From Chryseobacterium fluminis (GTDB lineage Bacteria > Bacteroidota > Bacteroidia > Flavobacteriales > Weeksellaceae), in contig NZ_CP111121.1 in the NCBI RefSeq assembly GCF_026314945.1, positions 806,001-870,000 of the forward strand: a DNA stretch of 64,000 nt, given 5' to 3'. This document shows, piece after piece, positions 1 to 64,000 of the stretch (within the stretch, counting starts at the first letter, position 1; each line of letters begins with the position of its first letter). The position numbers were made by a program, and so were the translations under genes. The notes under the pieces were generated by a model that saw only the letters and a list, made by a program, of their open reading frames with translations, made no database searches and was not told the DNA's origin.

Positions 1-222
1 ACTGATAATGGCTCCCTGAAAAAAGTACAGTGACAACATATTGAAAAACAAATGCATAAAATCTGCATGCAGAAATGCAGAACTTATCAGTCTGAAATAT
101 TCTTTTCTGCCAGTAATAGCACTGACATTAAATTTATATTTTTCAAACATTCTTATATTGTTCAATCCTAAATAACTGACAATACAAGTGATTCCGATTA
201 TAACTAAAACAATTGAATTCAT
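1..222 (-). CDS. Rhomboid family intramembrane serine protease, N-terminal part
   Basis: This is the first 74 codons of a membrane protein that continues beyond the window edge. A hydrophobic N-terminal helix (residues about 3-21) is followed by an arginine-led segment ending in HADFMHLFFNM, which carries the H(x)4H(x)3N arrangement typical of rhomboid transmembrane helix 2, where the His and Asn help form the oxyanion hole. The serine motif GxSG would lie outside the window, so catalytic competence cannot be judged. The ATG lies 3 bases after the parC stop on the same strand, so it is probably the last gene read from the parE-parC unit. Family assignment rests on this one motif. Confidence 0.8.
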   Translation of the reverse strand, partial: MNSIVLVIIGITCIVSYLGLNNIRMFEKYKFNVSAITGRKEYFRLISSAFLHADFMHLFFNMLSLYFFQGAIIS

Positions 223-225
223 CTT

Positions 226-2817
226 TTATTTTTTAATGTCCGGACTTTCATCGCTTTGAAATAAGTCCCCTATCATTCCGTCCTCATCCGCACTTGCGGT
301 GGGCTCAGATTCTTCGTATACCTCAGGTTCTTCTTCCTCAGGCTCCGGTATGGTAATGTTGATCGCTTTTACTTTAAACTTCGTAAACTGGTTACCGATC
401 GCTTTAATTCCTTTTACTGCGATAAACTCATCCACATTAACCGTTTCAGGATCGCGCTCTTTTCCTTTATCTTTGGCAAAAATAATTTCTGCCGTCACCC
501 CGTTAGCAACGATGACATTTTCAATAAACGACTTCGGATGCTCAGAAGGCATAAAGGTCTGTATATTGGATGTATTCTCAAATAAAAATCTTTTGATAAA
601 GTAGATGTCTTTTTCTCCGTCATAATAGATACAGGTCACCGGCTGTGCAGGTTTCCATTTTTCAAGGATAAGATACTGGTCGTCAAAACGGTTTCCGAGA
701 TCAAAACTGATCAGCTTCGCTTCACCGTTTGTGTTCACCGTTAATATTTTATCATCGCCCTTGAAATTTCCGAGCAAAGTGCCCCTTCCGTCTGCATTCA
801 GCCTTCTTACCGTATCATCAAACCAGATTTTTCTCGGAGCCAGAGTAGAGACTCCCTCTTCCTTCAAATCTACTTTCTTAATAGAATATTTCGTCACCAG
901 ATTACCTTTAGAATCACGCCCTTTAATGGCTAATTCTGAGAAATCGACATCCATTTTATTTTTTCTGATTCTTGGATTCGGTTTTAATAAAATGGTTACT
1001 GTTTCAGCTTCTCCATTGGGATTGGCGGAGAAATACAGGGTCTCCGAACCTTTTTTATCTGAAGCCAAAGGATAATCGGTATTTCGGGTTACTCCGGTGA
1101 CCGAAAAACGTTTCATATAGTAAGGTCCGTCGCGACCTTCACGATAAATCATGTTATATACCGTTCTCCTGTCATTTTTCTTCCAGACGGCCACGTGCAG
1201 AATATCTTTCCCGATGAACGTTTTAGCTTCAACCTTTACCACCTTCATACTTCCGTCTTTTCTGAAAGTAATAATATCATCGATATCCGAACAGTCAAAT
1301 AAATACTGGTCTTTTTTCAGAGAGGTTCCGATAAATCCTTCCTCAAAATTGGCATAGAATTTCTCGTTGGCAACCGCTACTTTGGTAGCATCTATGGTGT
1401 CAAAAATTCTCAGTTCCGTCCTTCGCTGTCTTTCTTTGCCGTATTTTTTCTGAATATTCAGATAATAATCAACAGCATACTGAATAAGATTCTGCAAATG
1501 GTGTTTTACCTGCTCTATCTTATCTTCCAGAGAAGCAATGTTCTGCTTAAATTTATCTAAATCGAACCTGGATATTCTCTTAATTCTGATCTCGGTCAGT
1601 TTTAAAATATCTTCTTCGGTAACAGCTCTCAAAAGATGTCCCGTGTGAGGTTTTAATCCAATATCAATGGTCTTCAGGACGTCTTCCCACGTCTTTACTT
1701 CTTCAATATCATGATAAATTCTGTTCTCGATAAAAATTCTTTCCAAAGAAGAAAAATGCCAGCTTTCCTGTAATTCATGAAGCTCTATTTCAAGTTCTTT
1801 CTTAAGCAATGAAACGGTATGGTCCGTATTCATTCTTAAGATTTCCGATACGTTGAGGAACATCGGTTTATCCCCTACGATAACGCAGGCATTCGGGGAA
1901 ATGGTCACCTGGCAATCTGTAAAGGCATACAGAGCATCAATAGTTTTATCGGGCGAAACATCATTATGAAGATGAATTAAGATCTCGACTTTATCGGAGG
2001 TATTATCTTCAATTTTCTTAATCTTAATTTTCCCCTTTTCGTTAGCTTTCAGTATAGAGTCGATCAGGTCGCTTGTCGTTTTTGAATACGGCAGTTCAGA
2101 AATAACCAGCAGATGTTTATCCATCTGGGTTATCCTGGCTCTGGCTCTTACTTTTCCGCCTCTCTGCCCGTCATTATATTCTGATACATCCAGATAACCT
2201 GCAGTCAGGAAATCCGGGAACAGCTCAAATTTCTTACCTTTCAGGTAGGCAACGGAAGCGCTGATCAGTTCATTAAAATTATGGGGAAGAATTTTTGTGG
2301 AAAGTCCCACTCCGATACCTTCTACTCCCTGAGCCAGCAACAGCGGAAACTTTACGGGCAGATCAATAGGTTCGTTATTTCGTCCGTCATATGATTTGGC
2401 CCATTCCGTTGTTTTGGGATTAAAAACAACTTCCAGTGCAAAAGGAGTAAGTCTTGCTTCAATATATCTTGCCGCAGCCGCAGAATCTCCGGTAAAAACA
2501 TTCCCCCAGTTTCCCTGGGTATCTATCAGAAGTTCTCTCTGCCCTATTCCTACCATTGCATCTGTAATGGAAGCATCACCATGAGGGTGATATTTCATCG
2601 TATTTCCTACGATATTGGCGACTTTATTGTATCGTCCGTCTTCCAGTTCACGCATGGAATGCATGATTCTTCGCTGAACAGGCTTAAACCCGTCATATAC
2701 CGAAGGAATAGCCCTGTCTAAAATTACATAAGACGCATAATCCAGAAACCAGTCCTTATAAAGCCCCGATACCTTTTTTAAGCTCTCACCTTCATGCGAG
2801 TATTCTTCTGTCGTCAT
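226..2817 (-). CDS. parC: DNA topoisomerase IV subunit A (ParC-type)
   Basis: Type IIA topoisomerase A subunit that cuts and rejoins both DNA strands to decatenate chromosomes, together with ParE. At 863 residues it has the breakage-reunion domain (about 20-450), a coiled coil (about 410-450) and a C-terminal beta-pinwheel region ending in an acidic tail. The catalytic Tyr is Y118 in AAAARYIEARL. The quinolone-determining segment reads HPHGDASITDAM (77-88), with Ala82 where many proteobacterial proteins have Ser, and Asp86 at the second hot spot. I call it ParC rather than GyrA because parE lies upstream on the same strand. Its ATG overlaps the stop of the preceding membrane protein (ATGA), suggesting translational coupling. 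Confidence 0.93.
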   Translation of the reverse strand: MTTEEYSHEGESLKKVSGLYKDWFLDYASYVILDRAIPSVYDGFKPVQRRIMHSMRELEDGRYNKVANIVGNTMKYHPHGDASITDAMVGIGQRELLIDTQGNWGNVFTGDSAAAARYIEARLTPFALEVVFNPKTTEWAKSYDGRNNEPIDLPVKFPLLLAQGVEGIGVGLSTKILPHNFNELISASVAYLKGKKFELFPDFLTAGYLDVSEYNDGQRGGKVRARARITQMDKHLLVISELPYSKTTSDLIDSILKANEKGKIKIKKIEDNTSDKVEILIHLHNDVSPDKTIDALYAFTDCQVTISPNACVIVGDKPMFLNVSEILRMNTDHTVSLLKKELEIELHELQESWHFSSLERIFIENRIYHDIEEVKTWEDVLKTIDIGLKPHTGHLLRAVTEEDILKLTEIRIKRISRFDLDKFKQNIASLEDKIEQVKHHLQNLIQYAVDYYLNIQKKYGKERQRRTELRIFDTIDATKVAVANEKFYANFEEGFIGTSLKKDQYLFDCSDIDDIITFRKDGSMKVVKVEAKTFIGKDILHVAVWKKNDRRTVYNMIYREGRDGPYYMKRFSVTGVTRNTDYPLASDKKGSETLYFSANPNGEAETVTILLKPNPRIRKNKMDVDFSELAIKGRDSKGNLVTKYSIKKVDLKEEGVSTLAPRKIWFDDTVRRLNADGRGTLLGNFKGDDKILTVNTNGEAKLISFDLGNRFDDQYLILEKWKPAQPVTCIYYDGEKDIYFIKRFLFENTSNIQTFMPSEHPKSFIENVIVANGVTAEIIFAKDKGKERDPETVNVDEFIAVKGIKAIGNQFTKFKVKAINITIPEPEEEEPEVYEESEPTASADEDGMIGDLFQSDESPDIKK

Positions 2818-3299
2818 TTACGTGTAGTACTTTTCTCGTTATTTGCTTTCACGACTTTATTTAAAGAGAGTTTCAAGTCGTTAACTTCTTTTTTTGTTAA
2901 ATATGAAATTTCGTATTTGAGCATGGTGGATCCGTTATTTTTACTGGAAATTTTAATATATAATCTTTTCATAAAGAAAATATCGATCACTTCATAGCTT
3001 ATCAGTTTATACTTGGGAAATTCATCACTCAGCGGTTTATCCAAAAACGGAATAATATTTCTGTTTCTGAAATGCAGCGCTTCTCCATCACTGTCATATT
3101 CAAAAATCTGCCTGCCGTTAAGGTGGAAAGCTACCAACATGATTACCGGAATGATAATCAGCAGATAACCTTCCGCGCCCAGAATGTGGAATCTGAACTC
3201 TTCCAGCAAAAATGCTGCGATTCCAAACACCAGCAGGATAAGCAGCAGTGTATTGATAATGTTATACGCCGATGCTTTATTTCGGTTACTAAGTCTCAT
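2814..3299 (-). CDS. Hypothetical two-helix membrane protein between parE and parC
   Basis: A 161-residue protein with two predicted transmembrane helices (about 13-32 and 44-60), followed by a soluble C-terminal part of about 95 residues rich in charged and aromatic residues, probably cytoplasmic. I do not recognise a named family. It is co-directional with parE (70-bp gap) and overlaps the parC start by 4 bp, so it is almost certainly co-transcribed with the topoisomerase genes. Nothing in the sequence ties it to DNA topology, so the linkage may be only positional. The start is the only ATG ahead of the first helix. Confidence 0.8.
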   Translation of the reverse strand: MRLSNRNKASAYNIINTLLLILLVFGIAAFLLEEFRFHILGAEGYLLIIIPVIMLVAFHLNGRQIFEYDSDGEALHFRNRNIIPFLDKPLSDEFPKYKLISYEVIDIFFMKRLYIKISSKNNGSTMLKYEISYLTKKEVNDLKLSLNKVVKANNEKSTTRK

Positions 3300-3369
3300 A
3301 TATCTATATTCTTTTTGATTCGTTAATTTAGTTTTTCAGGTTAGTTTTTGATTTTAGTTTTTGAGTATT

Positions 3370-5253
3370 TTAGCTTTCTACCTCATCCAATATCTCTTTT
3401 TTATCGATATCCGGATCTTCCACCACCAGATTTTCAAGGATAAATACCTGCCGGTCCGGGGTGTTTTTCCCCATATAAAATTCCAGCAGCTGATCGATGG
3501 TCTGATCTTTTCCTAATACTACAGGCTCAAGACGTATGTCCTTTCCGATGAAATGCTTGAATTCATCGGGGGAAATTTCTCCGAGTCCCTTAAATCGGGT
3601 TATTTCCGGATTTTTTCCCAGTTCATTTAAGGCTTTTACCCTTTCTGCTTCCGAATAGCAGTATCTTGTTTCTTTTTTGTTCCGTACTCTGAATAAAGGA
3701 GTCTGAAGAATAAATAAATGTCCGTTCTTTATGATATCGGGAAAAAACTGAAGAAAAAATGTAATCATCAGCAGGCGGATGTGCATACCGTCTACATCTG
3801 CATCGGTAGCAATAATAACCTGGTTGTACCTGAGATCTTCCAGACTTTCTTCTATATTTAAAGCAGCCTGAAGAAGGTTAAATTCTTCATTTTCATATAC
3901 TACTTTCTTTGTCAATCCGTAGCAGTTCAACGGCTTTCCTTTCAGCGAAAAAACAGCCTGGGTTTCTACATCTCTGGATTTTGTGATCGATCCTGATGCG
4001 GAATCTCCCTCGGTAATAAAAATCTGGGTTTCTCCCTTTCTTTCATTTTTCTGATCATTATAGTGCTGTCTGCAATCCCGGAGCTTTTTGTTGTGAAGAG
4101 ACACTTTTTTTGCCCGTTCTCTGGCGAGCTTCTGGATTCCTGAAAGTTCTTTTCTTTCCCGCTCAGAGATCAGAATCTTCCTCTGAATGGCTTCTGCAAT
4201 CTCAGGATTTTTATGCAGGAAATTATCTAACTTATTTTTTAGAAAGTCGATAATAAACGTTCTCACCGTAGGTCCGTTTGGTCCCATATCATTGGACCCC
4301 AGCTTGGTTTTTGTCTGAGATTCGAAAACAGGTTCTTCTACATTAATGGAAATAGCGGCAACAATGGATTTTCTAACGTCTGAGGCATCAAAAGATTTAT
4401 TGAAAAACTCACGAACCGTTTTCACATAGGCTTCACGGAAGGCATTCAAATGCGTTCCACCCTGCGTGGTATTCTGTCCGTTCACGAAAGAAAAATAGGT
4501 TTCCGTCTGAGACTTATCGGTATGTGTAATCGCTACTTCAATATCATTATCTTTCAGATGAACGATCGGATACAGGGTTTCATTCTCCAGCTCTTCATCC
4601 AAAAGATCTTTAAGACCGTTTTCGGAAAAGAATATTTCGCCGTTAAAAAGAATTTTCAAACCAGGATTCAGATACGCATAGTTACGCAGCATCCTTTCAA
4701 TATACTCTTTTCTGTACTTAAAGTGCTGGAAAATTTCAGCGTCAGGAATGAAAGATATTTCAGTACCGTTTCTGTCTGAGGTATCCTTTTCATCATGGTT
4801 TTCGGTAATAATTCCGCGGGAAAACTCGGCGATTTTCATTCTTCCCTCCCGGAAAGACCGTACCCTGAAATAATCAGAAAGCGCGTTTACCGCTTTTGTA
4901 CCTACTCCATTCAGACCTACCGATTTTTTAAAGGCTTTACTGTCGTATTTACCTCCCGTATTCATTTTGGAAACGGCATCAACTACTTTTCCCAATGGGA
5001 TTCCACGACCAAAATCACGAATGGTAACTTTACCATCGTCTACTTTTATTTCAATTCTCTTACCGGATTTCATCCTGAATTCATCGATGGAGTTGTCCAG
5101 GATCTCTTTCAGTAAAATATAAATACCGTCATCGGCAGAGGATCCGTCTCCTAACTTCCCGATATACATGCCGGGGCGTAAGCGGATATGTTCCTGCCAA
5201 TCCAGTGTTCTGATATTATCTTCGGAATAGATCGGGTTTATTTCTTGTGACAT
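3370..5253 (-). CDS. parE: DNA topoisomerase IV subunit B (ParE-type)
   Basis: ATPase subunit of topoisomerase IV, 627 residues. The GHKL ATP-binding fold is visible as [10 protein letters not shown] (catalytic Glu50, Mg-binding Asn54), DFGRGIP (80-86) and the glycine-rich lid [13 protein letters not shown]. The TOPRIM domain has [10 protein letters not shown] and [10 protein letters not shown], which supply the metal-binding acidic residues. The length fits ParE and is short of the insertion-bearing proteobacterial GyrB. It is the first gene of a minus-strand unit parE - membrane protein - parC - rhomboid. A -7 promoter element TATTTTTG lies on the minus strand 21 bp upstream of the ATG. Confidence 0.94.
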
Positions 5254-5273
5254 ACGTTATTTAAGCAAACATA

Positions 5274-5281
5274 CAAAAATA
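5274..5281 (-). promoter_or_regulatory. Bacteroidota -7 promoter element ahead of parE
   Basis: The minus strand reads TATTTTTG, an exact match to TAnnTTTG, 20 bases before the parE ATG. No clear -33 TTTG was found at the expected spacing, so this is a single-element call. Confidence 0.45.
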
Positions 5282-5546
5282 CGAATTTGCGTAAAAATAC
5301 ACCAGCTATTTTTAATTCATTTTTGATATCTTTTTAGTTTAAGTGTTGCATTATTGTTAATGAAATCCTATATTTACATTATTCAATATATCGGCATAAA
5401 TGATTTTAAAATATTATTAATATCTATTAAATTACACGATATTTACTAAACAATTTCATGATAACACAGAAAAACAATAAAACAAGATGAAAAATTACTA
5501 CTAAACACAAACATTAACTAAACTAACAAACCAAACTCAAAGCATT

Positions 5547-6263
5547 ATGGAACAAAATTTACAAACTTGCATCATCGATGACCACGATCATGCCGATAAT
5601 ATTTCATTATTATTAAAAAGTGAGTTTCCTGGATTTGAAATCTCTTTCAAAACCAATAACATTCTGCAGGCTTTTGAATTTTTGTCACGAAAACCTTCAG
5701 ATCTGATTTTCCTGAATTCAAAATTAACTGATGACCATACCGGCGATCTTTTAATCCGTCATTATGAAAATTCACAGATTATACTGATCACAGATTCTGA
5801 AAAGTCTGTGATTGAAGCCATCAAAAAAGGCGTCACCAACTATCTTCTGAGGCCTGTTAAAAAACTTGATTTCGTAAAAGCCGTTAACAGAGCTTCGGAA
5901 AACTTCAGAAAAAATAAAATTACCGCAATTACCAATGCTTTCCAGAGTAAAATCAATCTTCCGACTTTACAGGGTTTTAAAAGAGTGAATATTGATGAAA
6001 TTATCCGCTGTGAGGCCGATTCCAATTATACCTTTATTTATCTGGCCGACAAAACCAAAGTCATTGTTTCCAAAACATTGTATGACTTTGAAAAGCATCT
6101 TTCAGATCATAACTTTTTCAGAATACACCACAAACACCTGATCAATCTTGAACATCTGAAAGAGTATATTAAAGGAAAAGGCGGACAGGTCGTAATGACG
6201 GATAATTCTGTCCTGGATGTTTCAGTCCGGAAAAAGCATGATTTTTTACACAAAATAGCATGA
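5547..6263 (+). CDS. LytTR-family regulator with a phosphoacceptor-less receiver
   Basis: A 238-residue protein with a receiver-like domain (about 5-115) and a C-terminal LytTR DNA-binding domain (about 140-238; F-K-R-V-N-I-D-E-I-I-R-C-E-A start, FFRIHHKHLIN near the end). The acidic pocket is kept (D11, D12) but the phosphoacceptor Asp is Asn57 (LIFLNSKL), and the usual Lys of the K-P switch is Arg102 (YLLRPVKK). Known family logic says such receivers are not phosphorylated in the standard way, so regulation is probably by dimerisation, ligand or abundance. No kinase gene is adjacent. A 293-bp AT-rich region precedes it. LytTR proteins bind DNA as dimers; the target here is unknown. Confidence 0.88.
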   Translation: MEQNLQTCIIDDHDHADNISLLLKSEFPGFEISFKTNNILQAFEFLSRKPSDLIFLNSKLTDDHTGDLLIRHYENSQIILITDSEKSVIEAIKKGVTNYLLRPVKKLDFVKAVNRASENFRKNKITAITNAFQSKINLPTLQGFKRVNIDEIIRCEADSNYTFIYLADKTKVIVSKTLYDFEKHLSDHNFFRIHHKHLINLEHLKEYIKGKGGQVVMTDNSVLDVSVRKKHDFLHKIA

Positions 6264-6684
6264 TATTTCACAAGAACTGAAAAAGCAGCAACAACCGCTC
6301 ATGATACTACAGACACTTATCGCTTTAAACAGGCTGATTACGATACATTGGTATCTTTGAAAAAACAGTTATCAGGCAATTATTCATTATACCTAACCAT
6401 AGCTGCGGACGTTTAAATTTGTGAGCCGTAGCAATGTAGAATCAACATTTAAAACACTATTTATCAGTGTAAAAATCAAACCTCATTTTCAGTTTTTCAT
6501 GTACTAAAGATCATCTGCGGATGATCTTTAGTTGCCTACCCACCTTACAGACTGGTTAACCATTCTTAAAAATCATTTATCCGGAAAATAAATACACTTA
6601 ATCAAAAGGTATAGATACTTACGTGTTCACGATACCGTAACATGCTATTTACCAATACCTTTAAGACACAAAACGACTTAATAT
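6264..6684. other. Intergenic region with a perfect 13-bp hairpin
   Basis: No convincing gene is seen in these 421 bases. The only strong structure is a palindrome at 6503-6532 with 13-bp perfect arms and a TGCG loop. No T-run follows it, so it is a weak intrinsic terminator at best and could be a protein-binding or RNA-structural site. Confidence 0.5.
6503..6532. repeat. Perfect inverted repeat (13-bp arms, 4-base loop)
   Basis: The left arm ACTAAAGATCATC (6503-6515) and the right arm GATGATCTTTAGT (6520-6532) are fully complementary. There is no U-tract on the plus side. It lies between the LytTR gene and a downstream lipoprotein gene. Confidence 0.7.
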
Positions 6685-7395
6685 ATGAAAACAAAAACTC
6701 TTTTAACCGTAATCGGGCTTGTGACATCACCTACGATCTTCTATTCGTGCAGCGAAGACAATGTTACTCCGGAATCACAACAGGAAATCGTAAACACGCT
6801 TCCTGATGTAACCACGCTTTCGTCCAAGTTCAGCGATGGTGATTATTTCACCAATGCAGATCCTTTTAATTCTGCGGCAAACTACATCGGAAACAGAATA
6901 AAGGCTGCCGGGCCGGGATATGTACTGACTCAAAGTGATCTTAATGAATTTTACAGTAAAGCCCAGATTCCGATGGATGAGAGATTTACCTTAGCCCAGG
7001 TGAATCAGATTATCACTAATACGATCAATAATATGAATACGCCTTTTGATACACTTATACAGCAGGCCAACATATCTCCCGGAGCCAAAACTCTGGCAAA
7101 AATGATCAATATGCATTCCGTTTCCAACCTGGATCTGAATTCGGATTTCAAATCGCTCCCGAGTTATGAGAAAACCATCATCAAAAACCTCAATGACTTT
7201 AAATTAAATGATGAAAAAGGAAATTACGGGAAAAATGTATATGGAAAAACAGCCAACTTTATCTGGGGCGGAATGATCGGCTTTGGCGTAGGTGTTGCCG
7301 TCGGAGGATTCATTGCTTTTCCTGTAGGTATGGTGATCGGAGGAGCCATTGGCATTCTTGTAGGATCTATTGTCGGAGCATTCACTGATAAATAA
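6685..7395 (+). CDS. Hypothetical lipoprotein with glycine-rich C-terminal hydrophobic tail
   Basis: A 236-residue exported protein. The N-terminus has a lysine-charged start, a hydrophobic core and a lipobox ending in Cys22 (FYSC), followed by SEDN, so it is probably lipidated and envelope-bound. The middle is polar and helical with no recognised domain. Residues about 194-233 form a glycine-zipper-like hydrophobic stretch (repeated GG, GxG and GxxxG), as seen in membrane-inserting tails. The next gene starts 1 base after its stop, so the two form an operon. Function unknown; the pairing with a permuted NlpC/P60-like protein hints at an envelope role. Confidence 0.82.
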   Translation: MKTKTLLTVIGLVTSPTIFYSCSEDNVTPESQQEIVNTLPDVTTLSSKFSDGDYFTNADPFNSAANYIGNRIKAAGPGYVLTQSDLNEFYSKAQIPMDERFTLAQVNQIITNTINNMNTPFDTLIQQANISPGAKTLAKMINMHSVSNLDLNSDFKSLPSYEKTIIKNLNDFKLNDEKGNYGKNVYGKTANFIWGGMIGFGVGVAVGGFIAFPVGMVIGGAIGILVGSIVGAFTDK

Positions 7396-7396
7396 T

Positions 7397-8056
7397 ATGA
7401 TTTCATTTCCAAAAAAAATAAACTTTGTAATTGCTATTATGAGCGCTTTGCTCATAATAGTAATTTTTTCTTTTCATAAAACGCCGACGCTGGACGATAA
7501 AATAAAAAAACTTGATTTTAATGATCATAGTATTTATCTGATTCAGAGGGGTACGACAGGAAAATTAGGAAACCTGGCTAAAGATTTCAATCTTGAAAAT
7601 AAATATGCCTCCCACCTTGGAATCGGCTTCGTGGAAAATCATCAACTGATCATTTACCATGTTTATGTAGATAAAAATAAAAAGAACCATCATAATTTAT
7701 TCATCGAGAACATCAGCGATTTCATTAAACCTGAAGACCTGAACTATCTTTCGGTATGGAGACTTAAGGATATTGATGCCGAAAAACTTCACGGCATCCG
7801 CGAATCTCTCAGAAAATCTGAAGAAGAAAATATTAATTTCGACTATGTTTTCGATAAAAGCGATAAAGAATACTACTGCTCGGAATTCATAGTGAAAACA
7901 CTTCTACGTAACAACATTACGATCATGTCTGAACATCGGAAAAAAGTAACGGGAATGGCCAGACAGATCTTACAGAAAGATACGCTTACTTATTTTCCGG
8001 TAGACGGGTTCGAAAATACCCACCGGGCTGAAAAAATACTGGAATGGATTAAATAA
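7397..8056 (+). CDS. YiiX/C92-type permuted NlpC/P60-like putative cysteine hydrolase
   Basis: About 219 residues from the ATG at 7397, which sits directly after the previous stop; an in-frame ATG 27 bases earlier lies inside the upstream gene and is less likely. An N-terminal signal anchor (about 8-27) is followed by a domain with the order His first, Cys later: ASHLGIGF (His) and KEYYCSEFIVK (Cys). This circularly permuted layout is typical of YiiX/YaeF-like (peptidase family C92) proteins, whose proposed activities are amidase or acyl-bond hydrolysis at the envelope. Substrate unknown. It is read as an operon with the preceding lipoprotein and followed by a strong terminator. Confidence 0.75.
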   Translation: MISFPKKINFVIAIMSALLIIVIFSFHKTPTLDDKIKKLDFNDHSIYLIQRGTTGKLGNLAKDFNLENKYASHLGIGFVENHQLIIYHVYVDKNKKNHHNLFIENISDFIKPEDLNYLSVWRLKDIDAEKLHGIRESLRKSEEENINFDYVFDKSDKEYYCSEFIVKTLLRNNITIMSEHRKKVTGMARQILQKDTLTYFPVDGFENTHRAEKILEWIK

Positions 8057-8076
8057 TTTCTAAAGCTTCCTGATCT

Positions 8077-8112
8077 AAAAGACTGTCTCCACTGGTGATA
8101 GTCTTTTTTTAT
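8077..8112 (+). terminator. Rho-independent terminator
   Basis: The hairpin pairs AAAAGACT with AGTCTTTT, with additional inner pairing, followed by a run of T. It closes the lipoprotein/YiiX-like unit and lies upstream of the aminotransferase. Confidence 0.75.
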
Positions 8113-8156
8113 TGCAAAAAATGAATTAAATTCGATCTTCTAAAACATCCGCTTTC

Positions 8157-9305
8157 ATGATACAACTTCCTTTATCGAAACTTTCCAATGTAGGAACTAC
8201 AATTTTCAGCCAGATGACCCAATTGGCCAATGAAAATGAAGCCATCAATCTATCCCAGGGATTTCCTGATTTTATGCCCGATCTAGAACTGCTGAATTGG
8301 GCAGACCATTTTATGAAAGAAGGGTTTAACCAATACGCTCCTATGGGCGGAATGATGAGCTTAAAAGAGGAAATTGCAAGAAAAATCGAAAATTCGCATC
8401 AGGCCGTTTATCATCCGGATTCTGAAATCACCATAACGGCAGGCGGAACCCAGGCTATTTTTACCGCCATTGCCACTTTTGTAAAAAAAGATGATGAAGT
8501 GATCATCTTTGAACCGGCTTATGACTGCTATGAGCCCACCGTGGAATTGTTCGGAGGCATTGTGAAACGTTTCGAAATGAGAGCTCCAGATTATGAAATT
8601 AACTGGAATAAAGTAAGAGATCTCGTTTCAGAGAATACCAAAATGATTATTCTGAATAACCCCAACAATCCTTCGGGAAGAGTTCTAAAAGAAAATGATC
8701 TACAGGAGTTAATAAAAATAGTAAAGGGAACCTCTATTTTAATTTTAAGTGATGAAGTGTATGAAAATATCGTCTTCGACGGAAAACAGCATTTAAGCAT
8801 CTGCCGATACCCGGAGCTGAAAGACCGCACCCTTATGGTGGCTTCCTTCGGAAAGCTTTTCCATGTAACGGGCTGGAAGATCGGATATTGTGCCGCACCA
8901 AAAATTCTGACGGATGAGTTCAGGAAAATACATCAGTTCAATGTTTTCTCGGTGAACACCCCAATTCAGCTGGCCCTCGCAGAATATATGAAGCATGAGG
9001 AACATTATAAGCAGTTAAACCGGTTTTTCCAGGAAAAAAGAGATTTCCTGAGACAGGGGCTGGCCGGCACTTCTTTTGAATTACTGGATTGTGAAGGAAC
9101 CTATTTCCAGGCTTTGCGGTATGATAAAATCTCTGACAAAAACGATTTTGATTTCGCCCGTGAATTAACGGTCACGCATAAAGTAGCCACTGTCCCGTTT
9201 TCTTCTTTTTATAAAAATAAACTGAATGAGAATGTAATCCGTTTATGTTTTGCCAAAAAACAGGAAACCTTGGAAAAGGCTATTGAAAACCTATCCAGAT
9301 TATAG
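8157..9305 (+). CDS. Class I/II PLP aminotransferase, probably methionine aminotransferase type
   Basis: A 382-residue fold-type I aminotransferase. Visible family marks are NLSQGFPDF near the N-terminus, the Asn-Pro pair NNPNNPSGR, the Asp/Tyr site DEVYE and the PLP lysine in SFGKLFHVTGWK. A C-terminal VIRLCFAKK carries the carboxylate-binding Arg. The overall pattern is closest to the YbdL/kynurenine aminotransferase subgroup, which in bacteria commonly transaminates methionine, glutamine and aromatic 2-oxo acids. Substrate is inferred from subgroup only. It appears monocistronic, set off by a terminator upstream and a long non-coding stretch downstream. Confidence 0.88.
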   Translation: MIQLPLSKLSNVGTTIFSQMTQLANENEAINLSQGFPDFMPDLELLNWADHFMKEGFNQYAPMGGMMSLKEEIARKIENSHQAVYHPDSEITITAGGTQAIFTAIATFVKKDDEVIIFEPAYDCYEPTVELFGGIVKRFEMRAPDYEINWNKVRDLVSENTKMIILNNPNNPSGRVLKENDLQELIKIVKGTSILILSDEVYENIVFDGKQHLSICRYPELKDRTLMVASFGKLFHVTGWKIGYCAAPKILTDEFRKIHQFNVFSVNTPIQLALAEYMKHEEHYKQLNRFFQEKRDFLRQGLAGTSFELLDCEGTYFQALRYDKISDKNDFDFARELTVTHKVATVPFSSFYKNKLNENVIRLCFAKKQETLEKAIENLSRL

Positions 9306-9843
9306 TCCTATCTTAATCATTCGGGTGATTATTTTCCGATCATGTGTAAGTTATCAAATATTTAATTATTTGCTACTCATCAGAGTGGTATTTACACCTT
9401 TAGATCTTATGGTATTGGTTTGATAAACTTTTGATTAAAAGCTTATTTCATAGCAGGTAAGCTAAATCTTTATCATAATCTTTTTTGACGCAAAGTTTAT
9501 TTTACTGTATGATTATTTAAGGAGCAAAGAGGAATCAATTAGTTGATTGATGAAGATGCATTTAGCTCTGCGAAGCAAATTTATTTGCCTTTGCTTCATA
9601 AAAATCAGCAGTATGTCACATCATATTTGCATTAAAATAATTTTAGAAAGACTTTATCTCATAAGTATAATACTGATCTTTTGACGCAAAGTTTTGTTTG
9701 AAAGAAGATTTTGAGTTGCTGAAATATCTCGTTGATATTCCTATAACCTCAACATCTTAATGGGCTTGATACATTATTTAAACAGACTTATATTAGAAAA
9801 CCGGAAATTATACATCTCCGGTTTTATATTTATGATGGCGATA
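9306..9843. other. Non-coding region with two partial repeat copies
   Basis: No gene is supported in these 538 bases. A short motif TTTTGACGCAAAGTTT occurs twice (near 9484 and 9679), which looks like remnants of a dispersed intergenic repeat. A terminator hairpin closes the region at 9797-9827. Confidence 0.45.
9797..9827 (-). terminator. Bidirectional-looking terminator after the SDR gene
   Basis: AAAACCGGA pairs with TCCGGTTTT across a short loop, with T-rich flanks in both directions. It lies 17 bases beyond the SDR stop. Confidence 0.7.
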
Positions 9844-10608
9844 TTATAAAAACATTCCGCCGGAAGCCTCGATTCTCTGTCCTGTAATCCAACGGGCATC
9901 TTCCGTACATAGAAAAGCTACTACCCCACCGATATCATCAGGAAGCCCTGCTCTTCCCAAAGCAGTATTCGCTGAAATCATATCATTGACATTTTTATCA
10001 TCCCTTGTCCTTCCGCCACCAAAGTCTGTTTCGATAGCTCCGGGAGCAATGACATTCGCTTTTATTTTTCTCGACCCAAGCTCCTTCGCCATATATTTCG
10101 TTAACATTTCAACGCCTGCTTTTACAGAACCATACACCGATGATCCCGGTAAGGCAAATCTTGCCAGCCCTGAAGAAATGTTGATGATGCCGCCTCCGTC
10201 ATTGATGAATGGCAAAAACTTCTGGGTCAGGAAAAAAACACCTTTGAAATGAATATCCACTACATCATCCAACTGCTCTTCCGTTACTTCTGAAATCGGT
10301 GAATATAAGGCTGTTCCTGCATTGTTGACAAGATAATCAATGTTTCTGCTTCCTGTATTTTCTTCAAGATGATCTCCTACAGTTTTGATAAGAGAGTCAA
10401 AACTCTTTATATCTTTAGTGTCCAGCTGATAGGCAATTGCTTTTCTTCCTGTTGCCTGGATCTCTGCTACCACTTTATCTGCCTCTTCCTTATTACTTCT
10501 GTAGGTAATGATGACATCAAGACCATTTTGTGCGATTTTTATCGCGGAATTTCTTCCTAATCCCCGGCTTCCGCCTGTTACTAATGCAATTTTTGTTCTT
10601 GCTTCCAT
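9844..10608 (-). CDS. SDR-family NAD(P)-dependent oxidoreductase
   Basis: A 254-residue classical short-chain dehydrogenase. The Rossmann motif is TGGSRGLGRN, the structural motif is NNAG, and the catalytic Ser-Tyr-Lys set is in INISSG and YGSVK. I start it at the ATG of MEARTKIALVTGG; the open frame extends 82 codons further upstream, but that part runs over the 3' end of the neighbouring regulator gene in another frame and is unlikely to be real. The AraC-type gene lies 88 bp upstream on the same strand, so the two may be co-transcribed or functionally paired. Substrate unknown. Confidence 0.88.
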   Translation of the reverse strand: MEARTKIALVTGGSRGLGRNSAIKIAQNGLDVIITYRSNKEEADKVVAEIQATGRKAIAYQLDTKDIKSFDSLIKTVGDHLEENTGSRNIDYLVNNAGTALYSPISEVTEEQLDDVVDIHFKGVFFLTQKFLPFINDGGGIINISSGLARFALPGSSVYGSVKAGVEMLTKYMAKELGSRKIKANVIAPGAIETDFGGGRTRDDKNVNDMISANTALGRAGLPDDIGGVVAFLCTEDARWITGQRIEASGGMFL

Positions 10609-10696
10609 TTTTCTAATTGTTTTTAATAAGACAAAGATCCTGTATTTTACGGATGAAGCATTTGCTTCAATCAAACTGAAATTTGCAAAATTCAAA

Positions 10697-11635
10697 TCAT
10701 GACCTAAATTCCAAGGGTGCCAGCGATGTTTTCTTTTTAAAGAAATTGGAGAAGTGAGCAATCTCTTCAAATCCCAATGCATAAGCAATCTCTGATACAT
10801 TCCACTGGGTCTGTTTAAGCAGGATTTTCGCTTCCTGAATGATTCTTTCCGCAATAATCTCAGTAGTGGTCCTTCCTGTGTTCTCTTTTAATTTTTTATT
10901 TAAATAATTCACATGAACAGACAGTCTGTCGGCATAATCTTTTGCTGTCCGCAACTGCAGCCTCTGTTCGTAATTTTCTATCGGAAACTGCCTTTCCAGC
11001 AGTTCTATAAATAAGGTAACTACTCGTAATGAGGCATCATTTGAGGTTGACAATTTGGTAGCTGGCTGTAGCTTCTGACCGTAATGGATAAGCTCAAGCA
11101 CATAATTTCTGATAAGATCATATTTAAAAATATAATCGGAGCTGATCTCTTTTTTTATTTTAGCATACAGATCTGCAATCTCATCGGCCAGCTCGTCACC
11201 AATTTCAAAAAGCGGTACACTTCCGGGCCGGAAAATCGGTAAATCTTCCAGCGTACTGTGGGATTTGTCCTTGATAAAAAAATCTTCTGTAAAGACGCAG
11301 AAACTTCCTGACTGGTCAGGATCTTCCGGAACCCAATGGTAAGGAACCCTTGGTGTGGCAAAAAGCAGCGCGTTATTTTTAATCTGAATGACCTTATCTG
11401 CATATTCTGCCCTGTTTTTGCCCCTGATGAGGCTTATCTTATAATATTTCCTCCTATTATAAGGCATCTCGGAAGTCGTTTTCACTTTCTCGATGGTCTG
11501 GGCGATATCGAAAACATTGAAATGTCCAATATCTTTGTGAAGACCTTGCGGAAAAATACTCTCAAGATCTTTCCCCAATTTTGCCGTCATTTCTCTGTAG
11601 AAATCATCCAGTGAAGTATATGAAGTATGTGCCAT
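10697..11635 (-). CDS. AraC-family transcriptional regulator
   Basis: A 312-residue protein with an N-terminal cupin-like sensing region and a C-terminal AraC double helix-turn-helix (about 215-312: LSVHVNYLNKKLKENTGRTT, then WNVSEIAYALGFEEIAHFSN). The C-terminal signature is well conserved. It lies directly upstream of an SDR oxidoreductase on the same strand and probably regulates it. On the minus strand upstream, an exact TAnnTTTG element (TACATTTG) gives a short leader. The inducer is unknown. Confidence 0.88.
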   Translation of the reverse strand: MAHTSYTSLDDFYREMTAKLGKDLESIFPQGLHKDIGHFNVFDIAQTIEKVKTTSEMPYNRRKYYKISLIRGKNRAEYADKVIQIKNNALLFATPRVPYHWVPEDPDQSGSFCVFTEDFFIKDKSHSTLEDLPIFRPGSVPLFEIGDELADEIADLYAKIKKEISSDYIFKYDLIRNYVLELIHYGQKLQPATKLSTSNDASLRVVTLFIELLERQFPIENYEQRLQLRTAKDYADRLSVHVNYLNKKLKENTGRTTTEIIAERIIQEAKILLKQTQWNVSEIAYALGFEEIAHFSNFFKKKTSLAPLEFRS

Positions 11636-11661
11636 CCTTTATATCAGCAATTTGTATAAAT

Positions 11662-11669
11662 CAAATGTA
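11662..11669 (-). promoter_or_regulatory. -7 promoter element of the AraC-type gene
   Basis: The minus strand reads TACATTTG, an exact TAnnTTTG match, 26 bases before the ATG. Confidence 0.45.
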
Positions 11670-11790
11670 CAAAATTTGCAGTTATAAGCAGTATTCCTGA
11701 AATTTTCTTTGTATGTTAAAATTATTCTTATTATTGTGATATATAAAGATTATTTTTTATATTAGCGTTACCAAACTCAAAACAGAAACC

Positions 11791-11967
11791 ATGAAAAATC
11801 AAAATTTATTTCACGGGAAAAAATTATACAAAAAACAGCTTTGCAGTATTTCCGGAGGCCTCTATGATTGTATGGAAGCTGTACTGTGCACGGATCCGCC
11901 CTGTGACCCGGCTCCTGTCTGTACAAAGATTCATCCGGCATGCGCTCAGAAACAATGCAGACCATAA
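11791..11967 (+). CDS. Double-glycine leader, cysteine-rich small peptide 1
   Basis: A 58-residue peptide. The leader (MKNQNLFHGKKLYKKQ...) ends in SISGG at residues 20-23, resembling ComC/bacteriocin-type double-glycine leaders. The remaining 35 residues contain six Cys, several Pro and a C-terminal CAQKQCRP. It is the first of three tandem paralogues and has its own terminator. Such peptides are common in Chryseobacterium and usually named bacteriocin-like, mostly without demonstrated activity. No C39 peptidase/ABC transporter or modifying enzyme lies nearby, so export and maturation would have to be supplied elsewhere. Coding status is supported by conservation of leader and tail between copies. 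Confidence 0.75.
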   Translation: MKNQNLFHGKKLYKKQLCSISGGLYDCMEAVLCTDPPCDPAPVCTKIHPACAQKQCRP

Positions 11968-11992
11968 CCACACTTTATATATATGAAAGAAG

Positions 11993-12022
11993 ATACCGTC
12001 CGATAACCGGGCGGTATTTTTT
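11993..12022 (+). terminator. Terminator after peptide 1
   Basis: ATACCG pairs with CGGTAT, with extra C-G pairs inside, followed by six T. Confidence 0.7.
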
Positions 12023-12176
12023 GTCAGAATCCTTTCAACTGAAGAATTGCTGATACTTTTAAATTTAAACATATCCGTATATTATTCATAGCATTGTATT
12101 TTTTTTCTACATTATGTGATTTATAATAAATATTTTCATATCTTAGTTTACACTAAGTCATTAAAAATCAACAGCT

Positions 12177-12338
12177 ATGAAAAACCAAAATCTTATCAGA
12201 GGAAAAAAATTAAACAATAAGGCACTAAGGTCAATCACCGGAGGCCTGATGCAGTGTATCGATCCGTGGACCAACCAGTGCAAAGCGTATGGAAGACAAT
12301 GTGCAGAATCTGAGTGCCGTGTTCCGATCGAACCTTAA
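12177..12338 (+). CDS. Double-glycine leader, cysteine-rich small peptide 2
   Basis: A 53-residue paralogue of the upstream peptide. The leader MKNQNLIRGKKLNNKALR runs into SITGG; the mature part has four Cys and ends CAESECRVPIEP, aligning with the CAQKQCRP tail of peptide 1. It is too short for usual gene-finding cut-offs, but the aligned leader, GG site and Cys-containing tail strongly support it. It has its own 150-bp upstream region. A decayed third copy begins 22 bases after its stop. A role as bacteriocin, signal or RiPP precursor is possible but unproven. Confidence 0.75.
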   Translation: MKNQNLIRGKKLNNKALRSITGGLMQCIDPWTNQCKAYGRQCAESECRVPIEP

Positions 12339-12360
12339 TTCTCCAACTAAAATCAACCTT

Positions 12361-12527
12361 ATCAAAAATCAAGATTTACCCAACGGAAAAAAACTGAGTA
12401 AGAAACAGCTAAGAGGGGTTACAGGAGGTCTGTTAGACTGCATAGATCCGGCTCTGGCGGCTGCAGGAGAATTTCAATAAACTGCGCACAACTGCAGTGC
12501 AGACCTGAACTTCCGATAGAACCATAA
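12361..12527 (+). pseudogene. Decayed third double-glycine peptide gene (start lost, frameshift)
   Basis: The frame from 12361 encodes IKNQDLPNGKKLSKKQLR, then GVTGG and LLDCIDP, clearly homologous to peptides 1 and 2, but the position of the initiator ATG is ATC. The frame then runs into TAA at 12478-12480. The missing tail CAQLQCRPELPIEP is present in another frame ending at 12527, so a small indel has occurred in between. An open frame starting at 12289 overlaps gene 2 and merely reads through. Either this is a pseudogene, or it uses a rare ATC start and makes a truncated product without the Cys tail. Confidence 0.7.
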
Positions 12528-12550
12528 CAAGTCTTTTATAATATTTTCAG

Positions 12551-12586
12551 AAATGCCACTCAGATTACATCGGGTGGCGTTTTTTA
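12551..12586 (+). terminator. Terminator after the peptide cluster
   Basis: GCCAC pairs with GTGGC across a roughly 14-base loop region, followed by a T-run. Confidence 0.6.
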
Positions 12587-12850
12587 TAACAGTATTTATT
12601 GTTGATTGATAAATCGTCGGAAATTATTTTTAAACTACATACTTTTTTCCCGCTGATTACGCTGATTGCGCAGATCGTTTTAAGTTTTTGATTAATAAAT
12701 ATGTGGGAGATGATCTTTTAGCTGGTGTCGTTATTATTTACTAAAATCTAAAAGACATTCGGCGTCATTCGTACACATTAACCGTGTGTTGTTGTACGGT
12801 TAGCATAAGATTTTTAAAAACACTGCGCTTCCGGGTTTGCAGGCAGACGC

Positions 12851-12888
12851 AAAAAACGCCCCCGAAATACATCGGAAGCGTTTTTTTT
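12851..12888 (-). terminator. Terminator of ychF (bidirectional)
   Basis: AAAAAACGC pairs with GCGTTTTTT, with an inner CCGA/TCGG pairing. A-run on one side and T-run on the other make it usable in both directions. The 320 bases between the peptide cluster and ychF hold no other recognised feature. Confidence 0.7.
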
Positions 12889-12910
12889 ATATAACTAACT
12901 TTAATAATTC

Positions 12911-14002
12911 TTATACGTTGAATCTGAAGTGCATGATATCACCGTCTTTGACGATGTATTCTTTACCTTCTACAGAAAGCTTTCCTGCTTCTTTTATTTT
13001 TACTTCTGAACCATAGGTTATATAGTCATCGTACTTAATAACTTCAGCACGGATAAAGCCTTTTTCGAAATCAGTGTGGATCACTCCGGCTGCCTGAGGA
13101 GCCGTCCATCCCTGCCCGATCGTCCACGCTCTTACTTCTTTTACCCCAGCTGTAAAATACGTCTGAAGTTTTAACAGGTCGTAGGCTTTTCTGATCAGAC
13201 GGTTTACTCCCGGCTCTGTAAGACCGAGTTCCTCCAGGAAAATTTCGCGCTCTTCGAATGTTTCAAGTTCGTTGATATCTGCTTCGATCTGAGCCGCTAA
13301 GACCACTACTTCTGCGCCTTCATTTTTAGCCATTTCTTCAATCTTTCCGATCCAGTCGTTTCCGTTTTTAATAGAATTTTCATCTACATTACAAACATAG
13401 AGAACCGGCTTATTGGTTAAAAGCTGAACTTCTGCAATCACAGATTTCGCAAAATCATCTGCTTCAAATTCTCTTGCATTTTTTCCGTCTTCTAAAAACT
13501 TCTGAAGATTCTGAAGGGTTTCATACGTCTGGATATCATCTTTCTTTCCTGATTTGATGAATTTTTTTGCTTTTTCCACGGCTTTACCCACTGTCTCCAG
13601 ATCTTTCAGCTGGAGCTCGATATCGATGATCTCTTTATCCCGCATCGGATCTACAGAACCTTCTACGTGAACAATATTTCCATTATCAAAACATCTCAGA
13701 ACATGGATAATTGCTTCACACTCTCGGATATTAGCCAGAAACTGGTTTCCCAAACCTTCACCTTTACTTGCTCCTTTTACAAGACCTGCAATATCTACGA
13801 TCTCAACAACAGCCGGTAAAACTCTTTCAGGTTTTACTATTTTTTCCAGTTCAAACAATCTTTGGTCCGGTACAGAAACGGTTCCCAGGTTTGGTTCGAT
13901 GGTACAGAAAGGATAGTTTGCCGACTGAGCTTTTGCGTTGCTCAGACAGTTAAAAAGAGTTGATTTACCTACATTGGGTAAGCCTACGATTCCACATTTC
14001 AT
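12911..14002 (-). CDS. ychF: YchF/OLA1-type ribosome-associated ATPase
   Basis: A 363-residue Obg-family P-loop protein that prefers ATP. The P-loop GLPNVGKST is at 7-15, the G3 DIAGLVKGAS follows at about 68, and the G4 position has CNVDEN instead of NKxD, which is the usual YchF deviation linked to ATP use. The C-terminal TGS domain (about 280-363) ends in MHFRFNV. Length and motifs match the family closely. Known roles are in ribosome association and stress/redox responses. It is monocistronic, with a terminator downstream and an exact -7 promoter element upstream giving a leader of about 85 bases. Confidence 0.95.
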   Translation of the reverse strand: MKCGIVGLPNVGKSTLFNCLSNAKAQSANYPFCTIEPNLGTVSVPDQRLFELEKIVKPERVLPAVVEIVDIAGLVKGASKGEGLGNQFLANIRECEAIIHVLRCFDNGNIVHVEGSVDPMRDKEIIDIELQLKDLETVGKAVEKAKKFIKSGKKDDIQTYETLQNLQKFLEDGKNAREFEADDFAKSVIAEVQLLTNKPVLYVCNVDENSIKNGNDWIGKIEEMAKNEGAEVVVLAAQIEADINELETFEEREIFLEELGLTEPGVNRLIRKAYDLLKLQTYFTAGVKEVRAWTIGQGWTAPQAAGVIHTDFEKGFIRAEVIKYDDYITYGSEVKIKEAGKLSVEGKEYIVKDGDIMHFRFNV

Positions 14003-14091
14003 ATTGTAAAATTCAAAGTTTAAGGTTCAATTTTTATTCGAGGTTTCTGCAGACTTATATGCTGCATACAGAACCCTGAATTATGAGTGGG

Positions 14092-14099
14092 CAAAGATA
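14092..14099 (-). promoter_or_regulatory. -7 promoter element of ychF
   Basis: The minus strand reads TATCTTTG, an exact TAnnTTTG match, about 90 bases upstream of the ychF ATG. Confidence 0.45.
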
Positions 14100-14125
14100 G
14101 TGATTTTAAAGGGAGATTCATAATA

Positions 14126-14156
14126 AAAAAAATCTGCCGAAGATGACAGATTTTTA
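14126..14156 (-). terminator. Terminator after the ferritin gene
   Basis: AAAAATCTG pairs with CAGATTTTT; T-runs are present in both directions. It lies about 20 bases past the ferritin stop. Confidence 0.65.
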
Positions 14157-14177
14157 TAATGTAAGGTGTATTTTAAT

Positions 14178-14729
14178 CTAAGGATTAGCTCCTGTCGCTT
14201 CCTGAGCAAGTGGAACGTCATTGGGTGCATCCTGTAACGCTTTATCCAAAGTAAAAAGAGATTCATCCGATGCTCGGTCTCCCCCTGCAATTTTAAGTTT
14301 ATCAATAAGGTTTTGAGCCAGTGTTTCCTCTTCGATCTGCTCCTGAACAAACCACTGCATGAAATTCCAGGTTGCCCAGTCTTTTTCTTCCAGTGCAAGG
14401 TCTACCAGTCTGTAAATGGACGTGGTATTATCTACTTCATGCTGGAAAACACCGTCAAAGCAGGCAGAAAGAGATTCAGGATCCTGTGGCGGAGCCGGTA
14501 TGGCCTCTACTTTTGGTTTTCCACCTCTGTTCAGTACGTATTCCATAAATTTTATTGAGTGGTTTCTTTCCTCCTGTGCATGTCTGTACAGGAAATTGGC
14601 AATTCCCCCATAACCTTTGTCATCTGCCCAGATTCCGTACGATAAAAAAACGTGTGATGCCAAAATTTCTTTATTCATCTGGTCACTCAGTGCTTTTTCC
14701 ATCATATCGGAAAGTCTTTTAGTATTCAT
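14178..14729 (-). CDS. Ferritin (non-haem, FtnA-type)
   Basis: A 183-residue four-helix iron-storage protein. I start it at the ATG of MNTKRLSDMMEKA; the upstream in-frame extension of 31 codons is not ferritin-like. Ferroxidase ligands are visible in the first helix (Glu in NKEILASHVF), in the second (HAQEERNHSIKF: Glu, Glu, His) and in the fourth (EQIEEET). It oxidises Fe(II) and stores ferric mineral in a 24-mer shell. The C-terminal tail of about 20 residues is longer than in typical FtnA. It is a single gene. Confidence 0.92.
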   Translation of the reverse strand: MNTKRLSDMMEKALSDQMNKEILASHVFLSYGIWADDKGYGGIANFLYRHAQEERNHSIKFMEYVLNRGGKPKVEAIPAPPQDPESLSACFDGVFQHEVDNTTSIYRLVDLALEEKDWATWNFMQWFVQEQIEEETLAQNLIDKLKIAGGDRASDESLFTLDKALQDAPNDVPLAQEATGANP

Positions 14730-14931
14730 AATGCATATTTTTTGTGTGATGGAGATAATGATACAAAAATGATTCCGAGAATATGCCTGAAAACGCTCTA
14801 GCCTGCAGAAAAAACCTAACAATCTATTGAATTACAATATTTTAAGTTAATAATTTATAGTTATTCTAAAATAACGATCCGGATTGAAAGAGTGATCCTG
14901 TTAAAAACAACATGAAAGGCTATCAATAGAT

Positions 14932-14960
14932 AAACCAGTTCTGCGGGAACTGGTTTTTTA
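14932..14960. terminator. Terminator hairpin between ferritin upstream region and the GHL10 gene
   Basis: AAACCAGTTC pairs with GAACTGGTTT, followed by T on the plus strand. It probably ends the minus-strand GHL10 gene, although its T-run is better placed for plus-strand transcripts. Confidence 0.55.
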
Positions 14961-14982
14961 GTATCTTGATCCCGGAAGGCCA

Positions 14983-16602
14983 CTATTTTACTTTTTTCGC
15001 GGTATAATCGCTTTCATTTCCAAGTCTGTCGATGGCTTTTATGGCGACGCCGTTCAGTTTTTTTCCGTCTTTAAATTTTGGAATTTCTTTTGACAGCTGC
15101 TCCAGCGTTAGAATTTCAGTTTCCCAGACTCCGTTATATTGTGAAAAAAGTACCCATTGGAAAACATCTTTTAGATTTTTAGTACTCCAGCTGGTCTGTA
15201 CAAAACTGCCGTTTTCATTGGTAAATAATGTAGGAGCCTGTAGAGGAACCGTTTTTATCCAGGGCGTTGCAGGAACCAGAACTTTTTCTTTATAAGGTCC
15301 GTTTTTCAAGGCAGGAAGCATGTTCGGATTCTTCGTTAATCCTGCAATACTCCAATGAATTTCCCCGGCATCTTTTCCCAGGATCTGTCTTGAGATTTCA
15401 ATCTGGTTTTTAATTTCTGTAGGACGGTCTGAACTTTTCACCTCTACGGTATTGAGTCCCGGCCAAAGGTGGCGGTTCATCGTATTTTCGGATTTCCACC
15501 AGTTTAAAAGAGCTTCAAAAGGCTGTCCTTTGGAAGCAATGGGCCAGTAAAGCTGTGGCGAAAAATAGTCTACCCAGCCTTTATTAAGCCATAATTTGGC
15601 ATCTGCATACAATTCATCGTACTGAGATGAACCGACCACTCCGGCAGGATATCCGGGTTTCCATATTCCAAACGGACTGATTCCGAACTTAACATTATTT
15701 TTTTCGGCGTGAATTTCTTTATAGATCCTTTCTACGAATTTATTGACGTTATCTCTTCTCCAGTCTGCTCTTGAGAGGGTTCCGCCAGCGCTTACATAAG
15801 CATTCCAGGTAGTATTATCCGGGAAATCTGCGCCTTTATTATAGGTTGCATAAGGGTAGAAATAATCATCAAAATGTACCGCATCGATATCATATCTTCT
15901 GACAATATCTTTCACGACATTAGAGACATGTCCCTGTGTTTTGGGATCAGCAGGATCGAACCAGTACGTACCGTTTTTAAGTCGTACGATCATATCTGAG
16001 AGTTTATTGACCATGGACTGGTCTGTTACTGCTCCGCCACCTGTATGATGGGCCCGGTATGGATTTAACCAAACATGAAGTTCGAGACCTCTTTTATGTG
16101 CTTCGTCGATCCAGAACTGTAACGGGTCATAGTTGGGATAAGGAGCCTGGCCTGTGCGACCTGATAAAAAATAAGACCAGGGTTCGATATTGCTGGTGTA
16201 TAAGGCATCTGCAGATGGCCGGATCTGAAAAATGACCGCATTGAAATTGTTTTCCTGAAGCACGTCCAGCATATTAATGGCTTCTGCTTTCTGCTGGTCA
16301 ACGGTTAAGGTATTCTTAGAGGGCCAGTTGATATTGGCCACACTGGCAATCCATGCGCCGCGGAATTCTCTTTTGATTTCTGGAAGCGTTGTCCTGAATA
16401 CTTCTTCAGCGGGTGCTGTTACGGCAGGTTTTGGCGTTCCGGCCTGCTCTTTTGGCTTTGTAGTATTATTGGTGGGTTTTGTAGAATTTTTAGAGGGAGC
16501 CGCTGTTTTTACCGTGTTATTCTGAACAGAACAACTGGTGTAAGATGCGAAAATTCCCAACAAAACGGTAAGCTTTAATCTGTTCATTCTCATAGTTTGC
16601 AA
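14983..16602 (-). CDS. GHL10-family glycosyl hydrolase-like lipoprotein
   Basis: A 539-residue predicted lipoprotein: a hydrophobic signal ending in YTSC (Cys24) and a low-complexity Thr/Pro/Lys linker (about 30-70). A TIM-barrel domain of the family 10 glycosylhydrolase-like group (GHL10, DUF187) follows from FRGAWIASVANINWPS (about 79). Further family marks are VIFQIRPSADALY, HVWLNPYRA, AVHFDDYFYPY with the acidic pair, and the barrel end around residue 400. A small C-terminal domain (about 440-539) resembles a fibronectin-like fold. Family members act on surface polysaccharide or peptidoglycan, mostly without proven substrates. Alternative ATG codons at residues 4 and 6 would fit the signal equally well. 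Confidence 0.87.
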   Translation of the reverse strand: MQTMRMNRLKLTVLLGIFASYTSCSVQNNTVKTAAPSKNSTKPTNNTTKPKEQAGTPKPAVTAPAEEVFRTTLPEIKREFRGAWIASVANINWPSKNTLTVDQQKAEAINMLDVLQENNFNAVIFQIRPSADALYTSNIEPWSYFLSGRTGQAPYPNYDPLQFWIDEAHKRGLELHVWLNPYRAHHTGGGAVTDQSMVNKLSDMIVRLKNGTYWFDPADPKTQGHVSNVVKDIVRRYDIDAVHFDDYFYPYATYNKGADFPDNTTWNAYVSAGGTLSRADWRRDNVNKFVERIYKEIHAEKNNVKFGISPFGIWKPGYPAGVVGSSQYDELYADAKLWLNKGWVDYFSPQLYWPIASKGQPFEALLNWWKSENTMNRHLWPGLNTVEVKSSDRPTEIKNQIEISRQILGKDAGEIHWSIAGLTKNPNMLPALKNGPYKEKVLVPATPWIKTVPLQAPTLFTNENGSFVQTSWSTKNLKDVFQWVLFSQYNGVWETEILTLEQLSKEIPKFKDGKKLNGVAIKAIDRLGNESDYTAKKVK

Positions 16603-16679
16603 AACTACTTTAAATTATTTTTTTATTATTCAAAATCCGTAGGAAAAAAATAAACATTTTCTTTTAATTCTATAGAAAA

Positions 16680-16700
16680 AGCCCCGAAAATTTCGGGGCT
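16680..16700 (-). terminator. Terminator after typA
   Basis: A GC-rich perfect inverted repeat with arms AGCCCCGAAA and TTTCGGGGCT, flanked by A/T runs, lies about 24 bases past the typA stop. Confidence 0.7.
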
Positions 16701-16723
16701 CTGATCTATATTTAAGAATGGGA

Positions 16724-18532
16724 TTATGCTTTCGCTCCTCTGTCCATTCTTTTTCTTTCTTCTTCAGAAAGGATTTTCTTTCTCATACGGATGAAATTCG
16801 GAGTTACCTCAATTGCTTCATCAGCCTGAATATATTCCATACACTCTTCAAGAGAGAATAAGATTTTGGGTGCAACACCGGTATCTTTATCTTTACCCGA
16901 AGCTCTCATGTTATTAAGCTGTTTTGCTTCTACGATGTTTACTACAAGGTCACCCGGTTTGTTCTGCTCACCGATTACCATCCCTGCATAGATCTCCTCA
17001 CCCGGATCTACATAGAACTTACCTCTATCCTGTAATTTTGCGATAGAATACTCTGTAGCAGGACCCTGAGTCTTGCTGATCAATACTCCATTACTTCTTC
17101 CCGGAATAGCGCCTTTGAAAGGTTTGTATTCTGTGAAACGGTGTGCCATAATTGCTTCTCCGGCAGTAGCCGTCAACATTTGAGAACGCAGTCCGATCAA
17201 ACCTCTTGAAGGAATTTCAAACTCCATGTGCTGCATTTCACCTTTAGTTTCCATAATGTGAAGGTCACCTTTTCTCTGCGTTGCCAAATCGATTACTCTT
17301 GAAGCATACTCTTCAGGAACATCAACAACTAAAGATTCATACGGCTCCAGTTTCTGACCGTTCTCATCTTCTCTCAAAATAACCTGCGGCTGTCCAATGG
17401 TCATTTCATACCCTTCTCTTCTCATGGTTTCGATTAGAACTGACAAGTGAAGAATCCCTCTACCGAATACAAGGAAAGTGTTGGCATCATCCGTCTGCTG
17501 AACTCTTAATGCCAGGTTTTTCTCCAATTCCTTTGTTAATCTTTCTTTCAGGTGGTTTGAAGTTACATACTTTCCGTCTTTACCGAAGAAAGGTGAATTG
17601 TTGATCGAGAACGTCATGTTCAGCGTTGGCTCATCAATTGCAGTTCTTGGCAATGGTTCAGGATTTTCAAGATCTACAAAAGAGTCTCCGATCTGGAAGG
17701 CATCAAAACCTACCACAGCACAGATATCACCTGCTTTTACTTCTGTCACTTTTTTCTTTCCTAATCCTTCGAAAACATAAAGTTCTTTTACTTTACCTTT
17801 CAGCACTTTACCGTCAGCCTGTGCCAATCCGATCCACTGAGATTCCTTGATCTCCCCTCTGATCACTTTCCCGATGGCAATTCTTCCCAAGAAAGACGAG
17901 AAATCCAGAGATACGATCTGCATCTGTAATGTTCCTTCTTCTACTTTCGGTTCAGGAACATATTTCAGAATACCATCTAATAACGGTAAGATATCTTCAG
18001 TCTGCTCCAGTGAAGTATTGAACCATCCCTGTTTAGAAGATCCGTAGAACGTCGGGAAATCCAATTGCTCTTCGGTAGCTTCCAGGTTAAAGAATAAATC
18101 AAATACCTGATCGTGAACTTCGTCCGGACGACAGTTTGGCTTGTCTACTTTATTGATAACCACCAATGGTCTTAAGCCCAGCTCCAATGCTTTCTGAAGT
18201 ACGAATCTTGTCTGTGGCATAGGTCCTTCGAAGGCATCCACCAACAAAATAACTCCATCAGCCATTTTCAATACTCTTTCTACTTCCCCACCGAAATCGG
18301 CGTGACCAGGAGTATCGATTACGTTAATTTTTGTGTCTTTATAAGTAACAGAAATATTCTTGGATAAAATGGTGATTCCTCTTTCTCTTTCAAGATCATT
18401 GTTATCCATAATTAATTCCCCACTCTCCTGATTTTCTCTGAAAATATTAGTAGCGTGAATGATCTTATCAACCAAAGTCGTCTTCCCGTGGTCAACGTGT
18501 GCGATAATCGCAATATTTCTAATGTTTTGCAT
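16724..18532 (-). CDS. typA: TypA/BipA ribosome-associated translational GTPase
   Basis: A 602-residue translational GTPase. G1 is AHVDHGKTT (11-19), switch II is DTPGHADFG and G4 is NKVDKPNCR. It has the EF-G-like domains III and V and the BipA-specific C-terminal domain. It binds the ribosome in a GTP-dependent manner and supports growth under cold and other stresses through effects on ribosome assembly. Length and motifs are typical. An exact TAnnTTTG element (TATTTTTG) on the minus strand about 19 bases upstream of the ATG implies a very short leader. Single gene with a strong terminator. Confidence 0.96.
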
Positions 18533-18550
18533 GAATGATTTTTACGGGGG

Positions 18551-18558
18551 CAAAAATA
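18551..18558 (-). promoter_or_regulatory. -7 promoter element of typA
   Basis: The minus strand reads TATTTTTG (TAnnTTTG). The sequence just upstream, AAAATCAC, is the same as at the ychF promoter. Confidence 0.5.
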
Positions 18559-18688
18559 GTGATTTTAAATGAATTAATTAAAAAGATTATGCAATATTTA
18601 ACAATTTCATAATGAGCCCGTTATCAGAAATCATCACAAAGTACCCTGTCACAAGGGCTTCATACGGGCATACCAGGAATATAAAAAA

Positions 18689-18712
18689 GGTTTAAGTTTT
18701 TCAACTTAAACC
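18689..18712 (-). terminator. Terminator after the DJ-1/PfpI gene
   Basis: GGTTTAAGTT pairs with AACTTAAACC across a 4-base loop. A poly-A stretch before it on the plus strand becomes the U-tract on the minus strand. Confidence 0.7.
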
Positions 18713-18736
18713 CCGGATATTTTTATAGAATTACAT

Positions 18737-19285
18737 TTATAAGGTCTGTTCCTGGTGCTTGCCTTCTTTGATCTCCTCTACCATTTTAGCATTGAACGCG
18801 GGCAAATCTTTCGGTGTTCTGCTGGTTACCAATCCTTTGTCCACCACTACTTCACTATCTTCCCACTGGGCCCCTGCATTTTTAAGATCTTTACTGATTG
18901 AGTTTACTGAAGTCAGATTTCTGCCTTCTACTACCTCGGCATTAATTAAAATTTGCGGACCGTGGCATATTGCGGCTACCGGTTTGTGCTGCTGAAAGAA
19001 ATCTTTCACAAAACTCAAAGCCGTTTCGTTGGTTCTCAATTGATCGGGGTTAATGACTCCGCCAGGTAAAACCAGCGCATCATAATCTGAAGCACTTGCC
19101 TCGTCCAACGTTTTATCTACCGGATATTCTTTCCCCCAGTCCTTCTCTGCCCACGCTTTGATGGATCCTGATTCAGGGCTAATAATGTGAGCCGTCCATC
19201 CCTGCTGTTCCAAATATTCTTTTGGTGATGATAATTCGCTTTCTTCAAATCCATGGGTTGCTAAAATCGCAATTTTCTTTGACAT
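18737..19285 (-). CDS. DJ-1/PfpI family (type 1 glutamine amidotransferase-like) stress protein
   Basis: A 182-residue protein of the PfpI/YhbO/general stress protein 18 group. The nucleophile elbow AAICHGPQ places Cys107 next to His108, an acidic residue near the N-terminus (HGFEESEL) fits the conserved Glu, and the glycine motif LVLPGG is present. Proposed activities in the family are protease, glyoxalase or deglycase-type repair, with stress protection being the common phenotype; I cannot choose between them. It is a single gene with its own terminator. Confidence 0.9.
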   Translation of the reverse strand: MSKKIAILATHGFEESELSSPKEYLEQQGWTAHIISPESGSIKAWAEKDWGKEYPVDKTLDEASASDYDALVLPGGVINPDQLRTNETALSFVKDFFQQHKPVAAICHGPQILINAEVVEGRNLTSVNSISKDLKNAGAQWEDSEVVVDKGLVTSRTPKDLPAFNAKMVEEIKEGKHQEQTL

Positions 19286-19365
19286 AATATTAATGATTTT
19301 TAAGTGTGTATATCAGTACAAGAAAAAATAATGCCGTGGCATGGATTGTAAAAGATAAAATTTTG

Positions 19366-19518
19366 TTAAAAATTTAAATGTAATTCTTCCCAGATGGCAT
19401 CAGGTCTGACACCGTTTTTGCGTGTAGAGTAAAGTATTTTATGAGGATTCGGAAATTCTTTGCTATCCGGGCTCTTGAGCATCACAATGATAACTTTTTC
19501 CTGTGAACGAAATTTCAC
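19366..19518 (-). CDS. Small hypothetical protein with GTG start
   Basis: A 50-codon frame starting with GTG (KFRSQEKVIIVMLKSPDSKE...) begins 9 bases after the stop of the DUF1294 gene on the same strand and ends at TAA. The composition looks protein-like and the spacing suggests translational coupling. I do not recognise it. It could also be an untranslated tail of the DUF1294 transcript; homologues in other genomes would decide. Confidence 0.45.
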   Translation of the reverse strand: MKFRSQEKVIIVMLKSPDSKEFPNPHKILYSTRKNGVRPDAIWEELHLNF

Positions 19519-19527
19519 GCGGCAAAT

Positions 19528-20244
<717 letters not shown>

Positions 20245-20333
20245 TCTGTTCCTTGTAATGGGTGATTTTATCTGTGAGAAGTTATAAGATAAATAAACAA
20301 ACCTGAATTTTGTAAACCCAAATGATAAAAAGA

Positions 20334-20357
20334 AAGCCACCTCAAAAGAGGCGGCTT
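20334..20357 (-). terminator. Terminator after the YceI-like gene
   Basis: AAGCCaCCTC pairs with GAGGcGGCTT across an AAAA loop, with a T-run on the minus strand. Confidence 0.65.
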
Positions 20358-20378
20358 CATTACTATAGGGTCTAACAA

Positions 20379-21059
20379 TTATTTTTTTGCTTTTACGTCT
20401 ACTGCGATCTCGATGTCTTTGCTGATCATCCATTCTGCAGGGTCTGTTTCATCTGTTCCGAATTTAATACCCCAGTCTGTTCTGTTTACGGTAAATTTAG
20501 CCTGGATTGCTGCTGAGTTTTCCGTAACGTCCACTTTTGCAGGGAACGTAACATTAACTGTTTTCCCGGATAATGTAAGGTTTCCGCTTACTGTTTTATT
20601 GGCTCCGGCAACAGCGCCCTCTTTCGGAGCATCTTTAAGATCTGTTACGCTTGTAATTTTGAAATCAGAAGTCGGATTTTTTGCAACGTCAAAGAAGTCA
20701 GGATTTTTAAGGTGAGCTTCAAGGTCTGCCGGTTTTTTGTCTTTCTCCGTTACGGAAGCCGGATCTACTTTAATTGAGGTCATGTCGATCACGAAGCTTC
20801 CCGCAGAAAGCTGTCCGCCTTCGATATTCAAATCTCCGGATTTTACATTAATGGTCCCCCAACGTGGTGCAAAACCTCCTTTGTGAAATGCTTTCCAGTT
20901 TACCACGGAAGCAGCTACATCTACGGGTAAAACTTCCCCTTTACCTTCGGCAACAGTCTGTTCAGCTGAAGTTGCAGCAGTATCCGCTGATTTTTCTTTA
21001 TTACATGAGGCTGCCAATAATCCTACTGCGACTAACGCAATGACGCTAAGTTTTTTCAT
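20379..21059 (-). CDS. YceI family lipoprotein
   Basis: A 226-residue protein with a lipobox at AASC (Cys19), a Thr/Ala/Glu-rich linker and a YceI domain (about 45-225). Domain marks are VDVAASVVNWKAFHKGGFAP, the repeating G-x-L-x-I pattern, DFFDVAKNPTSDFKI and the end VDRTDWGI-like VNRTDWGIKFG. YceI proteins form a lipocalin-like barrel that can bind isoprenoid or other amphipathic molecules; many are exported and stress-induced. The ligand is unknown. It is a single gene with a terminator. Confidence 0.9.
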   Translation of the reverse strand: MKKLSVIALVAVGLLAASCNKEKSADTAATSAEQTVAEGKGEVLPVDVAASVVNWKAFHKGGFAPRWGTINVKSGDLNIEGGQLSAGSFVIDMTSIKVDPASVTEKDKKPADLEAHLKNPDFFDVAKNPTSDFKITSVTDLKDAPKEGAVAGANKTVSGNLTLSGKTVNVTFPAKVDVTENSAAIQAKFTVNRTDWGIKFGTDETDPAEWMISKDIEIAVDVKAKK

Positions 21060-21442
21060 ATTTTTTATTGTAAAAAGTTTATTTATTGAATCTAAGATAT
21101 TAAAATTTCAAGAAGAAATATGAATATCATTTTTTTTAACAGGTCAAAAATAAAACAATTAGACCGTGTGCCCACTTACCATAGATCAAGAAATGCGATT
21201 GGATTCGGAAAAGAAATAAGATTAAATATTGATTAAAAAATTGCTTTAAAACAAATAACATTCTCATTTTAAACGCATTATCAGATTGATATTTAATATT
21301 ATCCAACAGAAAAATAAAATCCCCAACGATAAAGTCGGGGAAAAAACTAATAACTGAGAATAAACCGATTGATTATTCTGTTACAAAAATAAATGACAGG
21401 AGATACATCCGTTTATGATTTCAATCGTATTGTAGAAAAAAT
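21060..21442. other. Non-coding AT-rich region beside the CRISPR locus
   Basis: No gene is supported. A hairpin at 21319-21342 (CCCC/GGGG arms with an internal mismatch) carries a T-run on the minus strand and could end a minus-strand transcript coming from the tandem elements to its right. Confidence 0.4.
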
Positions 21443-21474
21443 GGTGTGAATTGCTTTCAAAATTTATTATCTTC
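21443..21474 (+). repeat. Isolated 5' half of a CRISPR repeat
   Basis: This 32-base stretch matches positions 1-32 of the array's 47-bp repeat with one substitution (GGTGTGAATTGC... for GTTGTGAATTGC...). The 3' half is absent here; sequence diverges at AGCTGTTTAAACA. It lies about 890 bp before the array's decayed first repeat, which retains mainly the 3' half. Confidence 0.8.
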
Positions 21475-21490
21475 AGCTGTTTAAACATCA

Positions 21491-21933
21491 CTACCGCACG
21501 AATCCTTCGTGTGGTTGTCTGTAGTAAACCACAAAGGAAATCCAAAAGATTCTAAACACTTTAGTTAATTAAGTAATATACTTTACGCAGAAGAAGCACA
21601 CTTAAGTTTTTTGAAAATCTTTGATTTTCTTCTGAGGTACACTTATTTCTGCGGTGTCTTTTAAATTTTTTAAAATGTATTTAAGTGTGGGAGAACAACT
21701 ACAAACTGCACCGCTACCGCACGAATCCCTTCGTGTGGTTGTCTGTAGTAAACCACAAAGGAAATCCAAAAGATTCTAAACACTTTAGTTAATTAAGGTA
21801 TATACTTTACGCAGAAGAAGCACACTTAAGTTTTTTGAAAATCTTTGATTTTCTTCTGATGTATACTTAATTCTGCGGTGTCTTTTAAACTTTTTAAAAT
21901 GTATTTAAGTGTGGGAGAACAACTACAAACTGC
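21491..21933. repeat. Tandem duplication (about 220 bp x 2) with palindromic head and gene-fragment tail
   Basis: Copy 1 (21491-21713) and copy 2 (21714-21933) are nearly identical. Each starts with a palindromic unit CTACCGCACGAATCC...TTCGTGTGG, followed by GTTGTCTGTAGTAAACC. The rest, read on the minus strand, encodes a fragment ending LKDTAE, then I/L-S, then QKKIKDFQKT and stop. A diverged third unit follows from 21934. The palindromic unit recurs inverted near 34238-34278. Confidence 0.8.
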
Positions 21934-22027
21934 GACCTTACGAATCCCTTGGTGTGATTGTCTCTAGTAAACCACAAAGGAGATCCGAAAGATTTCTAAA
22001 CATTTAAGTTAATAAAAGTAATATGCT

Positions 22028-22249
22028 TTACGTAGAAAGAAGCACATTGAAGTCTTGTTGAAAATCTTTGATTTTCTCCTGAATTACACTTAATTCTGCA
22101 GTATTTTCTTCCCCGAAATAGTCCTTTAACGAAAGTTCCCCGCACTGGCAACTGGTTTTCAGCCGTTTTATAATGGTCTGAATTATTTTTACCAAGTTAA
22201 ACTTTGTAGAAAATCCTCTTTTCCTTCTGCTTAAATGGGTGAAATCCAT
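22028..22249 (-). CDS. Small ORF of unknown function, parent of the tandem fragments
   Basis: A 73-residue frame (MDFTHLSRRKRGF...; C-x-C at CQCGE; tail NTAELSVIQEKIKDFQQDF). I do not recognise it. The two upstream tandem units contain aligned fragments of its C-terminal half in the same register (C-x-C, L-K, D-T-A-E, I-K-D-F-Q), so substitutions have accumulated without breaking that frame, which modestly supports a coding past. It is basic at the N-terminus. It may be a remnant of a larger mobile-element gene. It lies between the half-repeats that bound the CRISPR array. Confidence 0.4.
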   Translation of the reverse strand: MDFTHLSRRKRGFSTKFNLVKIIQTIIKRLKTSCQCGELSLKDYFGEENTAELSVIQEKIKDFQQDFNVLLST

Positions 22250-22330
22250 TTCTCTATTTATCTTTTATGTTGATTTCCAGATTATTAGTCTTTTCATTGC
22301 AATCCAAAATTACTAATTTTCTCGGAACTC

Positions 22331-22916
22331 TTTTTTCCTGAATAAGTTTAAACAATTTTTTCGTGATAAGTCACAGTATAACCATTAATTTTCGTCATGG
22401 AGACATTGTTGTAAAGTGCTTTCAAAATTTATTATCTTCGTGATCAGTCACAGCAGAACCTGATTCAAGCCGTCCATCGATGCAGTTGTGAATTGCTTTC
22501 AAAATTTATTACCTTCGTGATCAGTCACAGCTAGATATTTCTGTCTGTGTAAGACCTTCTTGTTGTGAATTGCTTTCAAAATTTATTATCTTCGTGATCA
22601 GTCACAGCTCGGCTCCGCCTGCATCCTCGCCCGCTCCTGTTGTGAATTGCTTTCAAAATTTATTATCTTCGTGATCAGTCACAGCTCGGCTCCGCCTGCA
22701 TCCTCGCCCGCTCCTGTTGTGAATTGCTTTCAAAATTTATTATCTTCGTGATCAGTCACAGCAGTATAACCATCCGAAACCAGCTTTCGTATGTTGTGAA
22801 TTGCTTTCAAAATTTATTATCTTCGTGATCAGTCACAGCTTTACAACAGTTAAGAATATTAGGAAACGAGTTGTGAATTGCTTTCAAAATTTATTATCTT
22901 CGTGATCAGTCACAGC
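22331..22916 (+). CRISPR. Type II-C CRISPR array: 7 repeats of 47 bp plus 1 decayed, 30-bp spacers
   Basis: Intact repeats start at 22408, 22485, 22562, 22639, 22716, 22793 and 22870. The consensus starts GTTGTGAATTGCTTTCAAAA and ends TTCGTGATCAGTCACAGC. Every spacer is 30 bp (22455, 22532, 22609, 22686, 22763, 22840). Repeat 1 (22408) differs near its 5' end; repeat 2 has one change. A decayed repeat at 22331-22377 keeps its 3' half and is followed by exactly 30 bases before repeat 1, giving a seventh spacer. Spacers at 22609 and 22686 are identical and about 73% GC. The tracrRNA anti-repeat pairs with the repeat 5' part, so crRNAs are read on the plus strand. The repeat contains TATCTTCG, one mismatch from the -7 promoter element. 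Confidence 0.97.
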
Positions 22917-22920
22917 CTCA

Positions 22921-22957
22921 AAAAATAATCTACTGAAAATCAGTAGATTATTTTTAT
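22921..22957. terminator. Bidirectional terminator between the CRISPR array and cas2
   Basis: A perfect 15-bp stem (22921-22935 with 22941-22955, loop AAAAT) has T-runs in both directions. It separates plus-strand array transcripts from the minus-strand cas operon, ending both. Confidence 0.85.
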
Positions 22958-22973
22958 ATTTAGAATTAAAAAA

Positions 22974-24201
<1,228 letters not shown>

Positions 24202-24212
24202 TGATTTTGATT

Positions 24213-24734
24213 TTATTCCGGATAGTATTGAGCGTATAAATACTCCATATCGTCTGCAAAGCCATAACCGCAGCAGGAAGACCATTTTACACACTGCAAT
24301 GCCTTATCCTGAAACTGCTGCAGTAACCTGTTTTTCTTTAAAAATTCGAGGGCTGCTTTGTAATTATTAAACGCAGAATCATAAAACTGCATAGAATAAT
24401 CACCGTACAGGGCTGTAAGTTCACAGGCACTCTCAGAGAGATAAAGCATAACTTCCGCAAGATCTTCAGGCGAAGGCTGCAGATTTTTGAAATCTGAAAT
24501 GACTCGCTTGGCTACGGAAAAACGTTCTGTGCTTTTCATAGGATTTTCAACATTAAACTCCTTACGGATAAGCTTTTTATACTTATCGGCAAGTTGTTTT
24601 CCGCTGGTAGGATTAAGGTAGAACTGATAAAATTCTTTGACGGCCTTATTCTTTTCATACAAGTCTAAAATCTGCTCAATAATCTGCTCTTTTGTGAGCT
24701 TCTGAAGCTCTTTCTTTAATGCTGCTTTTGACAT
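24213..24734 (-). CDS. DUF6155-like helical protein inserted between cas9 and cas1
   Basis: A 173-residue, almost entirely helical, acidic-tailed protein. The N-terminus SKAALKKELQKLTKEQIIEQ, then LDLYEKNKAVKEFY and FYLNP, matches my recollection of the DUF6155 family of Bacteroidota. A late segment has CVKWSSCCGYGFADD, a possible metal or redox cluster. There are no membrane segments. It begins 2 bases after the cas9 stop and ends 11 bases before cas1, so it is translated as part of the cas operon. It does not resemble Csn2 (no P-loop-like fold features) or Cas4 (no RecB motifs). DUF6155 proteins also occur outside CRISPR loci as far as I recall, so a role in adaptation or Cas9 control is inference from position only. 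Confidence 0.8.
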   Translation of the reverse strand: MSKAALKKELQKLTKEQIIEQILDLYEKNKAVKEFYQFYLNPTSGKQLADKYKKLIRKEFNVENPMKSTERFSVAKRVISDFKNLQPSPEDLAEVMLYLSESACELTALYGDYSMQFYDSAFNNYKAALEFLKKNRLLQQFQDKALQCVKWSSCCGYGFADDMEYLYAQYYPE

Positions 24735-24736
24735 AA

Positions 24737-27700
24737 TTATGCTTTTATAATATTTCCTAAACGATCAACTTTAAGTTTCAGGCAGTGTTCTTTGATCATA
24801 AAACCATCCATCGAACGCTCCATTTTATTTAAAGTAGAAAATTCTTTTTTATTAACAATGGATGTGGCAATGTCCTGCCGTAAAAAAAACATCTGACTTC
24901 CCGAAAAACTTATCACTTTATATATTCTTCCGCTCTGTTCCGGTGTTAAATTTTTAAAATCAATATGATTAACATATTCAAGCTCGTCCTCTAAAGGAAC
25001 ATATACCAAATCATTCGGACACAGATAAAAATCCCCGGGTCCTTTTAACTCAACAACAGACAGACCTTGTTTTTGTCTTTCAATGACTTCATTTAAAGGA
25101 ATTGTTTTGTAACTTCTCTTTCTGTTTTTATCCTCATACACGGCAAAAAATAAATTGGTTCCTTTGGCAGCCTCTACATATTTATCTTTTTTGTTTCCTG
25201 ACTGCCCCAAAGAAAATTTACTTCCCATTTCAAAAACCCTGACTTTATTGATGGGCTGATGAGGTTTTCCGTCGTTATATTTTTCTATGTTTTTATTCAG
25301 ATCCTCAATTCCCTCGGGAGAAAATGCCAGTTCCGGACTTCCTTTACCATTCAGATAATTTCTAAGAATTTTCTGAATTCCTGTGTCAGAGACAGAATTA
25401 ATCGACTTCAAATCGAAAGAAGAATCAAGACTTTTTCTTGTGGCGGTCAATATTTTTCCTTTAGGAACCTTTACCCACGGCAAATCAATCTTTCCGGAAA
25501 CCGTCTCTTTATGCATGGGTTTTCTTATGGCCCAGTTTGTTCCGGTCTGCTCCACCTTCTCCTTGGATTTTACGCCATCCTTTTCTACATATTTTTCATA
25601 ATAATTGGTCGCTTTATTAATTACACGGAGGTTTTGTTTAAAGCTGACAATAATTTTCTCCAAACTGTTTTTAGCGTCAACCGTAAAGTGATCCCAGGGC
25701 TTTAAAAAATGTTTCGGTATTTCTCTTTCTACTATATTTCCGGTATGCGGATGATGATAAACCGCTCTCTCAAAGCTCATCAGTTTCTTTTTCAGATCGT
25801 AACGTCGGGTATCTGATTTTGCCGACTGGTTGTTAAGTAAATTTACGTGGTCCCTGGTAGCACAGGCAATCACCAGAGCATCCAGAGCATGATGGCGATG
25901 ATCGATCCTTTTCTTCGAAAATCCTTTTGAAAATTCAATAGGAACGGTTGGTAAAAGCTTCCTGTGATTTTCATTCCACGAAGTAAAATCTGTTGAATCT
26001 GTCAGTGTATTCATCCTTTCAAAACGGGGCAAGATCAAATCGTTCCAGATATCATTTAAACCCCAGTCCTGCTTAAGGCGGGTCGTAATTTTTCCGTTTC
26101 CGGGAACTATATTCTTAGAATTAATCCCCTCATCTGTTCCGTCTTCCACCCTCACGATATGAGAAAGGACACCCGAAATATACTTACTGATGTGGCGCGT
26201 GTCGTTCAGTTGACGTTCAATCATTTTTTCAGGAATCTCCTCCAGAAGAAGTTTCGTTCTTTTGCTCCAGTTATGGGCGTAATGCTTTTTTACAAAATCT
26301 TCATATTCATCCACCTTAAAAACTGTTACCCTTTTTCCTAATCCTAATTCAATCACCGTTCCGCCGAATTGTTTGATAAATCCAAGACCGATATAGTTAT
26401 CTTTAAGTTTATTCACCGTAGATTCACATATAATCTTATTGCTGAAACTGTCATCGAAGTAACGGCTTTGCGGAATAATATGTTCAATTTCATATTCCGG
26501 GGTAAAAAGTTTATTTAACGGGATGATCTGTCCCGTATACGGAGATTTGTATTTCTGTTCCAGCCAGAGTTTATACCTTTTTAAGTCTGAAGGAGATGGC
26601 TGTGCCGTTTTGCTGATTTTGAGAATATCATCCTCAATGTCAATATCGGATTTTAAAATTCCATCTTCATAAATTTTCAGGATTTCCTGTTGCATCGGTG
26701 AGTAAGGACGGACATTTTCAACGGAACGGTCATTCATCATTTCAGCTAATAAAGCTTTAATACGGAGATTCGTGTTTTCATTATCCATAACCATACCGGT
26801 GATTTGCTTACGGTCTTCAGCCGTATTTTTCATTTCCCGCCCAAGCTCGATATGAATTTCACTGAAAAAGTCTTTGGTGCCGCCTCCGTATTTCATCCAA
26901 ATATCTTTTACCACCCGGAGTGTTTCCGTAATCACCTGTTCTACTATCGGATTACGGAGCGAATGCTGCTTAAATTCCTTCAAAAATTCTTCCAGGTCAT
27001 CAGGAGAATTCCACTTGCCGGTCATTGATGCTTCCGAATGCCTGCCGTAAATAACATATTGGGCCAGCCATAGCTGCAGACCCTGGAAATCATTCTCAGT
27101 CGTCAGATATATTGCTTTTTCTCTTACTTTATCTTTAATATCTGCATCATATCCTCCGGTAATTATTTTATGAATTCTGTCCCTGGAACCATGATCGATA
27201 TTTTCATAGGTCCAGTATTTCCCCAATCTCATCAGGGACAGCAATTTTTTAATTGCTTTTTCTGAGAAAGAACCATACTCACTTTTAAACGGCGGGAATT
27301 TTCTGAAGGCTTCCAAAAATGCATTTTCATCCAGATTATTTTTTGCGGCAAAAGATTTCAGCGCCTTTTCATATTCTGTTTTATCATTTACGGAATAGAT
27401 GATGTGCCAGATCTTCTGTTCGGTTTCTCTTGTCAGAAAATCCTGAGAAATATTTTCGACCTTTTCCAGCCTGGATGAAATCATTGCCCTGGTTTCGTTG
27501 CAGTGATACTTTTTATCTTCTACAAAATTCCAGCGATGCGTTTTCTCACTTAATTTAAGATGTCTGAGTAATGACTTTTGGTCAACTTCCCTCCGGTTAT
27601 TTAAAAATTCAAAAAGGTTTTCGAAATCTTCAGTAGTATTTAAAAATTCTCCTGTCACATTCTCATCATCGTCTTTTTTATAAATGGTAAGATTAAAGAT

Positions 27701-29026
27701 CCATTGCCATAGACGGAATTCCTGGTAATATGGGTTAGATTTGGGAATCGCTTTCAGGTACTGTATATGTTCTGATCCACTTTCATCTTTATATTTTCTG
27801 AACTCCAGGGTGCAGTTGGAAACAGAAGATTTCTGACTTTTTAAAGGCCTCTGATAAAAGATGATATCATCCATAAAAAGATGGACGAAATCTTTTTTAC
27901 TCAGGATCAATTGATGGGATTCGTTATTTCGGTACAGTTCACGAATACAGTCACTGTATAGATCATCATTTTGCAGCTCCTGGTGAAATTCTTTCTGCTT
28001 TTCTAAGATTTGCTTTAATTCTGCCTTATAAAACTTTCTTTCGATGGTACGGACCAGTTTTCCTTTGATTTTCTGTTTCGGATTGTCAAGCAGCGTCTCA
28101 TAAATATAGGTCCCTACGGTTTTGTGGGATTTATCGATTTCCTGTTCGGTTTTCTTTTTTATCAGCGTCCAGTCATTTTCACCCGGCGCACGGAAGCTTC
28201 TTTTTTCATTTCCATCTTTATCGGTTTTAACGCTTCCATCGTCATTCAGATCGGTGGTGACAATAAAATCTCTTGTCTTATCTTTCCAGTCAGATAAAGG
28301 TATTTTACTGGGACGCCTGTAAATCCACCCATTTTCCAAAACCAGAGAATACCAGATCTCAGACTTTCCTTTTTGAGGCTCGTCTGCCAGAACATCTGTG
28401 ATTTTTAAAGCGTAAAACTCCACCCGTTTATTCGGGTTCTCTTCTTCCTCCTCACCACGCAGCTGATAATAACCCCGTTTCTGATTAAAATTCAATAGAA
28501 TCCAGGCCAGCTCTTCCTTTTCAATTTTATGGGTAAGTGCTTTTTTTCTCAGATAATAGATGGTCCAGTCATAAGGAACTTTTTTATTATTTTCTGACAG
28601 TTGAGGCTGATGATCCTTGAATTCCTCAAGCATTTCCTGAAAAGAATTTTTGAAAATAAAACCTTCATTATCATACGCCAGCTTAGGTTCCGTTTCTTCT
28701 TTAAACTTCCCGAACCTTTTCTCAAAATCGATTTGTAAAGCGTAATGTTGAGGTAAAAAACGGAGAACATTCAAAACTCTGTGAAGTCTCTCTCTTCGCA
28801 GTAAAAATCTTTCCCGCAATCTTCTTACCCCCCGATATCCCGTTCTTACAGCTGTCTGTGAAACCGAATTTCCTTTTCCGAACTCTCCCAGAATATCCTG
28901 TGACATCGGGATGATCCTGCTTCCCATCCCGAGAATTTCTCCCTGTCTATTCTGAAAATCCTGTCTGATAAGAGCCCATCCGATGGAGTTGGTTCCTAAA
29001 TCTAAGCCTAATATATTTTTCATCAT
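24737..29026 (-). CDS. cas9: CRISPR-associated endonuclease Cas9 (type II-C, long form)
   Basis: A 1429-residue RNA-guided nuclease. RuvC-I is GLDLGTNSIGWALI (Asp9), followed by an Arg-rich bridge helix (RGVRRLRERFLLRRERLHRV). RuvC-II is IHIELGREM (Glu727), the HNH core is EYEIEHIIPQSRYFDD (His849) and RuvC-III is HHALDALVIACAT (His1045/1046, Asp1049). All catalytic residues are intact, so cleavage is expected. The length is typical of the long Cas9 group of Bacteroidota and well above the 1000-1100 residues of compact II-C enzymes. Two adjacent ATGs begin the gene; the second (29023) is equally possible. A tracrRNA is encoded divergently upstream. The adjacent genes are the DUF6155-like gene, cas1 and cas2. 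Confidence 0.98.
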   Translation of the reverse strand: MMKNILGLDLGTNSIGWALIRQDFQNRQGEILGMGSRIIPMSQDILGEFGKGNSVSQTAVRTGYRGVRRLRERFLLRRERLHRVLNVLRFLPQHYALQIDFEKRFGKFKEETEPKLAYDNEGFIFKNSFQEMLEEFKDHQPQLSENNKKVPYDWTIYYLRKKALTHKIEKEELAWILLNFNQKRGYYQLRGEEEEENPNKRVEFYALKITDVLADEPQKGKSEIWYSLVLENGWIYRRPSKIPLSDWKDKTRDFIVTTDLNDDGSVKTDKDGNEKRSFRAPGENDWTLIKKKTEQEIDKSHKTVGTYIYETLLDNPKQKIKGKLVRTIERKFYKAELKQILEKQKEFHQELQNDDLYSDCIRELYRNNESHQLILSKKDFVHLFMDDIIFYQRPLKSQKSSVSNCTLEFRKYKDESGSEHIQYLKAIPKSNPYYQEFRLWQWIFNLTIYKKDDDENVTGEFLNTTEDFENLFEFLNNRREVDQKSLLRHLKLSEKTHRWNFVEDKKYHCNETRAMISSRLEKVENISQDFLTRETEQKIWHIIYSVNDKTEYEKALKSFAAKNNLDENAFLEAFRKFPPFKSEYGSFSEKAIKKLLSLMRLGKYWTYENIDHGSRDRIHKIITGGYDADIKDKVREKAIYLTTENDFQGLQLWLAQYVIYGRHSEASMTGKWNSPDDLEEFLKEFKQHSLRNPIVEQVITETLRVVKDIWMKYGGGTKDFFSEIHIELGREMKNTAEDRKQITGMVMDNENTNLRIKALLAEMMNDRSVENVRPYSPMQQEILKIYEDGILKSDIDIEDDILKISKTAQPSPSDLKRYKLWLEQKYKSPYTGQIIPLNKLFTPEYEIEHIIPQSRYFDDSFSNKIICESTVNKLKDNYIGLGFIKQFGGTVIELGLGKRVTVFKVDEYEDFVKKHYAHNWSKRTKLLLEEIPEKMIERQLNDTRHISKYISGVLSHIVRVEDGTDEGINSKNIVPGNGKITTRLKQDWGLNDIWNDLILPRFERMNTLTDSTDFTSWNENHRKLLPTVPIEFSKGFSKKRIDHRHHALDALVIACATRDHVNLLNNQSAKSDTRRYDLKKKLMSFERAVYHHPHTGNIVEREIPKHFLKPWDHFTVDAKNSLEKIIVSFKQNLRVINKATNYYEKYVEKDGVKSKEKVEQTGTNWAIRKPMHKETVSGKIDLPWVKVPKGKILTATRKSLDSSFDLKSINSVSDTGIQKILRNYLNGKGSPELAFSPEGIEDLNKNIEKYNDGKPHQPINKVRVFEMGSKFSLGQSGNKKDKYVEAAKGTNLFFAVYEDKNRKRSYKTIPLNEVIERQKQGLSVVELKGPGDFYLCPNDLVYVPLEDELEYVNHIDFKNLTPEQSGRIYKVISFSGSQMFFLRQDIATSIVNKKEFSTLNKMERSMDGFMIKEHCLKLKVDRLGNIIKA

Positions 29027-29117
29027 TTTTTACGTTCTTTGAAATTGTCTTAAAAATAAAAAGAAAAAAAACAGCAAAAATGAGATTTCCCGTAAATCAT
29101 CTCTGGAGTTTTTCACC

Positions 29118-29125
29118 TATATTTG
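29118..29125 (+). promoter_or_regulatory. -7 promoter element of the tracrRNA
   Basis: TATATTTG, an exact TAnnTTTG match, ends 5 bases before the expected tracrRNA start near 29130. No clear -33 element. Confidence 0.65.
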
Positions 29126-29129
29126 TATC

Positions 29130-29206
29130 AATAAATTTGAAAGCAATTCACAATAAGGATTATTCCGTTGTGAAAACATTTAAGGCGGGGCAACTCGCCT
29201 TTTTTA
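29130..29206 (+). ncRNA. tracrRNA
   Basis: The anti-repeat AATAAATTTGAAAGCAATTC continuing into ACAAT (29130-29154) is complementary to the first 26 bases of the CRISPR repeat, with one bulged base and a terminal wobble. It is followed by AAGGATTATTCC, a nexus-type hairpin as in other Cas9 tracrRNAs, then GTTGTGAAAAC, and a terminator hairpin AAGGCG/CGCCTT with a T-run at 29200-29206. The RNA is therefore about 75 nt, read away from cas9 and towards tex. Pairing orientation fixes the array's transcription as plus strand. Confidence 0.93.
29182..29206 (+). terminator. Terminator hairpin at the tracrRNA 3' end
   Basis: AAGGCG (29182-29187) pairs with CGCCTT (29196-29201), followed by T. It doubles as the 3' stem-loop that Cas9 normally contacts. 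Confidence 0.85.
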
Positions 29207-29242
29207 TTTCAAATCGCTAATTTAGCACTTTCAAAAAAATAA

Positions 29243-31366
29243 ATGAACACAATCAGCTATATCAGGCAAACTCTCAATATAACGGAAAAAAGTATTCGGG
29301 CAACGTTGGAATTACTTTCTGAAGACTGCACCATTCCCTTCATTTCCCGCTACCGAAAAGATAAAACCGGAAACTTGGATGAAATCCAGATCGAACAGAT
29401 TTCAAAACTTAACAAGCAGTTTGAGGACATTGTAAAAAGAAAAGAATCTATTCTAAAATCTGTTGAAGAGCAAAATACGTTAACGCCCGAACTGAGACAG
29501 AAGATAAATGAAAGCTTCGATATTCAGGAGCTTGAAGATCTTTATTTACCATTCAGAAAAAGAAGAAAAACCAAAGCGGATGCCGCAAAGGAAAAAGGCT
29601 TGGAACCTTTGGCTAAAATGATAATGAGTCAGAAAGCCCAGGATATCCAGTTTGTGGCTTCAAAGTATCTGAATGACCAGGTTTCCGGTGAGGAAGAAGC
29701 GCTACAGGGAGCACGCGATATCGTGGCAGAGTGGATCAATGAAAATATGTATGTCCGCAAAAATCTGCGCCGCCTGTTTCAGCGCAAAGCAGTCGTGACC
29801 TCAAAAGTGGTTAAAGCCAAGAAAGATGAAGAAGGCGCACAGAAATACGCCCAGTATTTTGAATGGGAAGAAAGCCTCAGCCGTACACCTTCTCACAGGC
29901 TGCTGGCCATGTTAAGAGCAGAAGCGGAAGGTTTTGTAAAAACGGGCATCAGCATCGGCAAAGAAGAAGCCATCGACCTGATCGAAAATGCAGTGATCAG
30001 ATCTGACAATGAATCGGCAGAACAGATCTCCTTAGCGGTAAAAGACAGCTACAAAAGACTCTTGGAACCAGCTATCTCCAATGAAACATTACAGGAAGCG
30101 AAAGAAAAAGCAGATAAAAAAGCGATTGAAATCTTTTCGGAAAACCTAAGCCAGCTTCTGCTTGCCCCGCCTTTAGGGGAAAAAAGAATTCTGGCCATCG
30201 ATCCCGGCTATAAAAGCGGCTGCAAAATTGTCTGCCTCGATGAAAAGGGAGATTTATTACATAATGAAACAATTTATCCCCACGCTCCGCAGAATGAGTC
30301 CGGAATGGCGATGAAAAAAATCCGTTCTATGGTGAATGCCTATCATATAGAAGCCATATCCATCGGAAACGGAACGGCAAGCCGCGAAACTGAGTTTTTT
30401 ATCAAAAAAATTGCCTTTGATAAACCGTTACAGGTTTTTGTCGTTTCAGAAGCGGGAGCTTCGGTCTACTCTGCCAGTAAAATTGCGAGGGATGAATTTC
30501 CAACATATGATGTTACGGTCCGCGGGGCCGTATCGATCGGAAGAAGGCTGGCAGATCCTCTGGCAGAACTGGTGAAGATAGACGCTAAATCTATCGGAGT
30601 GGGACAATATCAGCATGATGTCGATCAGACCCTGTTGAAAAACGAACTGGACTCTACCGTAATGAAATGTGTAAATTCCGTAGGAATTAACTTAAATACC
30701 GCCAGCAAGTCGTTGTTAAGCTACGTTTCCGGGATCGGAGAAAAGATGGCTGAAAATATCGTGAATTACCGCGCTGAAAACGGTGCTTTCGAAGACCGTA
30801 AACAATTGAAAAAGGTTCCGCGATTAGGCGAGAAAGCTTTTCAGCAGGCAGCCGCATTTGTGAGAATCGCCAACGGTAAAAATCCGCTTGATAATTCCGC
30901 CGTCCATCCCGAGGCATACGGAATTATTGAACAGATGGCAAAAGATCTGGGCATCAAAACCCATGAACTGATCGCCAATAAAGAAAAAATTGCTCAGATA
31001 AAACCTGAGAAATACACGACGGAGGATATCGGAATTTTAAGTATTAAAGATATTTTAAAAGAGCTTGAAAAACCTGGCCTGGATCCCAGAAAAGCAGCCA
31101 AAGTTTTTGAGTTTGATCCCCAGGTAAAAAAAATAACAGACCTTAAAACAGGAATGGTCCTGCCGGGAATTGTCAACAATATTACGGCATTCGGATGTTT
31201 TGTCGATCTGGGAATTAAAGAAAGCGGTCTCGTTCATATTTCCCAGCTTAAAGAAGGTTTTGTTTCCGATGTCAACGAAGTGGTAAAACTTCACCAGCAC
31301 GTTCAGGTCAGGGTTACTGAGGTGGATGAGGCGAGAAAAAGAATACAGTTGAGCATGATTTTATAA
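29243..31366 (+). CDS. tex: Tex-family RNA-binding protein (S1 domain)
   Basis: A 707-residue Tex/YhgF-type protein. It has the N-terminal helical Tex domain (FISRYRKDKTGNLDEIQIEQ), a RuvC-like YqgF domain (LAIDPGYKSGCKIVCLD at about 314), tandem helix-hairpin-helix motifs (VNSVGINLNTAS, SGIGEKMAENIVNYR, VPRLGEKAFQQAA) and a C-terminal S1 RNA-binding domain (about 635-705, GMVLPGIVNNITAFGCFVDL). The family binds nucleic acid and affects transcription, with no agreed mechanism. It follows the tracrRNA by about 36 bases but has no evident link to CRISPR. All domains are complete. Confidence 0.95.
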   Translation: MNTISYIRQTLNITEKSIRATLELLSEDCTIPFISRYRKDKTGNLDEIQIEQISKLNKQFEDIVKRKESILKSVEEQNTLTPELRQKINESFDIQELEDLYLPFRKRRKTKADAAKEKGLEPLAKMIMSQKAQDIQFVASKYLNDQVSGEEEALQGARDIVAEWINENMYVRKNLRRLFQRKAVVTSKVVKAKKDEEGAQKYAQYFEWEESLSRTPSHRLLAMLRAEAEGFVKTGISIGKEEAIDLIENAVIRSDNESAEQISLAVKDSYKRLLEPAISNETLQEAKEKADKKAIEIFSENLSQLLLAPPLGEKRILAIDPGYKSGCKIVCLDEKGDLLHNETIYPHAPQNESGMAMKKIRSMVNAYHIEAISIGNGTASRETEFFIKKIAFDKPLQVFVVSEAGASVYSASKIARDEFPTYDVTVRGAVSIGRRLADPLAELVKIDAKSIGVGQYQHDVDQTLLKNELDSTVMKCVNSVGINLNTASKSLLSYVSGIGEKMAENIVNYRAENGAFEDRKQLKKVPRLGEKAFQQAAAFVRIANGKNPLDNSAVHPEAYGIIEQMAKDLGIKTHELIANKEKIAQIKPEKYTTEDIGILSIKDILKELEKPGLDPRKAAKVFEFDPQVKKITDLKTGMVLPGIVNNITAFGCFVDLGIKESGLVHISQLKEGFVSDVNEVVKLHQHVQVRVTEVDEARKRIQLSMIL

Positions 31367-31442
31367 TTTTTCCTGGAGCAAAATTATTATACAAACCCCT
31401 CTGAACTTCGAAAATTTTTAATATTAAATTGTCAATTCGGTT

Positions 31443-31943
31443 CCGTCAGTTCGAGTAACGAAGCAAAGCGGAGTGTATCGAGAAGTTTTGTATACAATAA
31501 AACTTTAGTAATAACTACTTCCCTGATGCAGTACTTCTCGATACGGTTTCCAAAAACCTACTCGAAGTGACGGTGGTGTTTGATTTAATATAGGAGTTCA
31601 TCAATACAGCTTTGTTAATTTAAGTTGATCCATTATTCTGTAAAACATCGTTCCGTCACTTCGAGTAGCGAAGCAAAGCGGAGTGTATCGAGAAGTTCGT
31701 ACAGTAAGTTATTATAGCTATTTCCCTGAAGCACTTCTCGATATGGTTTTTTTCAAAAACCTACTCGAAGTGACGATGGTGTCTTATTAGATATTTGGGT
31801 AAATAATATACAGCTTTCGTCATTTCGAGTAGCGAAGCAAAGCGGAGTGTATCGAGAAGTTCGTACAGTAAGTTATTATAACTACTTCCCTGATGCAGCA
31901 CTTCTCGATACGGTTTTTTTTCAAAAACCTACTCGAAGTGACG
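31443..31943. repeat. Three copies of a 125-130 bp inverted-repeat element
   Basis: Copies lie at 31443-31572, 31653-31775 and 31818-31943. Each begins CGTCA(C/T)TTCGAGTA(G/A)CGAAGC and ends CTACTCGAAGTGACG, its reverse complement, with an inner pair TATCGAGAAGT / ACTTCTCGATA, so each can fold into a long hairpin. No coding potential. The group fills the 600 bases between tex and the convergent M28 peptidase gene. This is a dispersed intergenic element of the MITE/REP kind known informally from Flavobacteriia. Confidence 0.88.
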
Positions 31944-31967
31944 AAGTTAATAAAATAGAAAGTGAGT

Positions 31968-33530
31968 TTATTTATAATTTTTAGAATCCCTTCTCGGCTG
32001 TTTCGCCTCAGGCCATTTCGCTACTTCTCCCTTTTCATCAGCCGGCATGACTCTCCGTTCCCGATTGGTAAATTCAGGATCTTCAGAAGCCATATATGCT
32101 AAAGTAGCCGTAAGAATGACATTATTCTTAACCTCGTCAAAAACAATTTTATCATACGTATCTTTTGTTGTGTGCCACGTATAACCAAAATATCCCCAGT
32201 TCAGTGAACTTAAGGAGAAGCCAGGAACTCCGGCCGCTACAAATGAAGCGTGATCCGAACCGCCTCCGCCCGGCATTCCCGGAAAATCTGTTTTAATCTG
32301 GTCTTTTATATTTTTCGGAACGGCATTCAGCCATTTCCCGATATAATCATAAGCCTTTGCAAATCCCTGGCCGCTGATATTCACTACGCGGCCAGTCCCG
32401 TTGTCCTGGTTGAAAACGGCCTGCACTCCCTTAATGATTTCGGGGTTATCGGCAACAAAACCTCGCGAGCCGTTCAGTCCCTGCTCTTCACTTCCCCAAA
32501 GCCCGACAATTATGGTTCTTTTATTGTCCGGATAATATTTCTTCAGGATCCTCATCGTCTCAAGCATGGTTAATACTCCAGTTCCGTTATCGGTAGCACC
32601 CTGAGCACCATCCCAGGAATCCAGATGGGCAGAGAGAATAACATACTCGTCCGGTTTCTCTTTTCCTCTGATCACCCCGATGGTGTTGAATGTTTTGGCA
32701 TCAGGAAGAACTTTTGACTGGGTTTCTATTTTAATTCTGGGTTTTGCTGCTTTCCGGGCCATCCTGTACAGCATTCCATAATCCTCCACATCAATATCGA
32801 TCATCGGAATTTTGACGGTCTTAGCACCAAAAATCCTGTTGGCTCCCATTATTCCCGTCCAGTTTGAAATTGCCACTCCCGCAGCACCGGCTTTTTCCAG
32901 AGCCTCGGGAAGGGTTGCATTATCGTATCCGATGTTTTTCACATAATTCTGGAAATCTCTGGTAGCCTGCTCTTTTTCTTTCTTTAGTTTCTCATAAAGT
33001 TCAGGTGTTGCAAATTCTTTGATCTGCTCATCGGAACGGCCGATTTTCTGATATTGGGACATCAGCACGATTTTACCTTTGGCAGAAGACAGCCACAGAT
33101 CAAATTCAGCTTTTGAAGATACCTGCGGAAGAATCACCACTTCTGCTTCAATTGGTTTTCTGGTTTCCGGACTCCACGCCAGCTGAGTTGCAGACAAAGA
33201 TTTCACTCTCGGGTACGTCATATCTGCATGGGTGATTCCTCGTTGCCATCCCTTCCAGGTGCCGAACTGCTGTAAATGGGCTTCGATTCCCCATGACCGA
33301 AGTTTACTGGCCGTCCACTCATTGGCAGCCAGCATTTCCGGAGTTCCTACCAGACGCGGCCCTACCCCGTCCAGAAGTTCATACGCCATATCTTCCAATT
33401 GAGAACGGTTACTTACTTCATTGACGAAATTCTGTATTATTGGATTTTGGGAGTCTGCAGTTGCCTGGGCAAAAGAAAACTGCGTGGCCAGCACCACTGC
33501 GGGCACAGTAAAAAATCTGTTTATCTTCAT
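31968..33530 (-). CDS. M28-family zinc aminopeptidase/carboxypeptidase, secreted
   Basis: A 520-residue exported metallopeptidase with a signal peptide ending near FSFAQA. A PA-type insertion (about 140-260) precedes the M28 catalytic domain. Metal and catalytic residues are visible as LSAHLDSWDGAQGATDNGTG (His, Asp), GSEEQGLNGS (general base Glu and metal Glu), QDNGTG (Asp) and GGSDHASF (His). It probably releases amino acids or dipeptides from peptides outside the cytoplasm. It ends next to a cluster of inverted repeats and is transcribed alone. The upstream minus-strand TATCTTTA resembles a -7 element. Confidence 0.93.
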   Translation of the reverse strand: MKINRFFTVPAVVLATQFSFAQATADSQNPIIQNFVNEVSNRSQLEDMAYELLDGVGPRLVGTPEMLAANEWTASKLRSWGIEAHLQQFGTWKGWQRGITHADMTYPRVKSLSATQLAWSPETRKPIEAEVVILPQVSSKAEFDLWLSSAKGKIVLMSQYQKIGRSDEQIKEFATPELYEKLKKEKEQATRDFQNYVKNIGYDNATLPEALEKAGAAGVAISNWTGIMGANRIFGAKTVKIPMIDIDVEDYGMLYRMARKAAKPRIKIETQSKVLPDAKTFNTIGVIRGKEKPDEYVILSAHLDSWDGAQGATDNGTGVLTMLETMRILKKYYPDNKRTIIVGLWGSEEQGLNGSRGFVADNPEIIKGVQAVFNQDNGTGRVVNISGQGFAKAYDYIGKWLNAVPKNIKDQIKTDFPGMPGGGGSDHASFVAAGVPGFSLSSLNWGYFGYTWHTTKDTYDKIVFDEVKNNVILTATLAYMASEDPEFTNRERRVMPADEKGEVAKWPEAKQPRRDSKNYK

Positions 33531-33636
33531 AGCATATATTGATGGGCTTAAAGATAACAGAATTTAAAGAAATTAAATGAAATTAATGGAAATATCGGGG
33601 AAATTACGCCGTAAACCATTCACGGTAAAAATAAAA

Positions 33637-33660
33637 AAACCGGCTACAGGTAGCCGGTTT
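33637..33660 (-). terminator. Terminator of the histone H1-like gene
   Basis: AAACCGGCTA pairs with TAGCCGGTTT across CAGG, with the A-run on the plus strand forming a U-tract on the minus transcript. Confidence 0.75.
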
Positions 33661-33666
33661 AAAAAA

Positions 33667-33843
33667 TTATTTTTTAGATTCTTCAACAGAAACTTTTCTG
33701 AATTCTTTGAACAACTTGCTCAATTCCAAAGCTGATTTACGGGCTCTTGTTCCTGCAGCCTTATTTCCTTTTTCTGCCTGTTGGTTTGCTTCAGATGCGA
33801 ATGCTTCAAATTCCGCATTGATTTTTTCAATTAGTTCTTTCAT
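33667..33843 (-). CDS. Histone H1-like small basic protein
   Basis: A 58-residue protein (MKELIEKINAEFEAFASEAN...; then KAAGTRARKSALELSKLFKE, ending VEESKK). It is short, helical and Lys/Arg-rich, and matches the histone H1-like (Hc1-type) proteins widespread in Flavobacteriia, which are presumed nucleoid-associated. It is too short for most gene-finding thresholds. Support comes from a strong promoter (TTGG, 19 bases, TATATTTG on the minus strand at 33894-33864), a clean ATG and a terminator directly behind the stop. Its DNA-binding role is family-level inference. Confidence 0.88.
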   Translation of the reverse strand: MKELIEKINAEFEAFASEANQQAEKGNKAAGTRARKSALELSKLFKEFRKVSVEESKK

Positions 33844-33863
33844 TATTTTTAAAATTTAGGCTG

Positions 33864-33894
33864 CAAATATAGGTTTTATGGTGATTCCAGCCAA
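33864..33894 (-). promoter_or_regulatory. Promoter of the histone H1-like gene
   Basis: The minus strand reads TTGG (33894-33891), a 19-base spacer, then TATATTTG (33871-33864). This fits the -33/-7 Bacteroidota consensus, with the predicted start 15-20 bases before the ATG. Confidence 0.65.
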
Positions 33895-34165
33895 CTATGA
33901 TGTAAAAACTTTAGCATAATTATGGAAATTTATAAGCTTATTTTAATCTTGCTGGATTTTTAACTATATAAAATCTGTTTTTGCGTAAGCCTGATAATAC
34001 TTTTAACTTAAAAAGAGTTCTGAGAAAATCAGGAATTTTGGATTGCATTTAAAAGCAGATAAAATTTTGGAAATCAAACAGCTTTCATTTTTTAGACATT
34101 AATACATTTCAGCAAATTAAGGAATACCGCAGAAGTATTAATAAAAGTTTAAATCATTTTTTATC

Positions 34166-34339
34166 TTTTAACCGCTACCGCACGATTCTATCGTGTGGTA
34201 TTTATTACCTCAATCACATGCAGAACATATAAATAGAGTTTACTACAGACAACCACACGAAAGGATTCGTGCGGTAGCAGGGGTAATACAGAAAGCCACG
34301 CGGTAGTAGGGGAAGGACTCGTGCAGTAGCGGTTTAAAA
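34166..34339. repeat. MITE-like element with terminal inverted repeats
   Basis: The left end TTTAACCGCTACCGCACGA (about 34167-34185) and the right end TCGTGCAGTAGCGGTTTAAA (34319-34338) are inverted copies with one mismatch. The inner part 34238-34278 is the reverse complement of the palindromic head of the tandem units at 21491 and 21714. It contains no transposase, so it would be mobilised in trans if at all. Confidence 0.75.
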
Positions 34340-34638
34340 TATCTGTTGTAGTTTAATGAAAATTAAAGTCTTTTGCGGAATGAGAAGATCTCCCGGAAAA
34401 GTAGAGTTTACTGCTATTTAGGATTCTCAGACTGTTTGTTTCTCGCTGTCTTCTTCTGTCTTGGTGTCAGATCTTAAAAAGTAATCCATCCTGACCAATT
34501 TTCTATAAAATGATGCAGTGCCGCTTCAGGTATATTTTGAAAGATCAGATTTAAAAATTCATAAAATTAATGTTATATTTTTCTTTGCAGATAAGAAATA
34601 AAATCCGGTCTGAAAAATATTTGTCTACATATTGCTTC

Positions 34639-34675
34639 AAAAAAATTAAACTCCTGAAAAATATCAGGAGTTTAA
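34639..34675 (-). terminator. Strong minus-strand terminator without an assigned gene
   Basis: TTAAACTCCTGA pairs perfectly with TCAGGAGTTTAA (loop AAAATA); the minus strand then has seven T. The only open frame that would use it (minus strand 34716-34973, 85 codons) is weak, so the transcript may be a small RNA or a very short peptide. Confidence 0.7.
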
Positions 34676-34927
34676 CATTGAAAATATATTTAAGTGAAAA
34701 GTGTGTTGCCTGGATTTATTCAAACATTATGCCGCGAATAGACTTTTTTTCCTTTGCCAGAGCGATTTTCAGGGCTTTCAGCGATAACCTACTGATTGCC
34801 TGCAAGTTTATTTTCACAATGATTTTCTTTACTGAAATTTGTTCTAAAATAAACGTAATAATATTTATAAACGTACTATATACAATCAAAACAATTAAAA
34901 AATAGCTGCTTTTTGGAAATTTGTGAG

Positions 34928-34935
34928 TATTTTTG
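34928..34935 (+). promoter_or_regulatory. -7 promoter element of the two-component cluster
   Basis: TATTTTTG (TAnnTTTG) lies 43 bases ahead of the first kinase ATG. Confidence 0.5.
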
Positions 34936-34978
34936 AATCGATAAGAATGACAAATCCAATTACTTATTTTCAAACCCT

Positions 34979-36454
34979 ATGATCTTAATTGTTGATGATA
35001 ACCAAAACAATCTTTATTCTCTCAAAAAATTATTGGAATCTAAAGATTTTCAGGTTGATATAGCCAGTTCCGGTGAAGAAGCATTGGTGAAAGCATTGAA
35101 AAATAATTATGCTTTAATCATTTTAGATGTGCAGATGCCCGATATGGATGGCTTTGAAGTAGCGGAAACATTATCTGATTACAGTAAAACCAAAGAAATT
35201 CCGATTATTTTTTTATCCGCTGTAAGTACCGAAAAAAAGTTCATAACGCGGGGATATGCGTCAGGAGGAAAGGACTATGTAACCAAACCTATCGATCCCG
35301 AAATTCTTCTGCTTAAGGTGAAAACCTTCTACAACCTTCAGGAACAGAGCCTGGCGATGAAAAAAACGCAGCAAAGCCTGGAGCTGGAAGTTAAAGGAAG
35401 AAGGGAATCCCAGGTTACCATGAAATCCCAGATCGATCATTTTCATCTGATGCTGGAGTCTCTGCCGCAGATTGCTTTTACCCTGAATGAAGAGGGCGTT
35501 GTAGATTTTGTGAATGCCAAATGGCATGAATATTCAGATTCGGAACAGGAGTTTCCGGAAACACATCCCGATGACTTCAGTATTACGGAAGAATTTGAAC
35601 GCTGCAGAAAGAAAGGTAAAGCCCTTGAGCTGGAAGTAAGAATAAAAAATATAAAAACCGGAGATTTCCGATATCATCTTCTGCGGGTCACTCCCGTTTA
35701 TGATGACCACATCATCAAAAACTGGGTAGGCAGCTTTACGGATATTGATGACCAGAAGAAAGTAGAAAAAGAAAAAGATGAATTCCTGAGTATTGCAAGC
35801 CACGAACTTAAAACTCCATTAACGAGTATTAAAGCCTATGTTCAGCTGCTGGACCGGAAACTAAAACTTGAAAAAGAAACTGCAGAAGCCGGTTTTATGG
35901 TCAAGGTTCAGGATCAGATCGAAAAGCTGAACAGCCTGATCACAGACCTTCTGGATGTTTCCAAAATCGAAAACGGGAAACTTAAAATCAATAAAAAGCC
36001 TACGAATCTGGAGAGCGTCATTCATAATTCGATTGAAACCATATTGCAGACCCATGAAACCCGCCAGATTAAAATTGAACGTCACGGCATCAAACCGGAT
36101 GTTTTGATACCTTTGGATGAAATCCGTATTGAGCAGGTTTTAATTAATTTTTTAACCAATGCCATCAAATATTCTCCTCAGAATAATCAGGTTATCGTTA
36201 CGACTTTTGTGGATGAAGAAGAGCAGGAAGTAAAGGTAAATGTGACCGACTTCGGAATCGGAATTCCCGACTTTAAACAGGATGCCGTTTTTCACAAATT
36301 TTACCGTGTGGAAGAGTCGTCACTTCAGTTTCAGGGAATGGGAATCGGACTGTTCATCTGTGCAGAAATCATTAAGCAGCACCACGGAAATATCGGGGTG
36401 TCAAGTAAAGTAGATGAAGGATCTACATTTTATTTCACTTTACCTTTAAATTAA
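34979..36454 (+). CDS. Response regulator-PAS-histidine kinase (N-terminal receiver hybrid)
   Basis: A 491-residue cytoplasmic kinase. The receiver comes first (1-120; IVDDNQ, phospho-acceptor Asp50 in LIILDVQMPDMDG, KPID), then a PAS domain (about 150-255), HisKA with His275 (IASHELKTPLTS) and HATPase (N box NFLTNAIKYSP, DFGIGIP, GMGIGLFI). There are no membrane segments, so it probably takes phosphate or an internal signal through the receiver and PAS. It starts the two-component cluster and is followed after 5 bases by the large hybrid kinase. Confidence 0.93.
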   Translation: MILIVDDNQNNLYSLKKLLESKDFQVDIASSGEEALVKALKNNYALIILDVQMPDMDGFEVAETLSDYSKTKEIPIIFLSAVSTEKKFITRGYASGGKDYVTKPIDPEILLLKVKTFYNLQEQSLAMKKTQQSLELEVKGRRESQVTMKSQIDHFHLMLESLPQIAFTLNEEGVVDFVNAKWHEYSDSEQEFPETHPDDFSITEEFERCRKKGKALELEVRIKNIKTGDFRYHLLRVTPVYDDHIIKNWVGSFTDIDDQKKVEKEKDEFLSIASHELKTPLTSIKAYVQLLDRKLKLEKETAEAGFMVKVQDQIEKLNSLITDLLDVSKIENGKLKINKKPTNLESVIHNSIETILQTHETRQIKIERHGIKPDVLIPLDEIRIEQVLINFLTNAIKYSPQNNQVIVTTFVDEEEQEVKVNVTDFGIGIPDFKQDAVFHKFYRVEESSLQFQGMGIGLFICAEIIKQHHGNIGVSSKVDEGSTFYFTLPLN

Positions 36455-36459
36455 TTTTC

Positions 36460-39400
36460 ATGCCGAAAAAAATTATAAGAAATCTTCAGTTTGGAGTGGG
36501 TCTCTCACTGGTTATTCTCATTGCCAGCTCAATAGCTTCCTATATGAGCATCCAGAATCAGATGGCGCACAGAGAAAGCCTGTCTCAGAGCCGGCGTTCC
36601 ATTACTGCGGTAAAAGATGTCCTTATTGCTCTTCTGGATGCAGAAACAGGAAACAGAGGATATCAGTTAACGGGAAAAGAAAGCTTTCTCGAACCCTATA
36701 ACAGAAGCCTGGTGGACTATCCTAAGGCATTTGAACGCGCGAAATCTTTAGATATTAAAGATCAGTCGCAGCTGAATCGTCTGAACAGTCTGGAAAAAAA
36801 CGTTACCCGCAATATCGACAATCTGAGATATTTTGTCGAAAACAGACATAAGGGGATTGTGATGACTCAGTCACAGGTATTGTCGAGTAAGACTTATATG
36901 GACAAATGCCGCCAGATCGCCCGGGATTTTGTGCAGTACGAAGAGACGCAGCTTGCTATTAAGAACAAAGACCTTAACCGCTCTTCTGGTACCACGGTTT
37001 TATTTATCCTTTTTTCAGCCATTGCAGCGATCGTTGTAACGGCATTCTTTTATTTCAAACTTAGATCTGATTTAATCCGAAGAGATAAGCTTGAAAGACA
37101 GCTGAAAGCAAAAGATCTTGAGATCAGCAGAAGGGTAAGTGCTATTCAGCAGATTGCCAACCGGGTGGCTAATGGAGACTATAGCCAGAGAGCGGTCGAC
37201 AATTCGCAGGATGACCTTGGTGATCTGGTAGAGTCTCTGAATCATATGACAGATTCCCTTAAAAAATCATTTGACAAGATTAATAAAAGTGACTGGCGTC
37301 AGAAGGGTCTTGCTTTACTGAACGAATCTCTGGTAGGCAACAAATCAGTTAAAAAGGTAGCTCAGGAATCTCTGAATCAGCTGGTAGAATACGGAAACTG
37401 TATCAATGGTTCAGTATACCTTTATGATGAAGGCATTTTAAAGCTGAATTCGTTTTTCGGACTGGAAAACAATATGAAAAAAACTTTCGAACCCGGAGAA
37501 GGTATGGTAGGCCAGGTATTTAACAGCGGAAAAGTTCAGGTTTACAATAACCTTCATGAAGATGATTTCGTGGTTACTTTTGCCAGCAGTACGATACAGA
37601 TCTACGGAATTATATTACTCCCTATTTTTTCGGATGGTCATAATATCGGTGTCCTGGAATTGGGAGCGACATCCAATTTTGAAGACGACAGAATCGATTA
37701 TTTTACAGAGTGCAGCAGAAATATCGGAATCGCTCTCAGCGCAGCGAAGGGACGCGAAAAAGAACAGCAATTACTGGAAGAGACTCAGGCTCAGTCTGAA
37801 GAATTACAGGTACAGCATTCTGAGCTGGAAAACCTGAACACCGAGCTGGAAGCGCAGACTCAGAAACTCCAGGCTTCGGAAGAAGAGCTTAAAGTTCAGC
37901 AGGAAGAACTCATGCAGGCCAATGCCGAGCTCGAAGAACGTTCTAGATTACTGGAAGATAAAAACCATCTTATCGCAGAACGCAATAATGAAATCCAGAA
38001 GAAAGTGGAAGAACTTGCGCTAAGCACGAAATACAAGTCCGAATTCCTGGCTAATATGTCACACGAACTTCGTACCCCGTTAAATTCCATTCTTCTTCTT
38101 TCAAGATTAATGGCTGAAAATCCTGATGAAAATTTAAATGAGGATCAGATAGAATCTGCCAAAGTCATCCAAAGCTCGGGAAGCAGTCTTTTAACATTGA
38201 TTGATGAAATTCTGGATCTGGCAAAAATTGAATCCGGAAAAATGACCCTCGAATATCTGGAGGTTCTGATCGAAGATGTGGTGAAGGATCTAAAAAACTT
38301 ATTTAATCCTGTTTTCCAGGAAAAAAAGCTGCAGTTCAATATTGAAATAGATCAGGATGTTGAAAAGGAGATCGAGACAGACAGACTACGGGTGGACCAG
38401 GTTTTACGTAATCTTTTATCCAATGCCCTCAAGTTTACTGAAGAGGGAAGCATTAATTTAAATATTACAAAAGATCAGAAAAATAAGGATTTTCTTATTT
38501 TCAGTGTTAAAGATACCGGAATAGGAATTGCAGAAGAAAAGCAGAAAATTATTTTTGAAGCCTTCCAGCAGGCCGACGGATCTACCCGCAGAAAATTCGG
38601 GGGTACCGGTCTGGGGCTTTCTATCAGCAGGGAAATTGCCCGGCTTTTAGGAGGTGAGCTGGTTCTGAAAAGTAAGGTGAATGAAGGAAGTGAATTCAGT
38701 CTGATCATTCCTGTAAAAGCAGTCCCGGAGACCCCTCACCATGAAACGGATCAGAATCTGGTAGAAACCATTCGCGGGGATGTTGAGGAAATTCAGAATA
38801 TTTTAGATGAAAATGAAATACATCATGTACCGGAAGAAAATACCCTTCAAATCCCGGAGGATGTAGCAGATGACCGTGACACGATTACAAAAGACGATAA
38901 AGTAATCTTAATCGTTGAAGATGATACTAATTTTGCAAAAGCGCTGTTAAAATATACCCGTTTACAGAATTACAAAGGAGTAGTAGCCGTAAGAGGAGAT
39001 CATGCTGTTTCAGCAGCGATTCAGTACCATGCTTCCGCTATTTTACTTGATGTTCAGCTTCCAGTAAAAGACGGTTGGCAGGTGATGGATGAGTTAAAAT
39101 CAAATCCTCAGACCAAGCACATTCCTGTTCACATGATGTCTGTTCTTCATGTAAAAAAGGAAAGTCTGATGAAGGGTGCTATTGATTTCATCAACAAACC
39201 TGTAGCGCTGGATCAGATGACCGATGTATTCAGAAGAATTGAAGAAGCGCTGCAGAAATCTCCTCAGAAAGTTTTGATTGTTGAGGAAAATGCAAAACAT
39301 GCCAGTGCCCTCTCCTATTTCCTGGGCAACTTTAACATTTCGTTATCGGTAGAAAACAATGTGGAAAACAGTGTAAAGGCCTTAACGGGAAATCAGGTAG

Positions 39401-40068
39401 ATTGTGTTATTTTAGATATCGGAACTTCAAAGGGTGATGAATATCAGATTGTGGAATCTATTAAAAGTTATGAAGGTCTGGAAAATCTGCCGATCATCAT
39501 TTTCACAGAAAGAAATTTGTCTAAATCTGAAGAACTTAAAATCAAGCAATATGCCGATTCCATTGTCGTTAAAACGGCGCATTCCTATCAGAGAATCCTG
39601 GATGAGGTAGGTCTGTTTTTACATCTGGTGGAAGAGAAAAACAATACGGAAACCGTAAAGAATAAAGTTTTAGGATCTTTGACGGAAGTACTGAGCGGTA
39701 AAAAAATACTGATCACCGATGATGATGTCCGGAATATTTTCTCGTTAACAAAAGCGCTGGAAAAATATAAGGTAGAAGTTGTACTGGCCATGGACGGCAA
39801 GCAGGCATTGGAAAGGATGAAAGAAAATCCAGATATCGATGTTGTCCTTATGGACATGATGATGCCGGAGATGGATGGCTATGAAACGATTAAGGAGATC
39901 AGGAAGATGCCGGTATATTCAAGGCTACCTATTATTGCCATCACTGCAAAATCTATGATCGGCGAACGTGAAAAATGTATTTCAGCCGGAGCTTCAGATT
40001 ATATTTCCAAACCGGTGGATATCGATCAGTTACTCTCTTTGCTGCGTGTTTGGCTATATGAAAATTAA
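36460..40068 (+). CDS. CHASE3-HAMP-GAF hybrid histidine kinase with three receivers
   Basis: A 1202-residue membrane sensor. The first transmembrane helix is at about 10-28, followed by a CHASE3 periplasmic domain (RSITAVKDVLIALLDAETGN motif) and the second helix at about 175-197. Then come HAMP, GAF (about 290-425), a long coiled coil (about 430-525), HisKA with His535 (NMSHELRTPLNS) and HATPase. Three receiver domains follow, with Asp864, Asp986 and Asp1132. Receiver 2 is the most diverged but keeps Asp, Thr and Lys. Such architecture supports multi-step phosphorelay and rapid signal integration. It is co-transcribed with a free receiver, CheR and CheB. The stimulus is unknown. Confidence 0.94.
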   Translation: MPKKIIRNLQFGVGLSLVILIASSIASYMSIQNQMAHRESLSQSRRSITAVKDVLIALLDAETGNRGYQLTGKESFLEPYNRSLVDYPKAFERAKSLDIKDQSQLNRLNSLEKNVTRNIDNLRYFVENRHKGIVMTQSQVLSSKTYMDKCRQIARDFVQYEETQLAIKNKDLNRSSGTTVLFILFSAIAAIVVTAFFYFKLRSDLIRRDKLERQLKAKDLEISRRVSAIQQIANRVANGDYSQRAVDNSQDDLGDLVESLNHMTDSLKKSFDKINKSDWRQKGLALLNESLVGNKSVKKVAQESLNQLVEYGNCINGSVYLYDEGILKLNSFFGLENNMKKTFEPGEGMVGQVFNSGKVQVYNNLHEDDFVVTFASSTIQIYGIILLPIFSDGHNIGVLELGATSNFEDDRIDYFTECSRNIGIALSAAKGREKEQQLLEETQAQSEELQVQHSELENLNTELEAQTQKLQASEEELKVQQEELMQANAELEERSRLLEDKNHLIAERNNEIQKKVEELALSTKYKSEFLANMSHELRTPLNSILLLSRLMAENPDENLNEDQIESAKVIQSSGSSLLTLIDEILDLAKIESGKMTLEYLEVLIEDVVKDLKNLFNPVFQEKKLQFNIEIDQDVEKEIETDRLRVDQVLRNLLSNALKFTEEGSINLNITKDQKNKDFLIFSVKDTGIGIAEEKQKIIFEAFQQADGSTRRKFGGTGLGLSISREIARLLGGELVLKSKVNEGSEFSLIIPVKAVPETPHHETDQNLVETIRGDVEEIQNILDENEIHHVPEENTLQIPEDVADDRDTITKDDKVILIVEDDTNFAKALLKYTRLQNYKGVVAVRGDHAVSAAIQYHASAILLDVQLPVKDGWQVMDELKSNPQTKHIPVHMMSVLHVKKESLMKGAIDFINKPVALDQMTDVFRRIEEALQKSPQKVLIVEENAKHASALSYFLGNFNISLSVENNVENSVKALTGNQVDCVILDIGTSKGDEYQIVESIKSYEGLENLPIIIFTERNLSKSEELKIKQYADSIVVKTAHSYQRILDEVGLFLHLVEEKNNTETVKNKVLGSLTEVLSGKKILITDDDVRNIFSLTKALEKYKVEVVLAMDGKQALERMKENPDIDVVLMDMMMPEMDGYETIKEIRKMPVYSRLPIIAITAKSMIGEREKCISAGASDYISKPVDIDQLLSLLRVWLYEN

Positions 40069-40083
40069 ACAGCTAAAATTCTG

Positions 40084-40449
40084 ATGAATAAAAAAATTTT
40101 AATCGTGGACGATGATCCGCGTAATATATTTGCTTTAAAACTCACATTGAAATCCCGTGGTTTTCAGATCGTAAGCAGTACGATGGCTCAGGAAGCTCTT
40201 GAAATGCTGAAGGAAGATAACCAGATCAATGTTATACTGATGGATATGATGATGCCGGAAATGGATGGATATGAGGCAACTAAAATGATAAGGAGCACGC
40301 CACACATCAGCCATATTCCGGTGATTGCCGTAACTGCCCAGGCCATGCCGGAAGACCGTCAGAAGTGCCTGGATGCCGGGGCACAGGATTATATATCAAA
40401 GCCCATCGATGTGGATCAATTAATAACTGCTATAGAAAAATTATCATAA
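40084..40449 (+). CDS. Single-domain response regulator
   Basis: A 121-residue CheY-like receiver with the acidic pair VDDD, phospho-acceptor Asp54 (ILMDMMMPEMDG), Thr in AVTAQA and Lys in YISKPID. It has no output domain. Its sequence is close to receiver 3 of the upstream hybrid kinase (shared MDMMMPEMDGYE), suggesting duplication. It overlaps nothing and the CheR-type gene begins directly after its stop. It probably shuttles phosphate within this cluster. Confidence 0.93.
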   Translation: MNKKILIVDDDPRNIFALKLTLKSRGFQIVSSTMAQEALEMLKEDNQINVILMDMMMPEMDGYEATKMIRSTPHISHIPVIAVTAQAMPEDRQKCLDAGAQDYISKPIDVDQLITAIEKLS

Positions 40450-41280
40450 ATGCTGGAACCAAGTGTCGTAAAAGATGAAGAGGTAGAATACTTGATCAAG
40501 GATGTTTATGATATGTACGGATATGATTTTTCCGAGTACAGCAGGGCTTCTTTTAAACGCAGGGTAAACCGTATTTGCCTGATCGACAGGTTTACCAGTT
40601 TTGCAGAGCTCAGATACACCATTCTGAATGACCCTGAATATTTAAAACGTTTTGTAGAAGAAATTACGGTGAATGTTACAGAGATGTTCCGCGATCCGCA
40701 GTTTTTTAAAACGTTGAGAGAGAAAATCCTACCCCAGTTAGGAACGTATCCCCTGATCAGAATCTGGGTCGCAGGCTGTTCTACAGGAGAAGAGGCTTAT
40801 TCTATGGCTATTTTACTAAAAGAGGCCAATCTTTATCATAAGTCGCTGATTTACGGAACAGATCTTAATCCCTCTGTTCTGGAAACAGCCCGAGCAGGCG
40901 TTTTTCCTCTGCAGCAAATGAAATTATACTCTGAAAACTATATGTTATCCGGAGGTAAAAAGGATTTCTCAGATTATTATACTGCCAATTATGACAGTGT
41001 GAAATTTGATAAAAGTTTACAGGAAAAATTAATTTTATCTACGCATAATCTGGTTTCTGACAGCTCTTTTAACAGCTTTCAGCTGATTGTATGCCGAAAT
41101 GTGCTGATCTATTTTGACAGGGGCCTGCAGGAACGCGTTTTTAAGCTTTTTGACAACAGTCTTGAAAATCTGGGTTTTCTGGCCTTAGGGTCCAAAGAAA
41201 CATTGAGGTTTTCTAAATTAGACAAAAATTATCATCAGGTGGAAGATCAGAAAATATGGAAAAAAATAGATCACAACTAA
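40450..41280 (+). CDS. CheR-type protein-glutamate methyltransferase
   Basis: A 276-residue SAM-dependent methyltransferase with an N-terminal helical CheR domain (FSEYSRASFKRRVNRICL) and the catalytic domain: IRIWVAGCSTGEEAYSMAIL (SAM binding), YGTDLNPSVLETARAGVF and the DLIVCRNVLIYF-like QLIVCRNVLIYFDRG. It lacks C-terminal TPR repeats. Classical CheR methylates chemoreceptors; no chemoreceptor, CheA or CheW gene is seen in the window, so the target may be the CHASE3 kinase or another sensor. It is followed after 9 bases by a CheB-type gene. Confidence 0.93.
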   Translation: MLEPSVVKDEEVEYLIKDVYDMYGYDFSEYSRASFKRRVNRICLIDRFTSFAELRYTILNDPEYLKRFVEEITVNVTEMFRDPQFFKTLREKILPQLGTYPLIRIWVAGCSTGEEAYSMAILLKEANLYHKSLIYGTDLNPSVLETARAGVFPLQQMKLYSENYMLSGGKKDFSDYYTANYDSVKFDKSLQEKLILSTHNLVSDSSFNSFQLIVCRNVLIYFDRGLQERVFKLFDNSLENLGFLALGSKETLRFSKLDKNYHQVEDQKIWKKIDHN

Positions 41281-41289
41281 AATATTCCC

Positions 41290-41862
41290 ATGAAGAAACA
41301 GAACACCACTACTGAAATGGTTGTGATAGGAGGATCTGCGGGAAGCCTGCAGGTCATTCTTGAAATGATTAAAAAGCTGGATACCGGAATACCGTTCCCC
41401 ATTCTGCTGATCATGCACCGTAAGGCACAGTCTACGAGCATTCTGCCGGTTTTGCTGCAGCAGTTTTCAGCAATGGAAGTGATTGAAATCGAAGATAAGA
41501 CAGAGATCAAAAATAATACATTATATATCGTCCCCGCGGATTATCATTTATTATTTGAAAATAAAAAGATCATGTCTCTGGACAGTTCGGAAAAAATGAA
41601 CTACTCACGCCCATCGATAGATGTAACTTTTAAATCCGCAGCAAAGATTTATGGTGAACATCTCGTGGGAGTATTATTGTCGGGAGCTAATGCCGACGGC
41701 GTTGAAGGTCTGCATTATATTAAAAAAAACAACGGCACAGTATGGATTCAGGATCCTGAAACGGCAGAGGTAGACTATATGCCGAAACATGCAGCGGATA
41801 AAATTGACTATGATTTATTAATAAAACCAGATAATCTGGCTAATTTTATCAATCAGTTGTAA
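41290..41862 (+). CDS. CheB-type methylesterase without receiver domain
   Basis: A 190-residue protein with only the CheB esterase domain: GGSAGSLQ (nucleophile Ser16), LIMHRKA (His) and LSGANADGVEG (Asp). The N-terminal receiver that normally gates CheB is absent; a free receiver is encoded on each side and could substitute. It would reverse the CheR-type methylation. The close spacing with the neighbouring CheR-type gene supports a methylation cycle controlling a non-chemotaxis sensor, which is inference. Confidence 0.92.
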   Translation: MKKQNTTTEMVVIGGSAGSLQVILEMIKKLDTGIPFPILLIMHRKAQSTSILPVLLQQFSAMEVIEIEDKTEIKNNTLYIVPADYHLLFENKKIMSLDSSEKMNYSRPSIDVTFKSAAKIYGEHLVGVLLSGANADGVEGLHYIKKNNGTVWIQDPETAEVDYMPKHAADKIDYDLLIKPDNLANFINQL

Positions 41863-41901
41863 GAAATAAAGAAATAAATTAAGAATTAAATAGAACTTAT
41901 T

Positions 41902-42264
41902 ATGAGCAAGAAGAAAATTTTGATTTTTGATGATGACACGACTATCTTAGAGGTGATTACGATCATTTTTGAAGAAAACGGTTATCAGGTCGAAATTTCA
42001 GAAACATCCCATGACATATTGGAAAGGGTTTCCAGTTTTCAGCCGGATGTTATCCTAATGGATAACTGGATCCCAAAAATCGGAGGTGTGGAAGCAACAA
42101 AGCTTTTAAAAAATCATGAGAAATTCAAAACAATTCCTGTGATCTACGTCACCGCCAATAACGATATAGTAGCTTTGGCAAAACAGGCCCAGGCTGATGA
42201 CTACGTTGCCAAACCTTTTAACCTGGATGACCTGGAAGAGAAAGTGGCCAAATATTTAAACTAA
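41902..42264 (+). CDS. Single-domain response regulator
   Basis: A 120-residue receiver (FDDD pair, Asp54 in ILMDNWIPKIGG, Thr in YVTANN, Lys in YVAKPFN). It is the last gene of the cluster and differs in sequence from the first free receiver (NWIPKIGG in place of MMMPEMDG), so it may interact with a different partner. A strong terminator follows 13 bases after the stop. Confidence 0.93.
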   Translation: MSKKKILIFDDDTTILEVITIIFEENGYQVEISETSHDILERVSSFQPDVILMDNWIPKIGGVEATKLLKNHEKFKTIPVIYVTANNDIVALAKQAQADDYVAKPFNLDDLEEKVAKYLN

Positions 42265-42276
42265 TCATCTTTATAC

Positions 42277-42304
42277 AAAAAAGTCCCTGATGCAGGGACT
42301 TTTT
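42277..42304 (+). terminator. Terminator of the two-component cluster
   Basis: AAAAGTCCCTG pairs with CAGGGACTTTT, with T-runs both ways, so it can also serve the convergent gene. Confidence 0.8.
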
Positions 42305-42326
42305 ATCTTTCATTATGGCTGTCTGT

Positions 42327-42632
42327 TTATACAGCAGTGCGTTCTCCCAGTTCCGAATCCCTGTTTCTCAGGTAATGTACCTTATTTTTAAGTTCCTCAA
42401 GGCTGTATTCAATACTGTTAAGCTGAAAAATGAGGGTAGATAAGAATATTTTCAGATTAGGATGGGCAGTAACTTTATCTGAAAAGGTGGGAACAATAAT
42501 TTTTCTTTTGGAAACAATATTGCTTGCCAGGATATATTCATTCAGGAGGTTCATCTCCAGGTTAAAATTCTTTTTGATATTTAAAATTAAATATTCATAC
42601 ACCAGATCTCTACTTTCTCTGTGGTCAATCAT
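42327..42632 (-). CDS. Hypothetical helical protein
   Basis: A 101-residue soluble protein (MIDHRESRDLVYEYLILNIK...), predominantly helical, with a C-terminal coiled-coil-like stretch (LNSIEYSLEELKNKVHYLRN). No family recognised. It is convergent with the signalling cluster and shares its terminator. Composition is normal for the genome, and a clean ATG with AT-rich upstream sequence supports it. Confidence 0.6.
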   Translation of the reverse strand: MIDHRESRDLVYEYLILNIKKNFNLEMNLLNEYILASNIVSKRKIIVPTFSDKVTAHPNLKIFLSTLIFQLNSIEYSLEELKNKVHYLRNRDSELGERTAV

Positions 42633-42769
42633 TCTGTGAGTTTTTTTGCTGTGTTCGAAATAATTTGCTTTTGTGTATTAAGGAAAGTAGGCGGAACGCA
42701 TGCGCTCTTTTCTGACTTATCCTAAATCATATATAAGTAATATCTGTGCCATAATGATGATTTTGAGAT

Positions 42770-44335
42770 TTAATTTGAATCAAAATATTTTTTGAGATCT
42801 GAGATTCCTTTAATACCAAGTTCTTGAGCCTGTTTCTTCCGCATCATCAATGCATAGGAATTATTAAATCCTAACGGCTTGAGCCATTGAATTCCATACT
42901 GCTTCTGAAATTCGGAATCAACAAACCGGTAAGTTTTTTCCGGGCTCTGCGTCACTTTTCTAAGGTCTTCTGCTGATGGTTTTAGCAGGACAAGAAGCCC
43001 GGTTCCTGTATATTCAGGGTAAAAATCTATGGCGTCATTCATTAATGCATCAAAACAGATCTTCGTTCCTCCAAGGCCGGTCTTGGTCTGTACCTGGTAT
43101 TGCGTATAGCCTTCGATCAACATCCTGTACATCTCTGCAAGAATATACTGCTCACCGAATATCTTCGAGCCGATACGTACGGCTCCTGCATTTCCTTTGT
43201 TTGGCTTTCTGTATAATTTATTTTTAATTAAAAAATCTTTAGCAATTTTTTCGGGGGTATGATGAAGATAATCGGCCTGGTAATTAAGGTCCGTCATGAT
43301 GGAATCGTTAAATTTCCCGGCCAGCAGATTCAGTGTTCTTTCCAGTTCCGGAAATTTCTCCAGCGTTTTGGTTTTAATAACCGGGGCTGCATAGTAAGGC
43401 GGAAATATTTTTTTATCATCATTCAGGACATACAGGTTAAAAGCTTTAATCCTCCCATCCGTAGAATATCCGCTGATGAGATCAAGTTCTCTTTCATAGG
43501 CAGCCTTGTACATAATGGCATCGCTGACCACGACAGGATTTACATGAAGGCCATATACAGAACGCAAACCAAGATCGCCATCCTGTCTTCCCATGAATTC
43601 AGGAGTAAAACCGGCTTTTATTTTTTCATCCGAAACAGAGGTTAGTCCGTAGACTACTCCTACCCCGACAACTATTGCAGGAATAATATATTTTAACTTT
43701 TGAAAGAGCTTGTATCCTGATTTCTGCAGAACAGCAATGGCCTGATCCAGTACGATAGCCAGTAATGCTGCCGGAATCGCACCTGCCAGGATCATATTTG
43801 TATTATTGAGTGAAATTCCGCCAAAGATAAATTCGCCCAGTCCGCCTGCGGCTACAAATGAAGCCAGTGTCGCCACTCCGACATTGATAACGGCTGCTGT
43901 TCTTATCCCTGCAATGATAACGGGCATTGCCAGGGGAAGCTCTACCCTGAGCAGAAGCTGCCTCTTATTCATTCCAAGAGCTTTGGCAGCTTCCACAACA
44001 GCCGGACTCACCTCTGTGATTCCCGTATAGGTATTACGGATGATCGGTAATAATGCATAAATCAATAAGGCAATGATGGCCGGTTTTGGCCCTATTCCGA
44101 ATGCCGGAATCATAAAACCTAAGAGGGCTATACTCGGGATGGTTTGTAAAACTCCTGCCAATCCGAGGACAGGCGTAGACAATTTTCTTTTCCGGGCGAT
44201 GAATATTCCTAATGGAACGCCGATAACGATCGCCAGAAGCAGGGATAAAAAAGTCAATCCGAGATGCTGTGCGATCTGGGTAAGCAGTTTTTCGTGCTGC
44301 TCCATCATAAACTGCCAGAAACTTTGCTGTGTCAT
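42770..44335 (-). CDS. ABC importer permease fused to substrate-binding domain (EgtU/OpuB-like)
   Basis: A 521-residue fusion. The permease part (about 1-210) has five or six transmembrane helices and the EAA-type loop GMNKRQLLLRVELPLAMPVI. One more helix at about 215-232 leads into an OpuAC-type substrate-binding domain (about 245-521). This is the architecture of glycine-betaine/choline transporters and of EgtU, the ergothioneine importer described in Helicobacter pylori. Because the ATPase gene overlaps by 4 bp and egtB and egtD lie immediately upstream on the same strand, ergothioneine or a related betaine is the likely substrate. The binding-site residues were not checked, so osmoprotectant uptake remains possible. 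Confidence 0.87.
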   Translation of the reverse strand: MTQQSFWQFMMEQHEKLLTQIAQHLGLTFLSLLLAIVIGVPLGIFIARKRKLSTPVLGLAGVLQTIPSIALLGFMIPAFGIGPKPAIIALLIYALLPIIRNTYTGITEVSPAVVEAAKALGMNKRQLLLRVELPLAMPVIIAGIRTAAVINVGVATLASFVAAGGLGEFIFGGISLNNTNMILAGAIPAALLAIVLDQAIAVLQKSGYKLFQKLKYIIPAIVVGVGVVYGLTSVSDEKIKAGFTPEFMGRQDGDLGLRSVYGLHVNPVVVSDAIMYKAAYERELDLISGYSTDGRIKAFNLYVLNDDKKIFPPYYAAPVIKTKTLEKFPELERTLNLLAGKFNDSIMTDLNYQADYLHHTPEKIAKDFLIKNKLYRKPNKGNAGAVRIGSKIFGEQYILAEMYRMLIEGYTQYQVQTKTGLGGTKICFDALMNDAIDFYPEYTGTGLLVLLKPSAEDLRKVTQSPEKTYRFVDSEFQKQYGIQWLKPLGFNNSYALMMRKKQAQELGIKGISDLKKYFDSN

Positions 44336-45252
44336 AGGATCTGTAATTTTCGGTAATCATTGAATGCCCGGATCAGGTTCTCATAATGCGTCGTATCTTT
44401 ATGATCCGCACTTAATTTCTGAAGCGCATTCCAGACACTTGTTGTTTCATTGAAATCAAACCCTTCATATGTGTCTTGAGCCTTCATAAAGGGTGAAACA
44501 TCTTTCAGCTTAGCTGTTTTATATTCGAGTAAAAGACGGTTTTCTGCAAAAAAATCGCTGACAAATTGACTTTCAGGATGATACAACATATCTTTCGGCG
44601 TTCCTGTCTGGATAATTTTACCCTTGTTCATCAGGCAGATCCGGTGTCCTAATTCAAATGCTTCCTGCACATCATGGGTTACCAGGATTATGGTTTTATT
44701 TTTCAGTTCTTCCAGCGATTTAAATTCGGCATGAATATCGGCCTTCGTAATATTATCCAAAGCGCCGAAAGGTTCATCCATAAGCAGGACCGGGGTATTG
44801 GCAATAAGCGCCCTGGCAATTCCTACTCTTTGCTGCTGCCCTCCGCTCAGCTCACCGGGAAAACGGGTAAGTACGTCTTCGGAAAGATGAAGTTTGTGCA
44901 AAAGCTCTTCGGTCCTGCTTTTCGTCACTTTCTTTTCCCACCGTAATAATTCTGGCACTACGGCAATATTCTGCTGAACGGTATAATGAGGAAACAGTCC
45001 GGAATGCTGCATGACGAAACCTATTCCCATCCGGAGCGCTTCGACTTTCCGGTTACGGATATTCTCGCCATTAATTAAAATGTTTCCTGAATCAGCCTCA
45101 ACCAGGCGGTTGATCATTTTCAGTGTTGTTGTTTTTCCGCACCCGCTGGTTCCCAGAAGCACCAGAATTTCACGATCGTTGGCCTGAAAGGAAATAGAGT
45201 CTACGGCAGGCTTACCGTTAAAACTTTTGGAAACTGATTCTACTTTAATCAT
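44332..45252 (-). CDS. ABC importer ATP-binding protein (EgtV/OpuBA-like)
   Basis: A 306-residue ATPase with Walker A LGTSGCGKTT (34-42 region), signature LSGGQQQRVGIARAL, Walker B VLLMDEPFGALD and the His loop VTHDVQEAFELG. The C-terminal extension (about 240-306) is short and does not contain a clear pair of CBS domains, unlike ProV/OpuAA osmosensors. That fits a nutrient or ergothioneine importer better than an osmotically gated one. Its stop overlaps the start of the permease fusion gene; egtB ends 7 bases upstream. Confidence 0.9.
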   Translation of the reverse strand: MIKVESVSKSFNGKPAVDSISFQANDREILVLLGTSGCGKTTTLKMINRLVEADSGNILINGENIRNRKVEALRMGIGFVMQHSGLFPHYTVQQNIAVVPELLRWEKKVTKSRTEELLHKLHLSEDVLTRFPGELSGGQQQRVGIARALIANTPVLLMDEPFGALDNITKADIHAEFKSLEELKNKTIILVTHDVQEAFELGHRICLMNKGKIIQTGTPKDMLYHPESQFVSDFFAENRLLLEYKTAKLKDVSPFMKAQDTYEGFDFNETTSVWNALQKLSADHKDTTHYENLIRAFNDYRKLQIL

Positions 45253-45259
45253 CTTTCTG

Positions 45260-46435
45260 TTATTGAGCGAGCCGTATTCCTGTAAATTGCCATTTCAGGT
45301 TGGTCTGAAAGAAATTCCGGTAGGTATTTCTGCTGTGTGCTTGTGGTGTTGCTTCAGACGCGCCGCGCAATACCATCTGATTAACCATGAATTTCCCATT
45401 ATATTCTCCGACGGCCCCAGGTTCTTTTTTAAAACCGGGATATGGTAAATAGGCAGAATTTGTCCATTCCCACCGGCTTCCCCATTCAAAATGTGCGGAA
45501 GCAATTTCCCATTCCGCTTCGGTAGGCAAACGCATCCCTTTCCAGGCGGCAAAAGCGGAAGCTTCATAAAAACTGATATGACAGACAGCATCATCGTGAT
45601 CGATAGGCTGAAGTCCATTTAACGTATAATTCATCCATTCTCCATCGATAAGGTGCCAGTATAACGGGGATTCTGCATTGTTCTGTTTCACCCAATCCCA
45701 GCCTTCCGCATGCCAGTATCTAAAATCGTGATATCCTCCATCTTCCATAAATTCCAGATATTCTCTATTCGTAACCAACTGAGCGGCTATTTTGAAATCA
45801 TCGAGATATACCTTGTGTCTTCCCAGCTCGTTATCAAAACAGAAGCCTTCTCCCTGAAAACCTATTTCATAAACGCCTGCGGAAAATGCAATCATATTCT
45901 GACCTGCTGAATGATTTGTGATTGGTTTTTCCTCAGCATTGTAAGCTGGAAATAGAGGATTGTGTCCCAGGATATATTTAATATCCGTCATCAGTAATTC
46001 CTGGTGCTGCTGCTCGTGATTAAGACCCAGCTCCAGTAAAGATTCAATAGCTTCAGTCATGTATTCACTCTGCAGAAAAATCTCCATTTCATGGTCTACA
46101 TATTTTCGGTATCTGTAAATATCCGAAACGGACGGACGGCTGAGGTTTCCCCTGTCGGTTCGGATCACTCTTGATCCTATCGTTTCGTAGTAGCTGTTAA
46201 ATACAAAATTATACTGTGCATCAAAAACTTTATAACCCGGGTAGTTAGGGAGTAATATAAAGGTTTCAAAAAACCATGTGGTATGTCCCAGGTGCCATTT
46301 GGGAGGACTGACATCCACGATGGGCTGTACAACATAATCTTCTATTTCTAAAGGGGCACATATCTTTTCAGAATGCTGCCGTATCTCTGTAAATTTTTTC
46401 ACCAAATCTATGGTGATGGTAGTATTGGGTGTCAT
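45260..46435 (-). CDS. egtB: EgtB-type ergothioneine sulfoxide synthase
   Basis: A 391-residue non-haem iron enzyme joining hercynine to a thiol donor with O2. The N-terminal DinB-like half supplies the iron-binding histidines: His51 in KWHLGHTTWFFE, and His140 and His144 in GLNHEQQHQELL. The C-terminal formylglycine-generating-enzyme-like half (about 180-391) has ISFYEASAFAAWKGMRLPTE, EWEWASGH-like EWEIASAHFEWG and the end LKWQFTGIRLAQ. No egtA or egtC is nearby, which is typical of variants that use cysteine directly. Neighbours are egtD upstream and an ABC importer downstream. OvoA is less likely because that protein is fused to a methyltransferase. Confidence 0.9.
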   Translation of the reverse strand: MTPNTTITIDLVKKFTEIRQHSEKICAPLEIEDYVVQPIVDVSPPKWHLGHTTWFFETFILLPNYPGYKVFDAQYNFVFNSYYETIGSRVIRTDRGNLSRPSVSDIYRYRKYVDHEMEIFLQSEYMTEAIESLLELGLNHEQQHQELLMTDIKYILGHNPLFPAYNAEEKPITNHSAGQNMIAFSAGVYEIGFQGEGFCFDNELGRHKVYLDDFKIAAQLVTNREYLEFMEDGGYHDFRYWHAEGWDWVKQNNAESPLYWHLIDGEWMNYTLNGLQPIDHDDAVCHISFYEASAFAAWKGMRLPTEAEWEIASAHFEWGSRWEWTNSAYLPYPGFKKEPGAVGEYNGKFMVNQMVLRGASEATPQAHSRNTYRNFFQTNLKWQFTGIRLAQ

Positions 46436-46457
46436 CTTTTTTCGTTTTTCCAGTGTT

Positions 46458-47441
46458 CTATTTTACCTGCCAGGCAGTATCTACAAACCATTTCTTTGAA
46501 TCTTTAATTTCACCGATCACCTGAAATCCGGATTTTTCACCCAATTCTTTTATTTTCTCGTCCGAAAATTTTTGAGAGATCTCCATATCAATAAGTTCAT
46601 TTTCTTCAAATACAATAGTTTCATTGTTTATCTGCACCTCCTGAGCAATCAGGCTTACCAGATAACTTTTGCAGGCACCGCTTTGGGGATCATACGTTTC
46701 ATAATGCTGAAACTGTTCTATATCAAAATTACCGTTCAGTTCTCTGTTGATACGGGTCAGCAGATTGAGATTAAAGGCAGCCGTAATTCCCGCTTTGTCA
46801 TTATAGGCGTCGAGGATAAGCTGCGGGTTTTTCATCAGGTCAAACCCCATGAGGACAATATCTCCAGAGGTAAGATTCTTATTTAAATCAAAACAAAAAC
46901 TTTCAGCTTCTTCGATGCTCATATTTCCTATATTTCCTCCCAGAAACAGAATAACTTTTTTCCGTGAAGACATTGAAGCTGCTTTCTGAAGCATTTCAAA
47001 ATACTCTCCTTCGAGACATACGACAGGTAAAGATGGTAGCTGAGTGTTTAATTTTTCATTGAGTACCGACAGTATGTTTCCGGAAATATCAATAGGCATG
47101 TATGTAAAATCCATATCCTGATCTACAAGGTACTGCAGTAAATAAGTGGATTTCATAGCATCTCCTGCTCCCAATTCAATCAGATCGAAAGGTTCATTTC
47201 CCGGAATAATGAGCTGAGCAAGCTCTGCCGTTTTATTTTTAAAGATATCCAGCTCACATTTGGTAAGATAGTATTCCGGCATGGCCATGATCTCCTGAAA
47301 AAGGTGATCCCCCCTTTTATCATAAAAATATTTTGAGGATAATCGTTTTGGATTAGTCTTTAACCCTTCCAGGACGTCTCTGCGAAAGTTATCCGCAGAA
47401 CTGAACTCTACCTGAGGCTGTTGATTTAACATTAGATTCAT
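46458..47441 (-). CDS. egtD: L-histidine N-alpha-methyltransferase EgtD
   Basis: A 327-residue SAM-dependent enzyme that trimethylates histidine to hercynine, the first step of ergothioneine synthesis. The DUF2260-type fold shows KYFYDKRGDHLFQEIMAMPE, YYLTKCELDI, the SAM motif LIELGAGDAMKSTYLL, YMPIDIS, and FLGGNIGNM. It is the first gene of the unit egtD-egtB-ATPase-permease fusion; the four genes are separated by 22 bp, 7 bp and a 4-bp overlap. The two-enzyme set plus a lyase step from elsewhere would be sufficient for ergothioneine production. Confidence 0.93.
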   Translation of the reverse strand: MNLMLNQQPQVEFSSADNFRRDVLEGLKTNPKRLSSKYFYDKRGDHLFQEIMAMPEYYLTKCELDIFKNKTAELAQLIIPGNEPFDLIELGAGDAMKSTYLLQYLVDQDMDFTYMPIDISGNILSVLNEKLNTQLPSLPVVCLEGEYFEMLQKAASMSSRKKVILFLGGNIGNMSIEEAESFCFDLNKNLTSGDIVLMGFDLMKNPQLILDAYNDKAGITAAFNLNLLTRINRELNGNFDIEQFQHYETYDPQSGACKSYLVSLIAQEVQINNETIVFEENELIDMEISQKFSDEKIKELGEKSGFQVIGEIKDSKKWFVDTAWQVK

Positions 47442-47821
47442 ATGTTTTAATTTGTGTGGTTATAAGATCGCTGCAACTTTCTTGCCGTCAGCTGTTCAAT
47501 TTAAAAGTCTCTGTTTTGGTGGTATTAATATATAAAATAATTCTGATGAGATTTCTGTTTTCATCAACAAAAGAAACTTTTTACAGATTCCGGTGTCTGT
47601 TGGCAAACAGCAGCTTTTATTTCATCTTATTTCTTCAGACTGAAAAAATAAAACAAGATCCTAATTATAAAAAACAAAGAGTAATTATTAAAAGATCAAA
47701 TTCCTTTAATTTTTTTTTAAGGAAATGTTAAATATTATGTCATGTAATATTATCTGTATGTTAACGTATCTGACCGGAGGTTAAGAATACTTTTGCAGTA
47801 CAATTTTGAAGTATTAAAACA
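47442..47821. other. Divergent promoter region between egtD and an Oar-like receptor gene
   Basis: No gene supported. The only clear signal is the -7 element of the receptor gene at 47788-47795. Confidence 0.5.
47788..47795 (+). promoter_or_regulatory. -7 promoter element of the Oar-like receptor gene
   Basis: TACTTTTG (TAnnTTTG) lies 26 bases ahead of the ATG. Confidence 0.5.
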
Positions 47822-50800
47822 ATGAAAAAAATAATCTGTGCTGTCGCATTATTATCTTTCAGCCTTGCTTTCTCGCAGGAAACCAGTTCTAAAATTTTTG
47901 GAAGGTTAAGAGGAACAACTTCCGAAATGACCGTTAAAGTAGTGCATGTGCCTACCAACAGTACTTTTGAAACTAAAAGTGATACCAAAGGTCAGTTCAG
48001 CTTAGACAATCTTCAGCCGGGAGGTCCTTATCATATTGAAATCAGGGATGGTTCCATGCTGGTCTACTCCAGCGATAATGTTCAGCTCTCATTAGGAAGC
48101 AATGACCTTCCTGTAGTGGATCTGGGCGACAAGGAAAAGACAATAGATGAGGTAAAGCTGACTTCAAAAAGGACCACCGTTAAAAACGGGGTGGGAATCA
48201 GTCAGGCTCAGATTTCCGGTCTTCCGAACATCAACAGGGGAATCCAGGATGTCACGAAACTTGTTCCTCAGAGTGCCAATAACTCGTTCAACGGAACCAA
48301 TTTCAGATACAACAACGTAACCATTGACGGTTCCATTAATAATGATGCAATCGGCTTCAGTCCGTCGTTGGGAGGGCAAACCGGAACTTCGGGAATGCCT
48401 GGAAGCAGTACCCGTTCCAACTCCATCAGCCTGGACGCAATTCAGGATGTGCAGGTGTATATTGCTCCTTATGATGTAAAATTAGGAAACTTCCTTGGGG
48501 GAAGCATTAATGCGGTGACAAGAAGCGGAAGCAATACCGTAGAAGGTTCCTTGTATGCCTACGGACGAAATGCCTCGATCACAGGAAGAAACAGGATCGG
48601 CGACAATTCAAAAATGCCGAATTCTTTTGAAGATTTTATTTATGGAGGCAGAGTTGGATTACCCGTTGTAAGAGATAAAGTCTTCTTATTTACCAATCTG
48701 GAGTATACAAAAAGAACTGATCCTGTTTTTTATAATGCCAACGATCCGAATGCACTGGTGAACGAAAGTGTTGCGCAGCAGATTTCTGATTTTGTACGCA
48801 ATAAATATAATTTTAATGCAGGAAGCTTTAATCAGTATAATAATTTCTCCGAAAGTGCAAAACTCTTTAATAAATTAGACTGGAAAATCAGCAACAGGCA
48901 TACCCTTTCCATTAAAAACAATACGGTATTTTCGCAAGCTTCCAACCTGGAAAGAGACGGCGCCAATTTCCGGTTTTCGAGCATGGATTTTGTTCAGAAA
49001 AACAATGCATCTACCACTACCCTAGAACTGAAAAGCCGCTTCAATGACCGATGGAATAATAATTTGGTGGTCGGCTATTCTTCAATCCACGATTACAGAG
49101 ATCCCTCTTCAGAAAATTCCATGTTTCCACAGGTGGAAATTGCTTACAACGGAGGAACTATCCTGCTGGGAAATGACAGAGAAGCAACGGTTTTCAATAT
49201 GAAACAGAAAACTTTTGAAATCACCGATAATCTGACTTATAAGACAGGTCATCATACCTTTTTACTGGGAACTCATAATGAGCTTTACAATATTGATTAT
49301 GGTTTTGTAAATGCCCTGAACGGCAGAATTTCGTATAAAAGCCTGAATGATTTCTACAATGCAAATCCATCCAGAATCCGGGGAACCTACCCCTTCAACG
49401 GAGCCGACAGACAGGCGCTTTTTGATAATCCTTACGCGCAGTATAAAGTTAATCTGCTATCCTTGTACTTCCAGGACGAAATTAACTTAGGAAGAATACG
49501 ACTGACTCCGGGAGTACGGGTGGATTACACAGATTTGCCGGACAAACCTGCCATGAGCCCTCAGGTAACCAGCTCTCCTCAGGATCCAAATTTTGGGAAC
49601 ACCTATACCTATACTCCTCTAAGCCAGCTTACCAATGACTATCTGAATAAGCCCACCTTTTCTCCGAGATTAGGGTTTACATTAGATCTTACGCAGGACA
49701 GATCGGTTGTGATGCGCGGAGGTTCCGGCATTTTCGTCGGAAGAATACCTTTTGCATGGCTGGGTTATGCCTATTATAATGACGGAGTCGGCTTCGGAAG
49801 TTATGATTATAATGCGCCTACTGCAGCTCAGCTGGCTGCCAACGGAGATCCCCTGGTAAGCGGAAATTTCCCGAAATGGCAGAACTCTTCAAAAGTGCAG
49901 GTGGATTTAATTGATAATAATTTTAAAATGCCGAGAGTCTGGCGAAGCTCACTGGCTTTTGACTATACTTTTTCAGGGTATAAACTGACGCTGGAAGGTA
50001 TTTACACCAAGGTTCTCTATGATCTGAAATTTCAGCAGGTCAACAAAACGGACAATGTTACTTATTTCAGCTACGATACGAATCATGAAATGCCGGTTTA
50101 CACGACCAATATCAATTCTAATTTTTCAAATGCCTATATGCTGTCGAATACCAAAGAAGGATACCGGTATAACCTGACGGCTCAGCTTTCCAAGTCTTAC
50201 CAGTTCGGATTAAATTTCTTCGTGGCCTATACGTACGGAGATGCTAAAGATATTACCAATGGGATCAGGAACTCCATGGAAAGCAACTGGCAGATGAATC
50301 AGTCCCTGACTCCTAATGATCCTAAGCTTTCCACTTCAAATTTTGCGATCAAAAACAGAATTGTCGCGAATCTGGGTTATGCTCTCAATATATCAAAGTC
50401 CAACAGGCTTTCTGCCAACGTTTATTTTAATGCCCAATCCGGAAATCCGTTCTCCTGGGGATTCATCAACAGCACCATTGCCAATACGGGACAGGCGGCA
50501 GGTCTTGCGTATGTTTTCAAAGATGCTGCTGAGGCGGCAAAATATCTCACTCCGATAAAAGATGCGTCAGGCAATATTACCGTGACCACCGCACAGCAGG
50601 TGGCTGATTACGAAAAATTCATCAGCAGTAACGAATATCTGAACAGTCGGAGAGGAAAATTCACGGAAAGAAACGGAGATGTGACGCCATGGAACATTCA
50701 GGCTGACTTCAAAATCATGGATGAGATCAGGCTGAGTGAAAAATCTAAAAACAGCATTCAGATTTCATTGAGCATCATTAACCTTACCAATTTATTAAAT

Positions 50801-51004
50801 AAAGACTGGGGGAAAGTATATTTCGTTCCGAATACTTTTAATTCGACAGCCAGTGCCGGTTTAACAAAAGTAGGAAATATTGCTGCAGGACAGCCGTCCG
50901 CAGGTGACCCTACCTATAATTTTAAAACACCGACATTGCCATACACTATTGATCAGTTTGCGTCAAGATTCCAGGCTCAGCTCGGTATACGATACAATTT
51001 TTAA
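47822..51004 (+). CDS. Oar-like TonB-dependent outer-membrane receptor
   Basis: A 1060-residue outer-membrane protein. A signal peptide ends at AFSQ (about 19), followed by a carboxypeptidase-regulatory-like/CNA-B-type beta-sandwich (about 25-100, FETKSDTKGQFSLDNLQPGG). A plug domain comes next (QAQISGLPNINRGIQDVTKL, then NNVTIDGSINND), and then a large 22-strand barrel ending in QLGIRYNF with the C-terminal Phe typical of outer-membrane insertion. The length and plug sequence match the Oar/OmpA-related TonB receptors of Bacteroidota. The substrate is unknown; no SusD partner follows. It is a single gene with its own promoter and terminator. Confidence 0.92.
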   Translation: MKKIICAVALLSFSLAFSQETSSKIFGRLRGTTSEMTVKVVHVPTNSTFETKSDTKGQFSLDNLQPGGPYHIEIRDGSMLVYSSDNVQLSLGSNDLPVVDLGDKEKTIDEVKLTSKRTTVKNGVGISQAQISGLPNINRGIQDVTKLVPQSANNSFNGTNFRYNNVTIDGSINNDAIGFSPSLGGQTGTSGMPGSSTRSNSISLDAIQDVQVYIAPYDVKLGNFLGGSINAVTRSGSNTVEGSLYAYGRNASITGRNRIGDNSKMPNSFEDFIYGGRVGLPVVRDKVFLFTNLEYTKRTDPVFYNANDPNALVNESVAQQISDFVRNKYNFNAGSFNQYNNFSESAKLFNKLDWKISNRHTLSIKNNTVFSQASNLERDGANFRFSSMDFVQKNNASTTTLELKSRFNDRWNNNLVVGYSSIHDYRDPSSENSMFPQVEIAYNGGTILLGNDREATVFNMKQKTFEITDNLTYKTGHHTFLLGTHNELYNIDYGFVNALNGRISYKSLNDFYNANPSRIRGTYPFNGADRQALFDNPYAQYKVNLLSLYFQDEINLGRIRLTPGVRVDYTDLPDKPAMSPQVTSSPQDPNFGNTYTYTPLSQLTNDYLNKPTFSPRLGFTLDLTQDRSVVMRGGSGIFVGRIPFAWLGYAYYNDGVGFGSYDYNAPTAAQLAANGDPLVSGNFPKWQNSSKVQVDLIDNNFKMPRVWRSSLAFDYTFSGYKLTLEGIYTKVLYDLKFQQVNKTDNVTYFSYDTNHEMPVYTTNINSNFSNAYMLSNTKEGYRYNLTAQLSKSYQFGLNFFVAYTYGDAKDITNGIRNSMESNWQMNQSLTPNDPKLSTSNFAIKNRIVANLGYALNISKSNRLSANVYFNAQSGNPFSWGFINSTIANTGQAAGLAYVFKDAAEAAKYLTPIKDASGNITVTTAQQVADYEKFISSNEYLNSRRGKFTERNGDVTPWNIQADFKIMDEIRLSEKSKNSIQISLSIINLTNLLNKDWGKVYFVPNTFNSTASAGLTKVGNIAAGQPSAGDPTYNFKTPTLPYTIDQFASRFQAQLGIRYNF

Positions 51005-51039
51005 TCATTGTCTTTCATTACTTACTATAGATTCTTTCA

Positions 51040-51079
51040 GAAGAAGTCCGGATTTTCTTTCCGGGCTTCTTCGTTTTTT
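51040..51079 (+). terminator. Terminator of the Oar-like receptor gene
   Basis: GAAGAAGTCCGG pairs with CCGGGCTTCTTC (with one wobble), followed by a T-run. Confidence 0.8.
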
Positions 51080-51171
51080 ATTTCCTGCAGCTGAAAGTAT
51101 TGTAGGACCATATCCCACGATATACTTGTCATACCAGCGCTGATTGTTATGTATCCATGAATAAAAATCTT

Positions 51172-52605
51172 CTATTCATCAGGATGCCTTTTTAATGCTC
51201 TACGCTTCGGTAAAATAGATGTGGACACGCTGACCAGAATGATCAGTACACCGGTCAGGCAGAGGACATGCACACAGGTACTGTATACAAGACCGGTATA
51301 TAATGACTGATCCCCATAATGATTCTCTGTAAAATAATAAAAAATTCTACCTGTACATGCGATTCCTAATGCTCCAAACAGCTGCTGTACTGTAGAATAA
51401 ACACCTGATGCGTTTCCTGTGAATTTTTCAGGCATACCTTTAAGAGCAATGGTAGCCAATGACGGCAGTACCAATGCCACTCCTGATCCATGCAGTGCTA
51501 TGACAATATACCCTGCGGCATTTACGGTGCGAAAATAAAATAAAACCAATTGAACAATAAGCGTCAGCATAATCATCAGCAGCCCTCCAATCAGGATTTT
51601 TTTCCCAAAATAAAGTACCAGTCTGGCAGAAAATAACGATGCAAAAATAAACCCGGCCCCCTGAAATACAATAAAATATCCCGCATGACCCGGCGATAAA
51701 CCTAATCCTCTTTGCAAATATAGAGCGAGAATATAAAAATAAGCATCCAGCATCATCATAAAAAGAGCAGCTGCCGAAATCGCCAGATTAAAATTCCGGT
51801 TTTTAAATAGTTCAGGATCCAGCAGAGGTTCTTTATTTTTTGATTTTCTTATGTTCTGCCTGAAGACAAACAGCAGAAGAATAGCACATGACAAGGGTAA
51901 AGAAATGATGATGAAAGAGCTGTTTTGCTCCAGACCGAATGTTAATGAAAAGATAAGCATCACCAGCCCCAGGCATACCATACAGGCACTCGTATAATCC
52001 ATTTCATAGGATCCGACGTTTTTTGAAGGGCTTAGATAGGATCTTGCCAGAATTATCGTAACCATACAAACCGGAATATTGATCAGAAAAATATACTGCC
52101 AGGCCTGTTCCACAAATACCGGTTTTAGCTCCACCAGAAAGCCACCGAGAAATTGTCCCAACATGGTTCCTGCTCCGATAGCGATGCCATACCAACCCAT
52201 GGCGTAGGTGCGTTCTCGGTGCTCATTGAACAGAATCTGTATATAAGACAGCACCTGGGGAGACATAAACCCGGCACTGACCCCCTGGGTGAATCTTAAA
52301 AAAATAAGCAGTCCGGGTGTCTGGGCAAAACCACATCCTGCGGAGCTGATCATAAAAAATACGAGACCCAGAATAAATGTATTTTTCCGTCCATAATAAT
52401 CTCCTGCTTTTCCGCCGATTATTAAAAATGAAGCAAACCCGATCATATACATCGCCACCACAAGCTGAGTCATACTGTCGGAAGATTGCATATCCTTTTG
52501 AATAGACGGAATGGCGATATTGACGATAAATATATCGACAATGGTCATCAGGTGTACCAGCAACAGGATGGCCAGCTGAATCCAATTTTTATTTTTATCT
52601 TTCAT
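51172..52605 (-). CDS. MFS transporter, DHA2 (EmrB/QacA) family
   Basis: A 477-residue inner-membrane exporter with about 14 hydrophobic helices. Family marks are IVDIFIVNIAIPSIQ in helix 1 (acidic motif D1), GGKAGDYYGRKNTF (motif A) and GPxxGG-like GTMLGQFLGGFL (motif C). It probably exports toxic organic compounds by proton antiport. The TetR-type gene immediately upstream on the same strand, and a near-perfect copy of its operator just before the ATG, indicate repression relieved by the exported ligand. Substrate unknown. Confidence 0.9.
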   Translation of the reverse strand: MKDKNKNWIQLAILLLVHLMTIVDIFIVNIAIPSIQKDMQSSDSMTQLVVAMYMIGFASFLIIGGKAGDYYGRKNTFILGLVFFMISSAGCGFAQTPGLLIFLRFTQGVSAGFMSPQVLSYIQILFNEHRERTYAMGWYGIAIGAGTMLGQFLGGFLVELKPVFVEQAWQYIFLINIPVCMVTIILARSYLSPSKNVGSYEMDYTSACMVCLGLVMLIFSLTFGLEQNSSFIIISLPLSCAILLLFVFRQNIRKSKNKEPLLDPELFKNRNFNLAISAAALFMMMLDAYFYILALYLQRGLGLSPGHAGYFIVFQGAGFIFASLFSARLVLYFGKKILIGGLLMIMLTLIVQLVLFYFRTVNAAGYIVIALHGSGVALVLPSLATIALKGMPEKFTGNASGVYSTVQQLFGALGIACTGRIFYYFTENHYGDQSLYTGLVYSTCVHVLCLTGVLIILVSVSTSILPKRRALKRHPDE

Positions 52606-52609
52606 TATA

Positions 52610-52631
52610 TAGAATGATCTATCTATTTTAG
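52610..52631. promoter_or_regulatory. Second TetR operator, ahead of the MFS gene
   Basis: ATAGAATGATCTATCTATTTT differs from the core of the palindrome upstream of tetR by two bases. It occupies the 36-bp gap between the tetR stop and the exporter start, so the exporter likely has its own regulated promoter or roadblock. Confidence 0.65.
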
Positions 52632-52641
52632 GGAAAATAAA

Positions 52642-53226
52642 TCAGAACATCTGATTTATTATTTTTTTTGTTGTTCTGAGATCATCTGCATTTCCGTTGA
52701 TGCTCGCAGAAACTATCGCTCCCTCAATCATCAGGAAGACCGCGTCTGTAAGATTCTGTTTTTTCATGGGAAGATCCTGTACCGATTCTATTTCCGAAAT
52801 TATTCTTTCAAGATAATCGCGCTGCTTTTTTTTATGCTCTGTGACAAGTTGTGTTACCTTTTCGTCATGGCGCCCTGCTTCAGCATTTATTTTAATAAAA
52901 TGACATCCAAAACAGTGGCTCTGTTCCTGAATTTCAATACGATAATCGATGAGTTTTATAAGTTTCTGTATAGGTTTCCTGACTTCTGCAAGATATTCAT
53001 CAAGTCCACTGAAGTAGACTACTTCCTGATGCTGCAGATAGTGGTACAACAAGTGATTCTTTGATGGATAGTGTTTGTACAGTGACCCGATCGCGATGCC
53101 TGCTTCGGCAATAATCTGGTTAATTCCGGTACTGTTGAATCCCTGCTGATAAAATAACCGGGATGCTGTCTCCAATATCCGTTCCCTGACACCATTACTA
53201 CTTTTCATTTTTTTCTCTTTCTGCAA
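52642..53226 (-). CDS. TetR-family transcriptional repressor
   Basis: Up to 194 residues; the ATG at residue 7 (MKSSNGVRERIL) is an equally good start. The N-terminal HTH is RERILETASRLFYQQGFNST...IIAEAGIAIGSLYKHYPSKN, the standard TetR/AcrR pattern. The C-terminal ligand domain contains CFGCHFIKINAEAG. It sits upstream of a DHA2 exporter on the same strand and next to a 30-bp perfect palindrome, so it probably represses itself and the exporter. Confidence 0.9.
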   Translation of the reverse strand: MQKEKKMKSSNGVRERILETASRLFYQQGFNSTGINQIIAEAGIAIGSLYKHYPSKNHLLYHYLQHQEVVYFSGLDEYLAEVRKPIQKLIKLIDYRIEIQEQSHCFGCHFIKINAEAGRHDEKVTQLVTEHKKKQRDYLERIISEIESVQDLPMKKQNLTDAVFLMIEGAIVSASINGNADDLRTTKKIINQMF

Positions 53227-53230
53227 AGAT

Positions 53231-53260
53231 AATAAAATAGATAGATCTATCTATTTTATT
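53231..53260. promoter_or_regulatory. 30-bp perfect palindrome, putative TetR operator
   Basis: The left arm AATAAAATAGATAGA and right arm TCTATCTATTTTATT are exact reverse complements without a spacer. It starts 5 bases upstream of the tetR ATG. A two-mismatch copy of its core precedes the exporter gene. Confidence 0.85.
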
Positions 53261-53683
53261 TATGTCTATTTTATCCTTAATTTACAAAAATTCCCTTTGA
53301 AAATTCAAGGGGAATTCTGAAAGCTACTAAATAAATGGTGTGGATAAATAGATTACCAATGATTCAAGAAATACAAGAAAAAGATTTCGAAATATCAACA
53401 GTAATATATTTTTTCTGAAGAGGAACAAGTATAGGTGTCAAATAGTTTTTAATTTTATAAAACTAAATTACGTTCAATTGCTTTATAAATATATGACCTC
53501 AGTCATACCGCTTGATATTTTGAATGGTAATTTTTCAACAATAATATATTTGGTAGTTTACATAAAAAGTTTTTTTCAATTTTTTAAGAAAAATATTAAT
53601 CAATTTATAATTTTAACATAAAATTGGTAAAGAAATTGTATACTTACTCACAGAACTAATCTCATCTTATAAAGCGACCATCT
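53261..53683. other. AT-rich non-coding region
   Basis: No gene, hairpin or clear promoter was found apart from the operator at its left end. Confidence 0.4.
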
Positions 53684-53905
53684 ATGAATATTTCTTACTA
53701 CGATTTTCAGAACTTACCGGATCAGCAGACACAGTATAATCTTGTGATCAATCAGGGCCGTATCATGAATGAAAGAGTTATCGATAACTTAAAGTATGCC
53801 CTTTACGAAATATCATGCTTTACTGTGGAAATTGTTTACAATACCAAGAGCAATAAGCTCGCAGGAATGACTATTTTTCAGAACAGGTCTGTCTATTCAA
53901 CCTAA
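53684..53905 (+). CDS. Small hypothetical protein
   Basis: A 73-residue soluble protein (MNISYYDFQNLPDQQTQYNL...; ending IFQNRSVYST). It resembles small proteins of unknown function that I recall from Chryseobacterium genomes, with an alpha/beta pattern and conserved-looking YDF, QGR and VEIVYN elements. It has a clean ATG and an AT-rich upstream region. It is a single gene, convergent with the downstream acyltransferase gene. Confidence 0.68.
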   Translation: MNISYYDFQNLPDQQTQYNLVINQGRIMNERVIDNLKYALYEISCFTVEIVYNTKSNKLAGMTIFQNRSVYST

Positions 53906-53974
53906 AATCAACCGCACACAGCGAATCCGGCATCATCTTTGTGTAGGATTTTCCACTTTCGTGATCAGATAGAA

Positions 53975-55111
53975 TTAGTTTAAGAGGTTGCGTCTCATTT
54001 TGTTAATAACAGGATTGGCATACATGGCTAAAAAGCTGTTTTTCAACAAGGTGTCTGAGATGTCTATCCTCATTTCCATCCTTCTTTCAAATAACTGCTT
54101 TTCGTCTTCCGTATAATATTCTGCACATTGCTTTGTATTGTGAAATAAGTCAAAAGCAATAAAATTAGTCGGCCAGAGCTTGTAGTTTTTAATGATAGAA
54201 TTATCAATAATCTGCGAAATCGCCTGCAGCTGCTTATTTTTAGGGTCAGATTCTGATCCTATGGTATCCAGTTCGTGGTCTAGCAATTCACCTGCATGCA
54301 GATGAATACGTTTTTTCTGACCCAGGACGCCGCTCAGAATTGTTGTAAAATCTTCATTTTTATCCTTGATATACACTTCATTGCGGGACTCTGCCATCAG
54401 TTGCGGCATTTTAAGAACATCCGTAGGGTCATATTCGTATGAAATAGACAACGGAATTATTTTCAGGGTCTTAAAATAATCGGCTACCGGCTGATCGCCT
54501 GCCGCCATGGCAAGCATTTTTAAAACACCCTGCTGCGTAGTATCGTTCCCGTCCTTTGTCCTTCCCTCACGTTGTGCAATCCATACGGAGCGGTTTTCAT
54601 GCTTCAGAAGAGTGCTAATATATTCTGACATTACTTTTGAACTGCTGAGCTGTTCACGGAGCGGCAGTCCCCTCTGGACTAAAAAATTACGGTTCAGCTT
54701 GGCCAGTATATTCAGGAAACGCTTCTGTACAAGATTATCTCCTATGGCCGAAGAGGTCATTACGAGTCCCTTGTCCAATAGTACCAAATTGAGCAGACAC
54801 GTATCCAGAACGATGTCTCTGTGATTGGATATAAATAAATAGGCGGAGTCTTTTTCAAGCCTGTCAAACCCGGAAGTGCTTAAATTCTCGCAACTTTGCT
54901 TAAGAATCTGACGGATGGTATGGGAGATACAGTGCTGCTGAAAATCATTAATAGAATGAATCTGTTCAAACAGCTCAAGCCAGAAATGGTCATCCTCATC
55001 GGGGAAAGTAAAATTCATCAGGGATTTCATCATAGGATGCCCGGCAATACTCATCAGAGCATCATTTACTTCATGATCATCAAAAGGCCTTATATCATCA
55101 AACTTCGACAT
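53975..55111 (-). CDS. PlsC/GPAT-like glycerolipid acyltransferase
   Basis: A 378-residue acyltransferase. Motif I is FISNHRDIVLD (His97, Asp99), motif II lies near NFLVQRGLPLREQ and motif III is the IAQREGRTKDGND box. Spacing around the His-Asp motif (NHRDIVLD) is of the glycerol-3-phosphate acyltransferase-related type rather than strict HX4D. There is no transmembrane helix, so it is probably peripheral. It likely acylates a glycerol-phosphate or related lipid precursor using acyl-ACP or acyl-CoA. Gene stands alone. Confidence 0.85.
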   Translation of the reverse strand: MSKFDDIRPFDDHEVNDALMSIAGHPMMKSLMNFTFPDEDDHFWLELFEQIHSINDFQQHCISHTIRQILKQSCENLSTSGFDRLEKDSAYLFISNHRDIVLDTCLLNLVLLDKGLVMTSSAIGDNLVQKRFLNILAKLNRNFLVQRGLPLREQLSSSKVMSEYISTLLKHENRSVWIAQREGRTKDGNDTTQQGVLKMLAMAAGDQPVADYFKTLKIIPLSISYEYDPTDVLKMPQLMAESRNEVYIKDKNEDFTTILSGVLGQKKRIHLHAGELLDHELDTIGSESDPKNKQLQAISQIIDNSIIKNYKLWPTNFIAFDLFHNTKQCAEYYTEDEKQLFERRMEMRIDISDTLLKNSFLAMYANPVINKMRRNLLN

Positions 55112-55532
55112 ACTTCTATTTAAAATTAAACGCAGTGCAAAAGAACAAAAAAATATTGATCAAAAACAGTGTTTACAGGTTCAATTCCATTTATATTGTT
55201 TAAAATCTGGATACAATAACTATGCTGGAAATACAATCCTGCCATTTTGGACAGCATTATAAGCTCTGACATAAGTTTTTAGCAATAAACCTGAAACTGT
55301 AAATGATTTACAAAGGATATGTTTTTTCTATGACAGAGGAAAAAAGAACAAAACTTATACATACTTCCTGTCTGATCATACTCAAATGGATATGGCTTTG
55401 GTAAGCCTTATCCGGAAGGTTCTTCATAAATAGCCGCATCTTTATTACAGTCTATATTAAACATCTTTACCCGGATAAAACTAAAAAGTTAAACAGATTT
55501 AAGAATTAAATTGTATTTTTGCGGCTTAGGTT
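55112..55532. other. Non-coding region upstream of the receptor/exporter operon
   Basis: No gene is supported. The promoter of the next gene lies at the right end (55514-55521). Confidence 0.4.
55514..55521 (+). promoter_or_regulatory. -7 promoter element of the receptor/ABC operon
   Basis: TATTTTTG (TAnnTTTG) ends 11 bases before the ATG at 55533, predicting a nearly leaderless transcript. Confidence 0.5.
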
Positions 55533-55886
55533 ATGCAAAAATTTCTGAGGTGTTTTCTTGTTTTTTCATTATTGCTGATATTTGTTTCCCATATCAGCGG
55601 ATTAACGGTTAGCCTGGATCATTCCAAACATAGTACTTCTAAAGTATTTCCTAAAAAAGACTCACAAAAAGACAATACTCCTACCATTTCTCAGGATGAT
55701 GAATGCCAATGTATGCTGCATATGCACATGAACACAAGTATTCTTCCGGAGGCAATGGCCATCGATTTTTCCCTGAATACTCTTAATAACAGTGAACTGC
55801 CCCAGCCCAAGGCTGTTACGTATCGCTGCCTGCTCGACTTTTTCAGTTCCCGGGCACCACCCGCCATTTTTTCTGTTGTAGTATAA
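55533..55886 (+). CDS. Small exported protein with His/Met/Cys cluster, ahead of a TonB receptor
   Basis: A 117-residue protein with an N-terminal hydrophobic signal (about 8-25) and a polar Lys/Ser/Asp middle. A short metal-ligand-like cluster follows (DDECQCMLHMHMN, residues about 56-68), and it ends in RAPPAIFSVV. It resembles the small HYC_CC_PP-like proteins that sit before TonB receptors of metal-linked operons in Flavobacteriia, though the assignment is tentative. The gene precedes a siderophore-type receptor by 223 bp and is read in the same direction. A metal-handling role is inference. Confidence 0.65.
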   Translation: MQKFLRCFLVFSLLLIFVSHISGLTVSLDHSKHSTSKVFPKKDSQKDNTPTISQDDECQCMLHMHMNTSILPEAMAIDFSLNTLNNSELPQPKAVTYRCLLDFFSSRAPPAIFSVVV

Positions 55887-56109
55887 AAAATTATACTTCT
55901 AAGATCTCTGCAGGTTATTCTGTAATCTGTATTCTCATTTCGTGATGATCTGGATTTATATTTCAGATACATTCAATTATTAATAAGGCAATAACGCCTG
56001 TTTCAAAAATTTCTATGCATACCCATAATTTGTATTATGCGGGAATAATTAATTTTATTTCCACCTTACCCGGCAGGTATTATATGCTGGGATCATTATT
56101 TCGTCGTCG

Positions 56110-58326
56110 ATGAATGCACAGACGGCAGAGGATTCTGCTGTAGCGAACCTGCAGACAGTAGAAATTATCGGCAGAAAATCAAAAGAATATACCTCAGATT
56201 ATTCTTTTGCGGCCACTAAAACAGCCATGAAGAATAAAGATCTTCCGCTCACCCTCAATACGGTTACCAAAGAGCTTATCAATGAGCGGCAGGCTTTTCA
56301 GCTTGGTGATGTCATGAAAAATGTAAGCGGGGTCTCCCCTTCCAGCTATTACAATCAGTATAACATCCGGGGCATCAGCCAGAACGAAGAAGGCCAGATC
56401 ATCAACGGAATGCGTACCCGGCAGTATTACTTTCTGCAGCCTATGACCTCCAATATAGAACGTGTTGAAATTTTCAAAGGTCCTGCAAGTATTACGATGT
56501 CCAGTGTAGATCCGGGCGGAACAATCAATATGGTAACTAAAAAACCGCTCACCAGTCCGCGCCACCAAATCAGTGCATCGGCAGGAAGTTTTGATACCTA
56601 TCGTCTCGCCGCTGATCTTACAGGACCTCTGAATAAGAGCAAAACGCTGCTGTACCGCTTTAACGGTGCCTATCAGAAGGCTGACTCCTTCAGAGATAAG
56701 GTGAATAACAGTGGCACTTTAATATCTCCCTCTATTACCTTTGTTCCCAACGGGAAGACCTCTGTAAATATCGAAATGATTTTCAGTGATCTGCATGGAA
56801 ATCTCGACAGAGGACAGCCTATTTTTGGTGCTGTCGCAGGAAGAACAGATCTTAACAGTACTCCAAAAACATTAAATCTTGGTGCTCCCGACGATTTTTT
56901 TAAAACCCGCGAGTGGATTCTGATGGGAAGTTTTGCACATAATTTCAATAATCATGTAAGCTTCAATGCCTCCTATATGAAGCAGTTTTGGAATGAAGAT
57001 CTGCAGGAGCACCGCACCACTAATTCCTTCGTTCCTGATATCAATAACAATCCGGTTCCCAGCCTCGCCATGATGCAGTTTATCCAGAGAAAACAGCGTT
57101 GGGAAGTCGATAACATCAGTGCCTATTTTAATTTTCGTTTTACAAAAGGACCGACAGAACATCAGGCTTTGATCGGCTATGACAGTCACGCCTGGGAAAA
57201 ACGGAAAGGAGGTCAGCAGAATGCTGCAAGAGGATTTTTATTAAAAAACGGCTCGGCAGTTTCTTCTTACGATCCTGCCCATGCAGATCTCTATCAAACG
57301 GTGGATTACAACGGAATTCTGCTTCCCAAAACCAATGTTACCCCATTTGATTTAAGTCCGGGAGCACAGAATCACCAGGATACTTCCTTTAATCATCTTA
57401 ATGCCATTACCCCTCTGCCTTCAGCCCTTACAACCACTCATGCTGCTTATATTCAGTATCTTTTTACCTGGAAAAAATTTAAAATATTATCCGGAATACG
57501 ACAGGAATGGTTTAAGGACATCACCCGTTTTAAAGAACCTGACGCATCGTCGTTCCGAAACAGCAAACTGCTGTACAGATTTGGTCTTACGTACAGCCTG
57601 ACAGAAAATATCAATCTCTACGGAACGTATCTCACCGGGTATCAGCCGCAGTCCAATACGGTAACACTCATGCCCAATACCGCTGGGTTCACAGGGGCGG
57701 TATCGGCTGCAAGGTTCAGACCTCTAACCTCTGATCTGAAAGAGATCGGGATAAAAGCAAAAATCTTCAGGAATATTTCTGTGAGTATGGCGGCGTATGA
57801 AATCAATCAGAAAAATATTTTAATCAATGCCAACAATCCGTCTCAGCCTGATGAGCTGATACAGCGTGGTGCCGACCGGAGCCGCGGCTTTGAAGCTGAA
57901 TTTACAGGATATATTCTCCCGCAATGGCATATACACGGCGGATACAGCTATATCGACGCGAAAATTACCAATGATGCAGATATAAATCTCATTGGAAAAA
58001 GAAAAGAAAATACCTCGAAAAATGCTGTGAATTTCTGGACACGCTATAATTTTTCAGGGATCAAGGCTGTCAGAAACTTTGGAATCGGAACAGGAATAGG
58101 ATATCAGAGTTCCAGGATACCCTGGTTTACAAGAAGTTTTAAACTTCCTGCTTATGCAACGGTAGATGCAGCACTGTACTATACTCCTGTAAAGTCAGCA
58201 GTTCAGCTGGCTTTCAATATTAATAACCTGACCAATAAAACGTATTGGATCGGAGCTCAGAACTACCTCAGGCTTTTTCCCGGAGCACCGAGAAATTACT
58301 TATTAACAGTTACTTATAAATTTTAA
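56110..58326 (+). CDS. TonB-dependent siderophore-type receptor
   Basis: A 738-residue frame. The TonB box region VANLQTVEIIGRKS is followed by a plug domain (LPLTLNTVTKELINERQ; YYNQYNIRGIS; RVEIFKGPASITMSSVDPGG; GTINMVTKKPL) and a barrel ending in TVTYKF with terminal Phe. It imports ferric siderophores or similar chelates. The first ATG gives only MNAQTAEDS, but the frame continues upstream for 19 codons (LTRQVLYAGIIISSSMNAQ) with the look of a signal peptide and without any usual start codon before a TAA. Either an unusual start is used or the 5' end carries a mutation. Two permease genes and an ATPase gene follow directly. Confidence 0.9.
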   Translation: MNAQTAEDSAVANLQTVEIIGRKSKEYTSDYSFAATKTAMKNKDLPLTLNTVTKELINERQAFQLGDVMKNVSGVSPSSYYNQYNIRGISQNEEGQIINGMRTRQYYFLQPMTSNIERVEIFKGPASITMSSVDPGGTINMVTKKPLTSPRHQISASAGSFDTYRLAADLTGPLNKSKTLLYRFNGAYQKADSFRDKVNNSGTLISPSITFVPNGKTSVNIEMIFSDLHGNLDRGQPIFGAVAGRTDLNSTPKTLNLGAPDDFFKTREWILMGSFAHNFNNHVSFNASYMKQFWNEDLQEHRTTNSFVPDINNNPVPSLAMMQFIQRKQRWEVDNISAYFNFRFTKGPTEHQALIGYDSHAWEKRKGGQQNAARGFLLKNGSAVSSYDPAHADLYQTVDYNGILLPKTNVTPFDLSPGAQNHQDTSFNHLNAITPLPSALTTTHAAYIQYLFTWKKFKILSGIRQEWFKDITRFKEPDASSFRNSKLLYRFGLTYSLTENINLYGTYLTGYQPQSNTVTLMPNTAGFTGAVSAARFRPLTSDLKEIGIKAKIFRNISVSMAAYEINQKNILINANNPSQPDELIQRGADRSRGFEAEFTGYILPQWHIHGGYSYIDAKITNDADINLIGKRKENTSKNAVNFWTRYNFSGIKAVRNFGIGTGIGYQSSRIPWFTRSFKLPAYATVDAALYYTPVKSAVQLAFNINNLTNKTYWIGAQNYLRLFPGAPRNYLLTVTYKF

Positions 58327-58329
58327 ACT

Positions 58330-59775
58330 ATGGCTACTTCAAAACTACAGCTGATCATGCGGAAAACCCGACATGACCTCCTCAGGACCAGGCAAAACCG
58401 GATCATGATCATCATGGTCTTCCTATTCTGCATATTCAGTATCGGTATAGGATATACAAAATATACCGATACCATTTCAAAAGTAAAAGAGTACCGGGAA
58501 GAGATCCGGGAAGGCTGGGAACACAGACCCGATAAGCATCCACACCGCATGGCTCATTACGGTTATCTTGTTTTCAGAAATGCACATCCTCTGAGTATTT
58601 TCGATAACGGGCTGGATGATTACCTGGGAAATGTCATATTTCTTGAAGCGCACAAACAGAACACCGCAAATCTTTCTGAAGCCGGAAGTTCAGGAACACT
58701 GGTAAGGTTCGGTGCTTTCACCGCTGCCTTTATTCTGCAGGCTATCGTTCCTCTCATCATTTTATTCTCAGGATTCGGATCTGTTGTTCAGGAGCGTGAA
58801 AATGCCACCCTAAAAATAATGAGCGTTCAGGGAGCTTCAGGAAGGGTTATTATTTGGGGTAAGATCCTGGGAATATGGCAGTTTTCATTAATTTTTCTCC
58901 TACCGGTCATTCCTGTTGTTTTTATCGCAGCATTCATGGCAGAGACGACAGCCCCAGCCGACATTTTTTTAAGAGTGCTGGTATTATTGCAGGCTTATAT
59001 GCTTTATTACTTTTTTATCAGCACCTTAGCGGTTGCCGTATCTGCCAACAGCAAAACCTCGTCGTCTGCTCTTATCAGTCTTATAGGCAGCTGGCTTCTT
59101 CTGGTTATCTTTCTGCCAAAAGGCATTCAGTTTGCAGCTCAGAATGTACATCCCATTCCGTCCCGTATTGCTTTTGAAACCGGCCTTGAAAAAGACATTC
59201 TGAAATCCGGGGACAGCCACAATCCTGACGATCCGCATTTTAAAAGGATTAAAGACTCGCTGCTGAACCGTTATAAAGTAAGCACTACCAATGAACTTCC
59301 ATTTAACTACAGCGGTTTTATCATGAAAGAGGGTGAAAAAATAAGCTCCCGGATCTATATCAGGCATCAGAAAAAATTACAGGAGATTTATAAGAGCCAA
59401 CAGATATTATCCGATCTTTCAGGATTTGTGAATCCTGCAATGGCTGTTAAAAATTTTTCAATGATCGTGACGGGAACGGATCTTTACTCATACAGCAGGT
59501 TTCAGGAGCAGGCAGAAGAATACCGCTATACAATGGCGCAAAGGCTTAATAACCTGCAAATTGATCACATCAGCAATGTAAAGCCTGAAAAAGGCGGTCC
59601 TCCAGCCATTATTGGTAGAGAAAACTGGAAAAAGTTCCCCGACTTCAGTTACCATTACACCTCAGTTTCAGAGAGTATGAAAAAGCAATGGATGCCCATT
59701 GCAGCATTATTTTTCTGGCTGGCTGCGTGCATTATAATCATAGAAACAAGCGGAAGAAAATTAAAATTAATGTAA
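58330..59775 (+). CDS. ABC-2-type permease, DUF3526-like (1)
   Basis: A 481-residue inner-membrane protein: a cytoplasmic N-terminus, a transmembrane helix at about 24-41, a large periplasmic segment (about 42-130) and five or six further helices (about 134-258, and one near the C-terminus). Between them is a second periplasmic loop (about 270-445). The pattern, with SGFGSVVQERENATLKIMSV at the coupling region, matches DUF3526/ABC-2 permeases. It starts 3 bases after the receptor stop and is followed after 1 base by a second permease. It probably dimerises with that protein and the ATPase. Confidence 0.85.
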   Translation: MATSKLQLIMRKTRHDLLRTRQNRIMIIMVFLFCIFSIGIGYTKYTDTISKVKEYREEIREGWEHRPDKHPHRMAHYGYLVFRNAHPLSIFDNGLDDYLGNVIFLEAHKQNTANLSEAGSSGTLVRFGAFTAAFILQAIVPLIILFSGFGSVVQERENATLKIMSVQGASGRVIIWGKILGIWQFSLIFLLPVIPVVFIAAFMAETTAPADIFLRVLVLLQAYMLYYFFISTLAVAVSANSKTSSSALISLIGSWLLLVIFLPKGIQFAAQNVHPIPSRIAFETGLEKDILKSGDSHNPDDPHFKRIKDSLLNRYKVSTTNELPFNYSGFIMKEGEKISSRIYIRHQKKLQEIYKSQQILSDLSGFVNPAMAVKNFSMIVTGTDLYSYSRFQEQAEEYRYTMAQRLNNLQIDHISNVKPEKGGPPAIIGRENWKKFPDFSYHYTSVSESMKKQWMPIAALFFWLAACIIIIETSGRKLKLM

Positions 59776-59776
59776 A

Positions 59777-61123
59777 ATGAATCACTATTTATTAAAACAG
59801 TTTTACCGTAACAAAGCTTATCTGGCTGCCTTACTGTTTTTACTGCTTGCCGGATTAATGGCAATATATACCGGACAGAAATTTCTGGACCGGCATGAAG
59901 ACATTATGATAAAAAGCAGCCAATTTCAGAAAGAAAGCATCGGGAGAAATACTCAGTTTCACCAGGATGATTTAGGGCTTGTGTTATATTATATTAAATT
60001 CAATTTGGTGAACGAAGTACCGAAACTGGCAGCCTTAAATATCGGAATGAGGGATTTAAACCCTTCCGTTCAGGGTGTTACGATAAGAAATCTGGAAGAG
60101 CAGCGCTACAATTCGGATTTTTATAATCCTGCCGGTGCGGCTGCCGGAAATTTTGATTTCAGCTTTGTTCTGGTATTCCTTTTTCCTTTAATCATCATTG
60201 CATTCTGTTATAATCTGATTTCTGAAGAAGAAGAACGCGGGACCTGGAAGCTTCTTTCCGTGCAAAGTGTAAATCTGAGAAAACTCCTGGATATGAAAAT
60301 CCTTATCCGATGCACCGCGGTAAGTGCGGTCTATGGTACACTGATTGCTGTTGCAGCGATCTGGATAAAAATTCCTCCCGATCTCTATTTCGCAGCTTTT
60401 GTAATAAGCGGATGGCTCTATGTTCTTTTTTGGTTCACCTTATGCCGGTGGGTCATATCTTTCAGAAAATCCTCAGCACGGAATGCATTACTCCTTCTGC
60501 TCTTATGGCTGGGCATGAATTTTATTATTCCGATGAGTACCAATATGGTGATTCAGAAGCTTTATCCTGTGCACGAGTCTCTGAAAGCCGTTATGCAACA
60601 GAGGGAGGGCTATCACAACAAGTGGGATGAAGCCAAAGGCCCGACGATGAAAAAATTTTACAGAGAATATCCTCAATTCCGAGGATTTAAGATAGAGGAA
60701 AATGAAGCATTCACCTGGACCTGGTATTATGCTATGCAACATATGGGTGATGTAGAAGCGGCATCGACTTCAAAGCAGTACACAAAAAAGATGCTTCTCA
60801 GAAACCAGGCTTCCACCTACCTGGGCTATCTTCTTCCTAATATCCACACTCAGTTGAATGAGAGCTACCTATCGAAAACCGATATGACGAATCACCTGCA
60901 GTACGCTTCTGCCCTGAAAGAATTTCATGAAAAAAAGCGGCTGTTTTTCTATCCCCTTATTTTCTCCGGAAAAAATGCAGATTCTGTCAACTGGTCCTTA
61001 CAGGAAGTAGCCATTTTCAGGTCTTCAGAAAAAATAAATTTTATTCAGCTCCTTTTACCCTATCTGCTTTTTATAGGTCTGCTGATTATTCTTTCCAATA
61101 TTAAATACAGAAAACTATGTTAA
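59777..61123 (+). CDS. ABC-2-type permease, DUF3526-like (2)
   Basis: A 448-residue protein with the same layout as the preceding permease: helix at about 15-32, periplasmic loop to about 125, helices between 130 and 265 with the motif CYNLISEEEERGTWKLLSVQ, a second periplasmic loop and a final helix at about 418-436. The two are paralogues. It overlaps the ATPase gene by 7 bases, so translation is coupled. The large periplasmic loops suggest a substrate handled at or extracted from the outer leaflet. Confidence 0.85.
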   Translation: MNHYLLKQFYRNKAYLAALLFLLLAGLMAIYTGQKFLDRHEDIMIKSSQFQKESIGRNTQFHQDDLGLVLYYIKFNLVNEVPKLAALNIGMRDLNPSVQGVTIRNLEEQRYNSDFYNPAGAAAGNFDFSFVLVFLFPLIIIAFCYNLISEEEERGTWKLLSVQSVNLRKLLDMKILIRCTAVSAVYGTLIAVAAIWIKIPPDLYFAAFVISGWLYVLFWFTLCRWVISFRKSSARNALLLLLLWLGMNFIIPMSTNMVIQKLYPVHESLKAVMQQREGYHNKWDEAKGPTMKKFYREYPQFRGFKIEENEAFTWTWYYAMQHMGDVEAASTSKQYTKKMLLRNQASTYLGYLLPNIHTQLNESYLSKTDMTNHLQYASALKEFHEKKRLFFYPLIFSGKNADSVNWSLQEVAIFRSSEKINFIQLLLPYLLFIGLLIILSNIKYRKLC

Positions 61124-61812
61124 AAACAATTAATTTACATAAAAAATACAACGATTTTACAGCGCTTCAGTCTCTTAACCTGGAAATACAGAAAGGTGAA
61201 ATTTTCGCCCTGCTGGGACAGAATGGTGCCGGAAAAAGCACAACGGTCAATATTCTTCTGGGTCTCATTAAGGCTACCTCCGGTGACGCATTCATCAATG
61301 ATATATCTGTAAGAAATCATCCCGAGAAAATAAAAAAGCATATCGCTTATATTCCCGAAACAGTTTTATTATATCCTAACCTTACAGGAGTAGAAAACCT
61401 GGACTTCTTCTCCAAAATTGCAGGATTTAGCTATACTAAAAACGAACTGTCGGTTCTGTTACACCGTACCGGATTGCAGGGAACTGCCCACGACAGAGCA
61501 TTGGGAGGCTATTCAAAAGGAATGCGCCAGAAAGTGGGTATTGCCATTGCCCTGGCTAAAGATGCTAAAGTCCTGCTGCTGGATGAGCCTACCAGCGGAT
61601 TGGATCCAATTGCTACGGCAGAGTTTACGGAAATTGTACGTCAGCTTGGAAAAGAAGGAAGAACCGTACTGATGGCCACTCATGATATTTTTAATGCGGT
61701 GAGTGTTGCCACCAATATCGGAATAATGAAACAGGGCGAACTGGTGCAGAATCTGCCATCTAAAGCATTCTCAGCGGAGGAATTACAGAATTTATATCTT
61801 GAAACGATTTAG
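61117..61812 (+). CDS. ABC transporter ATP-binding protein
   Basis: A 231-residue ATPase with Walker A LGQNGAGKSTT, signature GGYSKGMRQKVGIAIAL, Walker B VLLLDEPTSGLDP and the His switch MATHDIF. It belongs to the ABC-2 exporter (CcmA/NosF-like) group. It completes a unit of small exported protein, receptor, two permeases and ATPase. Since the receptor imports at the outer membrane while ABC-2 permeases usually export, the unit may couple chelate uptake with secretion, or remodel an envelope component; the substrate is unknown. Confidence 0.93.
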   Translation: MLKTINLHKKYNDFTALQSLNLEIQKGEIFALLGQNGAGKSTTVNILLGLIKATSGDAFINDISVRNHPEKIKKHIAYIPETVLLYPNLTGVENLDFFSKIAGFSYTKNELSVLLHRTGLQGTAHDRALGGYSKGMRQKVGIAIALAKDAKVLLLDEPTSGLDPIATAEFTEIVRQLGKEGRTVLMATHDIFNAVSVATNIGIMKQGELVQNLPSKAFSAEELQNLYLETI

Positions 61813-62055
61813 TTTTAAAGTACATAAGGAAACGCCTTTCCGTGCCTCAACAAATGGATCACTCACCGGTGAATTCAGAAATTCCGAGCCGTATAATCTC
61901 TATATTTTATGAAATTTTAACGTAAATTTTTCCGTTTGTGGTAGCTATCTTCATTTTTAAGATCATATTTTTAATTCATATTTTAACTTAAAATATTTAA
62001 AAAATACGGTTTAATAATTTCAATATCAGCAACATAAAATAACAAAACAAATCTT

Positions 62056-62113
62056 AAAGGCAGTTTTTACAGATTTATGAAAAAAGATTTATTTGTACTT
62101 ACTGCCTTTTTTA
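62056..62113 (+). terminator. Possible terminator of the receptor/ABC operon
   Basis: AAAGGCAGT and ACTGCCTTT form the base of a large-loop hairpin followed by TTTTT. The loop is about 36 bases, so the call is moderate. Confidence 0.45.
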
Positions 62114-62114
62114 T

Positions 62115-62145
62115 TTTGAATCCTTTCAGCTTCTGATTAAATTTG
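62115..62145 (+). promoter_or_regulatory. Consensus Bacteroidota promoter
   Basis: TTTG (62115-62118), 19-base spacer, TAAATTTG (62138-62145): a full match to the -33/-7 consensus. The predicted start near 62151 leaves about 10 bases before the ATG at 62161. Confidence 0.75.
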
Positions 62146-62160
62146 TAAAAATTTACATTC

Positions 62161-62520
62161 ATGAACTATACACTTGAGCTCAATACGCAAGAGCCTAATT
62201 CTAACATTGTTTTTAATACAATCGTATTCGATACGTTCAAGGTAAATATAGTGGAAAGATATATAGGACGGATGAATTTTAATCCGAAATTATTTGAAGT
62301 TATATTTAAGGTCAGAACGCTGAATGACGAACTCATCAATAAAAAAGACGGTAACGTAAAGGTAAAGATAAAAGATGCCGATTTTGAAACGTACCATAGG
62401 CTGACGACTAAGCTGAACTCGTATGATTATAAAAACAAACTGATCAACAGAAAGGAGGTTGACGAGGAATATGTTCATTTCATTCTGAGTCTGGTCATTT
62501 TAAACTATCAGCTTAATTAG
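62161..62520 (+). CDS. Conserved-looking hypothetical protein
   Basis: A 119-residue soluble protein without signal peptide (MNYTLELNTQEPNSNIVFNT...). Alternating beta-strand pattern in the first 75 residues, then a helical C-terminus (RKEVDEEYVHFILSLVILNY). No family recognised. Support comes from the consensus promoter directly upstream and a hairpin after the stop. Confidence 0.68.
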   Translation: MNYTLELNTQEPNSNIVFNTIVFDTFKVNIVERYIGRMNFNPKLFEVIFKVRTLNDELINKKDGNVKVKIKDADFETYHRLTTKLNSYDYKNKLINRKEVDEEYVHFILSLVILNYQLN

Positions 62521-62543
62521 ATTGATATTGATAATCTTCTGAA

Positions 62544-62564
62544 CCGGGCTTATACAAAGCCCGG
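62544..62564 (+). terminator. Terminator-like hairpin
   Basis: CCGGGCTT pairs with AAGCCCGG across a 5-base loop, 24 bases past the preceding stop. There is no pronounced T-run. Confidence 0.5.
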
Positions 62565-62960
62565 ATCTTAAGGCTGTCTTACAGGATAGCTTTATATTAA
62601 ACTTTTCTGAACCGGATGTTAAATGATCTCTGGTTGGTTTTTGGTTGGATATAAAATGTCTTATTAACCGGAAAACAGCCACCCATGTGTTCTATTTTTC
62701 GGGATCGGGATGATTGATAGTTATTGTTTATTGGATGTAAAATAAAAATGATTTGATTCAGCACATCGGCGCGATTTCTACTCCTTTGGCGGTGAACTCA
62801 TTTCGTTGACTTTACAAATCATTAGTGACGCTTTAATGGTACAGCATTATCTAGCGGATGTTCATCGTTCAGATTAGTGCTGCATGCTTTCCATCTCAGA
62901 TTCAATTCCTAAAAACGTTCACACAAAATTCAGGTTCGATAAGAATTAAGCGCTGCAAAA

Positions 62961-63188
62961 ATGGATGATATTACATGGATTTGCACCAACGAAATTCATA
63001 CGACTCCTACCCCGGCGCTTTTTAGATACCTTAATGAACACGGTGTCAGTTTAGCCGATGCAGCTGCCACAAGACAGGCTTCTTCCGATGCTCACACCAC
63101 GAAGAGACTCCCAACTTCACAAAAATTATCGAAAAAACAGCACTTACAGGAAAATCTAATCATTCTTTTTTTAAAAAAACAGAAATAA
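62961..63188 (+). CDS. Weak small ORF, possibly a gene remnant
   Basis: 75 codons (MDDITWICTNEIHTTPTPAL...). The first 45 residues look protein-like (TPALFRYLNEHGVSLADAAA), the tail is Lys/Gln-rich and less so. It may be the 3' remnant of a larger gene or spurious. Not recognised. Confidence 0.25.
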   Translation: MDDITWICTNEIHTTPTPALFRYLNEHGVSLADAAATRQASSDAHTTKRLPTSQKLSKKQHLQENLIILFLKKQK

Positions 63189-63395
63189 ACCCATTTCGGT
63201 ATGTTCATTTCATGTATGAATATGGAAAAGTATAATTGGAACAGGTACGGATGGTTTTAGCAAAAAAAATATTCATAAACACTGGAGGAATGTATGCCTT
63301 GAAGAATGAATATACGGGACCCTGTGCTTTTCTGATTAAGACCTTTTCCCGGACAGTGACCGTTCTGAACAGAGTTTAACTTAATAATATCTCAT

Positions 63396-64000
63396 ATGAA
63401 AGAAGTACTTATTACAAAATATGGCGCTCCGGACGTCCTTAAATTATCAGAATACCCGACTCCCGGGATCAGTGGAGATCAGGTCTTGATTGAAGTGAAA
63501 GCGGCAGGTCTTAACCGCCTGGATATTTTTCAGCGGGAAGGTAACTATCCTGCTCCTCCAGGCGTACCCCAAGAGATTCCCGGTCTTGAAGTTTCGGGAA
63601 CGATTGTTCAGTGCGGACCTGATGTTATTGAATTTAAAACAGGTGATACGGTGTGTGCACTTCTGGGGGGCGGTGGCTATGCAGAATATGTCAGCGTACG
63701 GGAAGGTCAGTGTTTACCTGTCCCTTCCGGAATGGATTTTACAGGAGCTGCAAGTCTTCCGGAAACCGTCTTTACCGTCTGGTCAAATGTCTTTCAACGC
63801 GGGGCGCTCCGATCGGGTGAGCGTCTTTTAATCCACGGCGGAAACAGCGGCATTGGCATTACCGGCATCCAGCTGGCTCATGCACTGGGATCAGAAGTAA
63901 TTGTAACCGTAGGTTCAGAAGAAAAAGGCCGCAAATGCCTTGAGCTGGGAGCAGACGCTTACATCAACTATAAGACACAGGATTTTGAACAGGAGCTGCA
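63396..64000 (+). CDS. Quinone oxidoreductase / zinc-independent medium-chain dehydrogenase, 5' part
   Basis: The first 201 codons of an MDR-family enzyme, cut by the window edge. Family marks are VLIEVKAAGLNRLDIFQREG, YPAPPGVPQEIPGLEVSGTI and the Rossmann motif LIHGGNSGIGITGIQLA. The zinc-binding Cys/His set of alcohol dehydrogenases is absent, so it fits NADPH:quinone oxidoreductase (QOR/PIG3-like). It uses NADPH to reduce quinones or reactive carbonyls. The start ATG at 63396 follows AT-rich sequence. Confidence 0.9.
   Translation, partial: MKEVLITKYGAPDVLKLSEYPTPGISGDQVLIEVKAAGLNRLDIFQREGNYPAPPGVPQEIPGLEVSGTIVQCGPDVIEFKTGDTVCALLGGGGYAEYVSVREGQCLPVPSGMDFTGAASLPETVFTVWSNVFQRGALRSGERLLIHGGNSGIGITGIQLAHALGSEVIVTVGSEEKGRKCLELGADAYINYKTQDFEQEL

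Follow-up and report, generated by a model that had tools for sequence, protein, structure and literature searches.

A DUF6155 family gene as a recurrent and optional accessory of type II-C CRISPR-Cas loci in Bacteroidota

The window analyzed here is a stretch of 64,000 nucleotides from Chryseobacterium fluminis (contig NZ_CP111121.1, positions 806,001 to 870,000). It contains a type II-C CRISPR-Cas locus, in which a small gene is located between cas9 and cas1 (Table 1). The gap to cas9 is 2 bases (24735-24736) and the gap to cas1 is 11 bases (24202-24212), taking the ATG at 24201 as the cas1 start, which was chosen to agree with cas1 relatives. The placement of the 173-residue gene and both gaps had been given exactly by the first-pass annotation, made from the sequence alone. 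Its statement that the gene must be co-translated with its neighbors was too strong; the layout supports a single operon and perhaps coupled translation. The identities of cas9, cas1 and cas2 were backed by both Pfam and NCBIfam, and a search of the genome found one copy of the small gene. The match of the window Cas9 to CbCas9 (PDB 8iyq, 1442 aa) extended across residues 1-1426, and by sequence the protein is homologous to CbCas9 and lacks the C-terminal extension of the Cas9s that are linked to the accessory PcrIIC1. Two adjacent repeat-spacer units of the array (22558-22711) are 99% identical and carry the same spacer twice. Ahead of the array, three copies of a unit of about 224 bp come in tandem after the partial repeat (21433-22107 in all). 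Downstream of a gene for a 707-aa protein (29243-31366), at 31441-31962, there are three repeat blocks (83 bases) that are related to one another, with identities of 65% and 94% to the reference copy.

Table 1. Features of the type II-C locus in the window
Feature	Position	Strand	Basis
DUF6155 (PF19652) accessory gene, 173 aa, ATG start	24213..24734	-	ORF and Pfam, clade tree, cysteines, AF2 model
cas9, type II-C, 1429 aa	24737..29026	-	NCBIfam cas_Csn1 405 bits; PDB 8iyq 2456 bits; C-terminal alignment
cas1, type II	23314..24201	-	TIGR03639 280 bits
cas2	22974..23312	-	TIGR01573 57.8 bits
CRISPR array, 7 repeats, 77-base units	22404..22942	.	47-nt repeat and 30-nt spacer (by inspection)
Isolated partial CRISPR repeat, candidate tracrRNA anti-repeat	21433..21474	+	Repeat analysis

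The label "DUF6155-like" given in the first pass was borne out, as residues 1-147 of 173 matched the Pfam family at 77.3 bits compared to a curated cut-off of 27. No NCBIfam or PADLOC family was found for the gene at E <= 0.1. An AF2 model (pLDDT 93.1) consisted of nine helices and zero strands. Its top fold look-alikes were helical-repeat scaffolds, with a similarity inside the chance range for such folds, and neither a toxin nor a nuclease family or fold was found using Pfam, the AF2 model and fold comparison. The protein is therefore predicted from the model to be a small all-helical repeat, in which no enzyme fold was found. Csn2 in subtype II-A and Cas4 in II-B likewise appear as a fourth gene beside cas1, cas2 and cas9. 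Csn2 has an alpha/beta ATPase-like fold and Cas4 a PD-(D/E)XK nuclease fold, both of which contain strands, whereas the DUF6155 model has none. No profile match to either was obtained in Pfam, NCBIfam or PADLOC, and both identities were rejected, in agreement with the earlier judgement. The pI ranged from 4.8 to 8.8 across the 18 cas-linked DUF6155 proteins described below, and this near-neutral charge disfavors a role as a plain nucleic-acid binder.

Three cysteines set the cas-linked proteins apart. C104 and C155 were each present in 121 of 122 close relatives and C148 in all 122, the set comprising the window protein, 120 among the matches listed and the protein of one Bacteroides locus (L081); among 29 unlinked relatives the counts were 1 for C104, 0 for C148 and 1 for C155. 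The Bacteroides copy, of about 50% identity, retained all three. Judging from the order of the helices, these residues may sit together at one end of the last helices. They would form the best candidate for an active surface, either as a metal site or as a redox switch, the type of site being a guess. Fifteen sequences gave 105 pairs for codon analysis, of which the 6 unsaturated pairs, all from five Chryseobacterium sequences, had omega values of 0.05-0.14. By this measure, the cas-linked gene shows purifying selection.

DUF6155 was found in 8 of 118 Chryseobacterium genomes surveyed. All 8 were among the 65 genomes with a type II cas1 over the cut-off, and every one of the 8 genes lay at a type II locus, so placement by chance was rejected. 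The HMM matches to DUF6155 and cas1 were 101-109 bases apart in seven of these genomes. In the eighth (locus L086 of genome G074) the gene was found 4.9 kb from cas1, just past the far end of an array of 57 repeats; there, at 8417-8929, it adjoins the degenerate last repeat, distant from cas9-cas1-cas2. When 84,980 species genomes were scanned, close relatives were found at 15 loci, one holding only a shortened remnant (L082) and six lying on the same contigs as genomes of the genus survey. Cas9 was present at all 15 and cas1 was in view at 14, the stretch of the remaining one (L070) stopping at DUF6155. In Pedobacter the gene occurred in 2 of 145 genomes, both copies inside cas loci. After the lists were merged, 18 distinct loci remained in which the gene is full-length or nearly so, including one with a match to residues 1-138 (L080) and one with a single in-frame stop (L075). 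They come from Chryseobacterium, Flavobacterium, Pedobacter, Paludibacter, Prolixibacteraceae, a Bacteroides MAG and an unclassified Bacteroidetes MAG, with the caution that MAG labels may be wrong. All 18 are cas9 loci. The gene adjoins cas9 with no intact gene between in 17, and lies across the array in L086. Sixteen of the 17 are downstream of cas9 and one is upstream (L081); the linkage persists in the Bacteroides MAG despite a different gene order.

In a tree of 47 DUF6155 proteins the 18 cas-linked members formed one clade (support 98/92), apart from the 29 unlinked ones, and the label changed only once in 96% of bootstrap trees. Linkage is thus a property of one clade within a mostly unlinked family, and the 18 loci do not represent independent origins. 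The proposal that an extra gene belongs to these II-C operons held for this clade, a non-core gene that recurs at 18 of 18 II-C loci. The enrichment near cas genes that was suggested as a check applied to the clade and not to the entire family. Among 395 genomes sampled across the phylum, 41 had DUF6155; among the 40 besides the window's genome, 10 had a cas9 over the cut-off, and in none of the 40 was it near DUF6155. Of 395 genomes sampled from the class, 33 matched at E <= 1e-20, the window genome with 312 bits and the next with 156.

Type II loci were opened in 60 of the 65 genus genomes, leaving out G017, G028, G055, G080 and G089. Besides the 8 copies, one of them broken by a stop, three relics were found in the same slot between cas9 and cas1. 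One retains the first 19 residues (L140). Another (L101, 9328-9477) has the two ends of the gene joined in frame by an internal deletion, leaving about 49 residues behind a frame-split cas9. The third is a decayed N-terminal part with a weak C-terminal trace (L128). The three relics and the stop-broken copy indicate frequent loss. Of 51 genus loci that have no intact DUF6155 gene, 42 had cas9 and cas1 within 15 bases of each other; the 51 exclude two loci (L094, L133) whose Cas9 was not recognized by the script. The other nine comprised the three relics, two PcrIIC1 genes, two loci with split cas genes (L100, L142) and two with spacers of 40 and 80 bases (L091, L106). The median array length was 31 repeats with DUF6155 (n=9) versus 28 without it (n=48). 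DUF6155 is therefore optional and not needed by the II-C system. The comparison with gene-free relatives proposed in the first-pass annotation thus argued against a required role, as the same operon was found without DUF6155 and with arrays just as long.

The gene was also found to be exchanged independently of its neighbors. Three loci (L071, L072, L079) have DUF6155 proteins 95-97% identical, Cas1s 90-94% identical and Cas9s only 26-32% identical, so DUF6155 is not tied to one Cas9. Two loci from different genera (L080, L084) share Cas9 at 82% and DUF6155 at 81% identity, with Cas1 at 49%, and DUF6155 also occurred with Cas1s 44-53% identical to that of the window. In L072, cas9 is followed by fragments of a second cas1 (7653-7935), upstream of an undisturbed DUF6155-cas1-cas2 unit. 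These fragments are apparently the scar of a cas9 replacement in situ. Such shuffling of cas9 has been described for Flavobacteriales II-C loci (PMC12669027, Extended Data Fig. 9 legend), and the likeness to the present loci is the exchange of cas9 around a constant cas1. The passages on shuffling in that paper do not mention an extra gene persisting through the exchange, whereas here DUF6155 survives it. On genus trees, the presence of DUF6155 required 8 changes on the Cas9 tree and 8 on the Cas1 tree, compared to a mean of 9.4 for shuffled labels, of which 52-58 of 500 shuffles were as low as observed. Presence is scattered over both trees. A Cas9 alignment column separating 6 loci with DUF6155 from 16 without it was not found, in a weak test in which shuffled labels gave none either. 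Every Chryseobacterium Cas9 lineage with DUF6155 also has a Cas9 at least 84% identical to a linked one in a locus without an intact copy, showing that Cas9 does not need DUF6155. As far as can be read from sequences, the exchange pattern, the trees and the column test argue against a lineage-specific Cas9 contact; a direct Cas9 interface, for which no positive evidence was found, is putative. The 18 loci show a cas-linked clade that is exchanged horizontally among type II-C loci of Bacteroidota and that, in the genomes covered, was met at cas9 loci only. The gene is conserved and optional, and its exchange is independent of that of Cas9 and of Cas1.

Could DUF6155 be a helper of spacer acquisition that works alongside Cas1-Cas2, in the manner of Csn2 or Cas4 in other systems? 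In Chryseobacterium, 10 of the 11 loci that carry the gene have it immediately upstream of cas1, the disrupted locus L072 retains an undisturbed DUF6155-cas1-cas2 unit, and the near-identical proteins of L071, L072 and L079 go with similar Cas1s and dissimilar Cas9s. However, the divergent Cas1s found elsewhere with DUF6155, the failure of its presence to follow the genus Cas1 tree and its absence from the majority of type II loci in the genus make this explanation unlikely, and a need for DUF6155 in acquisition is disfavored by the equally long arrays without it. An optional role on the effector side is more likely than a need in acquisition. Overall, the interpretation given in the first-pass annotation was supported in part.

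The unlinked relatives are of interest for a second alternative. DUF6155 matches were found in 212 of 299 Flavobacterium genomes, 208 with one match and 4 with two. One Flavobacterium MAG (G507, the same as G819) carries both kinds, a stand-alone orthologue and a cas-linked copy, and the second copies in G835 and G722 lie away from cas genes and outside the cas-linked clade. Stand-alone members belong to the same Pfam family and are about 24-45% identical to the cas-linked ones; they differ in not being cas-linked and in being without the three cysteines. In Flavobacterium, the stand-alone gene was followed within two genes by an SF2 helicase in 9 of 9 opened loci. This helicase is RadD-like, scoring 101.8 bits with the RadD model, short of the cut-off of 720. 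Genes for PIN, AbiEii or type I restriction proteins were found within about 3 kb in 5 of 7 opened unlinked loci (L201, L205, L202, L204, L206), the PIN score in L205 (21.7) being under the cut-off of 23.6. Like the plasmid contexts that follow, this tally has no control set and therefore serves as a lead only. Distant relatives were found in 10 plasmid records. One adjoins a GIY-YIG gene with a type I restriction endonuclease near, the second has a DUF3800 gene three genes away, the third adjoins a helix-turn-helix regulator, and the fourth is without any of these four kinds of neighbor. On a Cupriavidus plasmid (L211, 2554-6761), a YhcG nuclease, a weakly DUF6155-like protein (18.9 bits, below the cut-off) and a TOTE primase-helicase lie in a tight row.

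The neighbors of the five unlinked loci and of the first plasmid relative, together with the indifference of DUF6155 to Cas9 and Cas1 lineage, would fit a stand-alone or back-up defense gene, acting abortively or as a guard if CRISPR fails, for which the cas operon provides expression and a means of transfer. Against this stand the uncontrolled tally, the lack of any toxin or nuclease family or fold in the searches above, and the clade itself, with no copy found off a cas9 locus. The explanation is regarded as rather improbable. A brake on Cas9, either an internal regulator or a domesticated anti-CRISPR that limits self-targeting, would agree with a small protein co-encoded with Cas9 and with its sporadic gain and loss. 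However, a pattern-based scan confirmed 0 relatives in viral_contigs, the phage records contained one distant, unannotated relative of 38% identity, and operons and arrays are kept in loci without the gene. A brake is thus considered very unlikely.

The slot between cas9 and cas1 is also used by another gene. PcrIIC1 and its action with CbCas9 were reportedly described by Zhang et al. in Nature in 2024, with structures PDB 8wmm, 8wmn and 8wr4. PMC13153721 assigns PcrIIC1 to the PIN-domain superfamily by annotation, gives a prediction that it binds a C-terminal helix (CTH) of its partner Cas9s, and states that DNA binding and cleavage by CbCas9 are enhanced by it. A PcrIIC1-matching gene filled the slot of DUF6155 in 2 genus loci, intact in L117 (220.7 bits against PDB 8wmm) and shortened internally in L107. 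The first-pass premise that II-C loci are defined by cas9, cas1 and cas2 only is therefore out of date. The internal deletion in L107 (8644-8937) indicates that PcrIIC1 also decays in this slot. DUF6155 and PcrIIC1 never occurred together in 75 loci (69 distinct), nor in the window. The Cas9s of L107 and L117 have the C-terminal extension, which probably corresponds to the published CTH. The extension was absent from the window Cas9, from 6 other DUF6155-linked Cas9s of CbCas9 type, from one relic-bearing locus and from 16 with neither gene; because of these 16, its absence is not special to DUF6155 loci. DUF6155 itself was rejected as a PcrIIC1 or PIN factor, since no PcrIIC1 sequence match at E up to 1 and no PIN match in Pfam was obtained and the model is all-helical. 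The two are alike in being small accessories that accompany a large II-C Cas9, in occupying the same slot within the genus and in going with the Cas9 lineage of the window. The difference is that PcrIIC1 is a PIN-family protein predicted in PMC13153721 to dock on the Cas9 C-terminal helix, whereas DUF6155 is modeled as all-helical, has no sequence match to it and goes with Cas9s without the extension. Apparently two unrelated proteins use one slot, by different means. That DUF6155 is only a passenger caught in a recombination hot spot, an idea for which the relics and the PcrIIC1, transposase-like, PRiA4_ORF3 and AAA ATPase genes admitted to the interval might speak, is highly improbable given the purifying selection, the single dedicated clade and the close spacing of cas9 and cas1 in 42 of 51 loci, which shows that the slot does not collect genes indiscriminately in this genus.

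It is concluded that the DUF6155 gene is very probably a functional accessory of the cas operon. The best explanation for its role, with a probability of roughly 0.45, could be that of a non-catalytic adaptor on the effector side, which uses the slot of PcrIIC1 by another mechanism. Such an adaptor would be made together with Cas9 and would raise or tune the effector stage, that is target binding, cleavage or events after the cut. By analogy, its job would resemble that of PcrIIC1, which serves other Cas9s of the lineage from that slot. Since nearly identical DUF6155s accompany Cas9s of 26-32% identity, the contact would not be with a lineage-specific Cas9 tail; the candidates are a feature common to these Cas9s, the complex with the guide RNA, and a host protein that processes DNA. 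A bolder form of the adaptor reading would have DUF6155 as a Cas9-agnostic plug-in, a helical adaptor whose three-cysteine site boosts or gates the immunity of distant II-C Cas9s, through a common Cas9 feature or by connecting cleavage by Cas9 with a helicase or nuclease of host repair. The latter link is hinted at by the cousins that adjoin the RadD-like helicase in Flavobacterium; taken as a whole, this bolder form is doubtful.

Associated genes of II-C loci are a kind already known, and the DUF6155 family would be new among them. Such accessory genes have come under study only recently, with PcrIIC1 as the one worked example met here, and DUF6155 adds a second, unrelated family in its slot, adjoining a Cas9 close to CbCas9. 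Since CbCas9 structures and assay protocols exist, the effect of DUF6155 on Cas9 activity is testable at once. Its persistence through Cas9 swaps distinguishes DUF6155 from cofactors bound to one Cas9 lineage, and may be a sign of a general helper or of a host protein that cooperates in Cas9 immunity.

Other genes were also observed in the cas9-cas1 interval of single loci. A PRiA4_ORF3 family protein is encoded in L165 (7529-8134) and an AAA ATPase in L081 (13176-14432). Similar proteins are encoded in L073 (8556-9245) and L078 (8602-9267), one of them with an IS200-like transposase match below the cut-off.
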